Shown piece by piece: positions 1-52,034 of a stretch of DNA of 52,034 nt (its first letter is position 1; every line of letters begins with the position of its first letter). Under the pieces are notes generated by a model. That model saw only the letters and a program-made list of their open reading frames with translations. It was not told the origin of the DNA and did no database searches. The position numbers and the translations under genes are program-made. The DNA is from Minisyncoccota bacterium (lineage in GTDB: Bacteria; Patescibacteriota; Minisyncoccia; Phycocordibacterales; UBA9973). The stretch is taken from positions 1-52,034 of the forward strand of contig JAGOQQ010000007.1 of assembly GCA_017991395.1 (NCBI GenBank), in the 5' to 3' direction.

Positions 1-1
1 T

Positions 2-1156
2 TCTATCGGTGACAACACCACAGAATACAGTCAGTCAGGTTTTGCTGGATATGGAACCAACACTTCAACAGGTGGTCTCTACAATACACAAACTGGTAGT
101 ATACAAGCATCAGCAAATCTCTATTCAGTCTGGAGTGATTTGGATAAAATCATTACATGGCAAAATGATTACATGACTGCACTCACACAACATAAATCGC
201 TCTTGGAAACACAGCTCATCCCTCGAATATACGAACTCGATTTCTGTGTACCGGGACCAAGGCCTGATTGGGAAACAAAGGCTCAAGAAAAAGTTTCTGC
301 AGTGACACCACGGATATATGACCTGGGCACAACAGAAACCTTTTTCCAAGATCTCTTTATCACAGTAGGTGGTGGCAATGGAGGAAACTTGGCAAGCGGA
401 GGAGGTGGAATGCTTTTGAGTATTTTTGAACAATATACAAACCTTATTAACACACAATGGTTTTCACAAAGTGCACTTATAAATCTTCCTGTCATAAACT
501 CAATCAACAAAAGCGAATTTTCAAAGATTGCAAACTACGAAAACGTAATTGAAAATATACAAGAAGAAATCCTAGAAACCATGTCGGTCTTAAACAGGGT
601 TGAGTATATCAAGCAACAACTCCAAGGAATTCCAAATCCAACAACAGGAGGCGTGCTGACACCCGCACAAGAAGACATAGTTGCGCAACAACAAAGAATC
701 CTTGATCAGATCTCGCTCATGGTTGCAGTAGAGAGTAATGTAAATTCAGTAAAAGATGACATTCTCAAATCACAACTTGACCTTGCATATATTGGTGACA
801 GTACAAAAGGTCTCATTAAGCAATGTATCGACGAAACGACAAGCTTTCCAAATCAAAACAGAATTATGCGTTGGCCATATCCTGCATCGCTACTTCCCGC
901 AAGCGTACAAAACACATATACTCCTGGACCAATGATAACTTTGTACGAATCAGGAACCAGTGGCGAACTCCGAGAGCCTACATACCTTAAGAACATTCCT
1001 CAGAGTCTCCCTGCGACCTCAGTCAACACCTATATCTCTTTTGGATCAGGACCAAACTGTACCCCTACGGCACCATACATCCATATTTCAAACTTCATGA
1101 ACCTCGCAGACTGTGATACAACTGCTGGATTCGAAAGATTCATAGAAATATACTAA
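2..1156 (+). CDS. Hypothetical protein, 5' end outside window
   Basis: The reading frame is open from the first full codon of the window to a TAA, so this is the C-terminal ~384 residues of a longer protein; the TTG at 140 is only an internal alternative start. The visible part is rich in Gln, Asn, Ser, Thr and Gly, with a Gly-rich patch near 370-415 and helical Gln/Glu-rich stretches near 540-780. I recognise no catalytic motif. It lies directly upstream of a VirB6-like gene and ends at a strong terminator, so by context it is probably an extracytoplasmic part of the secretion locus. That role is inference. Confidence 0.7.
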   Translation, partial: SIGDNTTEYSQSGFAGYGTNTSTGGLYNTQTGSIQASANLYSVWSDLDKIITWQNDYMTALTQHKSLLETQLIPRIYELDFCVPGPRPDWETKAQEKVSAVTPRIYDLGTTETFFQDLFITVGGGNGGNLASGGGGMLLSIFEQYTNLINTQWFSQSALINLPVINSINKSEFSKIANYENVIENIQEEILETMSVLNRVEYIKQQLQGIPNPTTGGVLTPAQEDIVAQQQRILDQISLMVAVESNVNSVKDDILKSQLDLAYIGDSTKGLIKQCIDETTSFPNQNRIMRWPYPASLLPASVQNTYTPGPMITLYESGTSGELREPTYLKNIPQSLPATSVNTYISFGSGPNCTPTAPYIHISNFMNLADCDTTAGFERFIEIY

Positions 1157-1157
1157 A

Positions 1158-1193
1158 AAACACCTCGCACACAAGTGTGCGAGGTGTTTTTAC
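1158..1193 (+). terminator. Rho-independent terminator
   Basis: A perfect hairpin, arms AAAACACCTCGCACA and its complement, ends in a T run just after the first CDS. The A-rich and T-rich arms are symmetric, so it could work on both strands. Confidence 0.8.
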
Positions 1194-1256
1194 ACACATA
1201 ACAATACAAAAGTTATTCATTCATAATGCTATACTAAAAAGTATAGTCGGACACGT

Positions 1257-4200
1257 GTGTCTTCATTCATGAACAAACATTTCTTTTTAAATAAATGGAT
1301 GAAAAAAATCCCTCAAACAATCACTGGGAGGGTATTTGGTATTGTCTTTTTGACACTACTTACCGTAGGTGCTTCACTTGCGAACCCTATAAGTGTTGAG
1401 GCGGAACTCGATTACAATACACTTTTTGATACGGGAAGTTCGGTTGATTTTGTAAGCTCAACAGCCGGCACAGCAAATAGCCCAGGGGAAACAGTTAATG
1501 TCAGAATCACTCTTGATACAGGATTGTCAAAAGAATCAGGAAACTACACGCAAGACGAGATAGCGGCGATTGATGAAATATACTCCTACACGTCTGGTGA
1601 GTCTACGACATGGTCTCCAAAAACATGGGTGATACTGATCAAAAAAACAGACGGGTCTGAGGAAGTGATAACTGATATCACCTCCCGAATACAGGGCACA
1701 ACATCAACGACGACAACTACGGACATTTTTGGTGCTCCTGTCACAAACATACATGGTCCTGCAAAAGTTGCAAATTTGTCTTTCACAATAAATTCAACTA
1801 ATCCAATCATTGCCTCAAATTCTAATTACACCTTAGGTTTTTACTATCGATCAAACAGTGATGGAGAAGGTGGTGGTGATGCTGATCTTGATGGTAGTGG
1901 TAGTAATGCATATTATCGGATTGGATCAGAAAAAACATTTGCAACTTCAAATGGAACGCCCGGCGCATCTTCAGGAAACACAAACAATCTTCCCCCAGAA
2001 ACTTCAACATCGTCAGTAGAAAAAAATGACGGAGGATTCCCAGAGTGTTCTCTTGGATTTTTACCTGGAACAACCATGAATATCAGCGGTTGTTTCGCTC
2101 AGCTTGTATACTATGCTATTTTTGTACCAACATCATTTATACTTGCTCTTTCTGGACAGTTTATGGACTTTCTGCTCGGCTATACTTTGGACAGTGGGTC
2201 ATATAGTATTGGAAATTTTGTTGGACAAGGATGGAAACTCGTACGCGATCTCACAAATATTTTGTTTATATTTATTCTTGTATCAATTGGAATTGGGACA
2301 ATCATTGGCAATAGTAAACTTGGCGACAAAAAACTCATCGGCTGGGTAATCATCGTCGCGCTTCTTATCAATTTCAGTTTGTTTTTCACAAAAGTAATTA
2401 TTGATGCAGGAAATATTTTAGGAACTGTGTTTTATTCGGCGATGGGAGTAAAAGCCTCGAGTACCACAAGTGCCATTACAAATAACAGTCTTTTTGCGGG
2501 TGATGAAAAAAGTATTTCTGTTGCAATTGTAAGTAAGTTCAACCCACAAACACTCTTTCAAGAAATCAATCAGTACAACATGAAAGTTCCTGGAATTGCC
2601 GGAGAACCTGAGGTTGTAAACACTGGCACACCACCTGGATGGTTCACTATTGTTACTTTGATACTTTCAGTTATAAATGTCGTCACTGCCTATACATTCT
2701 TTGTTGTGGGATTGCTATTTATGGGTAGAGTAGTTGGGCTATGGATTGCAATGATGCTTTCACCACTCGCATTTATGTCTCTTGCCGTACCTTCGTATAT
2801 GAGCTTTCTTTTCTCAGAATACAAGTTTAGCTCTTGGGCTGAGAAGGTGGCAAAACTATCGTTTTCTGCTCCTATATTCTTGTTCTTCCTTTATATAGTA
2901 CTTTCATTCTTGAAAGGTGGATTTCTTACCGAGGCAATGGCTGTCACCTCAGACATGACCACAATGGAAAAGTTTTTGAGTACCCTTGTGCCATTTGTAA
3001 TCATCACGATGCTTATACTCAAAGCAAAAGATGTCACCGTGAAAATGTCTGACGAAATCGGAAAGAAGTTTGCATCATGGGGAGAAAGCCTTGGGTCACT
3101 TGCTGTAGGAGGCGCACTTGCAATCGGCACAGGAGGTGCAGCACTTGCGATGAGAGGTACTGTGGGAAGAGCTGCGTCAGCAATTTCACAAAGTCAAACA
3201 ATGCAAACAGCCAAAGGAAAAAGTGGAATTGTCGGAATGGCGTCACGGCTCGCACTTCGCGGTACAGACAAACTATCCAAGGCTTCATTTGATGCACGAA
3301 ACACAAGTGCTGCTGATGCGCTTAAATCATCTCCTTTGAAGATTGATCTAAAAAGAAATACTATCGGAAATGCCTTTCTTGGCACCAACGACAAAGACCG
3401 TGGATTGCTTGGCTCATCAAGTGGGGGAATAGAGGGTATGAACAAGCGCCGAGAAGCCGATATTGTGAAAGAAGCAGAAGAAAGACAATTGAAAGGTTTT
3501 GCGTTTGATCAACAAGACAAACGAGCAAAAGAATATAAGACTAATCTTGCTACTGCAACAGAAAGCCAAAAAGCTATCAACATGGCAGCGGAAGGAACGG
3601 TTTCCCCTGCAGTCTACAATGCTGACAAAAACAGAAAGATACAAGCAGATATCGCTCGTGGTGTAATAGAAAAGGCAGAAGACTTTAATGAAGGGGCTTA
3701 CAAAGAAACATACTTTGCATCTTCAGGATATAAAGACCTCGCCAAAGTTGAAAATGAAATCAAAGAAAACTTTGAGCGAACATATGGAAAGAATGCATCA
3801 CTTACTGGTGCAGAGTTTAACAAAAAAGCGGTTGGTGATTTCAAAGATGAAGTTGCAAAGGGAAATTATGGTGTGGGTGGAGCTATTAAATCAACAATTG
3901 AAAACATAACTGGTAAAGATTTGAATCAAGCAACTCTCCCAAATTATGGAAAAGCAGGTATATTTGGAGCAACAGCAGCACTTGGGGGAGTGGCAGCGGC
4001 AGCACCACTTGCAGGAGCAGGAATGATTTCAAGTGCAGTTGGAGGATTCAATGAACCACAACGAGCAGGTGCATTGAAGGCGATAGACAAAAAGTTTGGC
4101 AACAAAGACCTCGAATCTGTTACAAATGAGTTGAAGAAAATTGATGCGGACATCAAGGACTATCTCACCAATGAAGGAAAATTAACAGAAGACCAAATTA

Positions 4201-4529
4201 AAAATCTCACAAACTTCGAAAAGCAAGCTAAACTTTCTGAAATCAGAAAAGAAAAAGAAAAAGATTCAAGAGAAATAAAATTTGAACGAGATGAAAAAAA
4301 CGAGTTGTACAAACGTGAAATTGATCCAGTCAAAAAGAAGTTACTTAGAGAAGAGATTCTAACACTCGACGCAAGACAATCAGAAGTTCGCGATAAAATT
4401 GATGAGCTAAAAAATCTTTTCGATAAGCGTGACAGAAAACAAGATGCAAAAGAAAAACTTGAAAATAAAATAAATCCTAAAGATAAAAAAGATGATAAGG
4501 GCGGTGAAAAGAAAGACGATAAAAAATAA
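1257..4529 (+). CDS. VirB6/TrbL-like type IV secretion membrane protein
   Basis: Protein of 1090 residues with an N-terminal signal-like hydrophobic stretch (about 25-47), an extracytoplasmic Ser/Thr-rich region (about 50-270), a block of hydrophobic segments (about 280-630) typical of VirB6/TrbL channel proteins, and a long Lys/Glu-rich, probably coiled-coil cytoplasmic tail (about 650-1090). VirB6-type proteins form the inner-membrane channel of type IV secretion and conjugation machines; VirB4-type genes nearby support this. The GTG at 1257 lies 9 bases after a TATAGT box, fitting a leaderless start; ATG at 1269 is the alternative. The very long charged tail is unlike classical VirB6 and resembles CPR versions. 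Family call fairly sure, substrate unknown. Confidence 0.75.
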   Translation: MSSFMNKHFFLNKWMKKIPQTITGRVFGIVFLTLLTVGASLANPISVEAELDYNTLFDTGSSVDFVSSTAGTANSPGETVNVRITLDTGLSKESGNYTQDEIAAIDEIYSYTSGESTTWSPKTWVILIKKTDGSEEVITDITSRIQGTTSTTTTTDIFGAPVTNIHGPAKVANLSFTINSTNPIIASNSNYTLGFYYRSNSDGEGGGDADLDGSGSNAYYRIGSEKTFATSNGTPGASSGNTNNLPPETSTSSVEKNDGGFPECSLGFLPGTTMNISGCFAQLVYYAIFVPTSFILALSGQFMDFLLGYTLDSGSYSIGNFVGQGWKLVRDLTNILFIFILVSIGIGTIIGNSKLGDKKLIGWVIIVALLINFSLFFTKVIIDAGNILGTVFYSAMGVKASSTTSAITNNSLFAGDEKSISVAIVSKFNPQTLFQEINQYNMKVPGIAGEPEVVNTGTPPGWFTIVTLILSVINVVTAYTFFVVGLLFMGRVVGLWIAMMLSPLAFMSLAVPSYMSFLFSEYKFSSWAEKVAKLSFSAPIFLFFLYIVLSFLKGGFLTEAMAVTSDMTTMEKFLSTLVPFVIITMLILKAKDVTVKMSDEIGKKFASWGESLGSLAVGGALAIGTGGAALAMRGTVGRAASAISQSQTMQTAKGKSGIVGMASRLALRGTDKLSKASFDARNTSAADALKSSPLKIDLKRNTIGNAFLGTNDKDRGLLGSSSGGIEGMNKRREADIVKEAEERQLKGFAFDQQDKRAKEYKTNLATATESQKAINMAAEGTVSPAVYNADKNRKIQADIARGVIEKAEDFNEGAYKETYFASSGYKDLAKVENEIKENFERTYGKNASLTGAEFNKKAVGDFKDEVAKGNYGVGGAIKSTIENITGKDLNQATLPNYGKAGIFGATAALGGVAAAAPLAGAGMISSAVGGFNEPQRAGALKAIDKKFGNKDLESVTNELKKIDADIKDYLTNEGKLTEDQIKNLTNFEKQAKLSEIRKEKEKDSREIKFERDEKNELYKREIDPVKKKLLREEILTLDARQSEVRDKIDELKNLFDKRDRKQDAKEKLENKINPKDKKDDKGGEKKDDKK

Positions 4530-4547
4530 TAATGTACAATAAGATAT

Positions 4548-5189
4548 ATGGAAATAACACCAGACATAATTGAAAAAGGGTTTGAATCAATGCCGCCCGA
4601 GCTTCGCAAGGCGACACGTGAAGTGGATGTGTCTAAAACACTTCATGAGATTGCCCAGAAATACCATCTTCACATGGATGTTGTCGGAAGTGTTGTGTCG
4701 GAAGCGTGGTATGTGATTCTCGGACTCAAAAAAGCTGAAACCTTTGATACTGAAATAGGGAAGTCAGTCATAATTCCTCAAGAGCAATTTAGTGCGATGC
4801 TCACAGAAATAAACGAACATGTGTTTGCAAAAATTCGTGAGAAAGTTCTTGAAATCCGACAAAAACAAAAAGAGGAAGAAGAGCTTGATGAATACTTGGA
4901 ATCAACAAAAACACAAGAAGAAATTTTGCACGAATCAGGAATAGATATCCAGCCTGAGCCAGCAAAATCTCGTCCAAGTGACAACTTCGTCCCAGACAAA
5001 GTACAGGCTCAAGAAGACATGATTTCAAAAATTGAAACTCCTCCATCGCTTTCATCAATCAAACTAAACTCCCCACACGGACTTCAGCCAACAGAGAGGG
5101 TGCATTCGGTAGAAAAGCCACCTCTTCCAAACGGCACACCACCACCTCCACCAAGAAGTAGTGATCCATACAAAGAGCCGATACAATAG
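4548..5189 (+). CDS. Hypothetical cytoplasmic protein of the secretion locus
   Basis: 213 residues, no signal peptide or membrane segment. The N-terminal half is predicted helical (residues 1-110, many Glu/Lys), followed by a Lys/Glu coiled-coil-like stretch and a Pro-rich tail ending in a run of prolines near residues 195-205. A TACAAT box 7 bases before the ATG suggests its own leaderless transcript, although it starts only 18 bases after the VirB6-like gene. I do not recognise the family. Position suggests an accessory protein of the secretion machine. Confidence 0.65.
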   Translation: MEITPDIIEKGFESMPPELRKATREVDVSKTLHEIAQKYHLHMDVVGSVVSEAWYVILGLKKAETFDTEIGKSVIIPQEQFSAMLTEINEHVFAKIREKVLEIRQKQKEEEELDEYLESTKTQEEILHESGIDIQPEPAKSRPSDNFVPDKVQAQEDMISKIETPPSLSSIKLNSPHGLQPTERVHSVEKPPLPNGTPPPPPRSSDPYKEPIQ

Positions 5190-5195
5190 GAATAC

Positions 5196-5256
5196 ATCCC
5201 ATACAAATACAAATGTGCGACGCCGTCGGCGTCGCACATTTGTATTTGTATGGGAT
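5196..5256. terminator. Long perfect palindrome, bidirectional terminator candidate
   Basis: Two perfectly complementary 29-base arms (5196-5224 and 5228-5256) separated by GTC lie between the convergent hypothetical gene (+) and the PrgI-like gene (-). There is no clear T run, so termination would rely on the hairpin itself; it may equally be a dispersed palindromic element. Confidence 0.6.
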
Positions 5257-5276
5257 AGACAAATCTCGATTCAGGA

Positions 5277-5687
5277 CTAGTCCTTTTTTCTTGTATCCAA
5301 GATATCAAGACTCCAAGAAATATCTTTAAGTTTACTATCTGAGAGATGTGGCACAAGGTTTTCTGTTGAGGTATTTGAGATCTCAGACTTTTTCTCGCCT
5401 GGTTTCTTGGGAACTTTTTTCCAAAGATATAGCTTGTTTTGAAAAAAGTATTTAACTGAAGATTCAAGAATAAAAATAAAAGGTTTTCCATTCACTTGAT
5501 AGAAGGTAAGAGCGGCTGCCAATCCCGCAACTGGAATAATAAAAAGAAACGCAATCACCAGTGGTAAAGCCTTATAGAGAATAAAACAAATACCCGCTCC
5601 ACCAATAAGATAGATAAATTGTTTGAAAGTAAATGGGCCAAAGATTTTGTCTTCGACATCAATAAATTGTGGCACCTTAAATCGCAT
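5277..5687 (-). CDS. PrgI-family protein (VirB3-like)
   Basis: 136 residues. The N-terminus (FKVPQFIDVEDKIFGPFTF) followed by two adjacent hydrophobic helices and then a basic stretch ending with NKLYLWKKVPKK is the pattern of PrgI-family proteins, small inner-membrane partners of the VirB4 ATPase in Gram-positive and CPR conjugation systems. The ATG at 5687 is 8 bases after a TATACT box, so leaderless. It is on the minus strand, opposite to the other secretion genes, which is unusual because prgI normally sits directly upstream of virB4 on the same strand. Confidence 0.75.
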   Translation of the reverse strand: MRFKVPQFIDVEDKIFGPFTFKQFIYLIGGAGICFILYKALPLVIAFLFIIPVAGLAAALTFYQVNGKPFIFILESSVKYFFQNKLYLWKKVPKKPGEKKSEISNTSTENLVPHLSDSKLKDISWSLDILDTRKKD

Positions 5688-5714
5688 ATAGATATAGTAT
5701 AGAGTGATTAGCAA

Positions 5715-6112
5715 TAAGTGCCAAGGGAAAAGGAGGTGCGTTGAGCGCAGAACGTGGAGCGTAGAGCGTAAAACACCAGATCACACAACTATCAAAAACA
5801 GAACAAGTGACATCGGAATATTTATGCAAGGCCAGGGGTTACTCATCTGGTATTTTAGAAACATTTTTTCCAAAAAAACCGGACTCTTTTCTCTTTTGAA
5901 ACATTACGGAGCGCGACGGCGCGAGTGTAGGAATTTTCTAGCAAGAAAATATCCGTGTTTTAAAAGAGAAAGAGTGGAAAAGATATATTTGAGTTCCTGA
6001 AACAAGTTCAGGATGACACAATGCAGAATTTCTCTAAAGTCTACTTGCAAAAGAATATGTTTACCTTCTTTCAACTTTGAACTTTAACCTTTCACCTTTA
6101 TACTGTATCTAT
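5715..6112. repeat. Repeat-filled intergenic region
   Basis: No gene is visible. 5738-5772 holds a degenerate heptamer array (unit CGTRGAR). From about 5850 to 6023 lies an inverted copy of a ~180-base repeat also found at about 23865-24045, including arms 5884-5903 and 5956-5974 and a hairpin containing TCCTGAA near 5995-6012. A 98-codon ORF across this stretch is made wholly of repeat and is not considered a gene. Confidence 0.8.
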
Positions 6113-6751
6113 ATGCCTGTCTCATCAAAAACAACTCAAGACTTTGTTCCAGTAAAAGAAGTGCGCAATGGAATCATTGTACTCAAAGACGGTGGACTAC
6201 GTGCAGTACTCATGGCATCATCAGTCAACCTTGCTCTAAAATCTGCGGACGAACAGCACGCAGTACTCTATCAATTTCAGGCATTCCTCAACTCACTCGA
6301 CTTCTCAACACAAATACTGGTTCAATCTCGACGACTCGACATTCGACCATACCTTCTCGTCTTGGAAAACAAAATGCAAGAGCAAACAGAGCCTCTTCTC
6401 AAGGTTCAAACTCGTGAATATATAGGTTTTATCCGCTCATTCACCGAACAAGTAAGTATTATGACCAAAAGTTTTTATGTAGTCGTACCTTACAGTGCAC
6501 CAGTGCTTGGAAAAGGAGGAGGAGGAATCTCGAGCTTGTTTCCTGGTGGATCAAAAACAGGAAATCAGTCACAAGACGACATGCTCGCATTTGAAGAAAG
6601 TCGCACTCAACTCGAACAACGTGTGGGTGTCGTACAAGAAGGTCTTAGTAGAACAGGGATTCGTTCTGTACAGCTCGGCACAGAAGAAGTGGTGGAATTG
6701 CTTTACAAAACATTCAACCCGGGAGAAACAACTGCATCAATAAAATTTTAA
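6113..6751 (+). CDS. TraC-like N-terminal module of a VirB4-type system
   Basis: 212 residues, no Walker motifs. The pattern (a strand-rich start with GIIVLKDGGLRAVLMASSVN, then helices with QFQAFLNSLDF and a conserved LDIRPYLL region) matches the N-terminal TraC-like domain seen in CPR conjugation loci next to a separate VirB4 ATPase gene. It probably docks the ATPase to PrgI/VirB3 and VirB6 at the inner membrane. ATG 6113 lies 8 bases after TATACT; the upstream in-frame TTG at 6077 is before the promoter and was rejected. The virB4-like gene follows 71 bases downstream. Confidence 0.65.
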   Translation: MPVSSKTTQDFVPVKEVRNGIIVLKDGGLRAVLMASSVNLALKSADEQHAVLYQFQAFLNSLDFSTQILVQSRRLDIRPYLLVLENKMQEQTEPLLKVQTREYIGFIRSFTEQVSIMTKSFYVVVPYSAPVLGKGGGGISSLFPGGSKTGNQSQDDMLAFEESRTQLEQRVGVVQEGLSRTGIRSVQLGTEEVVELLYKTFNPGETTASIKF

Positions 6752-6822
6752 ACACATATCTACCAAGTGGGGTATACTGTGTATATTAGAAATAAGCACT
6801 CATGTGCGCATAAGAAATTAGA

Positions 6823-8643
6823 ATGGGAATCTTTGATTCATTGTTTGGAAAAAAGAAAGATCAAAACGTCGCACCTGTATTACCAGGTGAGATTTATGAA
6901 GCTGCAACACTTGAATTTCAAGACATCATCGCACCTTCTGCACTAAAGATTGATCCAAAAAATCTTAATCTTGGCGAAAAAGTTGCGCGAACGTATTTTG
7001 TGATTTCATATCCTCGATTTCTTACTGACAACTGGTTTACGCCTATCATCAACCTCGATAAAATATTTGATATTTCGATTTATGTTCACCCAATTGATAC
7101 CGCAAAAATATTGCGACAGTTTCAAAAAAAGGTTGCCGAGGTGCAAAGTCAGATAAACATTCGTGAATCAAAAGGTCTTGTGCGTGACCCGATTCTCGAT
7201 ACGGCATATCAAGATCTCGAATCTCTTCGCGACTCACTTCAACAAGCTCAAGAAAAAATGTTCGAGTTTGGATTGTACATTACAATCTATGCGAGCGACG
7301 AAGCAGAATTGTTCAAAGTGGAAAGTGAAATCAAGTCTATTCTCGAAGCAAAGCAGGTGTACATTAAACCAGCACTCTTCCAACAAGAAGAAGGGTTCAA
7401 AAGCTCACTCCCAATTGGCACAGACCTACTCAATGTTCACCAAAAACTAAATTCAGAACCTCTTTCATCTATATTTCCATTCGTATCTTTTGACCTTACC
7501 TCTGACAAAGGAATTCTTTATGGAGTAAATTTGCACAACTACAGTCTTGTTATTTTCGATCGATTTTCTCTCGAAAACTACAACTCAATCATCTTTGCAA
7601 AATCTGGATCTGGAAAATCTTTTGCGACAAAGCTCGAAATTCTACGAACGCTCATGTTTGATACTGAGGTTATAGTGATTGACCCAGAGCGTGAATATGA
7701 ATACCTCGCAGAGGCAGTGGGAGGAAGATATTTCAACATTTCACTCTCTTCAGATCACCATATCAATCCATTTGACCTTCCAGTTGCACGTGAGGACGAA
7801 ACTCCTGCCGATGTGCTTCGTTCAAACACAATCAATCTCGTGGGACTCTTTCGAATAATGCTTGGAGGCCTCACACCTGAAGAAGACTCAATCATCGACC
7901 GTGCAATTACAGAAACATATGCATTGAAAGACATTACTCCGGAAGCAGACTTTTCAAAAATAGAACCGCCACTACTTTCTGATTTTGAAATGGTACTCTC
8001 AGGAATGGAGGGAAGTGAATCAATTATTTCACGACTCAGCAAGTTTACACGTGGAAGCTGGTCAACATTTCTCAACCAACCAACCAACGTAGATATCAAC
8101 AAAAAGTTTATTGTGTTCTCAGTGCGTGACATGGAAGACGAACTCAAGCCTGTTGCAATGTATATCGTCACTCACTACATCTGGAATGCGGTGCGTCGTA
8201 CACTCAAAAAGCGTCTTCTTGTGGTGGATGAGGCATGGTGGATGATGAAATCAGAAGACACTGCATCGTTTCTCTACTCAATCGCAAAACGTGGAAGAAA
8301 ATACTATCTTGGACTCTGTACAATCACTCAAGACGTAGGAGACTTTATGAGAAGTCCATATGGTGTGCCGATTGTGACAAACTCATCACTTCAAATGCTT
8401 CTCAAGCAATCACCGAGTTCGATTGATTTACTCCAAAAAACATTCAATCTAACTGATGAAGAAAAGTTTAGACTTCTTGAATCAAATGTGGGGGAGGGAA
8501 TATTCTTCGCAGGACTCAAGCATGTTCAGCTCAAAATTCTCGCTTCACCAACAGAAGAAATGATTATCACCTCTGACCCATCACAAGTACTTGCAATCAA
8601 AAAAGCAAAACAAGATTTGGCGAATATGGAGGGGAAGGGTTAG
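6823..8643 (+). CDS. virB4: VirB4-like type IV secretion ATPase
   Basis: 606 residues. Walker A is AKSGSGKS at about 259-266 and Walker B is LLVVDEAWW around 465-473. An N-terminal ~220-residue domain with a helical insert precedes the RecA-like ATPase core. VirB4/TraC proteins are the hexameric ATPases that power substrate transfer and pilus assembly at the inner membrane. Length is shorter than classical VirB4 (~800) because part of the N-terminal domain appears to be the separate upstream gene. Function of the whole locus (conjugation, competence or protein export) cannot be read from sequence. Confidence 0.9.
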   Translation: MGIFDSLFGKKKDQNVAPVLPGEIYEAATLEFQDIIAPSALKIDPKNLNLGEKVARTYFVISYPRFLTDNWFTPIINLDKIFDISIYVHPIDTAKILRQFQKKVAEVQSQINIRESKGLVRDPILDTAYQDLESLRDSLQQAQEKMFEFGLYITIYASDEAELFKVESEIKSILEAKQVYIKPALFQQEEGFKSSLPIGTDLLNVHQKLNSEPLSSIFPFVSFDLTSDKGILYGVNLHNYSLVIFDRFSLENYNSIIFAKSGSGKSFATKLEILRTLMFDTEVIVIDPEREYEYLAEAVGGRYFNISLSSDHHINPFDLPVAREDETPADVLRSNTINLVGLFRIMLGGLTPEEDSIIDRAITETYALKDITPEADFSKIEPPLLSDFEMVLSGMEGSESIISRLSKFTRGSWSTFLNQPTNVDINKKFIVFSVRDMEDELKPVAMYIVTHYIWNAVRRTLKKRLLVVDEAWWMMKSEDTASFLYSIAKRGRKYYLGLCTITQDVGDFMRSPYGVPIVTNSSLQMLLKQSPSSIDLLQKTFNLTDEEKFRLLESNVGEGIFFAGLKHVQLKILASPTEEMIITSDPSQVLAIKKAKQDLANMEGKG

Positions 8644-8650
8644 GAAGCAT

Positions 8651-8682
8651 TAAACGTGGAACGTCGAGCGTAGAACGTAAAC
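8651..8682. repeat. Degenerate heptamer array
   Basis: Short tandem array with unit CGTRGAR, one of at least seven such arrays in intergenic parts of this window. Confidence 0.6.
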
Positions 8683-8698
8683 ACGGGAACACCAACAT

Positions 8699-8752
8699 AC
8701 ACCAATACAAAAAGAGCGGCGCATTCATGCGCCGCTCTTTTTGTATTGGTGT
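8699..8752 (+). terminator. Terminator with 25-bp perfect arms
   Basis: Perfect hairpin with arms 8699-8723 and 8728-8752, loop TTCA, core AAAAAGAGCGGCGCA. The same AAAAGAGCGGCGC core occurs in the terminator at 12305-12366. It closes the virB4 transcript. Confidence 0.75.
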
Positions 8753-8819
8753 GTGTACTCCTAAGTTCAAAAACTTCAAACACAGACCATTTAATATAAT
8801 TGAAAATTAGGGAAATTTT

Positions 8820-8878
8820 AGTTCGTCCACGCAATTCTGCATTTAGTCCGCGTTTAGTTCGCGCAAGTTCGCGACTGT
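8820..8878. repeat. Degenerate GCGT/AGTTCGCG tandem repeat
   Basis: About five imperfect 10-12 base units containing CCGCG or TTCGCG followed by TTAGT. Related arrays are at 24146-24186 and 41017-41069. Confidence 0.55.
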
Positions 8879-8911
8879 GGTGTTTTCAAAAATCATTGTA
8901 TACTAAAAGTA

Positions 8912-9904
8912 ATGAAAAGCGTGATTCTCAAAATACTGACACTAAGCATGTTGATTTTCTCGACATCTTTTTTTGCGTACGCACAGTCAGTAATTTCACA
9001 AAATGATGTCACAGTAAAGCTCTCTCCTTCTATTCCTGGCCCAAATGAATCAGTCACAATCACACTTCAAACATTTGCTTTTGATTTGAACAAAGCAAAT
9101 GTTTCTTGGACAATAAATGGAAAACTCACACCTAGTACAGAATTTGGCGGTAAAAGCATAAAGTTCACCACTGGAAACGTGGGGACTACAACATCAGTAG
9201 TCGCAGAAATAAAAGGTGACTCTTTTGACACGATTACAAAAAATATTCTGATCCGCCCTGCAGAAATTGATCTTCTCTGGGAAGTGACAGACTCATATAC
9301 TCCTCCTTTTTATAAAGGGAAGGCACTTCCATCTTCTGAATCAACAATCCGCATTGTAGCGTTTCCAAACATAAAAACCCCAAATGGCACAAAGCTTAAA
9401 TCTTCTGATTTTGTATTCAACTGGAAGAGAAATTTTAATTCTGTACAAGCGAGCTCAGGATATGGAAAAGATGTGTTTGAAGTAAAACACAATTATTTAA
9501 ATAAAGACGAAACAGTTTCTCTTGTGGTGTCTGGTATTAGTCTCCCAACAGGAGCGGATGCACAACTCACGCTTGTTCCTGGAAATCCAAAAATTCTTTT
9601 TTATGAACAAAACCCACTTTATGGAACGTTGTACCAAAAAGAACTTGGGCAAGTTTTTTCAATGAACACAGACGAAACAGCAATTGTTGCCGAACCATAT
9701 TTTTTTTCTCCAAAAAATGTACTTTATAGTGACGTTGCCTTCAAGTGGAATATCAACGGTGCGTCAGTTGCAAATCAGTCTCCAAAAAATGCGCTACTTG
9801 TCAGAAAGGGTGGAACAGGTGGATCAACTAAAATCAATATTACAATCGAAAGTGTTACTAAGCTTTTTCAATCAGCAACAAAAACGCTTTTTGTAAATCT
9901 ATAA
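8912..9904 (+). CDS. Secreted Ig-like protein of the secretion locus
   Basis: 330 residues with a signal peptide (hydrophobic 4-24, likely cleavage after FAYAQ). The remainder is beta-rich with PKD/Ig-like patterns (VTVKLSPSIPGPNESVTITL; later VSWTINGK). ATG is 7 bases after TATACT. It ends 3 bases before the VirB2-like gene, suggesting one operon with 9908-12274. No enzyme motif seen. Probably an extracytoplasmic structural or adhesive component of the envelope machine (inference). Confidence 0.7.
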   Translation: MKSVILKILTLSMLIFSTSFFAYAQSVISQNDVTVKLSPSIPGPNESVTITLQTFAFDLNKANVSWTINGKLTPSTEFGGKSIKFTTGNVGTTTSVVAEIKGDSFDTITKNILIRPAEIDLLWEVTDSYTPPFYKGKALPSSESTIRIVAFPNIKTPNGTKLKSSDFVFNWKRNFNSVQASSGYGKDVFEVKHNYLNKDETVSLVVSGISLPTGADAQLTLVPGNPKILFYEQNPLYGTLYQKELGQVFSMNTDETAIVAEPYFFSPKNVLYSDVAFKWNINGASVANQSPKNALLVRKGGTGGSTKINITIESVTKLFQSATKTLFVNL

Positions 9905-9907
9905 ATT

Positions 9908-10945
9908 ATGAAAATAGTTAAGTCGCTTTGTATAAAAAAAATATTCACCATTATGGTTTTGTTGTGCATGTTTGGACTAGTTCCAAGTAGTGTAACTGCT
10001 CAAAAGGATCCAATTATTCTAAACCCTACAAACCCGGCTGTTTCTGCTGGTGAGTGTAATGACGGAAAAGACAACAACAGCAATGGCAAAATTGATTATC
10101 CTGCAGACAGTGATTGTTCTTCATCCTCAGACAAAACCGAGGGTGAATCGTACAAACTACTCGCACCGTTACCAATATTTGGATCAATATTTAGTGCATC
10201 TGGAAAATCTTTTGGGGAGTATCTCTCAATAATGTTTACATTTCTAGTATCATTTGCGGGTGTGCTCGCGGTAGTGATGCTTATTTTTGGGGGAATACAG
10301 TACATGTCCACTGACTCACTTTCAGGAACTGAATCAGGTAGAGCTAAAATGACTCAAGCGATATATGGATTGATAATAGTACTCGCTTCCTATGTAATTC
10401 TAAATACTGTAAATCCTAATCTCGTAAAATTTAATTTCTCGATTCAAGGGCAACAAATTGAAATAAGTGAAGTAGGAGATGATGGTACACCACTGATAAT
10501 TCAATACAGCGGAAAGGGAACTTGCCCACAGGATTGTGTTGATCTACTTCCAGAAGTTCCAATCAAAAACAGTTCAGGTAAAAAAGCCGAAAAAGTGTTC
10601 AAAGAAAAATTAGCTATATTTACAAATAAAATTAAAAACGACGGTATAATAAACAACGGCTGGGGCACAACTGAGGCATGGGCACCTTCGAGAACACACA
10701 AAGCACAATGTCATCCAAAAGGAACGTGTATTGATGCCAATTTTACAGGATCTGCTACAGCACAAAAAGTAAAGCAGTTTATAAATCAAGCATCTTCGTC
10801 GGGGTTGTGCGCAATATATGAAGTTCAGAGCGATAGTGCAAGAAATGACTTAATAGCTGGTGGGGTAAACCCTTCAAATATTAAAAATTATGGCAGTTGG
10901 ATTAGTGCTCCACACTTCTCGGTATATGGTGGTACATGTAAATAA
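9908..10945 (+). CDS. VirB2/TrbC-like pilin fused to a possible M15-like peptidase domain
   Basis: 345 residues. A signal peptide (about 10-31) is followed by an acidic motif with CNDGKDNN and DYPADSDC, then two hydrophobic helices (about 103-128 and 142-164) separated by a short charged loop with GTESGRAKM, the layout of VirB2/TrbC pilins. The extra C-terminal ~170 residues contain THKAQCHPKGTCID and, later, APHFSVYGG; the HxxGTCID and final His resemble the metal-binding S-x-H-x2-G-x-A-x-D and HxH pattern of M15 D,D-peptidases. If right, this is a pilin carrying a wall-cutting domain. Pilin call moderately sure, peptidase call tentative. Confidence 0.65.
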   Translation: MKIVKSLCIKKIFTIMVLLCMFGLVPSSVTAQKDPIILNPTNPAVSAGECNDGKDNNSNGKIDYPADSDCSSSSDKTEGESYKLLAPLPIFGSIFSASGKSFGEYLSIMFTFLVSFAGVLAVVMLIFGGIQYMSTDSLSGTESGRAKMTQAIYGLIIVLASYVILNTVNPNLVKFNFSIQGQQIEISEVGDDGTPLIIQYSGKGTCPQDCVDLLPEVPIKNSSGKKAEKVFKEKLAIFTNKIKNDGIINNGWGTTEAWAPSRTHKAQCHPKGTCIDANFTGSATAQKVKQFINQASSSGLCAIYEVQSDSARNDLIAGGVNPSNIKNYGSWISAPHFSVYGGTCK

Positions 10946-10948
10946 ATC

Positions 10949-12274
10949 ATGAGTAAAAAACTTCTTACAATCATAATAGGTGTATCGGTACTATCACTAC
11001 TTGTTGGTGTTGGTACATTGATGCTCAAAAAATCAAACCCAGGAAACACCAGCACACAAACAGAAGGAGGTGGTCTTAGTTTTCGAGAATTTTTTACAAT
11101 AGGAGGTAAAAAAGAGGAGGTTCCTGTAAACGAAATACCAACAGAAGAAGGTGAGGTTCCGGTAGACAACACAGACAATGGGCCAAAAGTTATTCCAAAA
11201 CTTCAACAAATTTCATTTGAACCAACAACAGGCTACGGTACACTTGTGCGCGAACGAGAAATTGTGGCTGAAGCGGAAATGGCTACACTTCCTGAAACCA
11301 CACCAGCAAAACCAACACCTGTTGCACCAAAGAAGTTTGAGTCGATAGACTCTGTGAGGTATCAAGACAAAGCAACAGGGCATGTCTATCAAACATACCT
11401 CGATATCGTAAGTGCTGAAAAAATATCAAACACAACTATTCCAAAAGTTCATCGTTCGTTTTTTGTCAGCAAAAGTGAAGGTCTGCTGGATCAATATCTT
11501 ACTGGTTCACAAAATAGCATCGAAACATATCATGGAACTCTCACAAAAGATACAGAAGGAAACTACACATCACTCACGGGAATATTTCTCCCAAAAAATA
11601 TCCTTGACATAGCGATTGCACCGGACACAACAAAAATTTTCTATCTATCGAGTCTTGAAAATGGAGTTGTGGGTACAATCTCATCACCAAAAGGTGAGTC
11701 AAAAATTCAAGTATTTTCTTCAAAGTTTTCTGAGTGGCTTTCACAATACGCAAACAGTAAACTTGTGACTGTGACCACAAAGCCTTCAGCGCGCTCACTT
11801 GGATACATGTATGGAATCGACACTTCAATAAAATCGTTTGATAAAATTCTCGGTGGAATCACAGGACTAACTACACTGACAAGTCCAGACGGAAAACAAG
11901 TGCTTTATAGTGCAACAAACACAGGTGGTTTTAGTCTAAACATTTACAACATCGCCACAAAAAAAGCTCTCACTCTAGGACTTACAACCCTACCTGAGAA
12001 ATGTGTATGGGCAGGCGATTCACGGTCAGTATATTGTGCTGTTCCACAAACAATTTCAACAGGTGAATACCCAGACGCATGGTATCAAGGAATAGTTTCA
12101 TTCAATGATTCATTTTGGAAGCTTGATACAGAAACAAATATTTTTGAACTTGTATATGACTCAGCGACAGAAGGTAAAAATTTTGATGGTATAAATCTTC
12201 AACTTTCAAATACTGCAAAATATCTATTGTTTATGAATAAGGTTGATAATCAGTTGTGGGGAATCAAAATCTAA
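10949..12274 (+). CDS. Membrane-anchored propeller-like protein
   Basis: 441 residues with one N-terminal membrane helix (about 5-26), a linker rich in Glu/Pro/Thr (30-140) and a C-terminal beta-rich domain with repeated patterns such as TKIFYLSSLENG, KQVLYSATNTGG and CVWAGDSRSVYCAVP, typical of WD40/TolB-like propellers. It starts 4 bases after the pilin gene and is probably co-transcribed. It ends at a strong terminator. Family name unknown to me; similar anchored propellers occur at the end of CPR pilus loci. The role is inferred only from context. Confidence 0.65.
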   Translation: MSKKLLTIIIGVSVLSLLVGVGTLMLKKSNPGNTSTQTEGGGLSFREFFTIGGKKEEVPVNEIPTEEGEVPVDNTDNGPKVIPKLQQISFEPTTGYGTLVREREIVAEAEMATLPETTPAKPTPVAPKKFESIDSVRYQDKATGHVYQTYLDIVSAEKISNTTIPKVHRSFFVSKSEGLLDQYLTGSQNSIETYHGTLTKDTEGNYTSLTGIFLPKNILDIAIAPDTTKIFYLSSLENGVVGTISSPKGESKIQVFSSKFSEWLSQYANSKLVTVTTKPSARSLGYMYGIDTSIKSFDKILGGITGLTTLTSPDGKQVLYSATNTGGFSLNIYNIATKKALTLGLTTLPEKCVWAGDSRSVYCAVPQTISTGEYPDAWYQGIVSFNDSFWKLDTETNIFELVYDSATEGKNFDGINLQLSNTAKYLLFMNKVDNQLWGIKI

Positions 12275-12304
12275 TCAGTAGGGGATACGTAGAGCGTAAA
12301 ATAC

Positions 12305-12366
12305 ATAACAAAAGAGCGGCGCCTAAGGGAACACTTATGCAAGGCTAGGCGCCGCTCTTTTGTTAT
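12305..12366. terminator. Bidirectional terminator between convergent genes
   Basis: 21-base perfect arms (12305-12325 and 12346-12366) with core AAAAGAGCGGCGCCTA separate the plus-strand locus from the minus-strand jag gene. Heptamer arrays lie on both sides (about 12284-12300 and 12376-12410). Confidence 0.75.
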
Positions 12367-12412
12367 TTCTGTTTTCACGTTCTGCGCTCCACGATCTACG
12401 TTCTACGTTACC

Positions 12413-12877
12413 CTATATGCTCCCAATGTACTTGATCGTCACCCTCCTTTCTTTACCTTCTCCCACAGATTCACTTTTGATATCTGTTTTTGATTGGAGA
12501 AATGAGTGGATGATCTTTCTTTCATATGCACTCATTGGATCTATTTCGACAGTTGATTTGAAATACCGAGCTCGTTCTGACATCATATGGGCAATCGCTT
12601 TCAAATTGTCTATTTTTCTTTTTTGGAAATCATCCACATCAATAATATACTGTGGAACTATTTCTTGTTGCGAGTTTCTTTCTATAAGACGTTTTACGAG
12701 GTGGTTTAGTGCCATGAGTGTCTCACCATCTTTTCCAATAAAAACTCTCGGCTCAGACGTTTTTACTGTGTACCACGTACTATCAGTATCATTATCATAC
12801 GACACTTGGATATCTTCCACGTGAAAACTTGTTTTCGTGATCAGATTTTTTATTAGTGTGTCGATTTCTTGGCTCAT
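12413..12877 (-). CDS. jag: Jag/KhpB RNA-binding protein
   Basis: 154 residues. The middle holds a KH-type fold with the signature RVFIGKDGETLMALNHLVKRL, and the C-terminal half the R3H domain (ARYFKSTVEIDPMSAYERKIIH). Jag/KhpB proteins bind RNA and in many bacteria are encoded beside yidC. It is the last gene of the order rpmH-rnpA-yidD-yidC-jag, starting 4 bases after yidC. The usual N-terminal Jag_N domain is missing or very short. Confidence 0.9.
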   Translation of the reverse strand: MSQEIDTLIKNLITKTSFHVEDIQVSYDNDTDSTWYTVKTSEPRVFIGKDGETLMALNHLVKRLIERNSQQEIVPQYIIDVDDFQKRKIDNLKAIAHMMSERARYFKSTVEIDPMSAYERKIIHSFLQSKTDIKSESVGEGKERRVTIKYIGSI

Positions 12878-12881
12878 AGTA

Positions 12882-13613
12882 TTATTTTACAGTTACCAAT
12901 GCTTCTTTTTGAAGTTTTCTTTTTATAAAAATCTCCTGCGCAATTGAAACAAGGTTGTTTACCACCAAATAAAGCGCTATCGCCCCTGAAGTAGTGTAGG
13001 CAATAAACACTATAAACACAGGCATTACATATCGCATTTGCACATTCATGCTTTTCATAAGCTCAGTTTTAAACGACTTATCATCTGGTTTTGCCTTAAA
13101 TGCAGGCATAGAAAGTCTAATTTGAATAAACTGTGTGATACCGGCAAGAACTGAGAGTACAATACTTTTCTTTGCGATATCAATAAGTCCTATAAAAAGA
13201 GTATTGAGTGTTTCAGGGTAGTGCACAAAAGAGTATAGAAGGTTTTCATTGAGTGAAATACCATCATAAAAAACTCTATACAACGCAATAAGGATTGGAA
13301 GTTGAATAATCAACACAAGACACCCTGAAAGTGGGTTGATTTTGTGTTTTTTATAAAGCGCGAAGGTTTGTCGTGCTTGTTCTTCTTTGTTTGAGTATTT
13401 ACCTTTGATCTCCTCGAGCTCCGGCTCGATTTCTCTCATTTTAATCTGACTTCGGAGTGATTTCTGGGTGAGAGGAAAAGTAATTATTTTTACAATGATT
13501 GTAAGGGCGACAACAGCCAAACCCACATCAGCCCATGGAACATTAGCAGTAAGAAATACGAGAGCATTATAAAGTGGTTCGTAGAACACATTCATCCAAA
13601 TTGATTGAAACAT
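12882..13613 (-). CDS. yidC: Membrane protein insertase YidC/Oxa1
   Basis: 243 residues, the short Oxa1-like form without the large periplasmic domain. Features are the membrane segments near 20-50, 95-115, 135-160 and 195-225, the KxxFPLTQKSLRSQIKMREIEPELEEIKGKYS-type coiled region (here seen in parts at 45-75), and the conserved Arg-bearing hydrophilic groove. It inserts membrane proteins alone or with SecYEG. ATG is 6 bases after TATACT, so this gene has its own leaderless promoter within the cluster. Confidence 0.93.
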   Translation of the reverse strand: MFQSIWMNVFYEPLYNALVFLTANVPWADVGLAVVALTIIVKIITFPLTQKSLRSQIKMREIEPELEEIKGKYSNKEEQARQTFALYKKHKINPLSGCLVLIIQLPILIALYRVFYDGISLNENLLYSFVHYPETLNTLFIGLIDIAKKSIVLSVLAGITQFIQIRLSMPAFKAKPDDKSFKTELMKSMNVQMRYVMPVFIVFIAYTTSGAIALYLVVNNLVSIAQEIFIKRKLQKEALVTVK

Positions 13614-13651
13614 GAAAATAGTATACTCTTTCTGGTGTTTTTTTACAAAAA

Positions 13652-13864
13652 CTATGGCACAAGATCTATTTCATGTTCCCGCCAAGGATGGCATTTGAGG
13701 ATTCTTTTTGTTGTGAGGTAAAAACCCTTAAAAAATCCATGTTTTTGGAATGCTAGTTTTCCATATTCAGAGCAGGTGGGATAGAACTTGCATGAGTTTT
13801 TTTTATTGAAAAATGACGTAATACTTTGGTAAATAAGGATTATTTGTATTGCGATCCATTTCAT
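13652..13864 (-). CDS. yidD: Membrane protein insertion efficiency factor YidD
   Basis: 70 residues with the YidD signature CKFYPTCSEYGKLAFQKHG and KRILKCHPW. YidD is a small peripheral membrane protein that assists YidC. Its start overlaps the rnpA stop by one base, matching the conserved rpmH-rnpA-yidD-yidC order. Confidence 0.93.
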   Translation of the reverse strand: MKWIAIQIILIYQSITSFFNKKNSCKFYPTCSEYGKLAFQKHGFFKGFYLTTKRILKCHPWREHEIDLVP

Positions 13865-14199
13865 TAGATAATTCTTGCTTTTACTAGTAGGTCTTTTGTC
13901 TCCTTTTTGAGGACGGAAAAAGAGAGATTGGTAGCTCCCTTTTTAGGAAAAACCATTAAAACATAAGGTTTTTCTGTTTTTTTAACCAAATTTACCACAA
14001 TATCGTAAAGTCTTCGCTTTAGAGTGTTTCTATCTGTTGCTTTTTGTAGGACTTTTTTTGATACAACCACGGATATTTTAGACAATTCTCCATAAAAACC
14101 CTTATATCTTAAGGTTAAATAGTCATTTGAGGCTATTTTAGAATTAGAAAAAGACTCAGAGAAGAGTCTTTTTGTTACTCGTTGTTGAGTAGATATCAT
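13864..14199 (-). CDS. rnpA: Ribonuclease P protein component
   Basis: 111 residues. The central motif with LKRRLYDIVVNLV and the strand KISVVVSKKVLQKATDRN match RnpA, which binds RNase P RNA to mature the 5' ends of tRNAs. Length is normal. The start codon overlaps the rpmH stop (TAATG), implying translational coupling. Confidence 0.9.
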   Translation of the reverse strand: MISTQQRVTKRLFSESFSNSKIASNDYLTLRYKGFYGELSKISVVVSKKVLQKATDRNTLKRRLYDIVVNLVKKTEKPYVLMVFPKKGATNLSFSVLKKETKDLLVKARII

Positions 14200-14348
14200 T
14201 ATTTGCGTCGTGTTTTGACGGCAATTTTAGCTCGACCTTTTTGTCGGCGTCGCTTCAATACATTCTTTCCAGCACTAGTTTCACTTCGGACGAGGAATCC
14301 GTGTGTAGTTGCGCGCTTTCTTTTGTTGGGGTTATAAGTCTTTGACAT
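14199..14348 (-). CDS. rpmH: 50S ribosomal protein L34
   Basis: 49 residues, too short for the supplied-length ORF cut-off but clear: it starts [19 protein letters not shown] and ends with [17 protein letters not shown], the basic L34 pattern. It is the first gene of the minus-strand rpmH-rnpA-yidD operon and is divergent from dnaA, the classical origin arrangement. Confidence 0.95.
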
Positions 14349-14571
14349 ACTGTGGGAATATACACTACTTTTTAAATTAAATCAATAGTGCGTGATTTGA
14401 AAGTTAGAGCACACACAAACATCATTGTGAAGTAGGCACACAATAACAGGGAAGGGTATAATTGCATTATACACAGTTTTTCCACAGGTTAATTAAGGTT
14501 TTTAAATTGTTTGATTAAGTATTTGTTCACGTATAATTATTTTATATCAGTTAACTATTTGATTCATTCTT
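14349..14571. promoter_or_regulatory. rpmH-dnaA intergenic region with DnaA-box-like sites
   Basis: AT-rich divergent promoter region. A TTATACACA box lies at 14467-14475 and TTTTTCCACA at about 14477-14486. Likely binds DnaA for autoregulation or as part of a bipartite origin. Confidence 0.6.
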
Positions 14572-15924
14572 ATGACAGAGTACAAACAACTTTGGGATAC
14601 GTGCTTAGGGGAAATAGAGGGTACAGTCTCAAAAGCCAATTTTAGTACTTGGTTTAAAGATACTTCAATAATTAAATATGAATTTGGAACAATATATGTA
14701 GGAGTTCCAAATGAATTTGTGAAAGATTGGCTCATGAATAAGTTTAGTAAGCTTATTTTGAAGACTCTTGTTGATCATTCATCTGAAATCCGAGCAGTTG
14801 AATTTATAATTTCAAAACATTCTCATAAAAAAGAGGGTACGGACACAGATATTGCAAAAACCTTTATAAACAAAGAGCTTCCTCTCTCTGATTTATACAT
14901 AAACAAAGAAGACAACCTCAATCCTCGTTATGTATTTGAGTCTTTTATTGTAGGACCATTCAATGAAATGGCTCATGCAGCTGCACAAGGAGTAATTCGA
15001 AACCCTGGACGTTCGTACAACCCGCTTTATGTATACGGAGACACAGGTTTGGGAAAAACACACCTCATCCAAGCAATAGGAAATGCTATAAAACAGAAAT
15101 TCCCAGAGAAAAAGGTTAATTATATTACCCTTGAGAAGTTCGCGACCGACCTTATAAACTCATTCCAAAACAACAAGGCCGCTCAATTCAAAGAAAAGTA
15201 CCGAAAATATGATGTACTTATCATAGACGACGTTCAATTTGTGGGAAAAATGGAAAAAACACAAGAAGAACTCTTTCACATGTTCAACTTTATGCATGAA
15301 AACAATAAACAAATTGTCTTTTCATCAGATAAACACCCAAATTTCATCCCAGGACTCGAAGATCGTATGCGTTCACGGTTCAATCAAGGAATGATTATAG
15401 ATGTTCTCCAACCAGAATATGAATCCCGGATGGCAATTCTTAAAGCAAAAGTATCACAACTTGGTGATATTCCTCTTTCAGATGAAATTATTGAATATCT
15501 TGCAACAACAATCCAGGGAAATGTTCGAGAATTAGAGGGAAATCTCAATGTTGTCGTGTGTCATATTCAACTCAAAAATCGACCACTTTCACTCAATGAA
15601 GTAAAAGGTTTAATTAAAAACAGTATAAAACCAAAGAAAAACATATCTATTAAAGAGGTTGCGAAGGTAATTTCAGAGTATTACAACCTAGAAGAATCCC
15701 TTATATACGAAAAAACTCGACGAAAAGAAATTGTACGAGCCCGGCAATTGATCATGTATATATTAAGAGAGGACTTCAATGTCTCATATCCATTGATTGG
15801 TCAAAAACTAGGAGGGAAGGACCATACAACAGTAATCCATTCATGTGAGAAGGTAAAAAATGATCTCAAAAACAATATGGGACTTTCACAAGAAATTGAA
15901 GAATTAAGACTATTATTCAAATAG
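14572..15924 (+). CDS. dnaA: Chromosomal replication initiator DnaA
   Basis: 450 residues. Domain I is at 1-80, Walker A GDTGLGKT at 156-163, Walker B LIIDDVQF near 216-223, and domain IV carries the box-binding signature GGKDHTTVIHS near 414-424. It opens oriC and loads the helicase. Full length for the family. It is followed by a cluster of DnaA boxes and dnaN. Confidence 0.98.
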   Translation: MTEYKQLWDTCLGEIEGTVSKANFSTWFKDTSIIKYEFGTIYVGVPNEFVKDWLMNKFSKLILKTLVDHSSEIRAVEFIISKHSHKKEGTDTDIAKTFINKELPLSDLYINKEDNLNPRYVFESFIVGPFNEMAHAAAQGVIRNPGRSYNPLYVYGDTGLGKTHLIQAIGNAIKQKFPEKKVNYITLEKFATDLINSFQNNKAAQFKEKYRKYDVLIIDDVQFVGKMEKTQEELFHMFNFMHENNKQIVFSSDKHPNFIPGLEDRMRSRFNQGMIIDVLQPEYESRMAILKAKVSQLGDIPLSDEIIEYLATTIQGNVRELEGNLNVVVCHIQLKNRPLSLNEVKGLIKNSIKPKKNISIKEVAKVISEYYNLEESLIYEKTRRKEIVRARQLIMYILREDFNVSYPLIGQKLGGKDHTTVIHSCEKVKNDLKNNMGLSQEIEELRLLFK

Positions 15925-16186
15925 AAACTGTGTATAACTCTGTGCATATCGTGGATATAACATTAGGAAAACTATAGGAAAAATCTGTGAGTTAAAATAG
16001 AATAACTTTTAATAAATAAATCAAAAATAAAAGTTATTCACAAACTCCAAGAGTTATACACAAGTTGTCTAAAAAATAATTATCAAAACAAGCTTTATTT
16101 ATACACATTATTTACGACTTATCCACTTATCAACAGTACTTAATAGTAATAATAAATTTATATATAAAGAACTAATACACATACTT
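15925..16186. other. Probable replication origin oriC (dnaA-dnaN intergenic)
   Basis: A 262-base AT-rich gap holds at least six DnaA-box-like nonamers: 15929-15937 (reverse TTATACACA), 16034-16042 TTATTCACA, 16054-16062 TTATACACA, 16099-16107 TTATACACA, 16119-16127 TTATCCACT and 16127-16135 TTATCAACA. A very AT-rich stretch at about 15990-16030 could be the unwinding element. Box density is much higher than before dnaA, so this side is the better origin candidate. Confidence 0.8.
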
Positions 16187-17284
16187 ATGAAAGTAGAATG
16201 CCAAATAGATAAAATTAAAAAAGCGCTCACTGATGCAGACAAGATTACAGGTAAAAACCTCACCCTCCCTATTCTTAGTTCTATCCTAATTATCGCGTCT
16301 GATAAATCTCTAAAGTTTAGATCAACAAATATAAACCTTGGAATAGAAATTGAGATTCCAGCGAAAGTAGAAAAACAAGGTGTCGTGGCAGTTCACGGAA
16401 CAACTATAGCTACCCTTTTTTCTTCTTTAAATGACCAAGGTGCAGTGGTACTCGAACAAAACGACCAATCTCTTAATATACAAACCAAACATAGCTCATT
16501 CGTCATTAAAAGCTATTCACATGAAGATTTTCCTACAATCCCAGTAATAGAAGGTGAAGAAATACAATTATCAATAAAAAAGTTTATTGATGGAATAAAA
16601 TCAGTGTATTACAGTTCATCACTGTCAGACATAAAACCCGAAATTGCGAGTATTTATATATATTCAGATAATGACTCATTGGTATATGTTGCGACTGATA
16701 GCTTTAGGCTTGCTGAGAAGAGAATAAAATTTAAATCAAACACAGAGTTTCCAGGTATTTTGATTCCTTATAAAAATATAATTGAAATTATAAAGATTAT
16801 TGGTGATCTTGATGGAGATATTTCTTTAATTGTAAACAAAAACCAAATTGCGTTTAATTATCCAGGACTCTATCTTACCTCTCGTGCAATTGATGGTGTA
16901 TTTCCAGACTATAAACAAATTATTCCAAAAGAATTCAAAAGTGAAGCGGTTGTACTTAAACAAAACTTATTAAATACACTAAAACTTTCAACTATTTTTA
17001 GTGATAAATTTAATCAAATCACTCTTTCTTTAAAGCCAAATAAGAAAATTCTAGAAATTAATTCAAAAAATTCTGATATAGGAGAACACACAACAACAAT
17101 TGAAGGAACATTTTCTGGTGAAGATATTGAAATGAGTTTTAATTCAAAATATATTATTGACTGTTTTCAATCAATAAGTAATGACAGTATTATTTTGAAA
17201 TTTAATAACACCAACAAACCTATGATTATTCAATCATCACAAGATTCATCGTTTACATATCTTGTGATGCCAATGAATAGATAA
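16187..17284 (+). CDS. dnaN: DNA polymerase III sliding clamp (beta)
   Basis: 365 residues with the three-domain clamp pattern: an N-terminal MKVECQIDKIKKALTDADKI start, the middle YVATDSFRLAEKRI motif, and the C-terminal YLVMPMNR end typical of DnaN. The clamp ring tethers polymerases to DNA. Normal length, directly after the putative origin. Confidence 0.97.
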   Translation: MKVECQIDKIKKALTDADKITGKNLTLPILSSILIIASDKSLKFRSTNINLGIEIEIPAKVEKQGVVAVHGTTIATLFSSLNDQGAVVLEQNDQSLNIQTKHSSFVIKSYSHEDFPTIPVIEGEEIQLSIKKFIDGIKSVYYSSSLSDIKPEIASIYIYSDNDSLVYVATDSFRLAEKRIKFKSNTEFPGILIPYKNIIEIIKIIGDLDGDISLIVNKNQIAFNYPGLYLTSRAIDGVFPDYKQIIPKEFKSEAVVLKQNLLNTLKLSTIFSDKFNQITLSLKPNKKILEINSKNSDIGEHTTTIEGTFSGEDIEMSFNSKYIIDCFQSISNDSIILKFNNTNKPMIIQSSQDSSFTYLVMPMNR

Positions 17285-17287
17285 TAT

Positions 17288-17548
17288 ATGGCACACGGAA
17301 ATCTTGGTGATTTTTTATCAATATTTAAAAACCTTCTTTCACATGAGGAATTAGTGAGGGAAGATATTATTTCTTCAATAGAAACACACACAGGAATAGT
17401 ACTAGAAAAGAAACAACTCACAATAAAAAATTCAGTGTGTGATATAAACACTCACCCAGCAGTAAAAAATGAAATTTTTTTAAAGAAAAAAGAAATAATG
17501 AATTCTCTCCGAGAAAGTACTCACAAAAAAATCAGCGATATTCGCTGA
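17288..17548 (+). CDS. Small DciA/DUF721-like protein (tentative)
   Basis: 86 residues, starting 4 bases after dnaN. The C-terminal pattern HPAVKNEIFLKKKEIMNSL resembles the DUF721/DciA motif in which conserved Asn/Glu and hydrophobics precede the end of the domain, and genes of this type often follow dnaN. DciA helps load the replicative helicase in bacteria without DnaC. The match is weak and the protein short, so the call is tentative. The stop codon lies within the terminator hairpin (about 17525-17555). Confidence 0.5.
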   Translation: MAHGNLGDFLSIFKNLLSHEELVREDIISSIETHTGIVLEKKQLTIKNSVCDINTHPAVKNEIFLKKKEIMNSLRESTHKKISDIR

Positions 17549-17556
17549 TTTTTTTA
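17525..17556. terminator. Terminator overlapping gene end
   Basis: Hairpin AAAAAAATCAGCGA with its complement and T run covers the last codons of the small gene and serves the convergent PBP gene as well. Confidence 0.75.
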
Positions 17557-17561
17557 ATATA

Positions 17562-20093
17562 TTATTCACCTGTGAGTGTGAAATATTTTACTTCTTCATT
17601 GTTGTTGTATACCGTATCATATCCTTTTATTTTAACTTCATTTTCTTCGCTTAGGTCATCAATTGATGAAAGGTCTATTGAATAGGTGAATGGAGATTGT
17701 GATACTGAATCAATATAAATTCCATTCAGGTATACTTCGATTTTTCTCAATGGGTATCTTCCAGATGAACTTACAGAAATATCTACTGTTTCAGACTTAG
17801 AGTATTGTGTATCATTGAGTGAAATTTGAACTCTAGGTTTATTTTCAACTGTATGAATATCATCAAAATCATTTGGTTTTTCTGATGCACTTACAAATTG
17901 ATTTTGATATTGACCACTATTTGATCGCCACCAATTTTGTACTGCTGTTTCCCAGTTGTTGTATTGAGAATCATTTTGTGGATTTGAAACTATTCCACCT
18001 GTTGGATTTGATTTATCTACCCAGTGAAGTATTGAATGAATATTTGTAATTACTTTTTCTTTTCGTGTTTCCGAAGGTGTGAGATCTGTTGCAAGTTTTC
18101 CTGAAATTGTATCAATTATAAAACTCTCTCCTCCTAAAAATTTACCTCTAAGTGGTGGAATAAGTGAATCATAATTTTCAGCGACAGATGGTTTTTCAAA
18201 TGATTCTCTTGGCATTTTTGATAATGCGTATTTCATCACTTGATTAAATGTTGGACCAGACACAGTAGAACCTTTTTTCATAGGTGTGTTTTCATTATTT
18301 CCTGACCACACTCCCACCACCACAGAAGGGCTGTATCCAATCATCCACGCGTCTTTATTACTATTTGTTGTTCCTGTTTTTACCGCAACATCATCAGACA
18401 CATTCAATGTAGAGTTCGCTCCAAATGTTGGTGTACGCGCTTGATTGTCTGAAAGAATATCAGAAATCATCAATGCAACATTTTTTGAAAGTACTTGCTG
18501 TTCTTGTTGTGTGTACTGCTCCAACACTTGACCTGTTTCTGTTTCTATACGAAGTACTCCTGTTGCAGGAACTCTAATTCCCTCATTTGCAAATACACCA
18601 TACGCACTTGCCATATCTAGGAGTGACACCTCACCACCTCCGAGTACAAGAGTAAGTCCATATTGTTCCGGATTTGTAAGAGATTTTATTCCCATATCTT
18701 TTGCTGTTTTTAAAGAATCTTTAATACTTGTGAGGTAAAGTAGTTTTACTGCGGGAACGTTGATTGATTGAGCAAGTGCATCACGAAGCATCATTGGACC
18801 ATGAAAAAGACCATTGTAGTTTTGTGGCATATAACAATCATTTTTACTTCGTCCTCCTTTTGGATTTCCGTATGCATCACACGACGCTTGAAATTCTGTT
18901 GGTACATCAAAAAGTACTGTTTCCGGAGTATATCCTTTCATAAATGCAGTTGCATAAATAAATGGCTTAAATGATGAACCCGGCTGTCGTCGTGCTGTAG
19001 TGATATTAAAATTTCCATCAATCTCTTTGTCAAAATAATCTCGAGAACCAACCATGCTTAATATGTGTCCTGTTTTTGGATCAAGTACCACCACACCAGT
19101 ATTTGTCGCATTGTAAGTTTTTGCATTTTCTAATGCATTTTTAAGAGCCACTTCTTCTGCTTTTTTCTGAATATCATAATCAAGAGTGGTGATCACTTTC
19201 AAACCTCCTCCTTCAATCGCATCTTTACCATATTTTTGTTCCAAGTATTCACGAATAAACATTACGAAGTGCGGTGCTTTCAGACCTGTTGCTTCACGAG
19301 GAATAAACACTACTTGCTCAGCTTTTGCCGTGGTCATCTCGTCTTCAGTAATAAATCCAAGTTCTTTCATTCGTGAAAGCACCACATTTTTTCGAGTATC
19401 AAGAAGTTCTTTGTTTTTTCCATATGGAGAATATCGAGTTGGTGCTTGAGGAATCGCTGCAATATATGCAGATTCAGCAAGTGTTAGGTCACGTGCTTTT
19501 TTATTAAAAAAAGTTCGTGATGCTTCCTCGACACCATACACACTTCCACCATAAGGAACTTCATTTAAATATATTCCCAAAATATCTTCTTTAGAAAGTT
19601 GCTGTTCAATTTTTACTGCAAGAATCCACTCTTTTACTTTTCGAGTAATAGTTTTGTCTTTTGTAAGAAGAGTATTTTTTATAATTTGTTGTGTGATTGT
19701 TGATCCTCCTTGTGAAAAATCCACACTCAACACATTCACAAGTACCGCTCGGAGAATAGCTTTTGGTTGGATTCCTTGGTGTTGGTAAAAATTTGAATCT
19801 TCAATTGCGACTGTCGCTTTTTTGATATTGTCGCTAATTTCTGTAAAAGGAACTACTGTACGTTTGATATCTTGGTGTACATCATAAAGAAGAATTTCAC
19901 CTGTGTTGTCGTAGATTTTTGTAGAACGCTCGATTTTTCGCGCGTCAAAAGAATTGAAATCAGGAATTTCAATCATACCAACCCACACCATAAGAGCAGC
20001 CCCGAGAAGCACACCTGTACTTAAAAGGAAAATAAATGTATTTATAAAAATATGTTTCTTTTTTGATTTATGTTCAGTCATTCTATTCATCAT
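17562..20093 (-). CDS. Class A penicillin-binding protein
   Basis: 843 residues. Membrane anchor at about 15-42; glycosyltransferase (GT51) motifs EDSNFYQHQG near 98-107 and QGGSTITQQI near 128-137; transpeptidase motifs SSFK at 373-376, SIN at 443-445 and KTGT at 572-575. It polymerises and cross-links peptidoglycan outside the membrane. The C-terminal ~90 residues look like an Ig-like add-on (PRVQISLNDTQYSKSETVDISV). So this organism builds its own wall. Confidence 0.95.
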   Translation of the reverse strand: MMNRMTEHKSKKKHIFINTFIFLLSTGVLLGAALMVWVGMIEIPDFNSFDARKIERSTKIYDNTGEILLYDVHQDIKRTVVPFTEISDNIKKATVAIEDSNFYQHQGIQPKAILRAVLVNVLSVDFSQGGSTITQQIIKNTLLTKDKTITRKVKEWILAVKIEQQLSKEDILGIYLNEVPYGGSVYGVEEASRTFFNKKARDLTLAESAYIAAIPQAPTRYSPYGKNKELLDTRKNVVLSRMKELGFITEDEMTTAKAEQVVFIPREATGLKAPHFVMFIREYLEQKYGKDAIEGGGLKVITTLDYDIQKKAEEVALKNALENAKTYNATNTGVVVLDPKTGHILSMVGSRDYFDKEIDGNFNITTARRQPGSSFKPFIYATAFMKGYTPETVLFDVPTEFQASCDAYGNPKGGRSKNDCYMPQNYNGLFHGPMMLRDALAQSINVPAVKLLYLTSIKDSLKTAKDMGIKSLTNPEQYGLTLVLGGGEVSLLDMASAYGVFANEGIRVPATGVLRIETETGQVLEQYTQQEQQVLSKNVALMISDILSDNQARTPTFGANSTLNVSDDVAVKTGTTNSNKDAWMIGYSPSVVVGVWSGNNENTPMKKGSTVSGPTFNQVMKYALSKMPRESFEKPSVAENYDSLIPPLRGKFLGGESFIIDTISGKLATDLTPSETRKEKVITNIHSILHWVDKSNPTGGIVSNPQNDSQYNNWETAVQNWWRSNSGQYQNQFVSASEKPNDFDDIHTVENKPRVQISLNDTQYSKSETVDISVSSSGRYPLRKIEVYLNGIYIDSVSQSPFTYSIDLSSIDDLSEENEVKIKGYDTVYNNNEEVKYFTLTGE

Positions 20094-20188
20094 ACCTTGA
20101 TTTTACTATTTGTGTATATATCTATAACGTAGAATATACGCTTTCATTACACAAAGACAAAATCACGTTTTTGTGGTAGATTTTTACT

Positions 20189-21583
20189 ATGAACAGAGAA
20201 ACAGAAATACAAGAACTTCTCACGCGGGGTGTTGCGACATATATCGACCCAGACAAATCGTTTTCACAAAAACTCGAGTCAAATCCGAAAGGTATCGTCA
20301 TTAAATTCGGAGTGGATCCTACTCGTCCAGATATTCACCTTGGACACGCGGTGGTACTTCGACGTTTGCGAAAATTTCAAGACCTTGGATGTAAGGTGGT
20401 GTTTCTTATTGGAGACTACACAACACAAATTGGTGACCCAACAGGAAAGAGTAAGGTTCGACCAGAAATAAGCCAGCAGGAAATCGAACAAAACATGAAA
20501 ACATATCTCGAGCAAGTCGGAAAAATACTTCGCACTGATGAAGATGTGTTTACATGGATTAGAAATTCAGAATGGTTTTTGAATGTGTCAGACATTACAC
20601 CAGGAGACAAAACTGAAATAAAACTCTCAATAGATTCAAAAGAAGAAAATGTTCACAAAGAAGTTCCTGTCAATCCAAACTCATTTGTAGGAAAGGCGGT
20701 ACTTTTTGAAAATACGCGAATGCAAAAAACTCATATAAAAAATGAAAACGTACACATTGTTTCATTTTCAAATATTCTTTCAACCCTCCGACATATTACT
20801 CATGCACGATTGATTGAACGAGATATGTTCCAAGAAAGACTAAAAAGTGGTGGTGAATTATATATGCATGAAATGCTTTACCCTGTAATTCAAGGAATTG
20901 ATTCGGCTATACTTCACAAAATATATGGTGCGTGCGACCTCGAAGTTGGTGGTACAGATCAGACATTCAACATGCTCGTTGGGCGAGATGTGATGAAAAT
21001 GAACAAACAAGTTCCTCAGGCAGTACTCTCATTTGACCTACTTGTCGGACTTGATGGAAAGGAGAAGATGTCAAAAAGCCTTGATAATTATGTTGCAATC
21101 AATGATGAGCCTTCAGATATGTATGGCAAAATAATGTCTATTCCCGATTCTGCACTCACTGAATATTTCACTCTCTGTACATATACTCCACAAAACGACA
21201 TTGATGAAATTGTATCTCAAATGCAAAACAACAAAGTAAATCCAAAGGATATCAAAATGCGACTCGCGGGTGAAATTGTGGCGATGTATCACGGGGAAGG
21301 TGCGCGTGTGATCGCTGAACAAGATTTCATCACCAAGTTTCAAAAGAAAGAAATTCCCGATGAAGTTCCAGAATACACCGCCTCACAAGACGAATTGCTA
21401 ATGGATGTATTTAAAAAAGCAGACGTTGTGGAATCAAACAACGAATTCCGAAGACTTGTCGAAGAAAGTGCAATCACACTCCTCACCGATGAAAATCAAA
21501 AAATAAGTGATCCTCAAATACACGCAAAAGAAGGAGTCTATAAAATAGGCAAAAAAAGATTTATAAAAATCGTCCATAAATAA
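20189..21583 (+). CDS. tyrS: Tyrosyl-tRNA synthetase
   Basis: 464 residues. The class I signatures are HLGH at 50-53 and KMSKS at 293-297; the tyrosine-pocket region is seen in the segment with VGGTDQTFN near 253-261, and an S4-like RNA-binding domain ends the protein. It charges tRNA-Tyr. It is ~40 residues longer than usual, owing to an insert at about 133-185 with a charged EIKLSIDSKEENVHKEVP segment. A terminator with GCCAGTTGGC follows. Confidence 0.93.
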   Translation: MNRETEIQELLTRGVATYIDPDKSFSQKLESNPKGIVIKFGVDPTRPDIHLGHAVVLRRLRKFQDLGCKVVFLIGDYTTQIGDPTGKSKVRPEISQQEIEQNMKTYLEQVGKILRTDEDVFTWIRNSEWFLNVSDITPGDKTEIKLSIDSKEENVHKEVPVNPNSFVGKAVLFENTRMQKTHIKNENVHIVSFSNILSTLRHITHARLIERDMFQERLKSGGELYMHEMLYPVIQGIDSAILHKIYGACDLEVGGTDQTFNMLVGRDVMKMNKQVPQAVLSFDLLVGLDGKEKMSKSLDNYVAINDEPSDMYGKIMSIPDSALTEYFTLCTYTPQNDIDEIVSQMQNNKVNPKDIKMRLAGEIVAMYHGEGARVIAEQDFITKFQKKEIPDEVPEYTASQDELLMDVFKKADVVESNNEFRRLVEESAITLLTDENQKISDPQIHAKEGVYKIGKKRFIKIVHK

Positions 21584-21610
21584 AAAACCGCCAGTTGGCG
21601 GTTTTTTATT
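21583..21610. terminator. Bidirectional terminator
   Basis: AAAAAACCGCC and GGCGGTTTTTT arms around AGTT, between convergent tyrS and the small acidic gene. Confidence 0.85.
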
Positions 21611-21818
21611 AGAATACTTCTTCCTCTTCTTTTTCCTCGTCGTCATCGAGTGAGTCTTCGTCTTCCCATGATGGACCATCAAGGGCAACATCATCTTCAG
21701 TTCCAAGTTCATCAATAACATCATCACCCAATACTCCTTCACCCAATTCTTCCTCTTCTTCATCGTCGAGTGATACAAATAATGGGCTCTTAATTAAAGT
21801 TTCTTCTTCGTAGTGCAT
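21609..21818 (-). CDS. Small highly acidic protein
   Basis: About 69 residues from the ATG at 21818 (MHYEEETLIKSPLFVSL...), with more than 40 percent Asp/Glu and two all-acidic runs, ending EEKEEEEVF. No family recognised; small acidic proteins of this style are common in CPR genomes. A GATAC-AAAAG-GTATC hairpin at about 21853-21867 lies in front and might be an operator. Alternative: the reading frame is a composition artefact; the terminator placed right at its end supports it being real. Confidence 0.5.
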   Translation of the reverse strand: MHYEEETLIKSPLFVSLDDEEEEELGEGVLGDDVIDELGTEDDVALDGPSWEDEDSLDDDEEKEEEEVF

Positions 21819-21904
21819 ACGTCTATAAAGCAATTGATTAATACTAATATGATACCTTTTGTATCAAATACAGAAAATTTTGCAAGGGGTAGGAGAAAAA
21901 TGTG

Positions 21905-22108
21905 GGGAAAATAAAAAAGACTTAAATCTCTAAACAATCCTTGTGAGCATGCGCACACAAGTAATGCACTGTCATAGGATAGCCTCAGGAACGAAAATCG
22001 CACCAAGACGTCCTAATCAAATACCTATAACCGCGAGGCTGATTGCTTAGAGATTTAAATCATTTTTAGAAAACAAAACGTCACCTACATATGTGCAAGG
22101 TGACATCT
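21905..22108 (-). ncRNA. Candidate structured ncRNA, about 200 nt, family unknown
   Basis: On the minus strand a consensus promoter (TTGACA at 22137-22142, 16-base spacer, TATACT at 22115-22120) is followed by a transcript with no ORF. A 5' hairpin with GTCACCT arms spans about 22080-22104. A 21-base near-perfect terminal helix joins 22041-22061 to 21919-21939 and runs straight into a T-rich tail (TCTTTTTTATTTT, about 21920-21907). Inside are a helix AGCCTC/GAGGCT, a hairpin CTTGTG/CACAAG, an AGGACG-CGTTCCT arm, and a possible pseudoknot TATAGG with CCTATG. Size and layout could fit 6S-like or another housekeeping RNA, but I found no 6S, SRP, tmRNA or RNase P signature. Confidence 0.7.
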
Positions 22109-22114
22109 AGGAAG

Positions 22115-22142
22115 AGTATAGCATATTAAAATTTTTTGTCAA
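22115..22142 (-). promoter_or_regulatory. Consensus promoter of the ncRNA
   Basis: TTGACA, 16 bases, TATACT on the minus strand. It overlaps the region just before ruvB, whose own -10 (TATACT ending 6 bases before ATG) faces the other way. Confidence 0.8.
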
Positions 22143-22171
22143 GCATCAGTCATATACTATATACTGTATAC

Positions 22172-23155
22172 ATGAACAATCCTGACGATCGATTTTTAGA
22201 TCAATCTCTTCGCCCATCTACTTGGGATGAATATATTGGACAAGAAACAATCAAAGAAAACCTCCGAATTCTTCTTCGTGCTGCCGAAGAACGCAATCAT
22301 CCCGCAGAACACATTCTTTTTTATGGCCCACCAGGACTCGGCAAAACCACACTCGCACATTTGATTGCAAAAGAAACAGGTAGGCAAATCAAAATCACCT
22401 CAGGTCCTGCTATTGAAAAAGTAGGCGACCTCGCGTCGATACTCACAAATCTTTCACCGGGAGATATTATTTTTATTGATGAAATTCACCGACTCAACAA
22501 AATGGTTGAGGAAGTACTTTATCCTGCGATGGAGTCTGGTGTGCTTGATATTATCATCGGGAAGGGACCATCTGCGCGTACAATCCAGCTCGACCTTCCG
22601 CCATTCACTCTTATTGCTGCGACGACACGAATCGCACTTCTTTCATCACCACTTCGTTCGCGTTTTGGAGGTGGAGTACATAGACTTGAATTTTATACTG
22701 AAGAAGAAATTAGAAAAATTGTTTCTCGAAGTGCGAAAATTCTCGGCGTGACTATTGATGATGAAGCATTGGTGGAAATTTCACAACGTTCACGATTTAC
22801 ACCACGAACTGCAAATTATTTTTTGAAACGATGTCGCGACTACGCACAAGTTCATAAAAAAGAACTTGATAAAAAAACAGTATTCCTGGCACTCTCACTT
22901 CTTGGAATAGACGAGCTTGGACTTTCTCAATCAGACAGACTTGTACTTGAAGCAATAATTGAAAAGTTCAATGGTGGACCGGTGGGACTCAACACACTCT
23001 CTGCTGCGACAAGTGAAGAAGAAGCGACAATTGAAGAAGTGACAGAACCCTACTTGATCCAACGAGGACTTCTCGAGCGTACACCACGCGGACGAATTGC
23101 AACTCAGAAAGCATACGAACATCTTGGATTTGAAGGATTTGAAGATAAAAAGTAA
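22172..23155 (+). CDS. ruvB: Holliday junction helicase RuvB
   Basis: 327 residues. Walker A GPPGLGKT at 52-59, Walker B IFIDEIHRLNK near 103-113, sensor I AATTR, arginine-finger region, and the C-terminal winged helix with TPRGRIATQKAYEHLG. RuvB hexamers drive branch migration with RuvA. I start at ATG 22172, 6 bases after a TATACT box; the in-frame TTG at 22136 lies in the promoter. ruvC follows 127 bases later but ruvA is far away at 41 kb. Confidence 0.97.
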   Translation: MNNPDDRFLDQSLRPSTWDEYIGQETIKENLRILLRAAEERNHPAEHILFYGPPGLGKTTLAHLIAKETGRQIKITSGPAIEKVGDLASILTNLSPGDIIFIDEIHRLNKMVEEVLYPAMESGVLDIIIGKGPSARTIQLDLPPFTLIAATTRIALLSSPLRSRFGGGVHRLEFYTEEEIRKIVSRSAKILGVTIDDEALVEISQRSRFTPRTANYFLKRCRDYAQVHKKELDKKTVFLALSLLGIDELGLSQSDRLVLEAIIEKFNGGPVGLNTLSAATSEEEATIEEVTEPYLIQRGLLERTPRGRIATQKAYEHLGFEGFEDKK

Positions 23156-23159
23156 ACAA

Positions 23160-23192
23160 GTAGTACGTAAAACGTAGAACGTAGAACGTTAA
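23160..23192. repeat. Degenerate heptamer array
   Basis: Array of the CGTRGAR family (ACGTAGAACGTAGAACGT core) between ruvB and ruvC. Confidence 0.6.
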
Positions 23193-23282
23193 ACACTAAA
23201 ACACAATAAACTCTCTCTAAAGACTAAAGACCAGAATCTCTATAAACTAACAACTATAAACTAAAAACTTCCTATTATTTAT

Positions 23283-23759
23283 ATGCGAATTATTTCTATT
23301 GATCCTGGATACGACCGACTCGGTGTGTCGGTAATGGAAAAAGATGCAAAAGGAAAAGAGGTCGTACTTTTTTCTGATTGTTTTCTGACTGACAAAAAAG
23401 AGTCGCTCGAAAAAAGAATTCTTTTTCTCGGGCAAGAAGTCAAAAGTGTAATCAAAAAATGGTCACCAACACATATGGCGATTGAAAAACTTTTTTTTAC
23501 AAAAAATCAAACCACCGCAATGAAGGTGGCAGAGGTTCGCGGTGTGGTGATTTATGAAGCGTCACAAAAGGGAATAATTATTCACGAATTTTCTCCACAA
23601 GATATTAAAATTGCAGTGACAGGATATGGAAATGCATCAAAAGATCAAGTATCAAAAATGACTGAAAAAATTCTGTCGCTTTCAAAAAAGAAACGTCTTG
23701 ATGATGAGATGGACGCCCTTGCGCTCGGAGTGACGGCGCTGGCACACAATAGGAAGTAG
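23283..23759 (+). CDS. ruvC: Holliday junction endonuclease RuvC
   Basis: 158 residues. RNase H-like fold with MRIISIDPGYDRLG (catalytic Asp7), AIEKLFF (Glu68), and the acidic pair in DDEMDALALG (Asp141 and Asp144). It resolves Holliday junctions with RuvAB. Normal length. Repeats start immediately after the stop. Confidence 0.95.
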   Translation: MRIISIDPGYDRLGVSVMEKDAKGKEVVLFSDCFLTDKKESLEKRILFLGQEVKSVIKKWSPTHMAIEKLFFTKNQTTAMKVAEVRGVVIYEASQKGIIIHEFSPQDIKIAVTGYGNASKDQVSKMTEKILSLSKKKRLDDEMDALALGVTALAHNRK

Positions 23760-24186
23760 GTAGTAGATAGTAAGAAGTAGGGAATTCAGAATTCAAACCT
23801 CCCCTAGAGGGGAGGACGACATTACACGAAGTGAATGCGAGGAGGGGTAAAGAATTGATTTTGCATTGTGTCATCCTGAACTTGTTTCAGGATCTCAAAA
23901 GTACCTTCTTTTTCACTCTTTCTCTTTTGAAACACGGATATTTTTCTGGTGAAAAATTCCTATACTTGCGCCGTCGCGCTCCGTAATGTTTCAAAAGAGA
24001 AAGAGTATTGTTTTAAGGAAAACAATTGTTTCTAAAATACATAAACACCCCGTCACCAGCGTGTCGTCTCCACTAAACAAGAATTATTGTTTCTTTTGAT
24101 AAAAATTAAAACCTGAACATCACTGTTCAGGTTTTTTATTTTCTTGTCCGCGTCAAGTCTGCGTAGGTCAGCGTCTAGTTCGCGTC
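23760..24186. repeat. Intergenic repeat cluster
   Basis: Three repeat families in one gap: a GC-rich palindromic CCTCCCCT/AGGGGAGG element with a CACGAAGTG hairpin (about 23798-23850), the ~180-base structured repeat shared with 5850-6023 (about 23865-24045; 19-base perfect arms at 23916-23934 and 23987-24005), and a GCGT-type tandem repeat (24146-24186). A hairpin AAAACCTGAACA/TGTTCAGGTTTT at about 24108-24137 may terminate transcripts. Confidence 0.75.
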
Positions 24187-25884
24187 TTAGTTTTGTTCTA
24201 AGTCCACCACCGACTTCACTTCTTCAAACGATGTTATACCTTTTAGTGCTTTAATGATTCCATCTTCTTTCATATCAAGAATTCCTTGGAGGTCACCCAC
24301 TTTTTTAATTTCACGCTCACTTGGGTTTCGTGGAATTATTTCCTCAATTTTCTCATCAGACACAATCGCTTCATAAATTCCAAGTCGTCCTTTGAATCCT
24401 GTGTTGTTACACTTATCACATCCAGAAGCTGTGTACAGAGTAAATGGTTTTGAAATATCAATTCCATAAAAACTCAAATCTTTTCCTTCAGTTTGTGCAT
24501 CAGTAAGAATTTTTCTCATCACAGCATCTTCTTCAGCACTGACCGCTCTTTCTTTTTTACATTCAACGCAAAGTTTTCTTACGAGTCGTTGTGCAATTGA
24601 AAGTGAAAGGGCAGAGGTCAAAATTTTTGGGTTCACATCAAGATCAATGAGTCGGGGAATTACACCTGCTGCATTGTTTGTGTGAAGAGTAGAAAACACC
24701 ATGTGTCCTGTGAGTGCCGACTCTACCGCAATCTTTGCTGTTTCGCTGTCTCGAATTTCTCCCACCATGATTACATCAGGGTCTTGTCGAAGTGCCGAAC
24801 GCAGTCCTTCGAGAAATGTATATCCTTTATCAGATTCAACTTGTGTTTGTGTGATTCCTGGCAAATGGTATTCGATTGGGTCTTCGATTGTGATTATTTT
24901 TATTTCTGGAGAATAAATTCTGCGCAAAAAAGCGTAGAGTGTAGTTGTCTTTCCAGATCCAGTTGGACCGTTGAGCAAGATAAGTCCATTTGGTTTTACA
25001 ATTTCTTTTTGAATCACTTCAAAAAGTCGTGGTTCAATTCCCAAGTCTTCAAGATGTACTTGAATAGATTTTGGGTTGAGTATACGCATCACAATAGACT
25101 CTCCGTATGCACCGGGAATCAAAGATGTACGAATACTTATTTCATCTTTCTCAATAAAAATACTAAAACGTCCGTCTTGAGCAATATCATTTACAAGTTT
25201 TAATCCCGAGAGAAGTTTGATGCGAGAATTGAGAAATTTGTGAATCTCAAATGGAAATTCCATGATGTCTTGAAGTAGCCCATCGAGACGATAGCGAAGT
25301 CGCACATGTCCTTCTTCTGGTTCAATGTGTATGTCTGAGGCGCCTATTGAAATTGCTCCCGCGAGAATAACCTCGAGCATTTTTGAAATTCTATGGCTCG
25401 ATGCATCTTTACTCATTTCATCAATTACATGAGGAACATCATTGATAGTACGAATACGTTTTCCAATTTCAATAATCGCTTCGCCTGTGATATCAAGTCC
25501 TCCTTGGCGAGATGTTGTGGCCATTGAGATTTCTTGGTATCGCTCCCATACTTTTGCAAGGCTTGCAGGTGAAGCCATATAAATATGCACGTTGTATCCT
25601 TTTGCTTCCAAATCTTTTTTAAGTGCGAGCACTTCGTCTCTCTCTGGTGCGCGCACTGCAATATGTACATCGTGTCCAAGAAGTTTGAATGGTGCTACTT
25701 CAATACTTCGTGCGAGATCTTCAGGTACCGTTCGGAGTGCATCATTTTCAACAAGAACACCCGCAAGGTTGATGTAGGGAACACTGTATCGAGTTTGTGA
25801 AAGCACTTCGGCAAGTTCTTCCTCTTCTTGTTTGCGAATTTCTTCTAATTTTTTCTTCTGTATTTCTTCGTCGTTTTGACTCAT
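24187..25884 (-). CDS. PilB/GspE-type assembly ATPase
   Basis: 565 residues. An N-terminal MshEN/GSPII_E-like domain is followed by the ATPase core: Walker A GPTGSGKTT near 306-314, Asp box/Walker B with RQDPDVIMVGEIRD, His box with THMVFSTLHTNNA-type residues, and a tetracysteine zinc site (CVECKK and CDKCNNTG). It powers type IV pilus or type II-like assembly at the inner membrane. ATG 25884 is 6 bases after TATACT; an upstream in-frame start is within the promoter. Other pilus genes are not adjacent. Confidence 0.92.
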   Translation of the reverse strand: MSQNDEEIQKKKLEEIRKQEEEELAEVLSQTRYSVPYINLAGVLVENDALRTVPEDLARSIEVAPFKLLGHDVHIAVRAPERDEVLALKKDLEAKGYNVHIYMASPASLAKVWERYQEISMATTSRQGGLDITGEAIIEIGKRIRTINDVPHVIDEMSKDASSHRISKMLEVILAGAISIGASDIHIEPEEGHVRLRYRLDGLLQDIMEFPFEIHKFLNSRIKLLSGLKLVNDIAQDGRFSIFIEKDEISIRTSLIPGAYGESIVMRILNPKSIQVHLEDLGIEPRLFEVIQKEIVKPNGLILLNGPTGSGKTTTLYAFLRRIYSPEIKIITIEDPIEYHLPGITQTQVESDKGYTFLEGLRSALRQDPDVIMVGEIRDSETAKIAVESALTGHMVFSTLHTNNAAGVIPRLIDLDVNPKILTSALSLSIAQRLVRKLCVECKKERAVSAEEDAVMRKILTDAQTEGKDLSFYGIDISKPFTLYTASGCDKCNNTGFKGRLGIYEAIVSDEKIEEIIPRNPSEREIKKVGDLQGILDMKEDGIIKALKGITSFEEVKSVVDLEQN

Positions 25885-26004
25885 ACAAAAAGTATACCGC
25901 ACTTATACAAATCGTAGAAACAGTGTCATTTTTGACCACATTTTTAGCACCAAAATGCCTGTTTTTGACCAATATTCACAATACTAAAATCGACCCCTTA
26001 CGTA

Positions 26005-26033
26005 TTGACAAAAGCTTTCAAGTGTGATAAGAT
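26005..26033 (+). promoter_or_regulatory. Sigma70-type promoter
   Basis: TTGACA at 26005-26010, a 17-base spacer and TAAGAT at 26028-26033. It drives the secreted protein at 26079, which unlike many neighbours has a ~40-base leader with an AGAAAG ribosome-binding site. Confidence 0.75.
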
Positions 26034-26078
26034 ATAGCCAGAAAACAAAAACTGTCTAAAAACTCAAAAAAGAAAGAT

Positions 26079-27761
26079 ATGACAAAAAAGCTCTTTAACA
26101 CACTGATTCTAATGGCTGGTATGGTCATGAGTTTCTCTAGTTTGGACGCTCAGCGTCCAAGTGGACACCGCTGGTATGGCGGAAATGATGGTTCAATTGA
26201 AAAATTGAGCCAAGAAATCAAAGGTAATTCCTGGTCGCAAGACTGGAATATTACCCGAGATGAAGCAGTTGGTACGTACGTGTTCAACTTGAACCAAGCA
26301 TTTAAAATGCTAGGTTCAACAAGTGAGTTAGGGATTCCCGAATTCATGCATGTATTGCAAAACAGCACGGTGCAGACATTGCCTCCGGGTACTGTCTTTA
26401 CCAACACACTGGTGAATGATGCGGGGAAACCCATCGCATTCATTGACACTGTTGGAAAAGACGGAGAAAAGTTTTTCGTCTATGTTGACGAAAAAACTGG
26501 AAGCAAAATTGCATGGGCGAAAGCCACATGCATGCAGTCAGGACTTGCTGTCTTAAAAGGCAACAATCCTGTTATTCCCACACCTGTAACTCCAACGCAA
26601 GTTGTGTATGCACAGGCGACACCTGCACCTGAAGTGAATGTCACAACAGGTGACGTACATGTTGCTCCGCCGATAGTAACTGTAGTTGATTCTGGTGATA
26701 CTTATATCACCAACAATTACAATCAATCGTCGGAGCGAGTTGGTGAACAACCTTATTACAATCAGGCACCAATTCAACAATGTGGCGGAATGGGTATGGG
26801 TATGGGTGCTGGGCTGTATGCTCAAGCATCGTTTGGATGGGGAATGCAACAACCTTTATGTAATACGTGGGGAAACTCAATGTATTATGGGCCACGAGGT
26901 GGTGGCGGGTACGTGATTCCAAGTGGTGGAGGTGGTAGTTCGACTTCGAACAACCAGCCTGTGAATGTGTATGTTGATATATATAACAATATCGACAACA
27001 CTAATACAAACACCAACACTTCAACCAACAACAACAATGTTGAGGTTCCGTTTTATCAGGACCCACACATTTACAACCCACACCCAAATCCTGGTGGTGG
27101 ACCGGTTGACCCTCCAAACGGAAACCCTCCAACAGGAGGTACTGGTACAGGTGGTGGACCCGCTGATCCGGAAAATAAACCGGTTCGTGGATATGCCACA
27201 AAAGGAGGAGGTCGACAGACCAATCCTTTTACTACACCTGCTACTGGTACAGGTCCAAGAAGTACACAAGCTTCAAGTGCAACATCTGCAAATGATGTTG
27301 CGGTAAGAAGGGGTGTAACCTCAAGTCCTACAACTGCACAAAACGCAACACCAGCATCTACTCTTAGAACCAACAATACGTTGGGACAAAGAGGAGTAAA
27401 AAATGTTGGTCCAGCACCAAGAAATGCGCCGACTACACCTACTACTCGTTCAAACGAGCAAGGAAATGGTCCGCGGACTTTCGCAAGCAGAAATGCAAAC
27501 GAGAGGCCATCGGCTGCATCTGTTGTCAGAAGTGGAAATGCGAACTCTCAACAAAGAGCTCAAAGCCAGGCGACACCACGAAACAACGGTCAGTTTAATG
27601 GCCAGCAACAACGTGCCACTCAAAACCGTTCATTTGCACAACCGAGACAACAACAAATGCAGTCTCGTCAAATGAGCAGTCCTCGCCCTGCAAACAATAT
27701 GGGTGGAAATCGGATGAGTGCTCCACGTCCAAGTGGAGCAAGTGTGGGAATGCGACGTTAG
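26079..27761 (+). CDS. Secreted low-complexity protein
   Basis: 560 residues. Signal peptide at 1-24 (ends near SLDAQRP). A folded-looking N-terminal domain (25-170) is followed by Pro/Thr/Val linkers, a Gly/Met-rich patch (about 228-300), an Asn/Thr run (about 305-325), a Gly/Pro section and a long Arg/Gln/Asn/Ser-rich tail (about 390-560) with many QQ and RNN pairs. No family recognised. The basic, Gln-rich tail could bind nucleic acid or wall polymers, but this is a guess. Strong promoter and terminator suggest high expression. Confidence 0.7.
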   Translation: MTKKLFNTLILMAGMVMSFSSLDAQRPSGHRWYGGNDGSIEKLSQEIKGNSWSQDWNITRDEAVGTYVFNLNQAFKMLGSTSELGIPEFMHVLQNSTVQTLPPGTVFTNTLVNDAGKPIAFIDTVGKDGEKFFVYVDEKTGSKIAWAKATCMQSGLAVLKGNNPVIPTPVTPTQVVYAQATPAPEVNVTTGDVHVAPPIVTVVDSGDTYITNNYNQSSERVGEQPYYNQAPIQQCGGMGMGMGAGLYAQASFGWGMQQPLCNTWGNSMYYGPRGGGGYVIPSGGGGSSTSNNQPVNVYVDIYNNIDNTNTNTNTSTNNNNVEVPFYQDPHIYNPHPNPGGGPVDPPNGNPPTGGTGTGGGPADPENKPVRGYATKGGGRQTNPFTTPATGTGPRSTQASSATSANDVAVRRGVTSSPTTAQNATPASTLRTNNTLGQRGVKNVGPAPRNAPTTPTTRSNEQGNGPRTFASRNANERPSAASVVRSGNANSQQRAQSQATPRNNGQFNGQQQRATQNRSFAQPRQQQMQSRQMSSPRPANNMGGNRMSAPRPSGASVGMRR

Positions 27762-27771
27762 AATTAGTTCT

Positions 27772-27812
27772 TTAGAAGGGATCCTTATCCGAAGGATTCG
27801 GATCCCTTTCAT
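27772..27812 (+). terminator. Terminator
   Basis: GAAGGGATCC arm paired with GGATCCCTTTC, followed by a short T run, after the secreted protein gene. Confidence 0.7.
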
Positions 27813-27891
27813 TTTTAAGTGCTTAATACATGTTGAGCCTTTAAAAATGTACGGGAGACGTACAGAAATTATAAATTGTGAATAAAATTTT

Positions 27892-30177
27892 ATGAAAAAT
27901 ATTACAAAAACAAAATCATATGTAGGTACACTCGCGATTGTTTTCTTCGCGATTTTCGGAGTATCTATGGTGTCTGCTGATACTGCAAATACAGCATTCA
28001 ACACAGATCCTCAGGATCGTGCCACTGTGCGTGTGTCAAACTATACCCAAAATCCTGGGTCAACAGCATGTTGGTCAACAGCGATTCCGGGTACAAGTCC
28101 TCAAACAGGATGTAACAACCAAACTCTCCAAGCAGGAGATCTTGTGTCAGTTGCAATTTATTATCACAATACTGGTTCTGCTTTTGCAGACAATACGCGT
28201 GTGAAGCTCAATAGCCCAAGTGGTACAAGCACTTCACATTCATTTTCTGGTGGCGTACTTGCAAACAATGCATCGTACAAATCAGGGTCGTCAACAGTAA
28301 ACATTTCAAGTGCACAATCACTTACGTATCAATCATGTTTTTGGTATCCAAACCAAACACAAGCAGCACAAAACTGTCCAAATTCTGGACAAGATGTGTT
28401 TACTTCAAGTGGGTTGTCAATCGGAAATGTTGCACCGGGATGGGCATCACAGGGTTCTGTGGTGATTCGATTTCGAGTAAGTAACAATACAACTCCACCA
28501 CCATCAACATACGAATGTAATGATGGACAAGACAATGATGGAGATGGAGATACGGACTATCCAGCAGACAATGGATGTACATCGTCTTCTGACAACTCAG
28601 AAAATTCTGATGGAAACAACAATGGTGGTGCGTCTCCCGACGTGGATACTCGTCCTGCGACAGATGTAAACAAATACACTGCACGCATGAATGGTTTTAT
28701 TGATGCGAACAATACGTACGCATACTACTGGTTTGAATACGGAGAAAACTCTTTTTCAAGCCGAACAGCTGATACGTCAGCTGCATATGGAAGTTCATAT
28801 ACAACTTTTTACCTTACTGGCCTAAATGATGGGACAGAATACAAATATCAATTGTGTGCAAAAAATTCAAATACTTCACGAGTATGTGGAGGAGTTGAAT
28901 ACTTTACTACTATTGATGATGGTGGAAATGGAGGAGGTGGAAGTTCAGATGATCATCCAGATGTCACCACTCTCTCTGCGGACGACATAGACGAAGACTC
29001 TGCAACACTTCAAGGAGAAGCAGATCCAAACGGTGATGCACTCACACAAGTATGGTTTGAGTACGGAGAAGACGAAGATGATCTAGATGAAACTACATAC
29101 GTCTCATCATCAGACTACGATGATAACGAAGATGAAGATACAGTAGACTTCGATAAGAAGATCACTGGTCTTGATGAAGATACAAAGTACTACTTCCGAG
29201 CCTGTGCAGAAAACTCAGAAGGAGAAGACTGTGGAAGTATCAGATCATTTACTACAGATGAAGATGGTGGAAATAATAATGATGACGAAAACAACGAACC
29301 ATCAGTTTCTACAACACCTGCAACATCTGTTGGTACAACATATGCTCGACTAAACGGAATTGTTGATACTGGAAATGATGATGACACACAAGCGTGGTTT
29401 GAATGGGGAACAAATACAAGTACTTCATTCGATACAAACAAAATTGACGCTATCGATGCATCACGAATCGGAGACGATACATATGCATACGGAATCACAA
29501 TCACAAATCTTTCACCAAACACACTTTATTATTTCCGTGCAATCGCCGAAAATGATGAAGGAGATGATACTGGTTCAATCTATTCATTCCGAACACTCCC
29601 AGAATCTACACCTGTCCAACCTACAATCGTGTACAACACAATCGTAAGTGGCGGTTCAGGAACTGGTCAGTCGCTCATTATGCTTGAAATCGAATCTCGA
29701 GATTCTACTGTCACACCAGGTGATCGTATCTCATACACAGTTCGATACGAAAACATTAGTGGAAAAGAATTGAGAGACACAGTCCTCAATATCAAATTCC
29801 CAAATGATATCGATTTCATTGATTCAGATGAAGGAGAATATTCTGTACGAGACAACGAGCTTACGCTTGACCTTGGAACACTCTCACCAGGTGAATCAGA
29901 TGAGTTTGATATCGAAGTACGTGTCTCACAAGATGCTACTATCGGAGATCTTCTCACAACAAGTGCGACAATGGCATTCACGACACCATCAGGTGCTCAA
30001 GAAGACGCTGTTGCATACGCACTTCATGATGTGGTTCGTGGAAGTTCACTCGCAGGCCTCGCATTGTTTGGCTTCGATGGATTTTTCCCATCATCACTCA
30101 TTGGATGGTTGATACTTATTCTTCTTGTGGTTGCGATTGTCGTAATCACTCGACGAGCATTTCGACCTCGAGTTTAA
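27892..30177 (+). CDS. Multi-domain cell-surface protein with C-terminal anchor
   Basis: 761 residues. Signal peptide (about 8-29), a beta-rich N-terminal domain, an acidic Cys motif (YECNDGQDNDGDGDTDYPAD...CTSSSD), three repeated fibronectin-like modules sharing Y-x-RF/WFEYG...L-x-x-x-T-x-Y-x-F/Y-R-A patterns (about 260-340, 360-455, 470-560), a DUF11-like module (about 590-690), and a hydrophobic helix with basic tail (GWLILILL...RRAFRPRV). The layout is that of a surface-layer or adhesin protein held by a C-terminal membrane helix. Likely involved in host contact; not shown. Confidence 0.75.
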   Translation: MKNITKTKSYVGTLAIVFFAIFGVSMVSADTANTAFNTDPQDRATVRVSNYTQNPGSTACWSTAIPGTSPQTGCNNQTLQAGDLVSVAIYYHNTGSAFADNTRVKLNSPSGTSTSHSFSGGVLANNASYKSGSSTVNISSAQSLTYQSCFWYPNQTQAAQNCPNSGQDVFTSSGLSIGNVAPGWASQGSVVIRFRVSNNTTPPPSTYECNDGQDNDGDGDTDYPADNGCTSSSDNSENSDGNNNGGASPDVDTRPATDVNKYTARMNGFIDANNTYAYYWFEYGENSFSSRTADTSAAYGSSYTTFYLTGLNDGTEYKYQLCAKNSNTSRVCGGVEYFTTIDDGGNGGGGSSDDHPDVTTLSADDIDEDSATLQGEADPNGDALTQVWFEYGEDEDDLDETTYVSSSDYDDNEDEDTVDFDKKITGLDEDTKYYFRACAENSEGEDCGSIRSFTTDEDGGNNNDDENNEPSVSTTPATSVGTTYARLNGIVDTGNDDDTQAWFEWGTNTSTSFDTNKIDAIDASRIGDDTYAYGITITNLSPNTLYYFRAIAENDEGDDTGSIYSFRTLPESTPVQPTIVYNTIVSGGSGTGQSLIMLEIESRDSTVTPGDRISYTVRYENISGKELRDTVLNIKFPNDIDFIDSDEGEYSVRDNELTLDLGTLSPGESDEFDIEVRVSQDATIGDLLTTSATMAFTTPSGAQEDAVAYALHDVVRGSSLAGLALFGFDGFFPSSLIGWLILILLVVAIVVITRRAFRPRV

Positions 30178-30183
30178 TAGCTC

Positions 30184-30218
30184 ACACAAAAAACCCCGCA
30201 CTATGCGGGGTTTTTTGT
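30184..30218. terminator. Rho-independent terminator
   Basis: AAAAAACCCCGCA and TGCGGGGTTTTTT arms with a CTA loop after the surface-protein gene. Confidence 0.9.
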
Positions 30219-30237
30219 TTTGTGGTACAGTCGTCTT

Positions 30238-30690
30238 ATGGAAAGAATCTACAAAGAAAATGAGCTCTCAGAAATTGCTTCGTATATAAAAAATGAGGTA
30301 GCTTCGTGTGATGTTTCGAGTGCAGTACTCGTGACATTTTCTGGCGACCTTGGTGCAGGGAAGACTACACTTATACAAGAAATAGCCCGACAATTTGGTA
30401 TACAAGACACCGTCATTTCTCCAACATATGTGATCATGAAAAAGTACGACATTTCACAAGGTGGAAAGTTTGAAAACCTGATCCATATTGATGCCTACAG
30501 AATTGAAAGTGAGGATGAGCTAGGGAATATTGGCTGGAATGAGTATATGGCAAACTCCAAAAATCTCATATTTGTAGAATGGCCAGAGCGTGTTCCAATA
30601 CATACCAAAAATCCAACTCTGCATATCACACTCACACATCACAATGATGATTCGCGCAAGATAGCCATCGTTAGGTATACTGATAAGTAA
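30238..30690 (+). CDS. tsaE: tRNA t6A biosynthesis ATPase TsaE
   Basis: 150 residues. P-loop GDLGAGKTTL near 35-44, SPTYVIMKKYD, HIDAYRI and FVEWPERV motifs are those of TsaE, which with TsaB/D/C makes the t6A37 modification on ANN-decoding tRNAs such as the tRNA-Lys in this window. ATG follows TACAGT by 6 bases. The stop overlaps the polA start (TAATG). Confidence 0.95.
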   Translation: MERIYKENELSEIASYIKNEVASCDVSSAVLVTFSGDLGAGKTTLIQEIARQFGIQDTVISPTYVIMKKYDISQGGKFENLIHIDAYRIESEDELGNIGWNEYMANSKNLIFVEWPERVPIHTKNPTLHITLTHHNDDSRKIAIVRYTDK

Positions 30691-33068
30691 TGGCAAACAA
30701 AGACCGCAAAACCCTCGTGCTTCTCGACTCTCATGCAATTATTCATCGTGCGTACCACGCGCTTCCTCAGTTTATGTCGTCAAAAGGTGTACCCACAGGT
30801 GCACTCTATGGTGTGTCGACAATGTTGATGAAAATTATTTCTGATTTGAAACCAGAATATATTGTGGCGTGTTACGATCTTCCGCAGAAAACTTTTCGTC
30901 ACGAAGCATATGACGGATATAAGGCAAAAAGAGTACAGGCAGATGACGCACTCATTTCACAACTCAAAGAATCAAGAAATATTTTCAATGCATTTCATAT
31001 TCCAATGTATGACGCTCCTGGATTTGAAGCAGACGACATGCTCGGCACTATTGTGTCACAGGTGTTAGAAAAAGAAAAAAATATTGATATCATAATCGCT
31101 TCGGGAGATATGGACACTCTTCAGCTGGTTACTGGTGACAGAGTTAAAGTGTTTACTTTAAAAAAGGGAATCAACGACACAATTCTTTATGATGAAAAAA
31201 GTGTTGTTGAGAGATTTGGATTTTCTCCAAAACTACTCGTGGATTACAAAGGGCTTCGAGGCGACCCATCAGACAACATCATTGGCGTGAAAGGCATTGG
31301 TGAGAAAACAGCGACGACACTCATCACAACATTTGGCACAGTGGAAAGTATTTTTAAGGCACTCAAAAAAAATGACCCAAAACTAAAAGAAGCGGGAATT
31401 ACAGAACGTGTAAAAAGTCTGCTTCTTGAAAATGAAGAAGAAGCACTTTTTTCAAAAACACTCGCGACAATCAGGCATGATGCACCGATTTCATTTGTGG
31501 TGCCATCACCATTTCGTGAGCATTTAGATGTCTCAAAGGTAGAAGCACTTTTTCGTGAATACGAATTTAAAAGTCTTGTATCAAAAGTTTCATCAATCAA
31601 AAACGGCGGCGCAGTAAAAAATGACGAGCCAGAAGAAGTGGCGGTGAGTACTCCTGAAATGTTGCCGAGTGATCACACAGAGCTATCTCTTATGATGTGG
31701 CTTTCTAATTCAGACAAGACAGGAATCACTCCTGCTGATATTTTTGCGTACACAAAGACAAGTGATGTAGATTCTGCGCGAACTGTATTACTCGACGAAC
31801 TTAAGTCTAAAGAGTTGATGTATGTATATGAACATATCGAATCCCCACTCATGCCAGTCATTCGCAAAATGGAGGAAGTGGGAATTGCGGTAGACGTTCC
31901 GTACTTGCAGGAGTTGGGTTCAAAATACCACATAGAGCTTACACGATACGAGAAAAAAATATGGGAATATGCGGGCAGAGAGTTCAATATCAATTCACCA
32001 AAACAACTCGGCGAAATACTTTTTGATGAAATGATGCTCACCGCAAAAGGGTTGAAAAAAACAGAAGGCGGTGCGCGTTCGACACGAGAAAGTGAGCTTG
32101 AAAAACTCAAAGACAGTCACCCTATTATTGAAGAGATATTTCGTTATCGTGAACTTCAAAAACTTCTTTCAACCTACATCGACACACTTCCCGCTCTCGT
32201 CTCCGATGATGGGCGTCTTCATGCACGTTTCAATCAAGCAGGTACGACCACTGGACGTTTTTCTTCATCCGATCCAAATCTCCAAAACATTCCGGTCAAA
32301 ACCGAGCTCGGCAAAAAAATTCGAGATGCCTTTGTTGCACAAAAAGGGTTTGAGCTTGTGTCGTTCGATTATTCTCAGATTGAATTACGAATAGCCGCAC
32401 TGCTTTCTCAAGATGAATTCCTGACACAGGTGTTTGCGGATGGCAAAGATGTTCATAGTGCGGTTGCGATGAAAGTGTTTGGTGTGTCAGAAGGTGATGT
32501 CACCCAAGAAATGCGACGTCGTGCAAAAGTGATCAACTTCGGAATTTTGTACGGCATGGGAGTCAATGCGCTCAAGGATGCACTTGGAACTGACAGAAAA
32601 GAAGCACAGATTTTTTATGACAATTACTTTGAACAATTTCCAAAAATCGAAGGGTATTTGGATGGTGTTATTGAGGAAGTAAAAAATAATGGATACACTA
32701 CCACACTGTTTGGTCGACGCAGATATTTTCCAGGAATTCGTTCACCACTTCCATTTATCAAAGCTATGGCAGAGCGAATGGCTATCAACGCGCCGATTCA
32801 GGGAACAAGTGCAGATTTGATTAAGATAGCAATACTTCGCGTAGATGAATATTTAACAAAACACAAATTGCATGATTCTGTTCGGCTTGTTCTTCAGGTT
32901 CATGATGAATTGGTGTTTGAGGTCAAAAAAGATGTCGAACAAAAGATTCTTGATGATGTCGTCGAAATAATGAAAAAATGTATTCCGGGTGAGTTTCTAA
33001 AAAACAAAAAAAATGTTCCACTCGATGTGCATATGGTAAAAGGCAACAATTGGGGTGAATTAAAATAG
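30690..33068 (+). CDS. polA: DNA polymerase I, 3'-5' exonuclease domain mostly absent
   Basis: 792 residues. The 5' nuclease domain (about 1-290) carries FEADDMLGT, SGDMDTLQL and GDPSDNIIGVKGIGEKTA. The polymerase domain carries motif A (SFDYSQIELRI), motif B (RRRAKVINFGILYGMG) and motif C (QVHDELVFEV). Between them only ~90 residues remain, retaining the C-terminal part (WLSNSDKTGITPADIFAY) but none of the DEDD acidic motifs of the proofreading domain. So it should process Okazaki fragments and fill gaps without proofreading. Confidence 0.95.
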   Translation: MANKDRKTLVLLDSHAIIHRAYHALPQFMSSKGVPTGALYGVSTMLMKIISDLKPEYIVACYDLPQKTFRHEAYDGYKAKRVQADDALISQLKESRNIFNAFHIPMYDAPGFEADDMLGTIVSQVLEKEKNIDIIIASGDMDTLQLVTGDRVKVFTLKKGINDTILYDEKSVVERFGFSPKLLVDYKGLRGDPSDNIIGVKGIGEKTATTLITTFGTVESIFKALKKNDPKLKEAGITERVKSLLLENEEEALFSKTLATIRHDAPISFVVPSPFREHLDVSKVEALFREYEFKSLVSKVSSIKNGGAVKNDEPEEVAVSTPEMLPSDHTELSLMMWLSNSDKTGITPADIFAYTKTSDVDSARTVLLDELKSKELMYVYEHIESPLMPVIRKMEEVGIAVDVPYLQELGSKYHIELTRYEKKIWEYAGREFNINSPKQLGEILFDEMMLTAKGLKKTEGGARSTRESELEKLKDSHPIIEEIFRYRELQKLLSTYIDTLPALVSDDGRLHARFNQAGTTTGRFSSSDPNLQNIPVKTELGKKIRDAFVAQKGFELVSFDYSQIELRIAALLSQDEFLTQVFADGKDVHSAVAMKVFGVSEGDVTQEMRRRAKVINFGILYGMGVNALKDALGTDRKEAQIFYDNYFEQFPKIEGYLDGVIEEVKNNGYTTTLFGRRRYFPGIRSPLPFIKAMAERMAINAPIQGTSADLIKIAILRVDEYLTKHKLHDSVRLVLQVHDELVFEVKKDVEQKILDDVVEIMKKCIPGEFLKNKKNVPLDVHMVKGNNWGELK

Positions 33069-33138
33069 GTGACACACTATCTTGGCAGGGAAGTGCTTCT
33101 ATGTACTCACGCGTCGCCAAAAGGTATACTATAGCTAT

Positions 33139-33648
33139 ATGGAAAACAACAACCAGACTCCACAATCTCAAAAAAACATGGGTGCTCACACAAAGACCGT
33201 ACACTATGTGCTTGCAAAATCGTACTTCCTCTTTTTTGTCGCGGTGCTTGTGGGTATGTTTTTGGATGTTCTGTACCCACTCCAAATTAGTGCAAACAAT
33301 CCACCAGTACTCCTTGGAGGAGTTATGATATTGCTTGGAACATTTGTGATTGCGTGGGCACAAAAAACATCACGTGCTGGTGCGACCGAAAGAAAAGACA
33401 ATACCGAGACTCTCACACACGAACATTTTCTCCAAGGTCCATACAAATATCTTCGAAGTCCAACACATGCAGGACTCACACTTTTGGTGGTTGGATACGG
33501 ACTACTTTCAAATGAGCTTTTTGTGGTGCTGACCACTATTGTGTTTGCGGTTATCAGCAGAGTTGTGTATGTTGCACGCCAAGAAAAAATGCTTGAAGAT
33601 AAATATGGTGATTCATACAAAGAGTACAAGAACAAAGTAAAAATGTAA
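33139..33648 (+). CDS. Isoprenylcysteine carboxyl methyltransferase-like membrane protein
   Basis: 169 residues with about four membrane segments and the ICMT/PEMT-type signature GPYKYLRSPTHAGL and the C-terminal RQEKMLEDKYGDSYKEYKNKV. Such enzymes use S-adenosylmethionine to methylate lipids or carboxyl groups in the membrane. True substrate unknown. ATG 33139 is 8 bases after TATACT, so the upstream in-frame start at 33082 is not used. The holA-like gene begins 3 bases after the stop. Confidence 0.8.
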   Translation: MENNNQTPQSQKNMGAHTKTVHYVLAKSYFLFFVAVLVGMFLDVLYPLQISANNPPVLLGGVMILLGTFVIAWAQKTSRAGATERKDNTETLTHEHFLQGPYKYLRSPTHAGLTLLVVGYGLLSNELFVVLTTIVFAVISRVVYVARQEKMLEDKYGDSYKEYKNKVKM

Positions 33649-33651
33649 TTT

Positions 33652-34356
33652 ATGATCCTAATACTTACTGGAAACAATCAACACGAAAAACAAAAAGAAA
33701 TACAATCACTACTTTCAAAAAATGGGGGCAGTGATTCTTTTTTAACACTCACGTACAGCGATGATCAAGACATTGGAATTCTCGAGCAATCAATTCGCTC
33801 AGAAGATATTTTTGGTAAACCACTTTTTTTGAAAATAAGCCACGATGACATCAAGGTACTTTTCGATGTACTCAAAAACCCTCTTTCACGATTTGTTGAT
33901 TCAAAAGATATTTGTGTTGTTGATACACCATCACTTACAAAACCAGAAAAAACTTTTTTTGAAAAGTACAACTCAACAACAAAAGATTTCACGCTCATAA
34001 AAAGAAAAGAGTCACCACTTGTGTTTGTGTTGACCGATGCACTCATAAAGAAAGACAAAAAAAATGCGTGGATAGTATTTCAAAAACTTATTGATCAAAA
34101 CACTGCACCCGAAGAAATTCATGGTGCACTGTGGTGGCAGTGGAAGACACTTGCACTCGTATCAAGTAAGGAAAAAAATATCGCAAAGAAAACTATGTCA
34201 CCGTATGTGTTTTCAAAAAGTGAATCAGCACTACGAAATTTTTCCGAGTCAGATATTTTGAAAGACATACATTCTTTAATGCACATGTTTCAAGAATCCA
34301 GGCGCGGAAAAAAAGACTTGTTTCATCAATTGGAAATATTTATACTTAGTCATTAA
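33652..34356 (+). CDS. holA: DNA polymerase III delta subunit-like protein
   Basis: 234 residues, shorter than typical HolA (~330). The N-terminal strand MILILTGNN, the SEDIFGKPLFLKIS segment, and the C-terminal helical domain with DALIKKDKKNAWIVFQKLI and EEIHGALWWQWKTLALV are delta-like. No intact P-loop, as expected for delta. It would open the beta clamp during loading. The call rests on the general pattern. Confidence 0.7.
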   Translation: MILILTGNNQHEKQKEIQSLLSKNGGSDSFLTLTYSDDQDIGILEQSIRSEDIFGKPLFLKISHDDIKVLFDVLKNPLSRFVDSKDICVVDTPSLTKPEKTFFEKYNSTTKDFTLIKRKESPLVFVLTDALIKKDKKNAWIVFQKLIDQNTAPEEIHGALWWQWKTLALVSSKEKNIAKKTMSPYVFSKSESALRNFSESDILKDIHSLMHMFQESRRGKKDLFHQLEIFILSH

Positions 34357-34385
34357 AATCACCGACACATGTGTCGGTGATTTTT
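34357..34385. terminator. Terminator after holA-like gene
   Basis: AAAATCACCGACACA and TGTGTCGGTGATTTT arms form a perfect hairpin followed by TTTCTTG. Confidence 0.85.
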
Positions 34386-34744
34386 TCTTGCAATGAAATA
34401 AAAAAAGACCCTGCGTGCATCACGAGAGTTTTTGTGTGGTGCAGGCAGAGCCTTATGGTTGTCTCAGAGATGAGACGAGAATGCGAGTTGGTGTTTTATT
34501 TTTGGTTGTGTTCACAGAAAGAACAGAGTAACGATGACGATGTGGTCATCAATAAAGAACAAATGGTTTGCGAAAAGACTTTTCGTTTTAATGATCAAAT
34601 TATCTCTTGATCGAGAGTTGAAAAGTGTTGTGCAAGATCCTCTTGACTTAAGTATCGCATACTCACAGATTGGTGCAAGGTGATTTTTGGGGAAAACAAA
34701 AGTGAACTACACGGTTATCAAAAAACCCTTGTAATACAAGGGTT
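34386..34744 (-). ncRNA. Possible structured RNA region, low confidence
   Basis: A 360-base gap with no credible gene. On the minus strand it contains several short perfect hairpins (CGAAAAG/CTTTTCG, GATGAC/GTCATC, GTCTCA/TGAGAC) and ends with a GC hairpin (CCTGCACC...GCAGG) followed by GTCTTTTTTTATTT at about 34395-34408, a convincing terminator. A weak promoter, TTGCAC with GATACT, may lie near 34650-34680. yibE's own terminator at 34722-34746 separates it from the upstream gene. No known RNA family was recognised. Confidence 0.4.
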
Positions 34745-34746
34745 TT
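34722..34746 (-). terminator. Terminator of the YibE/F-like gene
   Basis: AAAACCCTTGTA and TACAAGGGTTTT arms overlap the last codon region of the gene on the minus strand. Confidence 0.75.
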
Positions 34747-35872
34747 AATGGTGGTGATGATGAGAGTGAGAGGAGTGTGTGCGAGTGATTGGTCTGCCTA
34801 CAAGCATTTGCGTTGAGATAAATGTAGTCAGAGGTACGGCGAGTATCACACCAATTGAGCCGATAACAATACGTATTATTTCGGTGGCAAATATTTCACG
34901 ATTGATAATCATACCAAATGGAAGATTTGTTGCGTGTACAAAAAATAAAAGTAGTGGCAGTGCGGCACCCACATATGCGATCGCGAGTGTGTCGACAAGT
35001 GCGCCGATATGTTCACGTCCGATTCTTAAAACTTTTTTGTAGACTTCTTTTTTTGTGAGTTTTGGATTGGTCGCATAAATTTCTTCTACGGCAATCGCTT
35101 GACTGATTGATGCATCATAGAGAGTTCCAAGTAGTCCGATCAAAATAGCACCGAGCAGTAGTCCAGAAAAATCAAGTGTTCCACCCGTGTTGAAATTGAG
35201 ATAGATTGCTTCCTCGTCCGCAAAGCCAGTGAGTCGTGTTGACTCTACTGCAGTGGTCGCAAGAATTCCGGTGATGACAATCGTGAGAATCATTCCGATG
35301 ACTGCAGTGGTGGTGGTGCGATTGAATCCGTGAGTTATGTATGAACCCAAAATTATAATGAGTGACGATACGCCAATCGACAGAAGTACAGGAGAGATGC
35401 CACTGAGGAGTCCAGGAAGTAATACATAAAAAATAAGTGCAAGACTTCCTACAAGACTTACCAATCCTCGCACGCCTTGTTTCCCACCGAAAATAATTGT
35501 TACCAAAATAAAAAGCGCAACAAAAAATATAATTGATTTTAGTCTGTATGGATCCGACACAGAAAATATTTCCGTCCCATTCGTGCGAACAGTGTGGTTG
35601 AGGAAAAATGTTTCTCCTTGTTCGAGTTGCACGTAGTCATTTTCAAACGTAGTAATGAATCCTTTTTTGTCGCCATTGATAATTTCAACCTGAATTATTT
35701 GAGTGGGATTTTCTACTTTTGTTGCAGCAATTTCTTGTGATCCTTTTGAAACAATTTTGATAACATGTGCTTTGTACGTCGTGGTCGTGTCTTCGACGAG
35801 TTCTTGGGCATGTAATGCCACCGGCAGAATAAAGACGAGCAAAAAAATAATAGTCGCGAAAAACTTTTTCAT
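34745..35872 (-). CDS. YibE/F-like membrane protein with His-rich tail
   Basis: 375 residues with a signal-like N-terminus (ends near ALHAQ), an extracytoplasmic ~100-residue domain, and about seven to eight membrane helices with the conserved GLLGTLYDASISQA and GREHIGALVDTLAIAYVGAALPLL segments of the YibE/F family. Function of the family is not well established. The tail THSSHSHHHHH is a natural metal-binding-looking cluster. Start ATG 35872 is after an in-frame upstream start that overlaps the dsbB end. Last gene of a minus-strand run with dsbB and the thioredoxin-like gene. Confidence 0.8.
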   Translation of the reverse strand: MKKFFATIIFLLVFILPVALHAQELVEDTTTTYKAHVIKIVSKGSQEIAATKVENPTQIIQVEIINGDKKGFITTFENDYVQLEQGETFFLNHTVRTNGTEIFSVSDPYRLKSIIFFVALFILVTIIFGGKQGVRGLVSLVGSLALIFYVLLPGLLSGISPVLLSIGVSSLIIILGSYITHGFNRTTTTAVIGMILTIVITGILATTAVESTRLTGFADEEAIYLNFNTGGTLDFSGLLLGAILIGLLGTLYDASISQAIAVEEIYATNPKLTKKEVYKKVLRIGREHIGALVDTLAIAYVGAALPLLLFFVHATNLPFGMIINREIFATEIIRIVIGSIGVILAVPLTTFISTQMLVGRPITRTHSSHSHHHHH

Positions 35873-35873
35873 A

Positions 35874-36392
35874 TTATTGTGTTTTTCTTTTTGATACAAA
35901 ATACACAATTCCAAGTGCCAAGAAAAGGGTAAATGCCATAAGTGGAATTGTCATAAATCCAAACTCAAACACAAATCTTTGTGTACACGACGCATTTGCG
36001 TCGCAAGGGATTGCGGGTGTTCCTCCAAAATAAATATAGTTGTGATAAAGCGCAAAGAAACTTCCGACCACTGTGAGTAAAAATGAATAGGGAAGAATAC
36101 CCATATCCTTTTTCTTGAGCGCATACCCAAAGAGAAGTACTTGTGGGTATATGAATATTCGTTGTACCCAGCAAAGCACGCACGGTACAAATCCGACAAT
36201 TTCTGAATAATATAGACTCGCGAGTACTCCTGTGAGCGAGAGTACAAACCCAAGATGAAGTGCGTATGTTCGAACAAAATCAAGCACGCCATCCTTTTGT
36301 TTATTTTGAATCAACCGAACAATTACAAAGAGAGAAAGAACCAAAAGCACAATTCCTCCTATTGAAAACAATTTGTTTGCGAATTCAATCAT
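35874..36392 (-). CDS. DsbB/BdbC-like thiol oxidoreductase
   Basis: 172 residues, four to five membrane helices. CVLC in the first external loop (near residue 70) and a second pair (PCDANASC near 130) are the two redox-active cysteine sites of DsbB-type proteins, which pass electrons from secreted disulfide-forming thioredoxins to quinone. It ends 1 base before the YibE/F-like start and lies 2 bases after the thioredoxin-like gene, so the three are probably one operon. Confidence 0.9.
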   Translation of the reverse strand: MIEFANKLFSIGGIVLLVLSLFVIVRLIQNKQKDGVLDFVRTYALHLGFVLSLTGVLASLYYSEIVGFVPCVLCWVQRIFIYPQVLLFGYALKKKDMGILPYSFLLTVVGSFFALYHNYIYFGGTPAIPCDANASCTQRFVFEFGFMTIPLMAFTLFLALGIVYFVSKRKTQ

Positions 36393-36394
36393 GA

Positions 36395-36781
36395 TTATTT
36401 TGAGCTAGCTGGTAATTCGCATGCAGTTTTCTCGGCGAGTGTTTCAAGTGGGATTTCACCAGTGAGTCGTGTGCCATCTGCAAAGACCCATGTTGGGTAC
36501 GACTTTACATCTTTCTCAGTACACACAGCAAGCTGTCCTTTTCCGTCCGGAGTAGAGCATTCAGTGTACGGCAACAGTCTTGCAGATCTTCCAAATGCTT
36601 TCTTTTGATTTTGACAGTGAGGACACCAAAATGTTCCATAGAATATCGCACCTTTGTCTTTTATACATTGAGCAAAACCATCGAGTTCTCCTGGTTTTGA
36701 ATTTTGTCTATTGATATAGTAACCGAGCCCACCTATCACTGCGATTGTAATTATGAGAATTATTATTGATCCTTTTTGCAT
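36395..36781 (-). CDS. Membrane-anchored thioredoxin-like protein
   Basis: 128 residues. N-terminal membrane helix (about 5-23), then a thioredoxin fold with the active site FWCPHCQ, cis-Pro region SYPTWVF and an extra Cys pair (TECSTPD, LAVCTEK). Probably the extracytoplasmic partner of the adjacent DsbB-like protein, introducing or reducing disulfides in exported proteins such as the pilin and surface proteins here. Confidence 0.88.
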   Translation of the reverse strand: MQKGSIIILIITIAVIGGLGYYINRQNSKPGELDGFAQCIKDKGAIFYGTFWCPHCQNQKKAFGRSARLLPYTECSTPDGKGQLAVCTEKDVKSYPTWVFADGTRLTGEIPLETLAEKTACELPASSK

Positions 36782-36800
36782 AAATATATTTGTTAATTAA

Positions 36801-37223
36801 TTAAGATAACGATTTCTTTGAACATTTGTTACATAGTCCAAAAAATTCTAATGAATGTCTGATAATGGTTTGAAATGAACGCGAGTGCGAAAGTATTTTT
36901 TTGGACACCGTATCTATCTCGCACAGTTCCACGTCTTCAATTGTGTCACACTTTGTGCATCGTATGTGATGATGATGTCTTCCGTCTCGTATTTCAAAAA
37001 GTAACTTGTTTTTTTCGAGATGGATTGTGTCGACAATGCCTTTCTCGGAAAATTCATTGAGTGTTCTGTATATTGTGGAGACGTCAATGATTTTTTTTAT
37101 TTTTACAAATAGTGACTCGACAGAAAGGGGATGAGGCGACTCGATGAGAGTTTCGAGGATTTGAATTCTCCCGGCAGTACTTTTCAGGCCATTTTTCTTG
37201 AGTATAGACAGTGGCGTATTCAT
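36801..37223 (-). CDS. Fur-family metalloregulator
   Basis: 140 residues. Winged helix with LKSTAGRIQILETLIESPHPLS and VSTIYRTLNEFSEKG, the HHHHIRCTKC metal site and a C-terminal CNKCSKK zinc site. Fur, Zur and PerR share this fold; a zinc role is suggested by the divergent ZIP-like gene. ATG 37223 is 7 bases after TATAGT. Two palindromes in the divergent intergenic region are likely operators. Confidence 0.9.
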   Translation of the reverse strand: MNTPLSILKKNGLKSTAGRIQILETLIESPHPLSVESLFVKIKKIIDVSTIYRTLNEFSEKGIVDTIHLEKNKLLFEIRDGRHHHHIRCTKCDTIEDVELCEIDTVSKKILSHSRSFQTIIRHSLEFFGLCNKCSKKSLS

Positions 37224-37260
37224 ACACCAAACTATAGAGCAAAACACACCCATTTGCAAA

Positions 37261-37275
37261 TGCAAATGATTTGCA
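37261..37275. promoter_or_regulatory. 7-1-7 palindromic operator 1
   Basis: TGCAAATGATTTGCA is a perfect 7-1-7 palindrome, the geometry of Fur/Zur boxes, between the divergent Fur-family and ZIP-like genes. A further half site (CATTTGCAAATG) directly precedes it. Confidence 0.75.
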
Positions 37276-37302
37276 ACTATAAATAATTACGTGTATAGTA
37301 AA

Positions 37303-37317
37303 TGCGAATCATTTGCA
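37303..37317. promoter_or_regulatory. 7-1-7 palindromic operator 2
   Basis: TGCGAATCATTTGCA has the same pattern as operator 1 with one mismatch. It lies just after a TATAGT box (37293-37298), so a bound repressor would cover the start of the ZIP-like transcript. Confidence 0.75.
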
Positions 37318-37332
37318 CTTAAAAACAAAACT

Positions 37333-38037
37333 ATGATACAGTATCACACACATATGGAAGACAAAATTGTAAACACATCCACATCAAAAAAATATTTTGC
37401 AAAGAGCGCGTCTGTTGGACTTGGGTTTTTGCTGTTTTTGTCGCTCAGCCAAATGTTCCACTACGTTGATGAGTCTGGATTTAACACTAGCTCTGTTGTC
37501 CTTGGTATGACTGTTCTTGTGGGGGCAGTGGGACTTGGGCGAATTCTCGCAAAGCATCTTTCTGTGTGCACACACGAACACACTGATGATATTGATATAA
37601 CATTTATTGTGTTGTTAGTAGCGGGATCACTTATTCACACAGTATTTGACGGCTCGGTCATTCACGAATCTTTTTCAAATGGAGTGGGTGAGGGTGTCGG
37701 TGTACTTTCGGCAATTCTATTTCATGAAATTATTCGAACGAGTATTTTGTATAGAATCATTCGTGTGATGGGATTCAAAAAATCTCTCGCACTTATATCG
37801 GTATTTGGTGTTTCATTTTTGGGAATCGCCGGAGGGTATGCGTTGGGCGGATTTATTTCACAATTTCATGAATACGAAAGCGTTGCCCATCTTGTGTCTG
37901 GAGGAATGTTTATCGCAGTGACGACAGATTTATACTACTATATTAAACATCATTATGGAAAGGTAGGTGTTGCACCTGTAATATTAGGAATGGTGATTGC
38001 GTATATTGTAGGGAATTTCGGGGGACATGGGGAATAA
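37333..38037 (+). CDS. ZIP-family metal transporter-like protein
   Basis: 234 residues with about seven to eight membrane helices. HTVFDGSVIHESF and LFHEIIRT match the metal-binding helices 4 and 5 of ZIP transporters (HN-x-DG and HE-x2-x-E patterns), and a His-rich THEHTDD loop lies before them. ZIP proteins import zinc or other divalent ions. Start could be ATG 37333 or 37354. Control by the divergent Fur-family protein is strongly suggested by the two operators. Confidence 0.82.
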   Translation: MIQYHTHMEDKIVNTSTSKKYFAKSASVGLGFLLFLSLSQMFHYVDESGFNTSSVVLGMTVLVGAVGLGRILAKHLSVCTHEHTDDIDITFIVLLVAGSLIHTVFDGSVIHESFSNGVGEGVGVLSAILFHEIIRTSILYRIIRVMGFKKSLALISVFGVSFLGIAGGYALGGFISQFHEYESVAHLVSGGMFIAVTTDLYYYIKHHYGKVGVAPVILGMVIAYIVGNFGGHGE

Positions 38038-38107
38038 AAGGAATCGCCTCTCCTTTTATGACAGGGTTTTTTAATTTGTGGTCACAAATATTTTTTTCGT
38101 CGTCATC
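38038..38107. repeat. Partial tRNA-flank duplication
   Basis: Contains GGAATCGCCTCTCCTT (about 38039-38055), which recurs at 38108 and 44087, and GGGTTTTTTAATTTGTG (38065-38081), which copies the sequence that flanks the tRNA-Lys 3' end. The ZIP gene's stop lies immediately before. Confidence 0.6.
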
Positions 38108-38200
38108 GGAATCGCCTCTCCTTGCAGTCGAGATGCTCAATTTTTAGCATTCGCAAGCTTATTAAAAATTGGCACCTGCGGTTCGATTCCTACCGGGCGC
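38108..38200 (+). repeat. tRNA-end-linked element, type B copy 1
   Basis: 93 bases closed by GGAATCG at the start and CGATTCC near the end; an inner AATTTTTA/TAAAAATT stem carries a variable loop. Its last ~30 bases repeat the T-arm and acceptor end of the tRNA-Lys (GGTTCGATTCCTAC then CGGGCGC), but on the strand opposite to the real gene. A second copy at 44086-44176 ends in the tRNA-Arg T-arm instead. Confidence 0.7.
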
Positions 38201-38221
38201 ACAGAAATATAAAAATCTCGA

Positions 38222-38350
38222 GGTGGCCGGTAGGAATCTTTCGTTACACGAACAGTATACCTTTTCGAAATATTCGGACAGAGTCCTCATATTTAACGAA
38301 AAGCTTTTCGATTCCTACACGCAAGCCAAGCAGTTGGCTTGCTCGGGCGC
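38222..38350 (+). repeat. tRNA-end-linked structured element, type A copy 1
   Basis: Outer arms copy the tRNA-Lys 3' end: GGTAGGAATC at 38229-38238 pairs with GATTCCTAC, and the acceptor strand CGGGCGC closes it. Inside: hairpin TTCG/CGAA with loop TTACA (38240-38252), the block CAGTATACC, a long stem CTTTTCG...CGAAAAG with an inner GGA/TCC hairpin, then CTTTTCGATTCCTACACG and a hairpin CAAGCCAA/TTGGCTTG with loop GCAG (38322-38341) that splits the tRNA copy between T-stem and acceptor. Confidence 0.75.
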
Positions 38351-38397
38351 ACAAATTAAAAAACCCCCACTTAGGGTTTTTTTAATTTGTGCGCCCG
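38345..38397. terminator. Palindrome joining element A and tRNA-Lys
   Basis: The sequence CGGGCGCACAAATT plus AAAAAACCC is mirrored exactly by GGGTTTTTTT plus AATTTGTGCGCCCG, so the tRNA's 3' end and its terminator fold back on the copied tRNA end. It likely ends the tRNA-Lys transcript. Confidence 0.75.
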
Positions 38398-38462
38398 GTA
38401 GGAATCGAACCTACGACCATCTCCTTAAAAGGGAGCTGCTCTACCGACTGAGCTACGGGCGC
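38390..38462 (-). tRNA. tRNA-Lys (anticodon UUU)
   Basis: Cloverleaf on the minus strand: acceptor GCGCCCG/CGGGCGC, D-arm GCTC/GAGC, anticodon loop CTTTTAA, T-arm GTAGG-TTCGATT-CCTAC. Discriminator base A; CCA is not encoded (ACA follows). The top anticodon-stem pair is a G-A mismatch. A broken 5' copy lies 30 bases upstream. Confidence 0.95.
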
Positions 38463-38493
38463 ATATGTTATTATTTCTTGTTTTCTATTGAAA

Positions 38494-38517
38494 CCGCTAC
38501 AACTGAGCTACGGGCGT
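38494..38517 (-). pseudogene. tRNA-Lys 5' fragment
   Basis: On the minus strand ACGCCCGTAGCTCAGTTG repeats the tRNA-Lys acceptor 5' strand and D-arm, then diverges. It is a remnant of a duplicated tRNA half upstream of the real gene. Confidence 0.7.
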
Positions 38518-38617
38518 ATAATGGCTTATACTATCTTCTTATACTAACTACTCATACTTTCCAGGTAAAACTAGCACAAAAAATACTTTTCTGGTACATT
38601 CAAAAATACCACAAACT

Positions 38618-39097
38618 ATGAATAAAATCAAGAAAAAGGAGATAGTGCTGATTCTCGAAAACATCCGCAGTGCCGAGAATGTTGGTTCGATATTTCGTAC
38701 AGCTGATGCAGTGGGAGTATCAAAAATATATCTTGTTGGATATACACCTGATCCTCTTGATAGATTTGGTAAACCACAAAAAGGTGTTGCAAAGGCTTCG
38801 CTCGGTGCCGAAAATACAATTCCCTGGGAACATTTCACCACCATAACTCCACTAATTAAAAAGCTCAAAAAAAATGATTTTGAAATAGTCTCACTTGAAC
38901 AATCACCAAAATCAATTTTATATACAAAATACAAACCTCAAAAATGCGCGCTGGTTGTAGGAAATGAAGTCACAGGCGTTTCAAAAAAATCACTCTCACT
39001 TTCCGATGTCGTTATCGAAATTCCAATGAATGGTGAAAAAGAATCGCTCAATGTGTCGGTTGCAACAGGTGTAGCATTGTTTCAATTGATTCAATAA
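38618..39097 (+). CDS. SpoU/TrmH-family RNA 2'-O-ribose methyltransferase
   Basis: 159 residues, a minimal SPOUT domain. Motif 1 NVGSIFRTADAVGVSKIYLVG (seen at about 21-41), motif 2 LVVGNEVTGVS and motif 3 IPMNGEKESLNVSVATGVAL form the SAM-binding knot. It methylates a ribose in tRNA or rRNA; the exact target (TrmH, TrmL or RlmB type) is not clear without an N-terminal domain. Confidence 0.9.
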   Translation: MNKIKKKEIVLILENIRSAENVGSIFRTADAVGVSKIYLVGYTPDPLDRFGKPQKGVAKASLGAENTIPWEHFTTITPLIKKLKKNDFEIVSLEQSPKSILYTKYKPQKCALVVGNEVTGVSKKSLSLSDVVIEIPMNGEKESLNVSVATGVALFQLIQ

Positions 39098-39132
39098 AAA
39101 GAGCGACAACACGGTTGTCGCTCTTTTTATTG
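39097..39132. terminator. Bidirectional terminator
   Basis: AAAAAGAGCGACAAC and GTTGTCGCTCTTTTT arms between convergent genes, followed by a heptamer array (39142-39176). Confidence 0.85.
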
Positions 39133-39183
39133 AATTCCTCTCTTGCGCTCCACGCTCTACGTTTTGCGTTCTGCGCACTCCCT

Positions 39184-39768
39184 TTATTTAAACTGAACAC
39201 TTCGCATTATTGTAAATGCGATATTTTTTTCTGCTGTTGTGAGATTGTCACCCGCGATAGTCAAATCGTCACCAAGCCATCGACGATAGTATCCACCCGT
39301 CACACCATCACCAGTCTTTTTGGGTGTCACAAATTTTGTTCCGATTTTGTCCACACGCTCATACACGATTGTATACAATTCACTTTCGACAGGTAGGTCG
39401 CTCGGTGATTTTCCATAATCAAATGTGAGAGTGGTTATGTCATTTGTAAATTCTCCGGAGTAGTATCCATCACGAGAGGGGATTTCTCGGAGTACCCATC
39501 CTTTTGGAAGTGATACTGTAAAATACTTTGCATTTTCTCCGTGATAGCTCGCCGGTGGTACAAACACACCTTTCCAGTTTGGCTTGCCAATAGTTCCACC
39601 GTACTGTTCTCCTGAATCAAGAGGTGAGGGGGGTTTGAGGAATGGTTTTTGTTGTGCAATCCGAGCTGGGCCCCCAGTGATGAGCCACACAATAAAAATA
39701 ATCCCAAGCCATTTTCCTAGCCATTTGAGATCATTTGTTGCGTCCGGTGCTTTTGGTGCGTCAGCCAT
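39184..39768 (-). CDS. Hypothetical membrane-anchored protein
   Basis: 194 residues with one N-terminal membrane helix (about 20-36) and a beta-rich outer domain with KYFTVSLPKGWVLREIPSRDGYYSG, resembling small lipoprotein-like domains of the PsbP/LpqN kind. I do not recognise the family. It starts 2 bases after the mutM stop and may be co-transcribed. Confidence 0.6.
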   Translation of the reverse strand: MADAPKAPDATNDLKWLGKWLGIIFIVWLITGGPARIAQQKPFLKPPSPLDSGEQYGGTIGKPNWKGVFVPPASYHGENAKYFTVSLPKGWVLREIPSRDGYYSGEFTNDITTLTFDYGKSPSDLPVESELYTIVYERVDKIGTKFVTPKKTGDGVTGGYYRRWLGDDLTIAGDNLTTAEKNIAFTIMRSVQFK

Positions 39769-39770
39769 AA

Positions 39771-40697
39771 TTATTTTTGGTGAACACTACAATAATGCGC
39801 ACTGCGTCCACCTATTACACTACGAAGTATAACACCATCACATCCGCGTTTCCCACATTTCTGATCCTTTTTTCTGTACACATTGTGGTTGTGATGAAAA
39901 TTTCCTTTTGCGCCATCTGGTTGTCGGTAGTCACTTGTTGAATCACCACCAAAATCAATTCCTTTTTCTAAAACTACTTTCATCGCATCATGCATTTTCG
40001 CAAATTCTTTTTTTGAAATAGAAGATACTTGTCTGTCTGGCCGTACTTGTGCAAGCCAAAGCAATTCATCAGAATAAATATTTCCTATTCCCGAAATTAG
40101 TGATTGATCCATCAACGCAGATTTTATTTTCATCGACGGTCGTTTCAAAAGTTGTTCACTAAAAGTTTCTACTGTAAATATTTTTTCGAGTGGTTCAGGG
40201 CCGAGATTTTTGAGATGAATAGTTTCGTGAGTGAGTGTTGTGTCTACGAGAGTTACTTTCCCAAATTTTCGTGAATCACAAAACACAAGATGCCTTCCGT
40301 TTGAAAATGAAAACACCACGTGTATAAATCGATTGAATGGGTCACGAAGCGCATCATTTTTTTCGGTGTCACTCACAGACCACGAATCAGATTTTTTATT
40401 GTATGTATATTTTCCAAAAAGCAGGTGACCAGTCATTTTCATGTGAACGAGAATTGTCTGACAGTTTGATAGATTGATTAAAATATTTTTGGCGCGCCTT
40501 GTGACACTGACCACTTTTTGTCCAATAATTTCTTTTTTAAATTTTTTATAAAATGCTTCATCTTTGAGAGTGTTTTTGAAATGCGAAATTAGCTGATTCT
40601 TTTTTGCAAGATCAGTCCACACATCTTCTATTGTCAGTCGTGGCAGAACCTTTTGAAGTCCTGTAACAGTAGTGTGTACTTCGGGAAGTTCGGGCAT
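39771..40697 (-). CDS. mutM: Formamidopyrimidine-DNA glycosylase
   Basis: 308 residues. It begins PELPEVHTTVTGL, with the catalytic Pro1/Glu2 after Met removal, carries the helix-two-turn-helix region SGIGNIYSDELLWLA and ends in a zinc finger CGKRGC...YCSVHQK. The last zinc ligand is His where Cys is usual (CX2H instead of CX2C). It removes oxidised purines from DNA. ATG 40697 is chosen because PELPEV must be N-terminal; upstream in-frame sequence is repeat DNA. About 35 residues longer than usual. Confidence 0.95.
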   Translation of the reverse strand: MPELPEVHTTVTGLQKVLPRLTIEDVWTDLAKKNQLISHFKNTLKDEAFYKKFKKEIIGQKVVSVTRRAKNILINLSNCQTILVHMKMTGHLLFGKYTYNKKSDSWSVSDTEKNDALRDPFNRFIHVVFSFSNGRHLVFCDSRKFGKVTLVDTTLTHETIHLKNLGPEPLEKIFTVETFSEQLLKRPSMKIKSALMDQSLISGIGNIYSDELLWLAQVRPDRQVSSISKKEFAKMHDAMKVVLEKGIDFGGDSTSDYRQPDGAKGNFHHNHNVYRKKDQKCGKRGCDGVILRSVIGGRSAHYCSVHQK

Positions 40698-41058
40698 GGG
40701 GAAGTTGATAGTTGTTAGTTTATAGCTTATAGAGGATTCTGGATTCAAGCCTCCCCTTGAGGGGAGGTGGTTCGAAGAACCGGAGGGGTAAAGAAACAGG
40801 TTATAGGGGATAGTGGGGTACGTAGAACGTGGAGCGTAGAACGTAAGAATGAAATCCCGTGTCATCCTGAACTTGTTTCAGGATCTTTGTATTTCCTCCC
40901 CTCCTTGTTGAGGAGGGGCGACACGAAGTGACGGGGTGGTGTGTTTGTATAGTATTCAATCAACCCCACCAGTCACTTCGTGTCTTCCTCTCCTGTCTAG
41001 GAGGGGAAGAATTCTTTCTGCGTAATCTTTCCGCGTAGTTCTGCGTTAAGTTCGCGTC
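40698..41058. repeat. Intergenic repeat cluster
   Basis: No gene. It holds two GC-rich palindromic elements (CCTCCCCTTGAGGGGAGG at about 40745-40762; CACGAAGTG/CACTTCGTG with AGGAGGGG/CCTCTCCT at about 40900-41010), a heptamer array (40815-40847), a TCCTGAACTTGTTTCAGGA hairpin (about 40865-40884) and a GCGT-type tandem repeat (41017-41069) that runs into the ruvA 3' end. Confidence 0.75.
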
Positions 41059-41643
41059 TTATCCGCGTTTTCCCAAAATCTTGAGTGCTTCCTTGATTCG
41101 CGTATTCGTGTCCACCGCACCCTCAGGAATATCTTTGAGTGCGTCGCGAATTTCATGTTGCTGATATCCAAGTGCCATCAATGCCTGTGCGACATCACTC
41201 TCAGATCGCAGTGTCCCACTTTCGGCTGAGTGCCCACGAAGAGAGAGTTTGTCTTTGAGCTCAAGAACAATTTTTTCTGCAGTCTTTCTTCCTATTCCAG
41301 AAACTTTCGTGAGGTATCCGGTATCACCGCTTGCAATCGCATTCTTGAGAGTGTCCACCGAACCCATTCCTATAATTCCAAGTGCTCCGCGCGGTCCGAT
41401 TCCAGAAATTTCAATAAGCATTTGGAAAAATTCTAACTCTTCAAGATTGAAAAATCCAAAAAGTTCAATCGCATTTTCACGCACCGACATGTGTGTCCAG
41501 AGATTGATGAGCTCACCTTCGAGTGAGTTGATTCGCGAAATTGCATCAGTGGTGGTGTAGATGAGATATCCCACACCATGCACATCGAGTGTGACCGACT
41601 TGTCGGTGGTATGAAGGGTTTTTCCGCTTAGGTGTGAAATCAT
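41059..41643 (-). CDS. ruvA: Holliday junction protein RuvA
   Basis: 194 residues. OB-fold start MISHLSGKTLHTTDKSVTL with DVHGVGYLIY, the paired helix-hairpin-helix motifs (ISGIGPRGALGIIG and VSGIGRKTAEKIVLELKDKL) and the C-terminal RuvB-contact domain. It binds junctions and recruits RuvB. ATG 41643 is 6 bases after TATACT. It is separated from ruvB and ruvC by about 18 kb. Confidence 0.95.
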   Translation of the reverse strand: MISHLSGKTLHTTDKSVTLDVHGVGYLIYTTTDAISRINSLEGELINLWTHMSVRENAIELFGFFNLEELEFFQMLIEISGIGPRGALGIIGMGSVDTLKNAIASGDTGYLTKVSGIGRKTAEKIVLELKDKLSLRGHSAESGTLRSESDVAQALMALGYQQHEIRDALKDIPEGAVDTNTRIKEALKILGKRG

Positions 41644-41677
41644 GTCTATAGTATACAATATTTTCTCATCCAAAAAT

Positions 41678-41706
41678 TTCCTTGACATATCCAGCCTATA
41701 AGCGTA
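41678..41706 (+). promoter_or_regulatory. Promoter of the 41733 gene
   Basis: TTGACA, about 17 bases, TACTCT on the plus strand, back to back with the ruvA promoter. Confidence 0.65.
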
Positions 41707-41732
41707 CTCTAAGTGCAACAAATACTGTTCAA

Positions 41733-42083
41733 ATGAGAGGAAAACCAATACGTTTCAGAACAGGGTTTTTCAAGTTTCCAGACACAGGGGAAGAGGCAAA
41801 GATTCTTTTTGATGAAGATGGCAATATTTATGATAAATCCATAGAAGGAGTGTATCGTAATTGTGTGATACGGATCGACAATATATTCTATCCAAATTCA
41901 ACACTGTCAATTATCGTCAAAAAAACACTCATCCAGGCAAAGTATGAATTGTCTGCCAGCGCTATCCGTGAAGACGGAAAGAAACTTGAATTAGTGAAGC
42001 TAAGAGATTCTGGCTATGCCAGATGGTGGGTCACATTCCCTCCAGGTCACGAACCTTCACCAACCCAAAGGCCTCGCTCATAA
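41733..42083 (+). CDS. Hypothetical small soluble protein
   Basis: 116 residues, no signal or membrane segment. It has alternating strands (FRTGFFKFPDTGEEAKILFDEDGNIYDKS) and a Pro-rich end. Family not recognised. A terminator with GGCCTCG/CGAGGTC follows at about 42068-42097. The dedicated promoter supports it being real. Confidence 0.6.
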   Translation: MRGKPIRFRTGFFKFPDTGEEAKILFDEDGNIYDKSIEGVYRNCVIRIDNIFYPNSTLSIIVKKTLIQAKYELSASAIREDGKKLELVKLRDSGYARWWVTFPPGHEPSPTQRPRS

Positions 42084-42129
42084 CGAGGTCTTTTTATTTG
42101 CAAAAAACAGTATTTTCTTGTATAGTGTG

Positions 42130-42177
42130 CTCACTTGGATTTGGGTGTGTCTCACTCGAACCGAGACTTTAGGTGAG
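42130..42177 (+). promoter_or_regulatory. Structured rpsT leader candidate
   Basis: A two-part hairpin (CTCAC 42130-42134 with GTGAG 42173-42177; inner GTCTC/GAGAC with an internal loop) follows a TATAGT box at about 42121-42126 and lies ~50 bases before rpsT. It could be an S20-type autoregulatory leader; the structure is seen, the role is inferred. Confidence 0.45.
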
Positions 42178-42224
42178 TGTGTTTCCCGGAAAAACATCTC
42201 ATTATCGTTAGCTATAGTTATATT

Positions 42225-42479
42225 ATGCCAATTACAAAATCAGCAAAACGTGCCCTCCGAGGTTCACTTCGAAAGAAAGCATCAAATGATCGCCAAAAGA
42301 AAGCGATGAAAGATACTATCAAAAAAGTAGAACGTCTCGTTAAAGAAAAGAAAGTTGATGAAGCAAAGAAGCTTCTCCCGTCTGTCTACCAAGTGATCGA
42401 CAAGACAGCAAAGAAGGGAATCATCAAGAAGAATAATGCGTCACGAAAGAAGTCACGCATGTCACGAATCACAAAATAA
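42225..42479 (+). CDS. rpsT: 30S ribosomal protein S20
   Basis: 84 residues: MPITKSAKRALRGSLRKKASN start, KxxVDEAKKLLPSVYQVIDKTAKKGIIKKN middle and KKSRMSRITK-like basic end match S20, which binds 16S rRNA helix 44. Unlike many neighbours it has a ~100-base leader. A hairpin GCCGAAAGGC with T run (about 42486-42508) terminates it. Confidence 0.96.
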   Translation: MPITKSAKRALRGSLRKKASNDRQKKAMKDTIKKVERLVKEKKVDEAKKLLPSVYQVIDKTAKKGIIKKNNASRKKSRMSRITK

Positions 42480-42545
42480 CAAACAATCGCCGAAAGGCGA
42501 TTTTTTGTTATACTGAAAAGGTATTACTATTTATTTTTTAATAAT

Positions 42546-42812
42546 ATGTCACATTTACTTGAATTTTACGGAGAGGAGTGCCCGCATTGTATTAGAATGA
42601 AAGAATTGGTCACAAAGCTTGAAAAGGAAGAAGGGGTCAAAGTTGAAAGCTTTGAAGTGTGGCACAATGATGAGAATTTGAAGAAACAAGAAGAGTATGA
42701 CAAAGACCTTTGTGGTGGAGTGCCATTCTTTTTCAATACTGAAACCAAAAAATTTGTGTGTGGGGAAGCGGATTATGATGAGTTGAAGAAGTGGGCGAAG
42801 GGGGAGGAATAA
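42546..42812 (+). CDS. Small thioredoxin/glutaredoxin-like protein
   Basis: 88 residues, no signal. EFYGEECPHC gives a CPHC active site near 13-16 and GGVPFFF the cis-Pro loop, a glutaredoxin-like fold in the cytoplasm. An extra conserved-looking Cys follows (KKFVCGEADYDEL). A terminator (AAAAAGCACC/GGTGCTTTTT) lies just after. Confidence 0.8.
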   Translation: MSHLLEFYGEECPHCIRMKELVTKLEKEEGVKVESFEVWHNDENLKKQEEYDKDLCGGVPFFFNTETKKFVCGEADYDELKKWAKGEE

Positions 42813-42923
42813 GAAAAAAAGCACCGAGAGGGTGCTTTTTGGTTGCGTTTCCGACAGTTAACTCTTCAAGAGTAGCTTTCTTAATATATCAGATCAGAGT
42901 TTCTGGTGTTAGATAATATTACT

Positions 42924-43148
42924 TTATGAATTTTTATATAAAAAATCATAAAGCTCAAGCCACTTGCTGTTTTCTTCGCAATTTTGAAATACTTTACAAA
43001 AATCTTTATTACTTGAATTTGTAATAATATCTTTAGTTTTATTCTTAAAATTTAAATCACCCATTTTTTTAAAAAAAATTATTGATTCAGTATTACGATT
43101 TTTTAAAATAATACCTATTTTACTTAATTCACTTTTAATATTTTCCAT
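42924..43148 (-). CDS. Small hypothetical protein
   Basis: 74 residues rich in Lys, Asn and Ile, with markedly more AT than its neighbours. No recognised motif. It lies 15 bases downstream of a similarly AT-rich membrane-protein gene, suggesting both came in together. Confidence 0.4.
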   Translation of the reverse strand: MENIKSELSKIGIILKNRNTESIIFFKKMGDLNFKNKTKDIITNSSNKDFCKVFQNCEENSKWLELYDFLYKNS

Positions 43149-43163
43149 AGGGATGATATCTTG

Positions 43164-43874
43164 TTAAAGAATCCTAAAACTTTCTATAAAAGCTGGATAA
43201 CTATTTATTGCTTTAAACCTGTTGGTAATGTTGACTGTATACCCTCCAATATCTGCAATCCTGCCTATGATGTTTTCAGATTGATTAGATGTACTACCGA
43301 CACCAGTAATTTTATAATCAATATATGATCCATCTGAAGATGCTTTTATTTCAGAAACCATGCCGCCATAAATTTGTGCTGTTTCCTCTATAAATGATTC
43401 TTTGCTTTTATTAAAAGAATAGAAATTACTCTGTGCTATCACAAATAATGAATCTTGACCTCCATTCACATCATAGACATAAGACCATGTATATCTTGTA
43501 AATCCATTTCCGTCTGTTCTGTCAAATTTAGGTTCCGCTGGGAACACAATTTCAAAATTTAAATTTGGAACATTTAATGTATATTGTTCATTCGCTAGAG
43601 GAAGTTTGGCACTTGAATTATTAGAAACAAATTGAACAGTTAATAACACTCCAACGACTAACAAAATCAGGCTGAATATTGGTAATACCACTTTTTTATT
43701 TTCTTTGAAGAGCTTTACCACTCCAACAATTATTGGACCCCATCCAATCGTAATAACAAACATTGATAGGTCTCCTTCTAAAGCAAAGTATCCAACTAAA
43801 AATAAAACCATTCCAATTAGAAGATACCCCCACCATTTTACATTTGAACCTTCCTCAAATATCTTAAATTTCAT
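43164..43874 (-). CDS. Hypothetical membrane protein
   Basis: 236 residues with three N-terminal membrane helices (about 14-30, 33-50, 62-80) and an outer beta-rich domain (LNFEIVFPAEPKFDRTDGNGF and IDYKITGVGSTSNQSE). The outer part resembles small domains of the PsbP-like/DUF type but I cannot name it. Codon use is more AT-rich than surrounding genes, hinting at transfer. Confidence 0.6.
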   Translation of the reverse strand: MKFKIFEEGSNVKWWGYLLIGMVLFLVGYFALEGDLSMFVITIGWGPIIVGVVKLFKENKKVVLPIFSLILLVVGVLLTVQFVSNNSSAKLPLANEQYTLNVPNLNFEIVFPAEPKFDRTDGNGFTRYTWSYVYDVNGGQDSLFVIAQSNFYSFNKSKESFIEETAQIYGGMVSEIKASSDGSYIDYKITGVGSTSNQSENIIGRIADIGGYTVNITNRFKAINSYPAFIESFRIL

Positions 43875-44016
43875 ATTTTAAATTATATCCCGAAGATAAA
43901 ATAAATAATAGCAACTTAGTTTCCACTAGAGTACTTGAATAAGTACTTCATAATATCTAAGAATTTTTATGTGGTCACATACGATTCTCTTGTCGTCACT
44001 TGAGAAGTTTGACTAG

Positions 44017-44056
44017 TAGGCGGGAATCTTCCATTACATGGACAGTATACCTTTTC
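44017..44056 (+). repeat. Type A element, truncated copy 2
   Basis: GGCGGGAATC (copy of the tRNA-Arg T-arm) is followed by hairpin TCCA/TGGA with loop TTACA (44030-44042), CAGTATACCTTTTCG and ATTCGGACAGAGT, identical in order to copy 1, then breaks off before the 3' half of the element. Confidence 0.7.
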
Positions 44057-44085
44057 GAAATATTCGGACAGAGTTTAAAACTGAC

Positions 44086-44176
44086 CGGGAATCGCCTCTC
44101 CTTTCAGTCGAGATGCTCAATTTTTAGCATTCACTTCGTTCATTAAAAATTGGCACCTACGGTTCGATTCCCGCCG
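44086..44176 (+). repeat. Type B element, copy 2
   Basis: CGGGAATCG closes with CGATTCCCG; inside are CCTCTCC, CAGTCGAGATGCTC and the AATTTTTA/TAAAAATT stem shared with copy 1. The end now matches tRNA-Arg rather than tRNA-Lys. Confidence 0.7.
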
Positions 44177-44178
44177 CA

Positions 44179-44228
44179 ACATAAAAAAATACCCACCACT
44201 CGAGAGTGGTGGGTATTTTTTTATGTTG
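44179..44228. terminator. Perfect palindrome beside tRNA-Arg
   Basis: Perfect arms of about 25 bases (AACATAAAAAAATACCCACC then ACTC, and the complement) meet at the centre. It terminates the minus-strand tRNA-Arg transcript. Confidence 0.8.
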
Positions 44229-44300
44229 TGATCTCGGCGGGAATCGAACCTGCATTTCTCCCTTCGCAGGGGAGTGTCCTATCCGTTGAACGACGAGATC
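44229..44300 (-). tRNA. tRNA-Arg (anticodon GCG)
   Basis: Minus-strand cloverleaf: acceptor GATCTCG/CGAGATC, D-arm GTTC/GGAC, anticodon stem CTCCC/GGGAG with loop CTGCGAA, T-arm GCAGG-TTCGATT-CCCGC containing one A-C mismatch. Discriminator A, CCA not encoded. GCG rather than the usual ACG (read as ICG) is notable. Confidence 0.93.
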
Positions 44301-44355
44301 ATTTGCTTCAAATGAAGTATTCCTAATGTACACGAAAATAGGATATTTTCAAGTT

Positions 44356-44820
44356 TTAAAAACCAAACATATCGAGGAGTTTATATATTCCTGGTTCGCG
44401 GAGTTCTTCGTGAGTTATTTTTTGTGAGAGCACATTGTTGATTTCATCAAGGATCGATTCTTGGGCAGGGATGGTGATAAGAGGCATAAATGTTCTGTTT
44501 GTCAGAATCAAGAGTTTCGATTCTTTTTCTGTGAAGTGAATGTCATAGCATTGAATACTTTCAAACGGAAACACCATGTTTTTTGCTCGAATACCATCGT
44601 CTTTGATTGTGCAGTGAATTGTCTCTGGCTTTTTTGTCCCAAAATAACACATAGCGGTACCTGCAAAAATAATCAAAAATGAGAAAAGGTAATTTTTGAA
44701 AATAAAAGATGCCACCGCGATTGAGAGGGTGCTTATGATAATAGCCCAATACCAATCATTTGATTTTTTGTGATAGAAAAATTCTGGGGCGTCCCATTCC
44801 ACAAGTGTTTTGTGATGCAT
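44356..44820 (-). CDS. Hypothetical membrane protein with PH-like cytoplasmic domain
   Basis: 154 residues. Two membrane helices (about 22-40 and 44-62) are followed by a strand-rich domain (ETIHCTIKDDGIRAKNMVFPFESIQCYDI) that looks PH-like. Function unknown. ATG lies 6 bases after TACAAT, again a leaderless arrangement, so it is separate from the sigma operon upstream. Confidence 0.65.
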   Translation of the reverse strand: MHHKTLVEWDAPEFFYHKKSNDWYWAIIISTLSIAVASFIFKNYLFSFLIIFAGTAMCYFGTKKPETIHCTIKDDGIRAKNMVFPFESIQCYDIHFTEKESKLLILTNRTFMPLITIPAQESILDEINNVLSQKITHEELREPGIYKLLDMFGF

Positions 44821-44839
44821 GAGACTATTGTATCAAATT

Positions 44840-45562
44840 TTATTGAGACAGTGATGTGCGAAGAGTGCTGATGAGGGAAGTGTGCTTTTCTGAAAACAGT
44901 TTTTGCGCAGCTTGGATTTTTTGATCACGCGCAATCTTGAGCGCATCGAGACTTTCTTTGAACTCTAGAGTTGAAAGCTTTGTGGTAAATCTTTTGTGGC
45001 CATCATCAACAGCGCGCTTGAGCTCTCGCTTGAAAAGAAATGATGAACGTCCTTTTTCACAATCAGAGAAAGTTATTTCAAATGCCTTTTTTGATGAATC
45101 TTTGTATTCTTCGAGCAATATTTTTTCAATAGATTTTTTTTGGTCAAATATTTGCTTTATGCCTTCTTTGTATTCTTGCTGTGCACTCTCGATATTTCGA
45201 GTCCGTTCTTGTGAGATTGTCTGTACACTTTTTAGATATACGTCTATTTTTGATTGTTGTACACCTGTAGCTCCAAGCTTAGACACCATATCGACATGTC
45301 TTTTAAGTGTTTCCTCTGCAGTTTTCTTCTGAGTGTTTCGCTTTTGTTCAAATTGCGTGAGTTCATTTTCGAGTGTGGTTTCGAAATCGTTTTCGATTCT
45401 TTCAAGATTGTTTCGGTGAAGATCAAAAAGTGTTTCAGCTCTTTTTTCTTTTGATTTAATATCGTCACATACTGCACGTGAGCTCGCATGCGCAAAAGAA
45501 GGAGACAGAGCAAGTGTTCCCAAAAAGAGTACGTATGAAAGTGTGAGGAATGTTTTATTCAT
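44840..45562 (-). CDS. Secreted coiled-coil protein of the sigma operon
   Basis: 240 residues. Signal peptide (about 5-26, FAHA-SS). The rest is almost entirely charged helix with heptads, two isolated cysteines (CDDIKSKE and FSDCEKG) perhaps forming a disulfide. The ATG at 45562 overlaps the anti-sigma gene end by 8 bases; the longer upstream frame is a shadow. Probably regulated by the ECF sigma factor and working in the envelope. Confidence 0.65.
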   Translation of the reverse strand: MNKTFLTLSYVLFLGTLALSPSFAHASSRAVCDDIKSKEKRAETLFDLHRNNLERIENDFETTLENELTQFEQKRNTQKKTAEETLKRHVDMVSKLGATGVQQSKIDVYLKSVQTISQERTRNIESAQQEYKEGIKQIFDQKKSIEKILLEEYKDSSKKAFEITFSDCEKGRSSFLFKRELKRAVDDGHKRFTTKLSTLEFKESLDALKIARDQKIQAAQKLFSEKHTSLISTLRTSLSQ

Positions 45563-46142
45563 AAAGTGAAGAAAGATTGTTGTAATCACTCGCGGAAGTA
45601 AAAGAAATTGAGCTTTCGCGTTCCATTTGCGAATCTGCTTCGTATGCACTTTGAAGCTCTTTGATACTTGAATCGAAGTTTGTTTCAGGTTCTGTTGAAA
45701 ACGCCACACTCTTTGACATGAGTGCATCAGAAGTGTCAGTCGTTGAAAATGTTTCCGCAGGAAGAGATGTTTCAAATAGTGCAGATGACGGTATGTTTGA
45801 TTCTTGTACAAGCGATACTGTCGAGGTACCAGGATTTTTTGTTGAAGTATATGAAAACACCATAAACAAAATCACGAGCGCAGGAGTCGCGATTGCAAAG
45901 TAGGGCATGTAGCGAGAAAGTATTGGCTTTTGTTCCGGAAGACTTTCAATCAGCGCAAAAAATCTTTTTTTGTCTGGACGAGAGTTTTGATTCATATAGT
46001 CATTGATACCCTCAACAAATTTCCATGCATCAGAATACTCACCCTTTTTTTCAGGATGTATTTCAAGAAGCGTCGCAAGACTCATTCCTCTGTCTTGTGC
46101 TTCGAGAACTTGTTCGATTATTGTTTCGTATTCTTTGGTCAT
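45555..46142 (-). CDS. Putative membrane anti-sigma factor
   Basis: 195 residues with a cytoplasmic N-terminal helical region (1-75), one membrane helix (about 80-98) and an outer Ser/Thr/Glu-rich tail. This topology and its 4-base overlap with the ECF sigma gene (ATGA) are typical of anti-sigma factors. No zinc HxxxCxxC motif is seen, so the family is not certain. Confidence 0.6.
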   Translation of the reverse strand: MTKEYETIIEQVLEAQDRGMSLATLLEIHPEKKGEYSDAWKFVEGINDYMNQNSRPDKKRFFALIESLPEQKPILSRYMPYFAIATPALVILFMVFSYTSTKNPGTSTVSLVQESNIPSSALFETSLPAETFSTTDTSDALMSKSVAFSTEPETNFDSSIKELQSAYEADSQMERESSISFTSASDYNNLSSLYE

Positions 46143-46693
46143 AGTGTGATGTTGTGTTTCTTTAGATGTTCTCGCATTGCTTTCAATCCTCGCGATTGAA
46201 GCTGTCTCACCGCTTCCTCTTTTTTGCCTGTTACTTCACAAATTTCTTTTGTATCGAGGTCGTGTATAAATCGGTACGTGATAATTTCTTTTTGGTCTTC
46301 GGTCAATGCTTCCATTGCTTGGGCAATCACTTCTTTTGCTTCGCGCACTCTGCTGTCGCTATTTTCTTCAATAAGCTCATCAGACTTTTTTGACACAATC
46401 TCATCGTCGTATATCACTCGCCCTTGTTTTCGCCAGTGGTCGATAATCGTGTTTCGGGCAACTGTAAAAAAGTAGGCAAGGGGAGCACTGTTTCCAGATT
46501 CAAACCGAGAAATCGATTTGTATGTTTTCAAAAACACCGTCTGGGCAAGGTCTTCCGCCTCCTCTTTGTTTTTTGTCCGGAGGTAAATATAGCGAAATAC
46601 TGGAGTGTAAAAAAGGGTATAGAGTTCCTCAAATGCTCCGGCATCTCCAGCCTTGGCACGTAGAACAAGTGTTTTAGGATCTTCTCCTGTCAT
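46139..46693 (-). CDS. ECF-type RNA polymerase sigma factor
   Basis: 184 residues with region 2 (AFEELYTLFYTPVFRYIYLRTKNKEEAEDLAQTVF, about 18-52, and RNTIIDHWRK) and region 4 (EALTEDQKEIITYRFIHDLDTKEICEVTGKKEEAVRQLQSRGLKAMR, about 127-172). It would direct transcription of an envelope-stress regulon released by the adjacent membrane protein. ATG 46693 follows TATACT by 11 bases. Confidence 0.92.
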   Translation of the reverse strand: MTGEDPKTLVLRAKAGDAGAFEELYTLFYTPVFRYIYLRTKNKEEAEDLAQTVFLKTYKSISRFESGNSAPLAYFFTVARNTIIDHWRKQGRVIYDDEIVSKKSDELIEENSDSRVREAKEVIAQAMEALTEDQKEIITYRFIHDLDTKEICEVTGKKEEAVRQLQSRGLKAMREHLKKHNITL

Positions 46694-46766
46694 ATATAAC
46701 GTACAGTATACCGCGTTTGTGATGGGTTTTGGAAGGCATGTACAAGTCGTGTGGTATAACCTAGAT

Positions 46767-47348
46767 ATGGACAACAATTCACAATTAACTTTTTCAAAGC
46801 ATCACAATCATGTCGTCGTGGGTATCCTTGATATTGTGCACTCGACCGAATCCACCTTTTCACTCTCCGGTGAAGCCATTGATGAATTTTATTCTATTTT
46901 TCTTTCAAGTGTTTCTACTGTCATTCATGAAAATGGTGGAAAGGTGCTCAAAAACATTGGCGATGGCGTACTGTGGTATTTTCCAAAAGTGACAGACAGA
47001 GAAAGTGATTCATTTGAACAAGTGGCAATGTGTGGCCGTGCACTTCTTCGATCAAAAGATGAGATAAATAAAAAGTTGAGTGAACACGGACTTCCGCCTG
47101 TGTCGTTTCGAATAAGTATGAGTTTTGGGTTGGTCAGTGCAATGTGTGACGAAAGAGGCGAGGTAGTCGATTTGTTTGGTGCGACAATCAACACATGTGC
47201 AAAGATGAATAAGTACGCACCAGAAAATGGGTTTGTGGTTGGTGAAGTTTTGAATGAAAAACTAAATGAAATAGGAATTGTTACCGAAAAAATTTCTGAT
47301 TTTCAAGTCGGAGAAAATCTATTGTTTTCGGTGTTTGAGGTGAAATAG
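46767..47348 (+). CDS. Adenylate/guanylate cyclase-domain protein
   Basis: 193 residues, a lone class III cyclase domain. Metal-binding aspartates lie in GILDIVHST and KNIGDGVLWYF; the later motif FGATINTCAKMN corresponds to the N-x3-R catalytic pair, with Lys in place of Arg. Activity as a nucleotide cyclase is therefore uncertain. ATG is 6 bases after TATAAC, divergent from the ECF sigma gene with 73 bases between starts. A terminator (ATCCCC/GGGGAT) follows. Confidence 0.75.
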   Translation: MDNNSQLTFSKHHNHVVVGILDIVHSTESTFSLSGEAIDEFYSIFLSSVSTVIHENGGKVLKNIGDGVLWYFPKVTDRESDSFEQVAMCGRALLRSKDEINKKLSEHGLPPVSFRISMSFGLVSAMCDERGEVVDLFGATINTCAKMNKYAPENGFVVGEVLNEKLNEIGIVTEKISDFQVGENLLFSVFEVK

Positions 47349-47353
47349 TAATT

Positions 47354-47378
47354 AAAATCCCCGTAAGGGGATTTTTTG
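47354..47378 (+). terminator. Terminator after cyclase-domain gene
   Basis: AAAATCCCC and GGGGATTTTTT arms around GTAA. Confidence 0.85.
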
Positions 47379-47381
47379 ATT

Positions 47382-47530
47382 GCGGAGGCGGTGAGACCGC
47401 GAGTACGCTTTTCGAATCTTACAGATTCAGTACACCTTTTCCTGTTTTGTCGGATTAGTAAATCCTCAAAACATGGAAAAGCTTTTCGAATCTCACACGT
47501 AAAGCACGCAGGTGCTTTACTCGCCTCCGC
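47382..47530 (+). repeat. Type A element, complete copy 3 (tRNA-Ser-like ends)
   Basis: Outer arms GCGGAGGCG (47382-47390) and CGCCTCCGC (47522-47530), next stem GTGAGA/TCTCAC, hairpin GAATC/GATTC with loop TTACA (47414-47428), AGTACACC, long stem CTTTTCC...GGAAAAG with an inner GGATT/AATCC hairpin, CTTTTCGAATCTCACACG, and hairpin TAAAGCAC/GTGCTTTA with loop GCAG (47500-47519). The outer end reads like a tRNA-Ser 3' end with discriminator G. Confidence 0.75.
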
Positions 47531-47577
47531 AAACAAAAATGGCCCGACCAAAGTCGAGCTCATTTTTGTATTTGCGG
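47527..47577. other. Palindrome and broken tRNA-Ser 3' end junction
   Basis: CCGCAAACAAAAATG is mirrored by CATTTTTG-TA-TTTGCGG, as at the tRNA-Lys and tRNA-Arg loci, but where the tRNA gene body should follow the sequence changes at GCGG into the 202-base inverted repeat. Confidence 0.6.
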
Positions 47578-47775
47578 TGTTTGTTGGACAAAGTTCGAAA
47601 CTATTTCGAGCAAAATCCAAATGATTAAAACTACTAATGCGGACTCGGCAAGGCGAAACTATTTTTCTGAGGGAAAGGATTCGCCCTGCCTCGGCTGATT
47701 CCCCGCCCGCAGGAGGGGTCTGGGGAGGAATGCGGGCGGGTTTCGGACTGGGGGTTTTCGGAAATTCGGCGGCTA
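47574..47775 (+). repeat. 202-base inverted repeat, left copy
   Basis: Matches 50075-50276 base for base in reverse complement. Contains two strong internal hairpins (GGCAAGGCGAA with TTCGCCCTGCC; CCCGCCCGCA with TGCGGGCGGG). Its outer part (TGTTGGACAAAGTTCGAA) is also found, diverged, at the 3' end of the recombinase gene. Confidence 0.92.
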
Positions 47776-47783
47776 ATGAAAAT

Positions 47784-49334
47784 CTATAACCCAAGTTCTT
47801 CAATTCGCAGACCGACACTTGAAATACCTGTTGGGGTTACGGAGTCAATGGTTGTGACAACTTCAAATGTTTTTGAGTCATACACATAGACTTTATCGCC
47901 ACCCCACACTCCAACATACACATGTTTACCATCACGAGTAAATTCTGGATGAACTGCTTTTTTACCAGGCATTGGAACAAGAGTCTTTTTAATTGTTAGT
48001 GTAGCACCATCAATCACATAAATTTCATCATCACCTTTTGTTGCAAGTGGTGCATCTGCCCATATATAAGGATATGAAGGATCAGCATTATAGCTTCTTA
48101 CAAACAATCCTGGACCAGCAGTTTTGATATGCGCCTTGTCAGTCCAAGTTCTCATATCTATTGCGGTTATATTTCCTTCACCAAGTGCGGGTACGAATGT
48201 GTAATTATTCCATGTTGCACCTGGTCCTGTATGTGGCGTCTTGCCTGTTTTTACTCTAGCAACTTCTTTCATTGTGTCTGCGTTGAGAACCCAAGCAAAG
48301 TCCGAACCTTGCACTGCAGCAATAAAAAACTTTCCGTCAGGAGTAAGGTATGCATCATGGAGCGTATCGCCCTCTTTCCCAATATTCCAGAAATAGTTTG
48401 TCACAGGGAACCCGTGTTTAGCCATATCTATAACCCATACACTTTGTAGATCTTTAAGTGCAATAAATACTTTGGTTCCATGCTCTACAACAGCACCAGC
48501 TCGAGAACGAATAGTTTTGCCATCACGCACATCAAAAAGGTCAATAGTCTTAATAACCTCCAGAGTCTGTGAATCTAAGATGACAACATTCTGTGGTTCA
48601 TAATTTCCGATAACGATGTATTTACCATCATCGGTAAGTCCTGTGCCACGAGATACGGTGCCAACGCTTACATGCCTAACTTCTTTAAGAGTCCTTAGGT
48701 CTATCTTTGTCAACCAACCATCACGGGAAATGTGATAAGTGTAATTGCCATCAGGAGAAAACACTTGAGTGTGAGGTTGAAATCCAATATCTTTAATTCT
48801 ACCAACTGCTTTATTTGTACTACCATCGACTACAAGAAGAGCATGATTGTCTCGTTCCATGACCATCATTAGATCAAGTGGATTCCATGACCCTTCTTTT
48901 GCAAAAAGTTCAGGGTGTGGATTTATGTCTGCACCTTGATTTGAATTAGCTGTCACTGATTTATCTTCTTTTATTTCAGTCAGTTTTTTTATAGACTCAT
49001 CATCAAGTTTTCCAATAAAAAATGGATCCATGCGACTACGAATAACAGGACCATGATTTTTGTGATAGTTCGCAGATCCATCACCACCACAAGTAAACAT
49101 ACTTGGGTGGCCCTTACTTGCTTCCGTCATATTAAAAACTTTTCCATCTACAATAATCCAGCAGTCATCTACTTTATTATGCACTGCTACATCCTTAAGA
49201 TTATAGGCACCAGTTTGCTTTTCTTTAAAGTACCCCTTTTGATTAAGAGATATAGTAATACTCATTGCAATAAGTGTAATTGTTGCAATGAGAGCAATAA
49301 TTTTATCTCTAGTTTTTAGATTGTTTTGTTCCAT
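47784..49334 (-). CDS. Cytochrome b5-like / cytochrome d1-like fusion protein
   Basis: 516 residues. N-terminal membrane or signal helix (about 11-30), a cytochrome b5-like domain (about 44-110: VAVHNKVDDCWIIVDGKVFNMT, KGHPSMFTCGGD, candidate haem ligands His76 and His91/94), then an eight-bladed-propeller-like region (about 140-505) with NirS/NirN-type motifs: PHTQVFSPDGNYTYHISRDGW, GNYEPQNVVILD, TLHDAYLTPDGK and GKTPHTGPGA. The conserved His positions suggest haem d1 or related haem binding. In NirS the partner domain is cytochrome c; a b5-like partner is unusual. It lies in the mobile cargo. Confidence 0.75.
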   Translation of the reverse strand: MEQNNLKTRDKIIALIATITLIAMSITISLNQKGYFKEKQTGAYNLKDVAVHNKVDDCWIIVDGKVFNMTEASKGHPSMFTCGGDGSANYHKNHGPVIRSRMDPFFIGKLDDESIKKLTEIKEDKSVTANSNQGADINPHPELFAKEGSWNPLDLMMVMERDNHALLVVDGSTNKAVGRIKDIGFQPHTQVFSPDGNYTYHISRDGWLTKIDLRTLKEVRHVSVGTVSRGTGLTDDGKYIVIGNYEPQNVVILDSQTLEVIKTIDLFDVRDGKTIRSRAGAVVEHGTKVFIALKDLQSVWVIDMAKHGFPVTNYFWNIGKEGDTLHDAYLTPDGKFFIAAVQGSDFAWVLNADTMKEVARVKTGKTPHTGPGATWNNYTFVPALGEGNITAIDMRTWTDKAHIKTAGPGLFVRSYNADPSYPYIWADAPLATKGDDEIYVIDGATLTIKKTLVPMPGKKAVHPEFTRDGKHVYVGVWGGDKVYVYDSKTFEVVTTIDSVTPTGISSVGLRIEELGL

Positions 49335-49768
49335 ACTGTATCTTTGAAATTAACCCATATTTTTTGTAAACTCTTAATACGTTCTTTTTCTAGAGAATAA
49401 CTATTAATCGCAAGTACGATCGGAATAACAAGAATTGCAAAATCTCTAAATAGAAGATCCATAAACTTCCAATTTATGGTAATAATCAGTATTAGATATG
49501 TTGTTGCTAGGATACAAGGGATAAATATTCTTTTACCTACTAAAATCCAAACAGCAATAATAATCTCGGATATTCCGAATAGGTGCAAAAGAATAATATC
49601 GCTAATTGGTAGATCTCGAATCCATATCGGTAAAAATCCAACCCAAGAATTTGGATAAAAAAATGCCTCTACTGCTGGGTAAATAAATGCAGCCGCGACA
49701 CCAATACGGAGTAATAATTCAATAAACTTATCACGATTAGTAGAGGTTCCAAGCATTTTGTTTACCAT
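49316..49768 (-). CDS. DoxX-like membrane protein
   Basis: 150 residues, four membrane helices with RIGVAAAFIYPAVEAFFYP and an ISEIIIAVWILVGKR segment, the DoxX/DoxD-like pattern seen in quinone-linked redox complexes. Its end overlaps the b5-d1 gene by 19 bases, implying translational coupling and a joint redox role. Confidence 0.7.
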   Translation of the reverse strand: MVNKMLGTSTNRDKFIELLLRIGVAAAFIYPAVEAFFYPNSWVGFLPIWIRDLPISDIILLHLFGISEIIIAVWILVGKRIFIPCILATTYLILIITINWKFMDLLFRDFAILVIPIVLAINSYSLEKERIKSLQKIWVNFKDTVWNKTI

Positions 49769-49769
49769 A

Positions 49770-49967
49770 TTATTTTAATAAATCCTCCATAGGAACGCCT
49801 AACGACTTGGCGATTTTTTGGATTGTTTGAACGCTTGGTTTTGTAACAACACCACCCTCAATTTTTGTAAGGGTAGAGTATTTGATGTCCGCCTTTTTTA
49901 CCAAGTCGTCTTGCGTTAATCCTTGTTTTGTACGTATTCGTTTTATGTTTTGTGATATAGTTGCCAT
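49770..49967 (-). CDS. XRE-family helix-turn-helix regulator
   Basis: 65 residues: RIRTKQGLTQDDLVKKADIKYSTLTKIEGG is a classical Cro/C1 helix-turn-helix, with a short helical end. First gene of the cargo operon and probably its autoregulator. Start is ATG 49967; an in-frame TTG nine bases upstream is possible. Confidence 0.85.
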   Translation of the reverse strand: MATISQNIKRIRTKQGLTQDDLVKKADIKYSTLTKIEGGVVTKPSVQTIQKIAKSLGVPMEDLLK

Positions 49968-50074
49968 AGTATCCAAACTTTGATAGTATTATCTTATGAG
50001 AAGATTCTTTCTTTGCTCACAAAACAAGCATAGCAAAAATCGTAGATTTTTTCAATGTATGATTTCTGATTTTG

Positions 50075-50276
50075 TAGCCGCCGAATTTCCGAAAACCCCC
50101 AGTCCGAAACCCGCCCGCATTCCTCCCCAGACCCCTCCTGCGGGCGGGGAATCAGCCGAGGCAGGGCGAATCCTTTCCCTCAGAAAAATAGTTTCGCCTT
50201 GCCGAGTCCGCATTAGTAGTTTTAATCATTTGGATTTTGCTCGAAATAGTTTCGAACTTTGTCCAACAAACACCGC
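50075..50276 (-). repeat. 202-base inverted repeat, right copy
   Basis: Perfect reverse complement of 47574-47775. It runs on, without break, into 50277-50405, which is an inverted, diverged copy of the last part of the recombinase gene. Confidence 0.92.
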
Positions 50277-50405
50277 CAGAAATCGAAATCGCATTTTGAA
50301 GCCGAATCGGGGTCGGCACAAAGTGCCGACACAAATGTATTCCCCCCAAAAAATCCTGAATCTGAAAGGGTTCGCCACGCTCCGCGTGGCTCCTCGTTTG
50401 CCAAT
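50220..50405 (-). repeat. Upstream inverted terminal repeat of the recombinase unit
   Basis: In reverse complement it parallels 51790-51972: GAGCCACGCGGAGCGTGG hairpin, a GTCGGC hairpin (here GTCGGCAC/GTGCCGAC, there GTCGGCGC/GCGCCGAC, a compensated change), GATTTCTGGCGG/GAATTTTGGCGG, then TGTTGGACAAAGTTCGAA. This places related inverted repeats on both sides of the recombinase. Confidence 0.75.
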
Positions 50406-50411
50406 ACAATT

Positions 50412-51971
50412 ATGAAAAATCAAACCAAAAAGTTTTTTATTTATACTCGCAAGTCTACGGACGACAAAGACAGACAAGTCCGCAGTATTTCTGACCAGTT
50501 AGCGGAACTCAAAGATTTGGCGTTAAAAGAGCAACTTGAAATTGTTGATGTCTTTGTCGAGAAACAGACCGCCAAAATACCAGGTCGCCCAGTATTTAAC
50601 GAAATGTTAGAGCGTATGGAAAAAGGCGAAGCGTCTGGTATTTTGGCGTGGCATCCCGATAGACTTGCGAGAAATAGCGTTGATGGTGGAAAAATAATTT
50701 ATCTTGTTGATACCGAGATTATTCAAGATTTGAAATTCTCAACTTTTTGGTTTGATCCGACACCGCAAGGAAAATTCATGCTTTCAATCGCTTTTTCGCA
50801 ATCCAAGTATTATGTAGACAACTTGTCGGAGAATATAAAGCGAGGTCATCGCAACAAAGTGAAAGACGGAATATGGCCTCAAATGGCTCCACTTGGATAT
50901 GTGAATAAAAATAGAAAAATTGTTCCCGATGAAAATATCGCACCTTTAATCAAGAAAACATTTGAGGCATATTCGTCTGGGTCTTTCACTTTGCGACAAC
51001 TCCGCGACAAATTTAACGGACTTGGATTGAAGCGAAAAAGCGGAAAGGAACTTGCGGTGTCGAATTATCAAAAACTTTTGAAAAATCCGATATACACAGG
51101 TTTAATGCTGTATAACGGCGAAATACACGAAGGAAAACACGAACCGATTATTACAAAGAAACTTTTTGATTCCGTTCAGGAAGTGATGATGAGGAAAAGT
51201 AAACCTCACTCGAAAGGGTTGAAACCATTTTTATACAGAGGATTTTTCCGTTGCGGAGAATGTGGTTGCTTCATTACCACCGAAACACAAAAAGGTCATA
51301 ACTATTTGCGATGTACCAAACGGAAAAATCCTTGCTCACAAAAATATACTCGTGAGGAAATCATCACTTCCGAAATCCAAAATGAAATCAAAAAAGTTTC
51401 TTTGCCAGACGATTGGACAAAATGGATGATTGCCGAAAATACAAAAGATCGGCAATCCGAAGTCCAATCGTCCACGCTTTTTGTGGATTCTGCAAAAGCC
51501 GATATTTCTCTTTTGGATTCTAAAATTGAGAAGCTGATGAACGCTTACTTAGAGAACGCACTTTCGCTTGAAGAATATCGCGATGCTAAAAGTGCGCTGG
51601 TTGCCTCAAAACAGCTTCTCAAAGAGAAATTATCGGCTTTTGAGCAAAAAGCGAATAATCGGTTCGAACTTACCGAAAAGTTTTTGAAATACAATATGGA
51701 ATTGGCAAACGAGGGAACAAATGAAGAAAAACTTCATTTGTACAAAAAAGCCGGTTCGAACTTTATAATTAAGGATCGAACCGTCTTTTTTGAGCCACGC
51801 GGAGCGTGGAAAAACCTTTTGAATTCGGGAATTTTTGGCGGGAATGCGTTTGTGTCGGCGCTTCGCGCCGACCATATTTTTGGCGGAAATTTGAATTCCG
51901 AATTTTGGCGGTATCTGTTGGACAAAGTTCGAATGTTTTTCGAAGAAAATCCAGATGACCAAAACTACTAA
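50412..51971 (+). CDS. Large serine recombinase
   Basis: 519 residues. Resolvase-type catalytic domain with YTRKS (catalytic Ser15) and WHPDRLARN, then the recombinase domain with PLGYVNKNRKIVPDE and LLKNPIYTGLMLYNGEIHEGKHEPI, a zinc ribbon (FRCGECGCFIT...LRCTKRKNPCSQ) and a coiled-coil (about 375-465). Such enzymes cut and rejoin att sites by integration, excision or inversion. The last ~55 codons (FEPRGAWKNLL to the end) lie inside the terminal repeat. ATG 50412 chosen because the upstream frame is repeat DNA. Confidence 0.9.
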   Translation: MKNQTKKFFIYTRKSTDDKDRQVRSISDQLAELKDLALKEQLEIVDVFVEKQTAKIPGRPVFNEMLERMEKGEASGILAWHPDRLARNSVDGGKIIYLVDTEIIQDLKFSTFWFDPTPQGKFMLSIAFSQSKYYVDNLSENIKRGHRNKVKDGIWPQMAPLGYVNKNRKIVPDENIAPLIKKTFEAYSSGSFTLRQLRDKFNGLGLKRKSGKELAVSNYQKLLKNPIYTGLMLYNGEIHEGKHEPIITKKLFDSVQEVMMRKSKPHSKGLKPFLYRGFFRCGECGCFITTETQKGHNYLRCTKRKNPCSQKYTREEIITSEIQNEIKKVSLPDDWTKWMIAENTKDRQSEVQSSTLFVDSAKADISLLDSKIEKLMNAYLENALSLEEYRDAKSALVASKQLLKEKLSAFEQKANNRFELTEKFLKYNMELANEGTNEEKLHLYKKAGSNFIIKDRTVFFEPRGAWKNLLNSGIFGGNAFVSALRADHIFGGNLNSEFWRYLLDKVRMFFEENPDDQNY

Positions 51972-51972
51972 T
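51790..51972 (+). repeat. Downstream terminal repeat of the recombinase unit
   Basis: Counterpart of 50220-50405, overlapping the recombinase 3' coding end. Followed by GC-rich hairpins (CTCTGTGC-GAA-GCACAGAG, about 51998-52016) up to the window edge. Confidence 0.75.
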
Positions 51973-52034
51973 GTCGCGCATCCGTTGCGCTGGCGCGCCT
52001 CTGTGCGAAGCACAGAGCTTTTCCAAAAGGAAAA

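Follow-up and report, generated by a model that had tools for sequence, protein, structure and literature searches.

Small or structured DNA elements resembling the one analyzed here fall into several described classes. MITEs and nested palindromic repeats of the RPE and Correia/NEMIS type are non-autonomous and structured and form nested insertions. Genomic islands and prophages at tRNA 3′ ends leave the tRNA intact, have their junction in the T-loop and carry a direct repeat of the tRNA 3′ end. Integron attC sites, which recombine as folded single strands, keep a conserved fold under rewritten sequence, with paired arms and a one-sided extra-helical feature. REP, BIME and REPIN elements with their RAYT proteins are small, gene-less, palindromic and multicopy and are dispersed by factors acting in trans (PMC2817692, PMC3116915, PMC3733652).

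Our subject is a gene-less element of ~90-130 bp, here called type A, from a stretch of 52,034 nucleotides (the window) that is contig 6 of a Minisyncoccota bacterium genome (G000; 762,851 bp in 8 contigs). Type A shares the features just listed, a single-stranded DNA substrate being plausible in its case, and departs from each class in other respects. Unlike MITEs, RPE and Correia/NEMIS repeats, it has no fixed terminal inverted repeats, and its inverted arms belong to the target sequence. Compared with tRNA islands and prophages, it is tiny, lacks an integrase, occurs as one core family at nearly all isotypes and carries an extra, inverted copy of the tRNA end. In contrast to attC sites, its arms copy the neighboring tRNA, its loop is a conserved structured core of ~70-85 nt, it is usually without a cassette gene, and no integron integrase was found in the two genomes searched (G000 and G054). 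In contrast to REP, BIME and REPIN elements, it targets tRNA T-loops, its arms adapt, it packs several hairpins into ~100 bp, and it is unrelated to the local RAYTs. The papers searched for integrons, REPs and repeats that are palindromic or linked to tRNAs contained no description of such elements, and we found no known mobile element that forms gene-less hairpin insertions at tRNA ends with arms rewritten to match each tRNA. Type A is a new variant among bacterial palindromic mobile repeats: widespread, DNA-level, tRNA-targeted, target-adapting and non-autonomous.

Structure of the element at tRNA-Lys

The full-length element at tRNA-Lys(TTT) occupies 38227..38350 on the forward strand (R1 covariance match of 134.5 bits; alignment A1), 39 bp from the 3′ end of its host tRNA, which lies on the reverse strand at 38389..38462 (ARAGORN, Rfam). 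Its parts are given on the forward strand. The left arm GGTAGGAATC (38229..38238; sequence and arm statistics) is the antisense T-stem/T-loop of tRNA-Lys and the end of the distal direct repeat. It is followed by P1, a small core hairpin in the TTTCG-TTACA-CGAA region (38239..38252; two-sided changes in 5/5 pairs), by the conserved single-stranded core CAGTATACC (38253..38261), of which almost every column is invariant in A1, and by P2 with its inner stem, a long, covarying core hairpin CTTTTCG...CGAAAAG (38261..38303). The right arm TTTTCGATTCCTAC (38305..38318) is the sense T-loop/T-stem of tRNA-Lys, an inverted copy relative to the left arm, and matches its own tRNA perfectly. Between the T-stem and acceptor copies stands P3, an inserted hairpin ACGCAAGCCAAGCAGTTGGCTTGCT with a GCAG loop (38319..38343; 9/9 pairs covary). 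A palindrome assigned to neither strand (38344..38397; inverted repeat I5, 96%) brings together the inverted copy of the acceptor, a hairpin resembling a terminator and the acceptor end of the tRNA. In the direction of the tRNA strand, the intact tRNA is followed by the terminator palindrome, the inverted copy of the acceptor, the hairpin with the GCAG loop (as its complement), the inverted T-arm copy, the conserved core hairpins and, last, the tRNA 3′ end repeated in direct orientation.

In the window (38447-38465 and 38502-38520), at L011 (~1720-1830) and at L109 (5340-5560), tRNA 5′ ends are duplicated and accompanied by a conserved module, GCTCGGACTTTATCCTG..CAGGGAACTGAGCTA; this is apparently another family of elements, located at the 5′ ends of tRNAs.

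Other copies and elements in the window

A truncated type A copy at tRNA-Arg(GCG) (44017..44074, forward strand) shares 92% identity with the Lys copy across 52 nt and is fused to an element of a second kind, type B (44088..44180, forward strand; repeat families D3/D4), which has a different core at the same T-loop position. The host tRNA-Arg(GCG) lies at 44228..44300 on the reverse strand (ARAGORN). Another type B element of the same repeat families adjoins the Lys copy (38108..38200, forward strand). The type B core in both reads GCCTCTCCTT-CAGTCGAGATGCTC...TTAAAAATTGGCACC, and the GCAG hairpin is absent from it.

The first-pass annotation had placed three copies beside tRNA-Lys, tRNA-Arg and tRNA-Ser ends. 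The first two assignments stand, the Arg copy being truncated and fused to type B. The type A copy with tRNA-Ser arms (47402..47528, forward strand; R1 107 bits) has no tRNA within 3 kb, and ARAGORN and Rfam detect tRNA-Lys and tRNA-Arg and nothing else in the window. The only tRNA that its arms match is tRNA-Ser(TGA) at the start of contig 7 (G000:C7:1921). Outside the element, its terminator is abutted by a remnant of the 3′ end of a large serine recombinase gene (47573..47635, forward strand), which repeats the tail of the gene at window 50259-51971, and the end of the window and the start of contig 7 have a repeat in common. The abutting recombinase tails and this shared repeat suggest that later serine-recombinase insertions separated the Ser copy from its tRNA. 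The gene at 50259-51971 and another at G000:C7 422-1933 encode Ccr-like large serine recombinases, and 3′-end copies of such genes abut tRNA-Ser acceptor sequences, the Ser copy and the type A copy at L001.

Distribution among genomes

A pattern search of the whole source genome for CAGTAYACCTTTTC with 0-1 mismatch returned 14 copies, and the 3-kb loci around them contain genes for tRNA-Ile, Trp, Tyr, Lys, Arg, Val, Thr and Glu. Seven full copies were aligned (A1), RNAalifold predicted 39 pairs on this alignment, 27 of them with two-sided changes, and the covariance model R1 was built. With 31 R1 matches at E<=1, we estimate ~23-31 type A copies in this 0.76-Mb genome. R1 matches are present in 75/99 genomes of the family (Nomurabacteria/Paceibacteria), covering 18/24 genera, and the richest genomes have up to 31-36 matches each. 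Across the phylum, 13/380 genomes had matches, most of them from the same order. By organism name, contigs with the exact core motif belong mainly to Nomurabacteria, Zambryskibacteria, Taylorbacteria, Vogelbacteria and other Paceibacterota.

A search of plasmids and phages gave no type A matches, and of four pattern matches in IMG/VR only one, at L323, is a genuine copy; it is located at a tRNA near serine recombinase genes. A phage or plasmid origin was rejected on the strength of these searches.

In four loci of the source genome (L010, L011, L013 and L014), an extra hairpin of ~33 nt (CC.TCTTCGT..ACTACGAACGGG..AAGC) follows TTAC in the conserved TTACA loop and constitutes a nested insertion. 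A third core, type C (GGTCAC...GAATATTTTTC..GAAAAATT...CGCGACCCCGCC), sits in tRNA T-arms with the same GCAG hairpin (L099 5220-5364, L097 9969-10134, L003 near 1540 and L168 885-945), and a palindrome related to it is an abundant intergenic repeat in genus g21.

Position at tRNA 3′ ends and match of the arms to the local tRNA

Further copies near tRNAs, whose absence would have spoken against the first-pass annotation, proved to be many: a convergent tRNA 3′ end lies within 120 bp of 91/136 R1 matches (median 41 bp; 36 anticodons). In an independent set defined by the core motif only, 63/118 were within 260 nt of a tRNA, against ~3 expected from tRNA density by our own estimate. The 45/136 matches with no tRNA within 120 bp include second copies in arrays, copies at contig ends, copies split off by other insertions, and a truly intergenic subclass, which is marked by CTGTACACCTTTTGG and CTTGCG-hairpin-CTCACC ends and sits inside other palindromes. 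One intergenic copy lies upstream of pth in G075 and is absent from the relatives that we read. The idea that intergenic copies make inverted repeats of any flank was dropped, because the inverted arms at pth belong to another palindromic repeat that is also present in relatives without type A.

The arms follow the host tRNA, as had been proposed from the three copies in the window. The LCS of right and left arms averages 10.7 nt with the own tRNA and 5.4-5.8 nt with other isotypes. The nine-base right T-arm equals the own tRNA exactly in 59/91 copies (null 1.0%) and is >=8/9 identical in 77/91 (null 5.8%). Left arms are often decayed, with helix 1 68.6% paired. For 80/91 copies the nearest core is at another tRNA, a figure to be read with caution, since many cores are only ~50% identical. 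Copies at different tRNAs whose cores are >=80% identical were also compared (50 pairs): in 83/100 comparisons the arms suit their own tRNA better, and in 4 they suit it worse. Cores travel from one tRNA to another, and their flanking arms follow whichever tRNA is local.

Pairing constraint in DNA

The constant segments TTACA, CAGTAYACC, GCAG and ACG..CT and the rewritten stems that the first-pass annotation had reported are real, and the covariation holds in the larger set: 38/39 pairs have two-sided changes across 136 copies, which is not due to chance. In these copies 91.6% of the cells are paired, compared with 62% after shuffling and 34-49% with slid partners, and 1341 cells are two-sided, compared with 364 in shuffles. 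The 136-copy alignment was fitted to the model, a bias toward pairing, of which a test of G.T/A.C symmetry is independent. P1-P3 of the 100 best copies comprise ~2740 cells, of which 24 are G.T and 21 A.C; G.T makes up ~0.9%, against 6.1% in 129 tRNAs from the same loci. The wobble tolerance typical of RNA is seen on neither strand of type A. Because G.T is as rare as A.C, unlike in the neighboring tRNAs, the data argue for a pairing constraint that acts on DNA hairpins and not on RNA. Of the folded RNA or single-stranded DNA originally envisaged, the data favor the DNA.

Strong covariation, constant loops and a fixed position relative to tRNAs are also what might be expected of a structured RNA transcribed antisense to every tRNA trailer, such as a regulatory RNA or one that acts in tRNA processing. 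We nevertheless consider such an RNA very unlikely, given the scarcity of G.T and its equality with A.C, the occupation of the same tRNA in one genome and not in a close relative, and the result of searching Rfam covariance models at gathering score, in which tRNAs were the only matches and no model matched type A. The G.T/A.C symmetry and the missing Rfam match rule out an RNA gene as the main reading. The symmetry fits either selection on DNA hairpins or homogenization of inverted repeats by template switching, which is documented to rewrite hairpin stems (PMC8794818).

Occupied and empty sites

That type A is a mobile element using tRNA 3′ ends, as had been suggested, is supported by sites that bear direct repeats and are occupied in some genomes and empty in others. 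Within one genus, G083 has an insertion at tRNA-Met and another at tRNA-Asp, and both tRNAs are uninterrupted in G071 and G062; the tRNA-Met insertion is bounded by the direct repeat AGTCCTCCCACCGACACA. The tRNA-Thr insertion is present in G083, G071 and G062 alike. In genus g21 the polymorphic sites also comprise tRNA-Pro, Asp and Gly(GCC), and beyond the distal repeat at the Pro site of G073 another terminator, apparently the native one, can still be seen. At this site the element seems to have supplied a new terminator next to the tRNA, the native one being displaced behind the insertion. Direct repeats of the tRNA 3′ end reach up to ~18-21 nt. Any single empty site could also have arisen by precise loss through recombination between direct repeats, and the direction of change is not proved.

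Perfect, rapidly rewritten stems, the terminator included, together with reports that hairpins are made and mended by template switching (PMC8794818), raise the alternative that nothing moves at all and that template switching during replication leaves the palindromes behind at tRNA terminators as by-products. We judge this decidedly unlikely: a common core at 36 anticodons and in 18 genera requires copying between loci, and unoccupied sites exist.

Genes between copies

At L096, L082, L106 and L155 the cargo between copies comprises the Ham1 family (twice), DUF84, an ART-like protein and orphans. The genes of Ham1 or DUF84 type (NTP pyrophosphatase) are enclosed by a pair of type A copies in three separate loci, L082 4375-4887, L106 8510-9031 and L155 965-1582.

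An integron-like system, in which the tRNA 3′ end would play the part of attI and type A that of a folded, attC-like single-strand site ending gene cassettes, would account for paired arms, a one-sided extra hairpin and a structured loop. It would also account for near-identical copies that flank small genes at one tRNA (L096 8380/9894; L082 4171/6067, with the Ham1 and ART-like genes) and for the genes between copies at L106 (DUF84) and L155 (Ham1). Most inspected copies, however, have no gene, and neither G000 nor G054 has an integron integrase, their tyrosine recombinase scoring 124/121 bits against the TIGR02249 cut-off of 265 and being XerA-like. Moreover, the gene-bearing segments that were inspected have their breakpoints at the tRNA acceptor, a position that serine-recombinase remnants adjoin as well. 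The small genes between copies are suggestive of cassettes; because some breakpoints fall at that acceptor position, we do not claim an integron and hold one to be unlikely.

Search for the mover

The association with a recombinase or reverse transcriptase that had been proposed was tested and not found. No mobility gene recurs beside the copies (100+ of them): ORF clusters of 119 loci are mostly host housekeeping genes, and a cis-encoded partner or integrase was rejected on this ground. Among Y1 proteins, reverse transcriptases, serine recombinases and tyrosine recombinases, no family is present in every carrier genome sampled. Reverse transcriptase (RVT_1) is absent in the carriers G000, G054, G012 and G002, and reverse transcription or tRNA priming was rejected as several carriers lack the enzyme.

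Small palindromes are typical RAYT clients, and Y1 proteins occur in 66/99 genomes, so type A could be thought to comprise REP-like elements of RAYT (Y1) transposases or IS200/IS605 relatives. This is extremely improbable, since G000, G012, G002, G028, G071 and others, all rich in copies, have no Y1 match, and 20 Y1 loci (19 RAYT-size, one IS200-size) have no R1 match. Most of the RAYT genes that we inspected have unrelated palindromes of their own on their flanks. As for the IS200/IS605 hallmarks of no target duplication and a Y1 gene in the genome, direct repeats are present and several carriers are without a Y1 match. RAYT/REP was accordingly rejected on the lack of a Y1 match in G000 and on the unrelated REPs. 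The RAYT genes at L184-L202 have perfect palindromes of their own (e.g. TAGGTCTTGCCTA), which differ between genomes.

Serine recombinases are common, yet PF00239 has no match in, for example, G044 and G087, with 14 copies each. They were rejected as the mover in view of such carriers, of the remnants that abut the tRNA acceptor and of their apparent role in separating copies from tRNAs; they appear to integrate separately from type A. A single XerA-like tyrosine recombinase is nearly universal, being the one PF00589 protein of G000 (G000:C8, ~168.3-169.3 kb), and was not found in the G075 assembly, which has 31+ type A copies. Our guess is that this enzyme is a candidate for the mover.

Discussion

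We propose, with a probability of roughly 0.6, that type A copies are non-autonomous palindromic DNA insertion elements of Nomurabacteria-like Paceibacteria, with the tRNA T-loop as preferred target and with arms homogenized to the target by template switching. Against this speak the failure to find an enzyme, the frequent decay of left arms, the 45/136 matches with no tRNA within 120 bp and the alternative origin of empty sites by loss. In the proposed scheme a trans-acting recombinase, possibly the lone XerA-like enzyme, would act on a hairpin or cruciform form of the DNA and insert it site-specifically at the T-arm dyad. Because the element would bring a tRNA 3′ end with it, the tRNA would be restored and stay whole. 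The presence of one core at 36 anticodons implies copying between loci, and after a jump to another tRNA the imperfect inverted arms, with the terminator stems, would be rewritten to the new host by replication template switching between imperfect inverted repeats. Template switching alone does not explain the constant GCAG hairpin within the inverted arm, at the T-stem/acceptor boundary, and this hairpin may be a recognition feature.

We also entertain, more tentatively, a target-copying element, whose conserved DNA hairpin core would enter the T-loop of any tRNA and whose flanking arms would be made on the spot by backward copying of the tRNA end, so that one core could colonize nearly all tRNA genes of a genome and leave them unharmed. 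Its core end TTTTCG would match the near-universal T-loop TTCGA. If true, mobility of this kind would rely on recombination sites that derive from the target and renew themselves.

The strong covariation of type A is a warning that such a signal can come from DNA-level constraint and not only from RNA. Mobile elements of this kind would show to what extent functional DNA hairpins are kept up by template switching, and arms rewritten per target would amount to a natural, evolving target specificity without an encoded guide. For the biology of Patescibacteria, up to ~30 copies at tRNA genes in otherwise streamlined 0.7-Mb genomes are notable, and they would make the tRNA 3′ ends of these uncultured bacteria readable as insertion histories.
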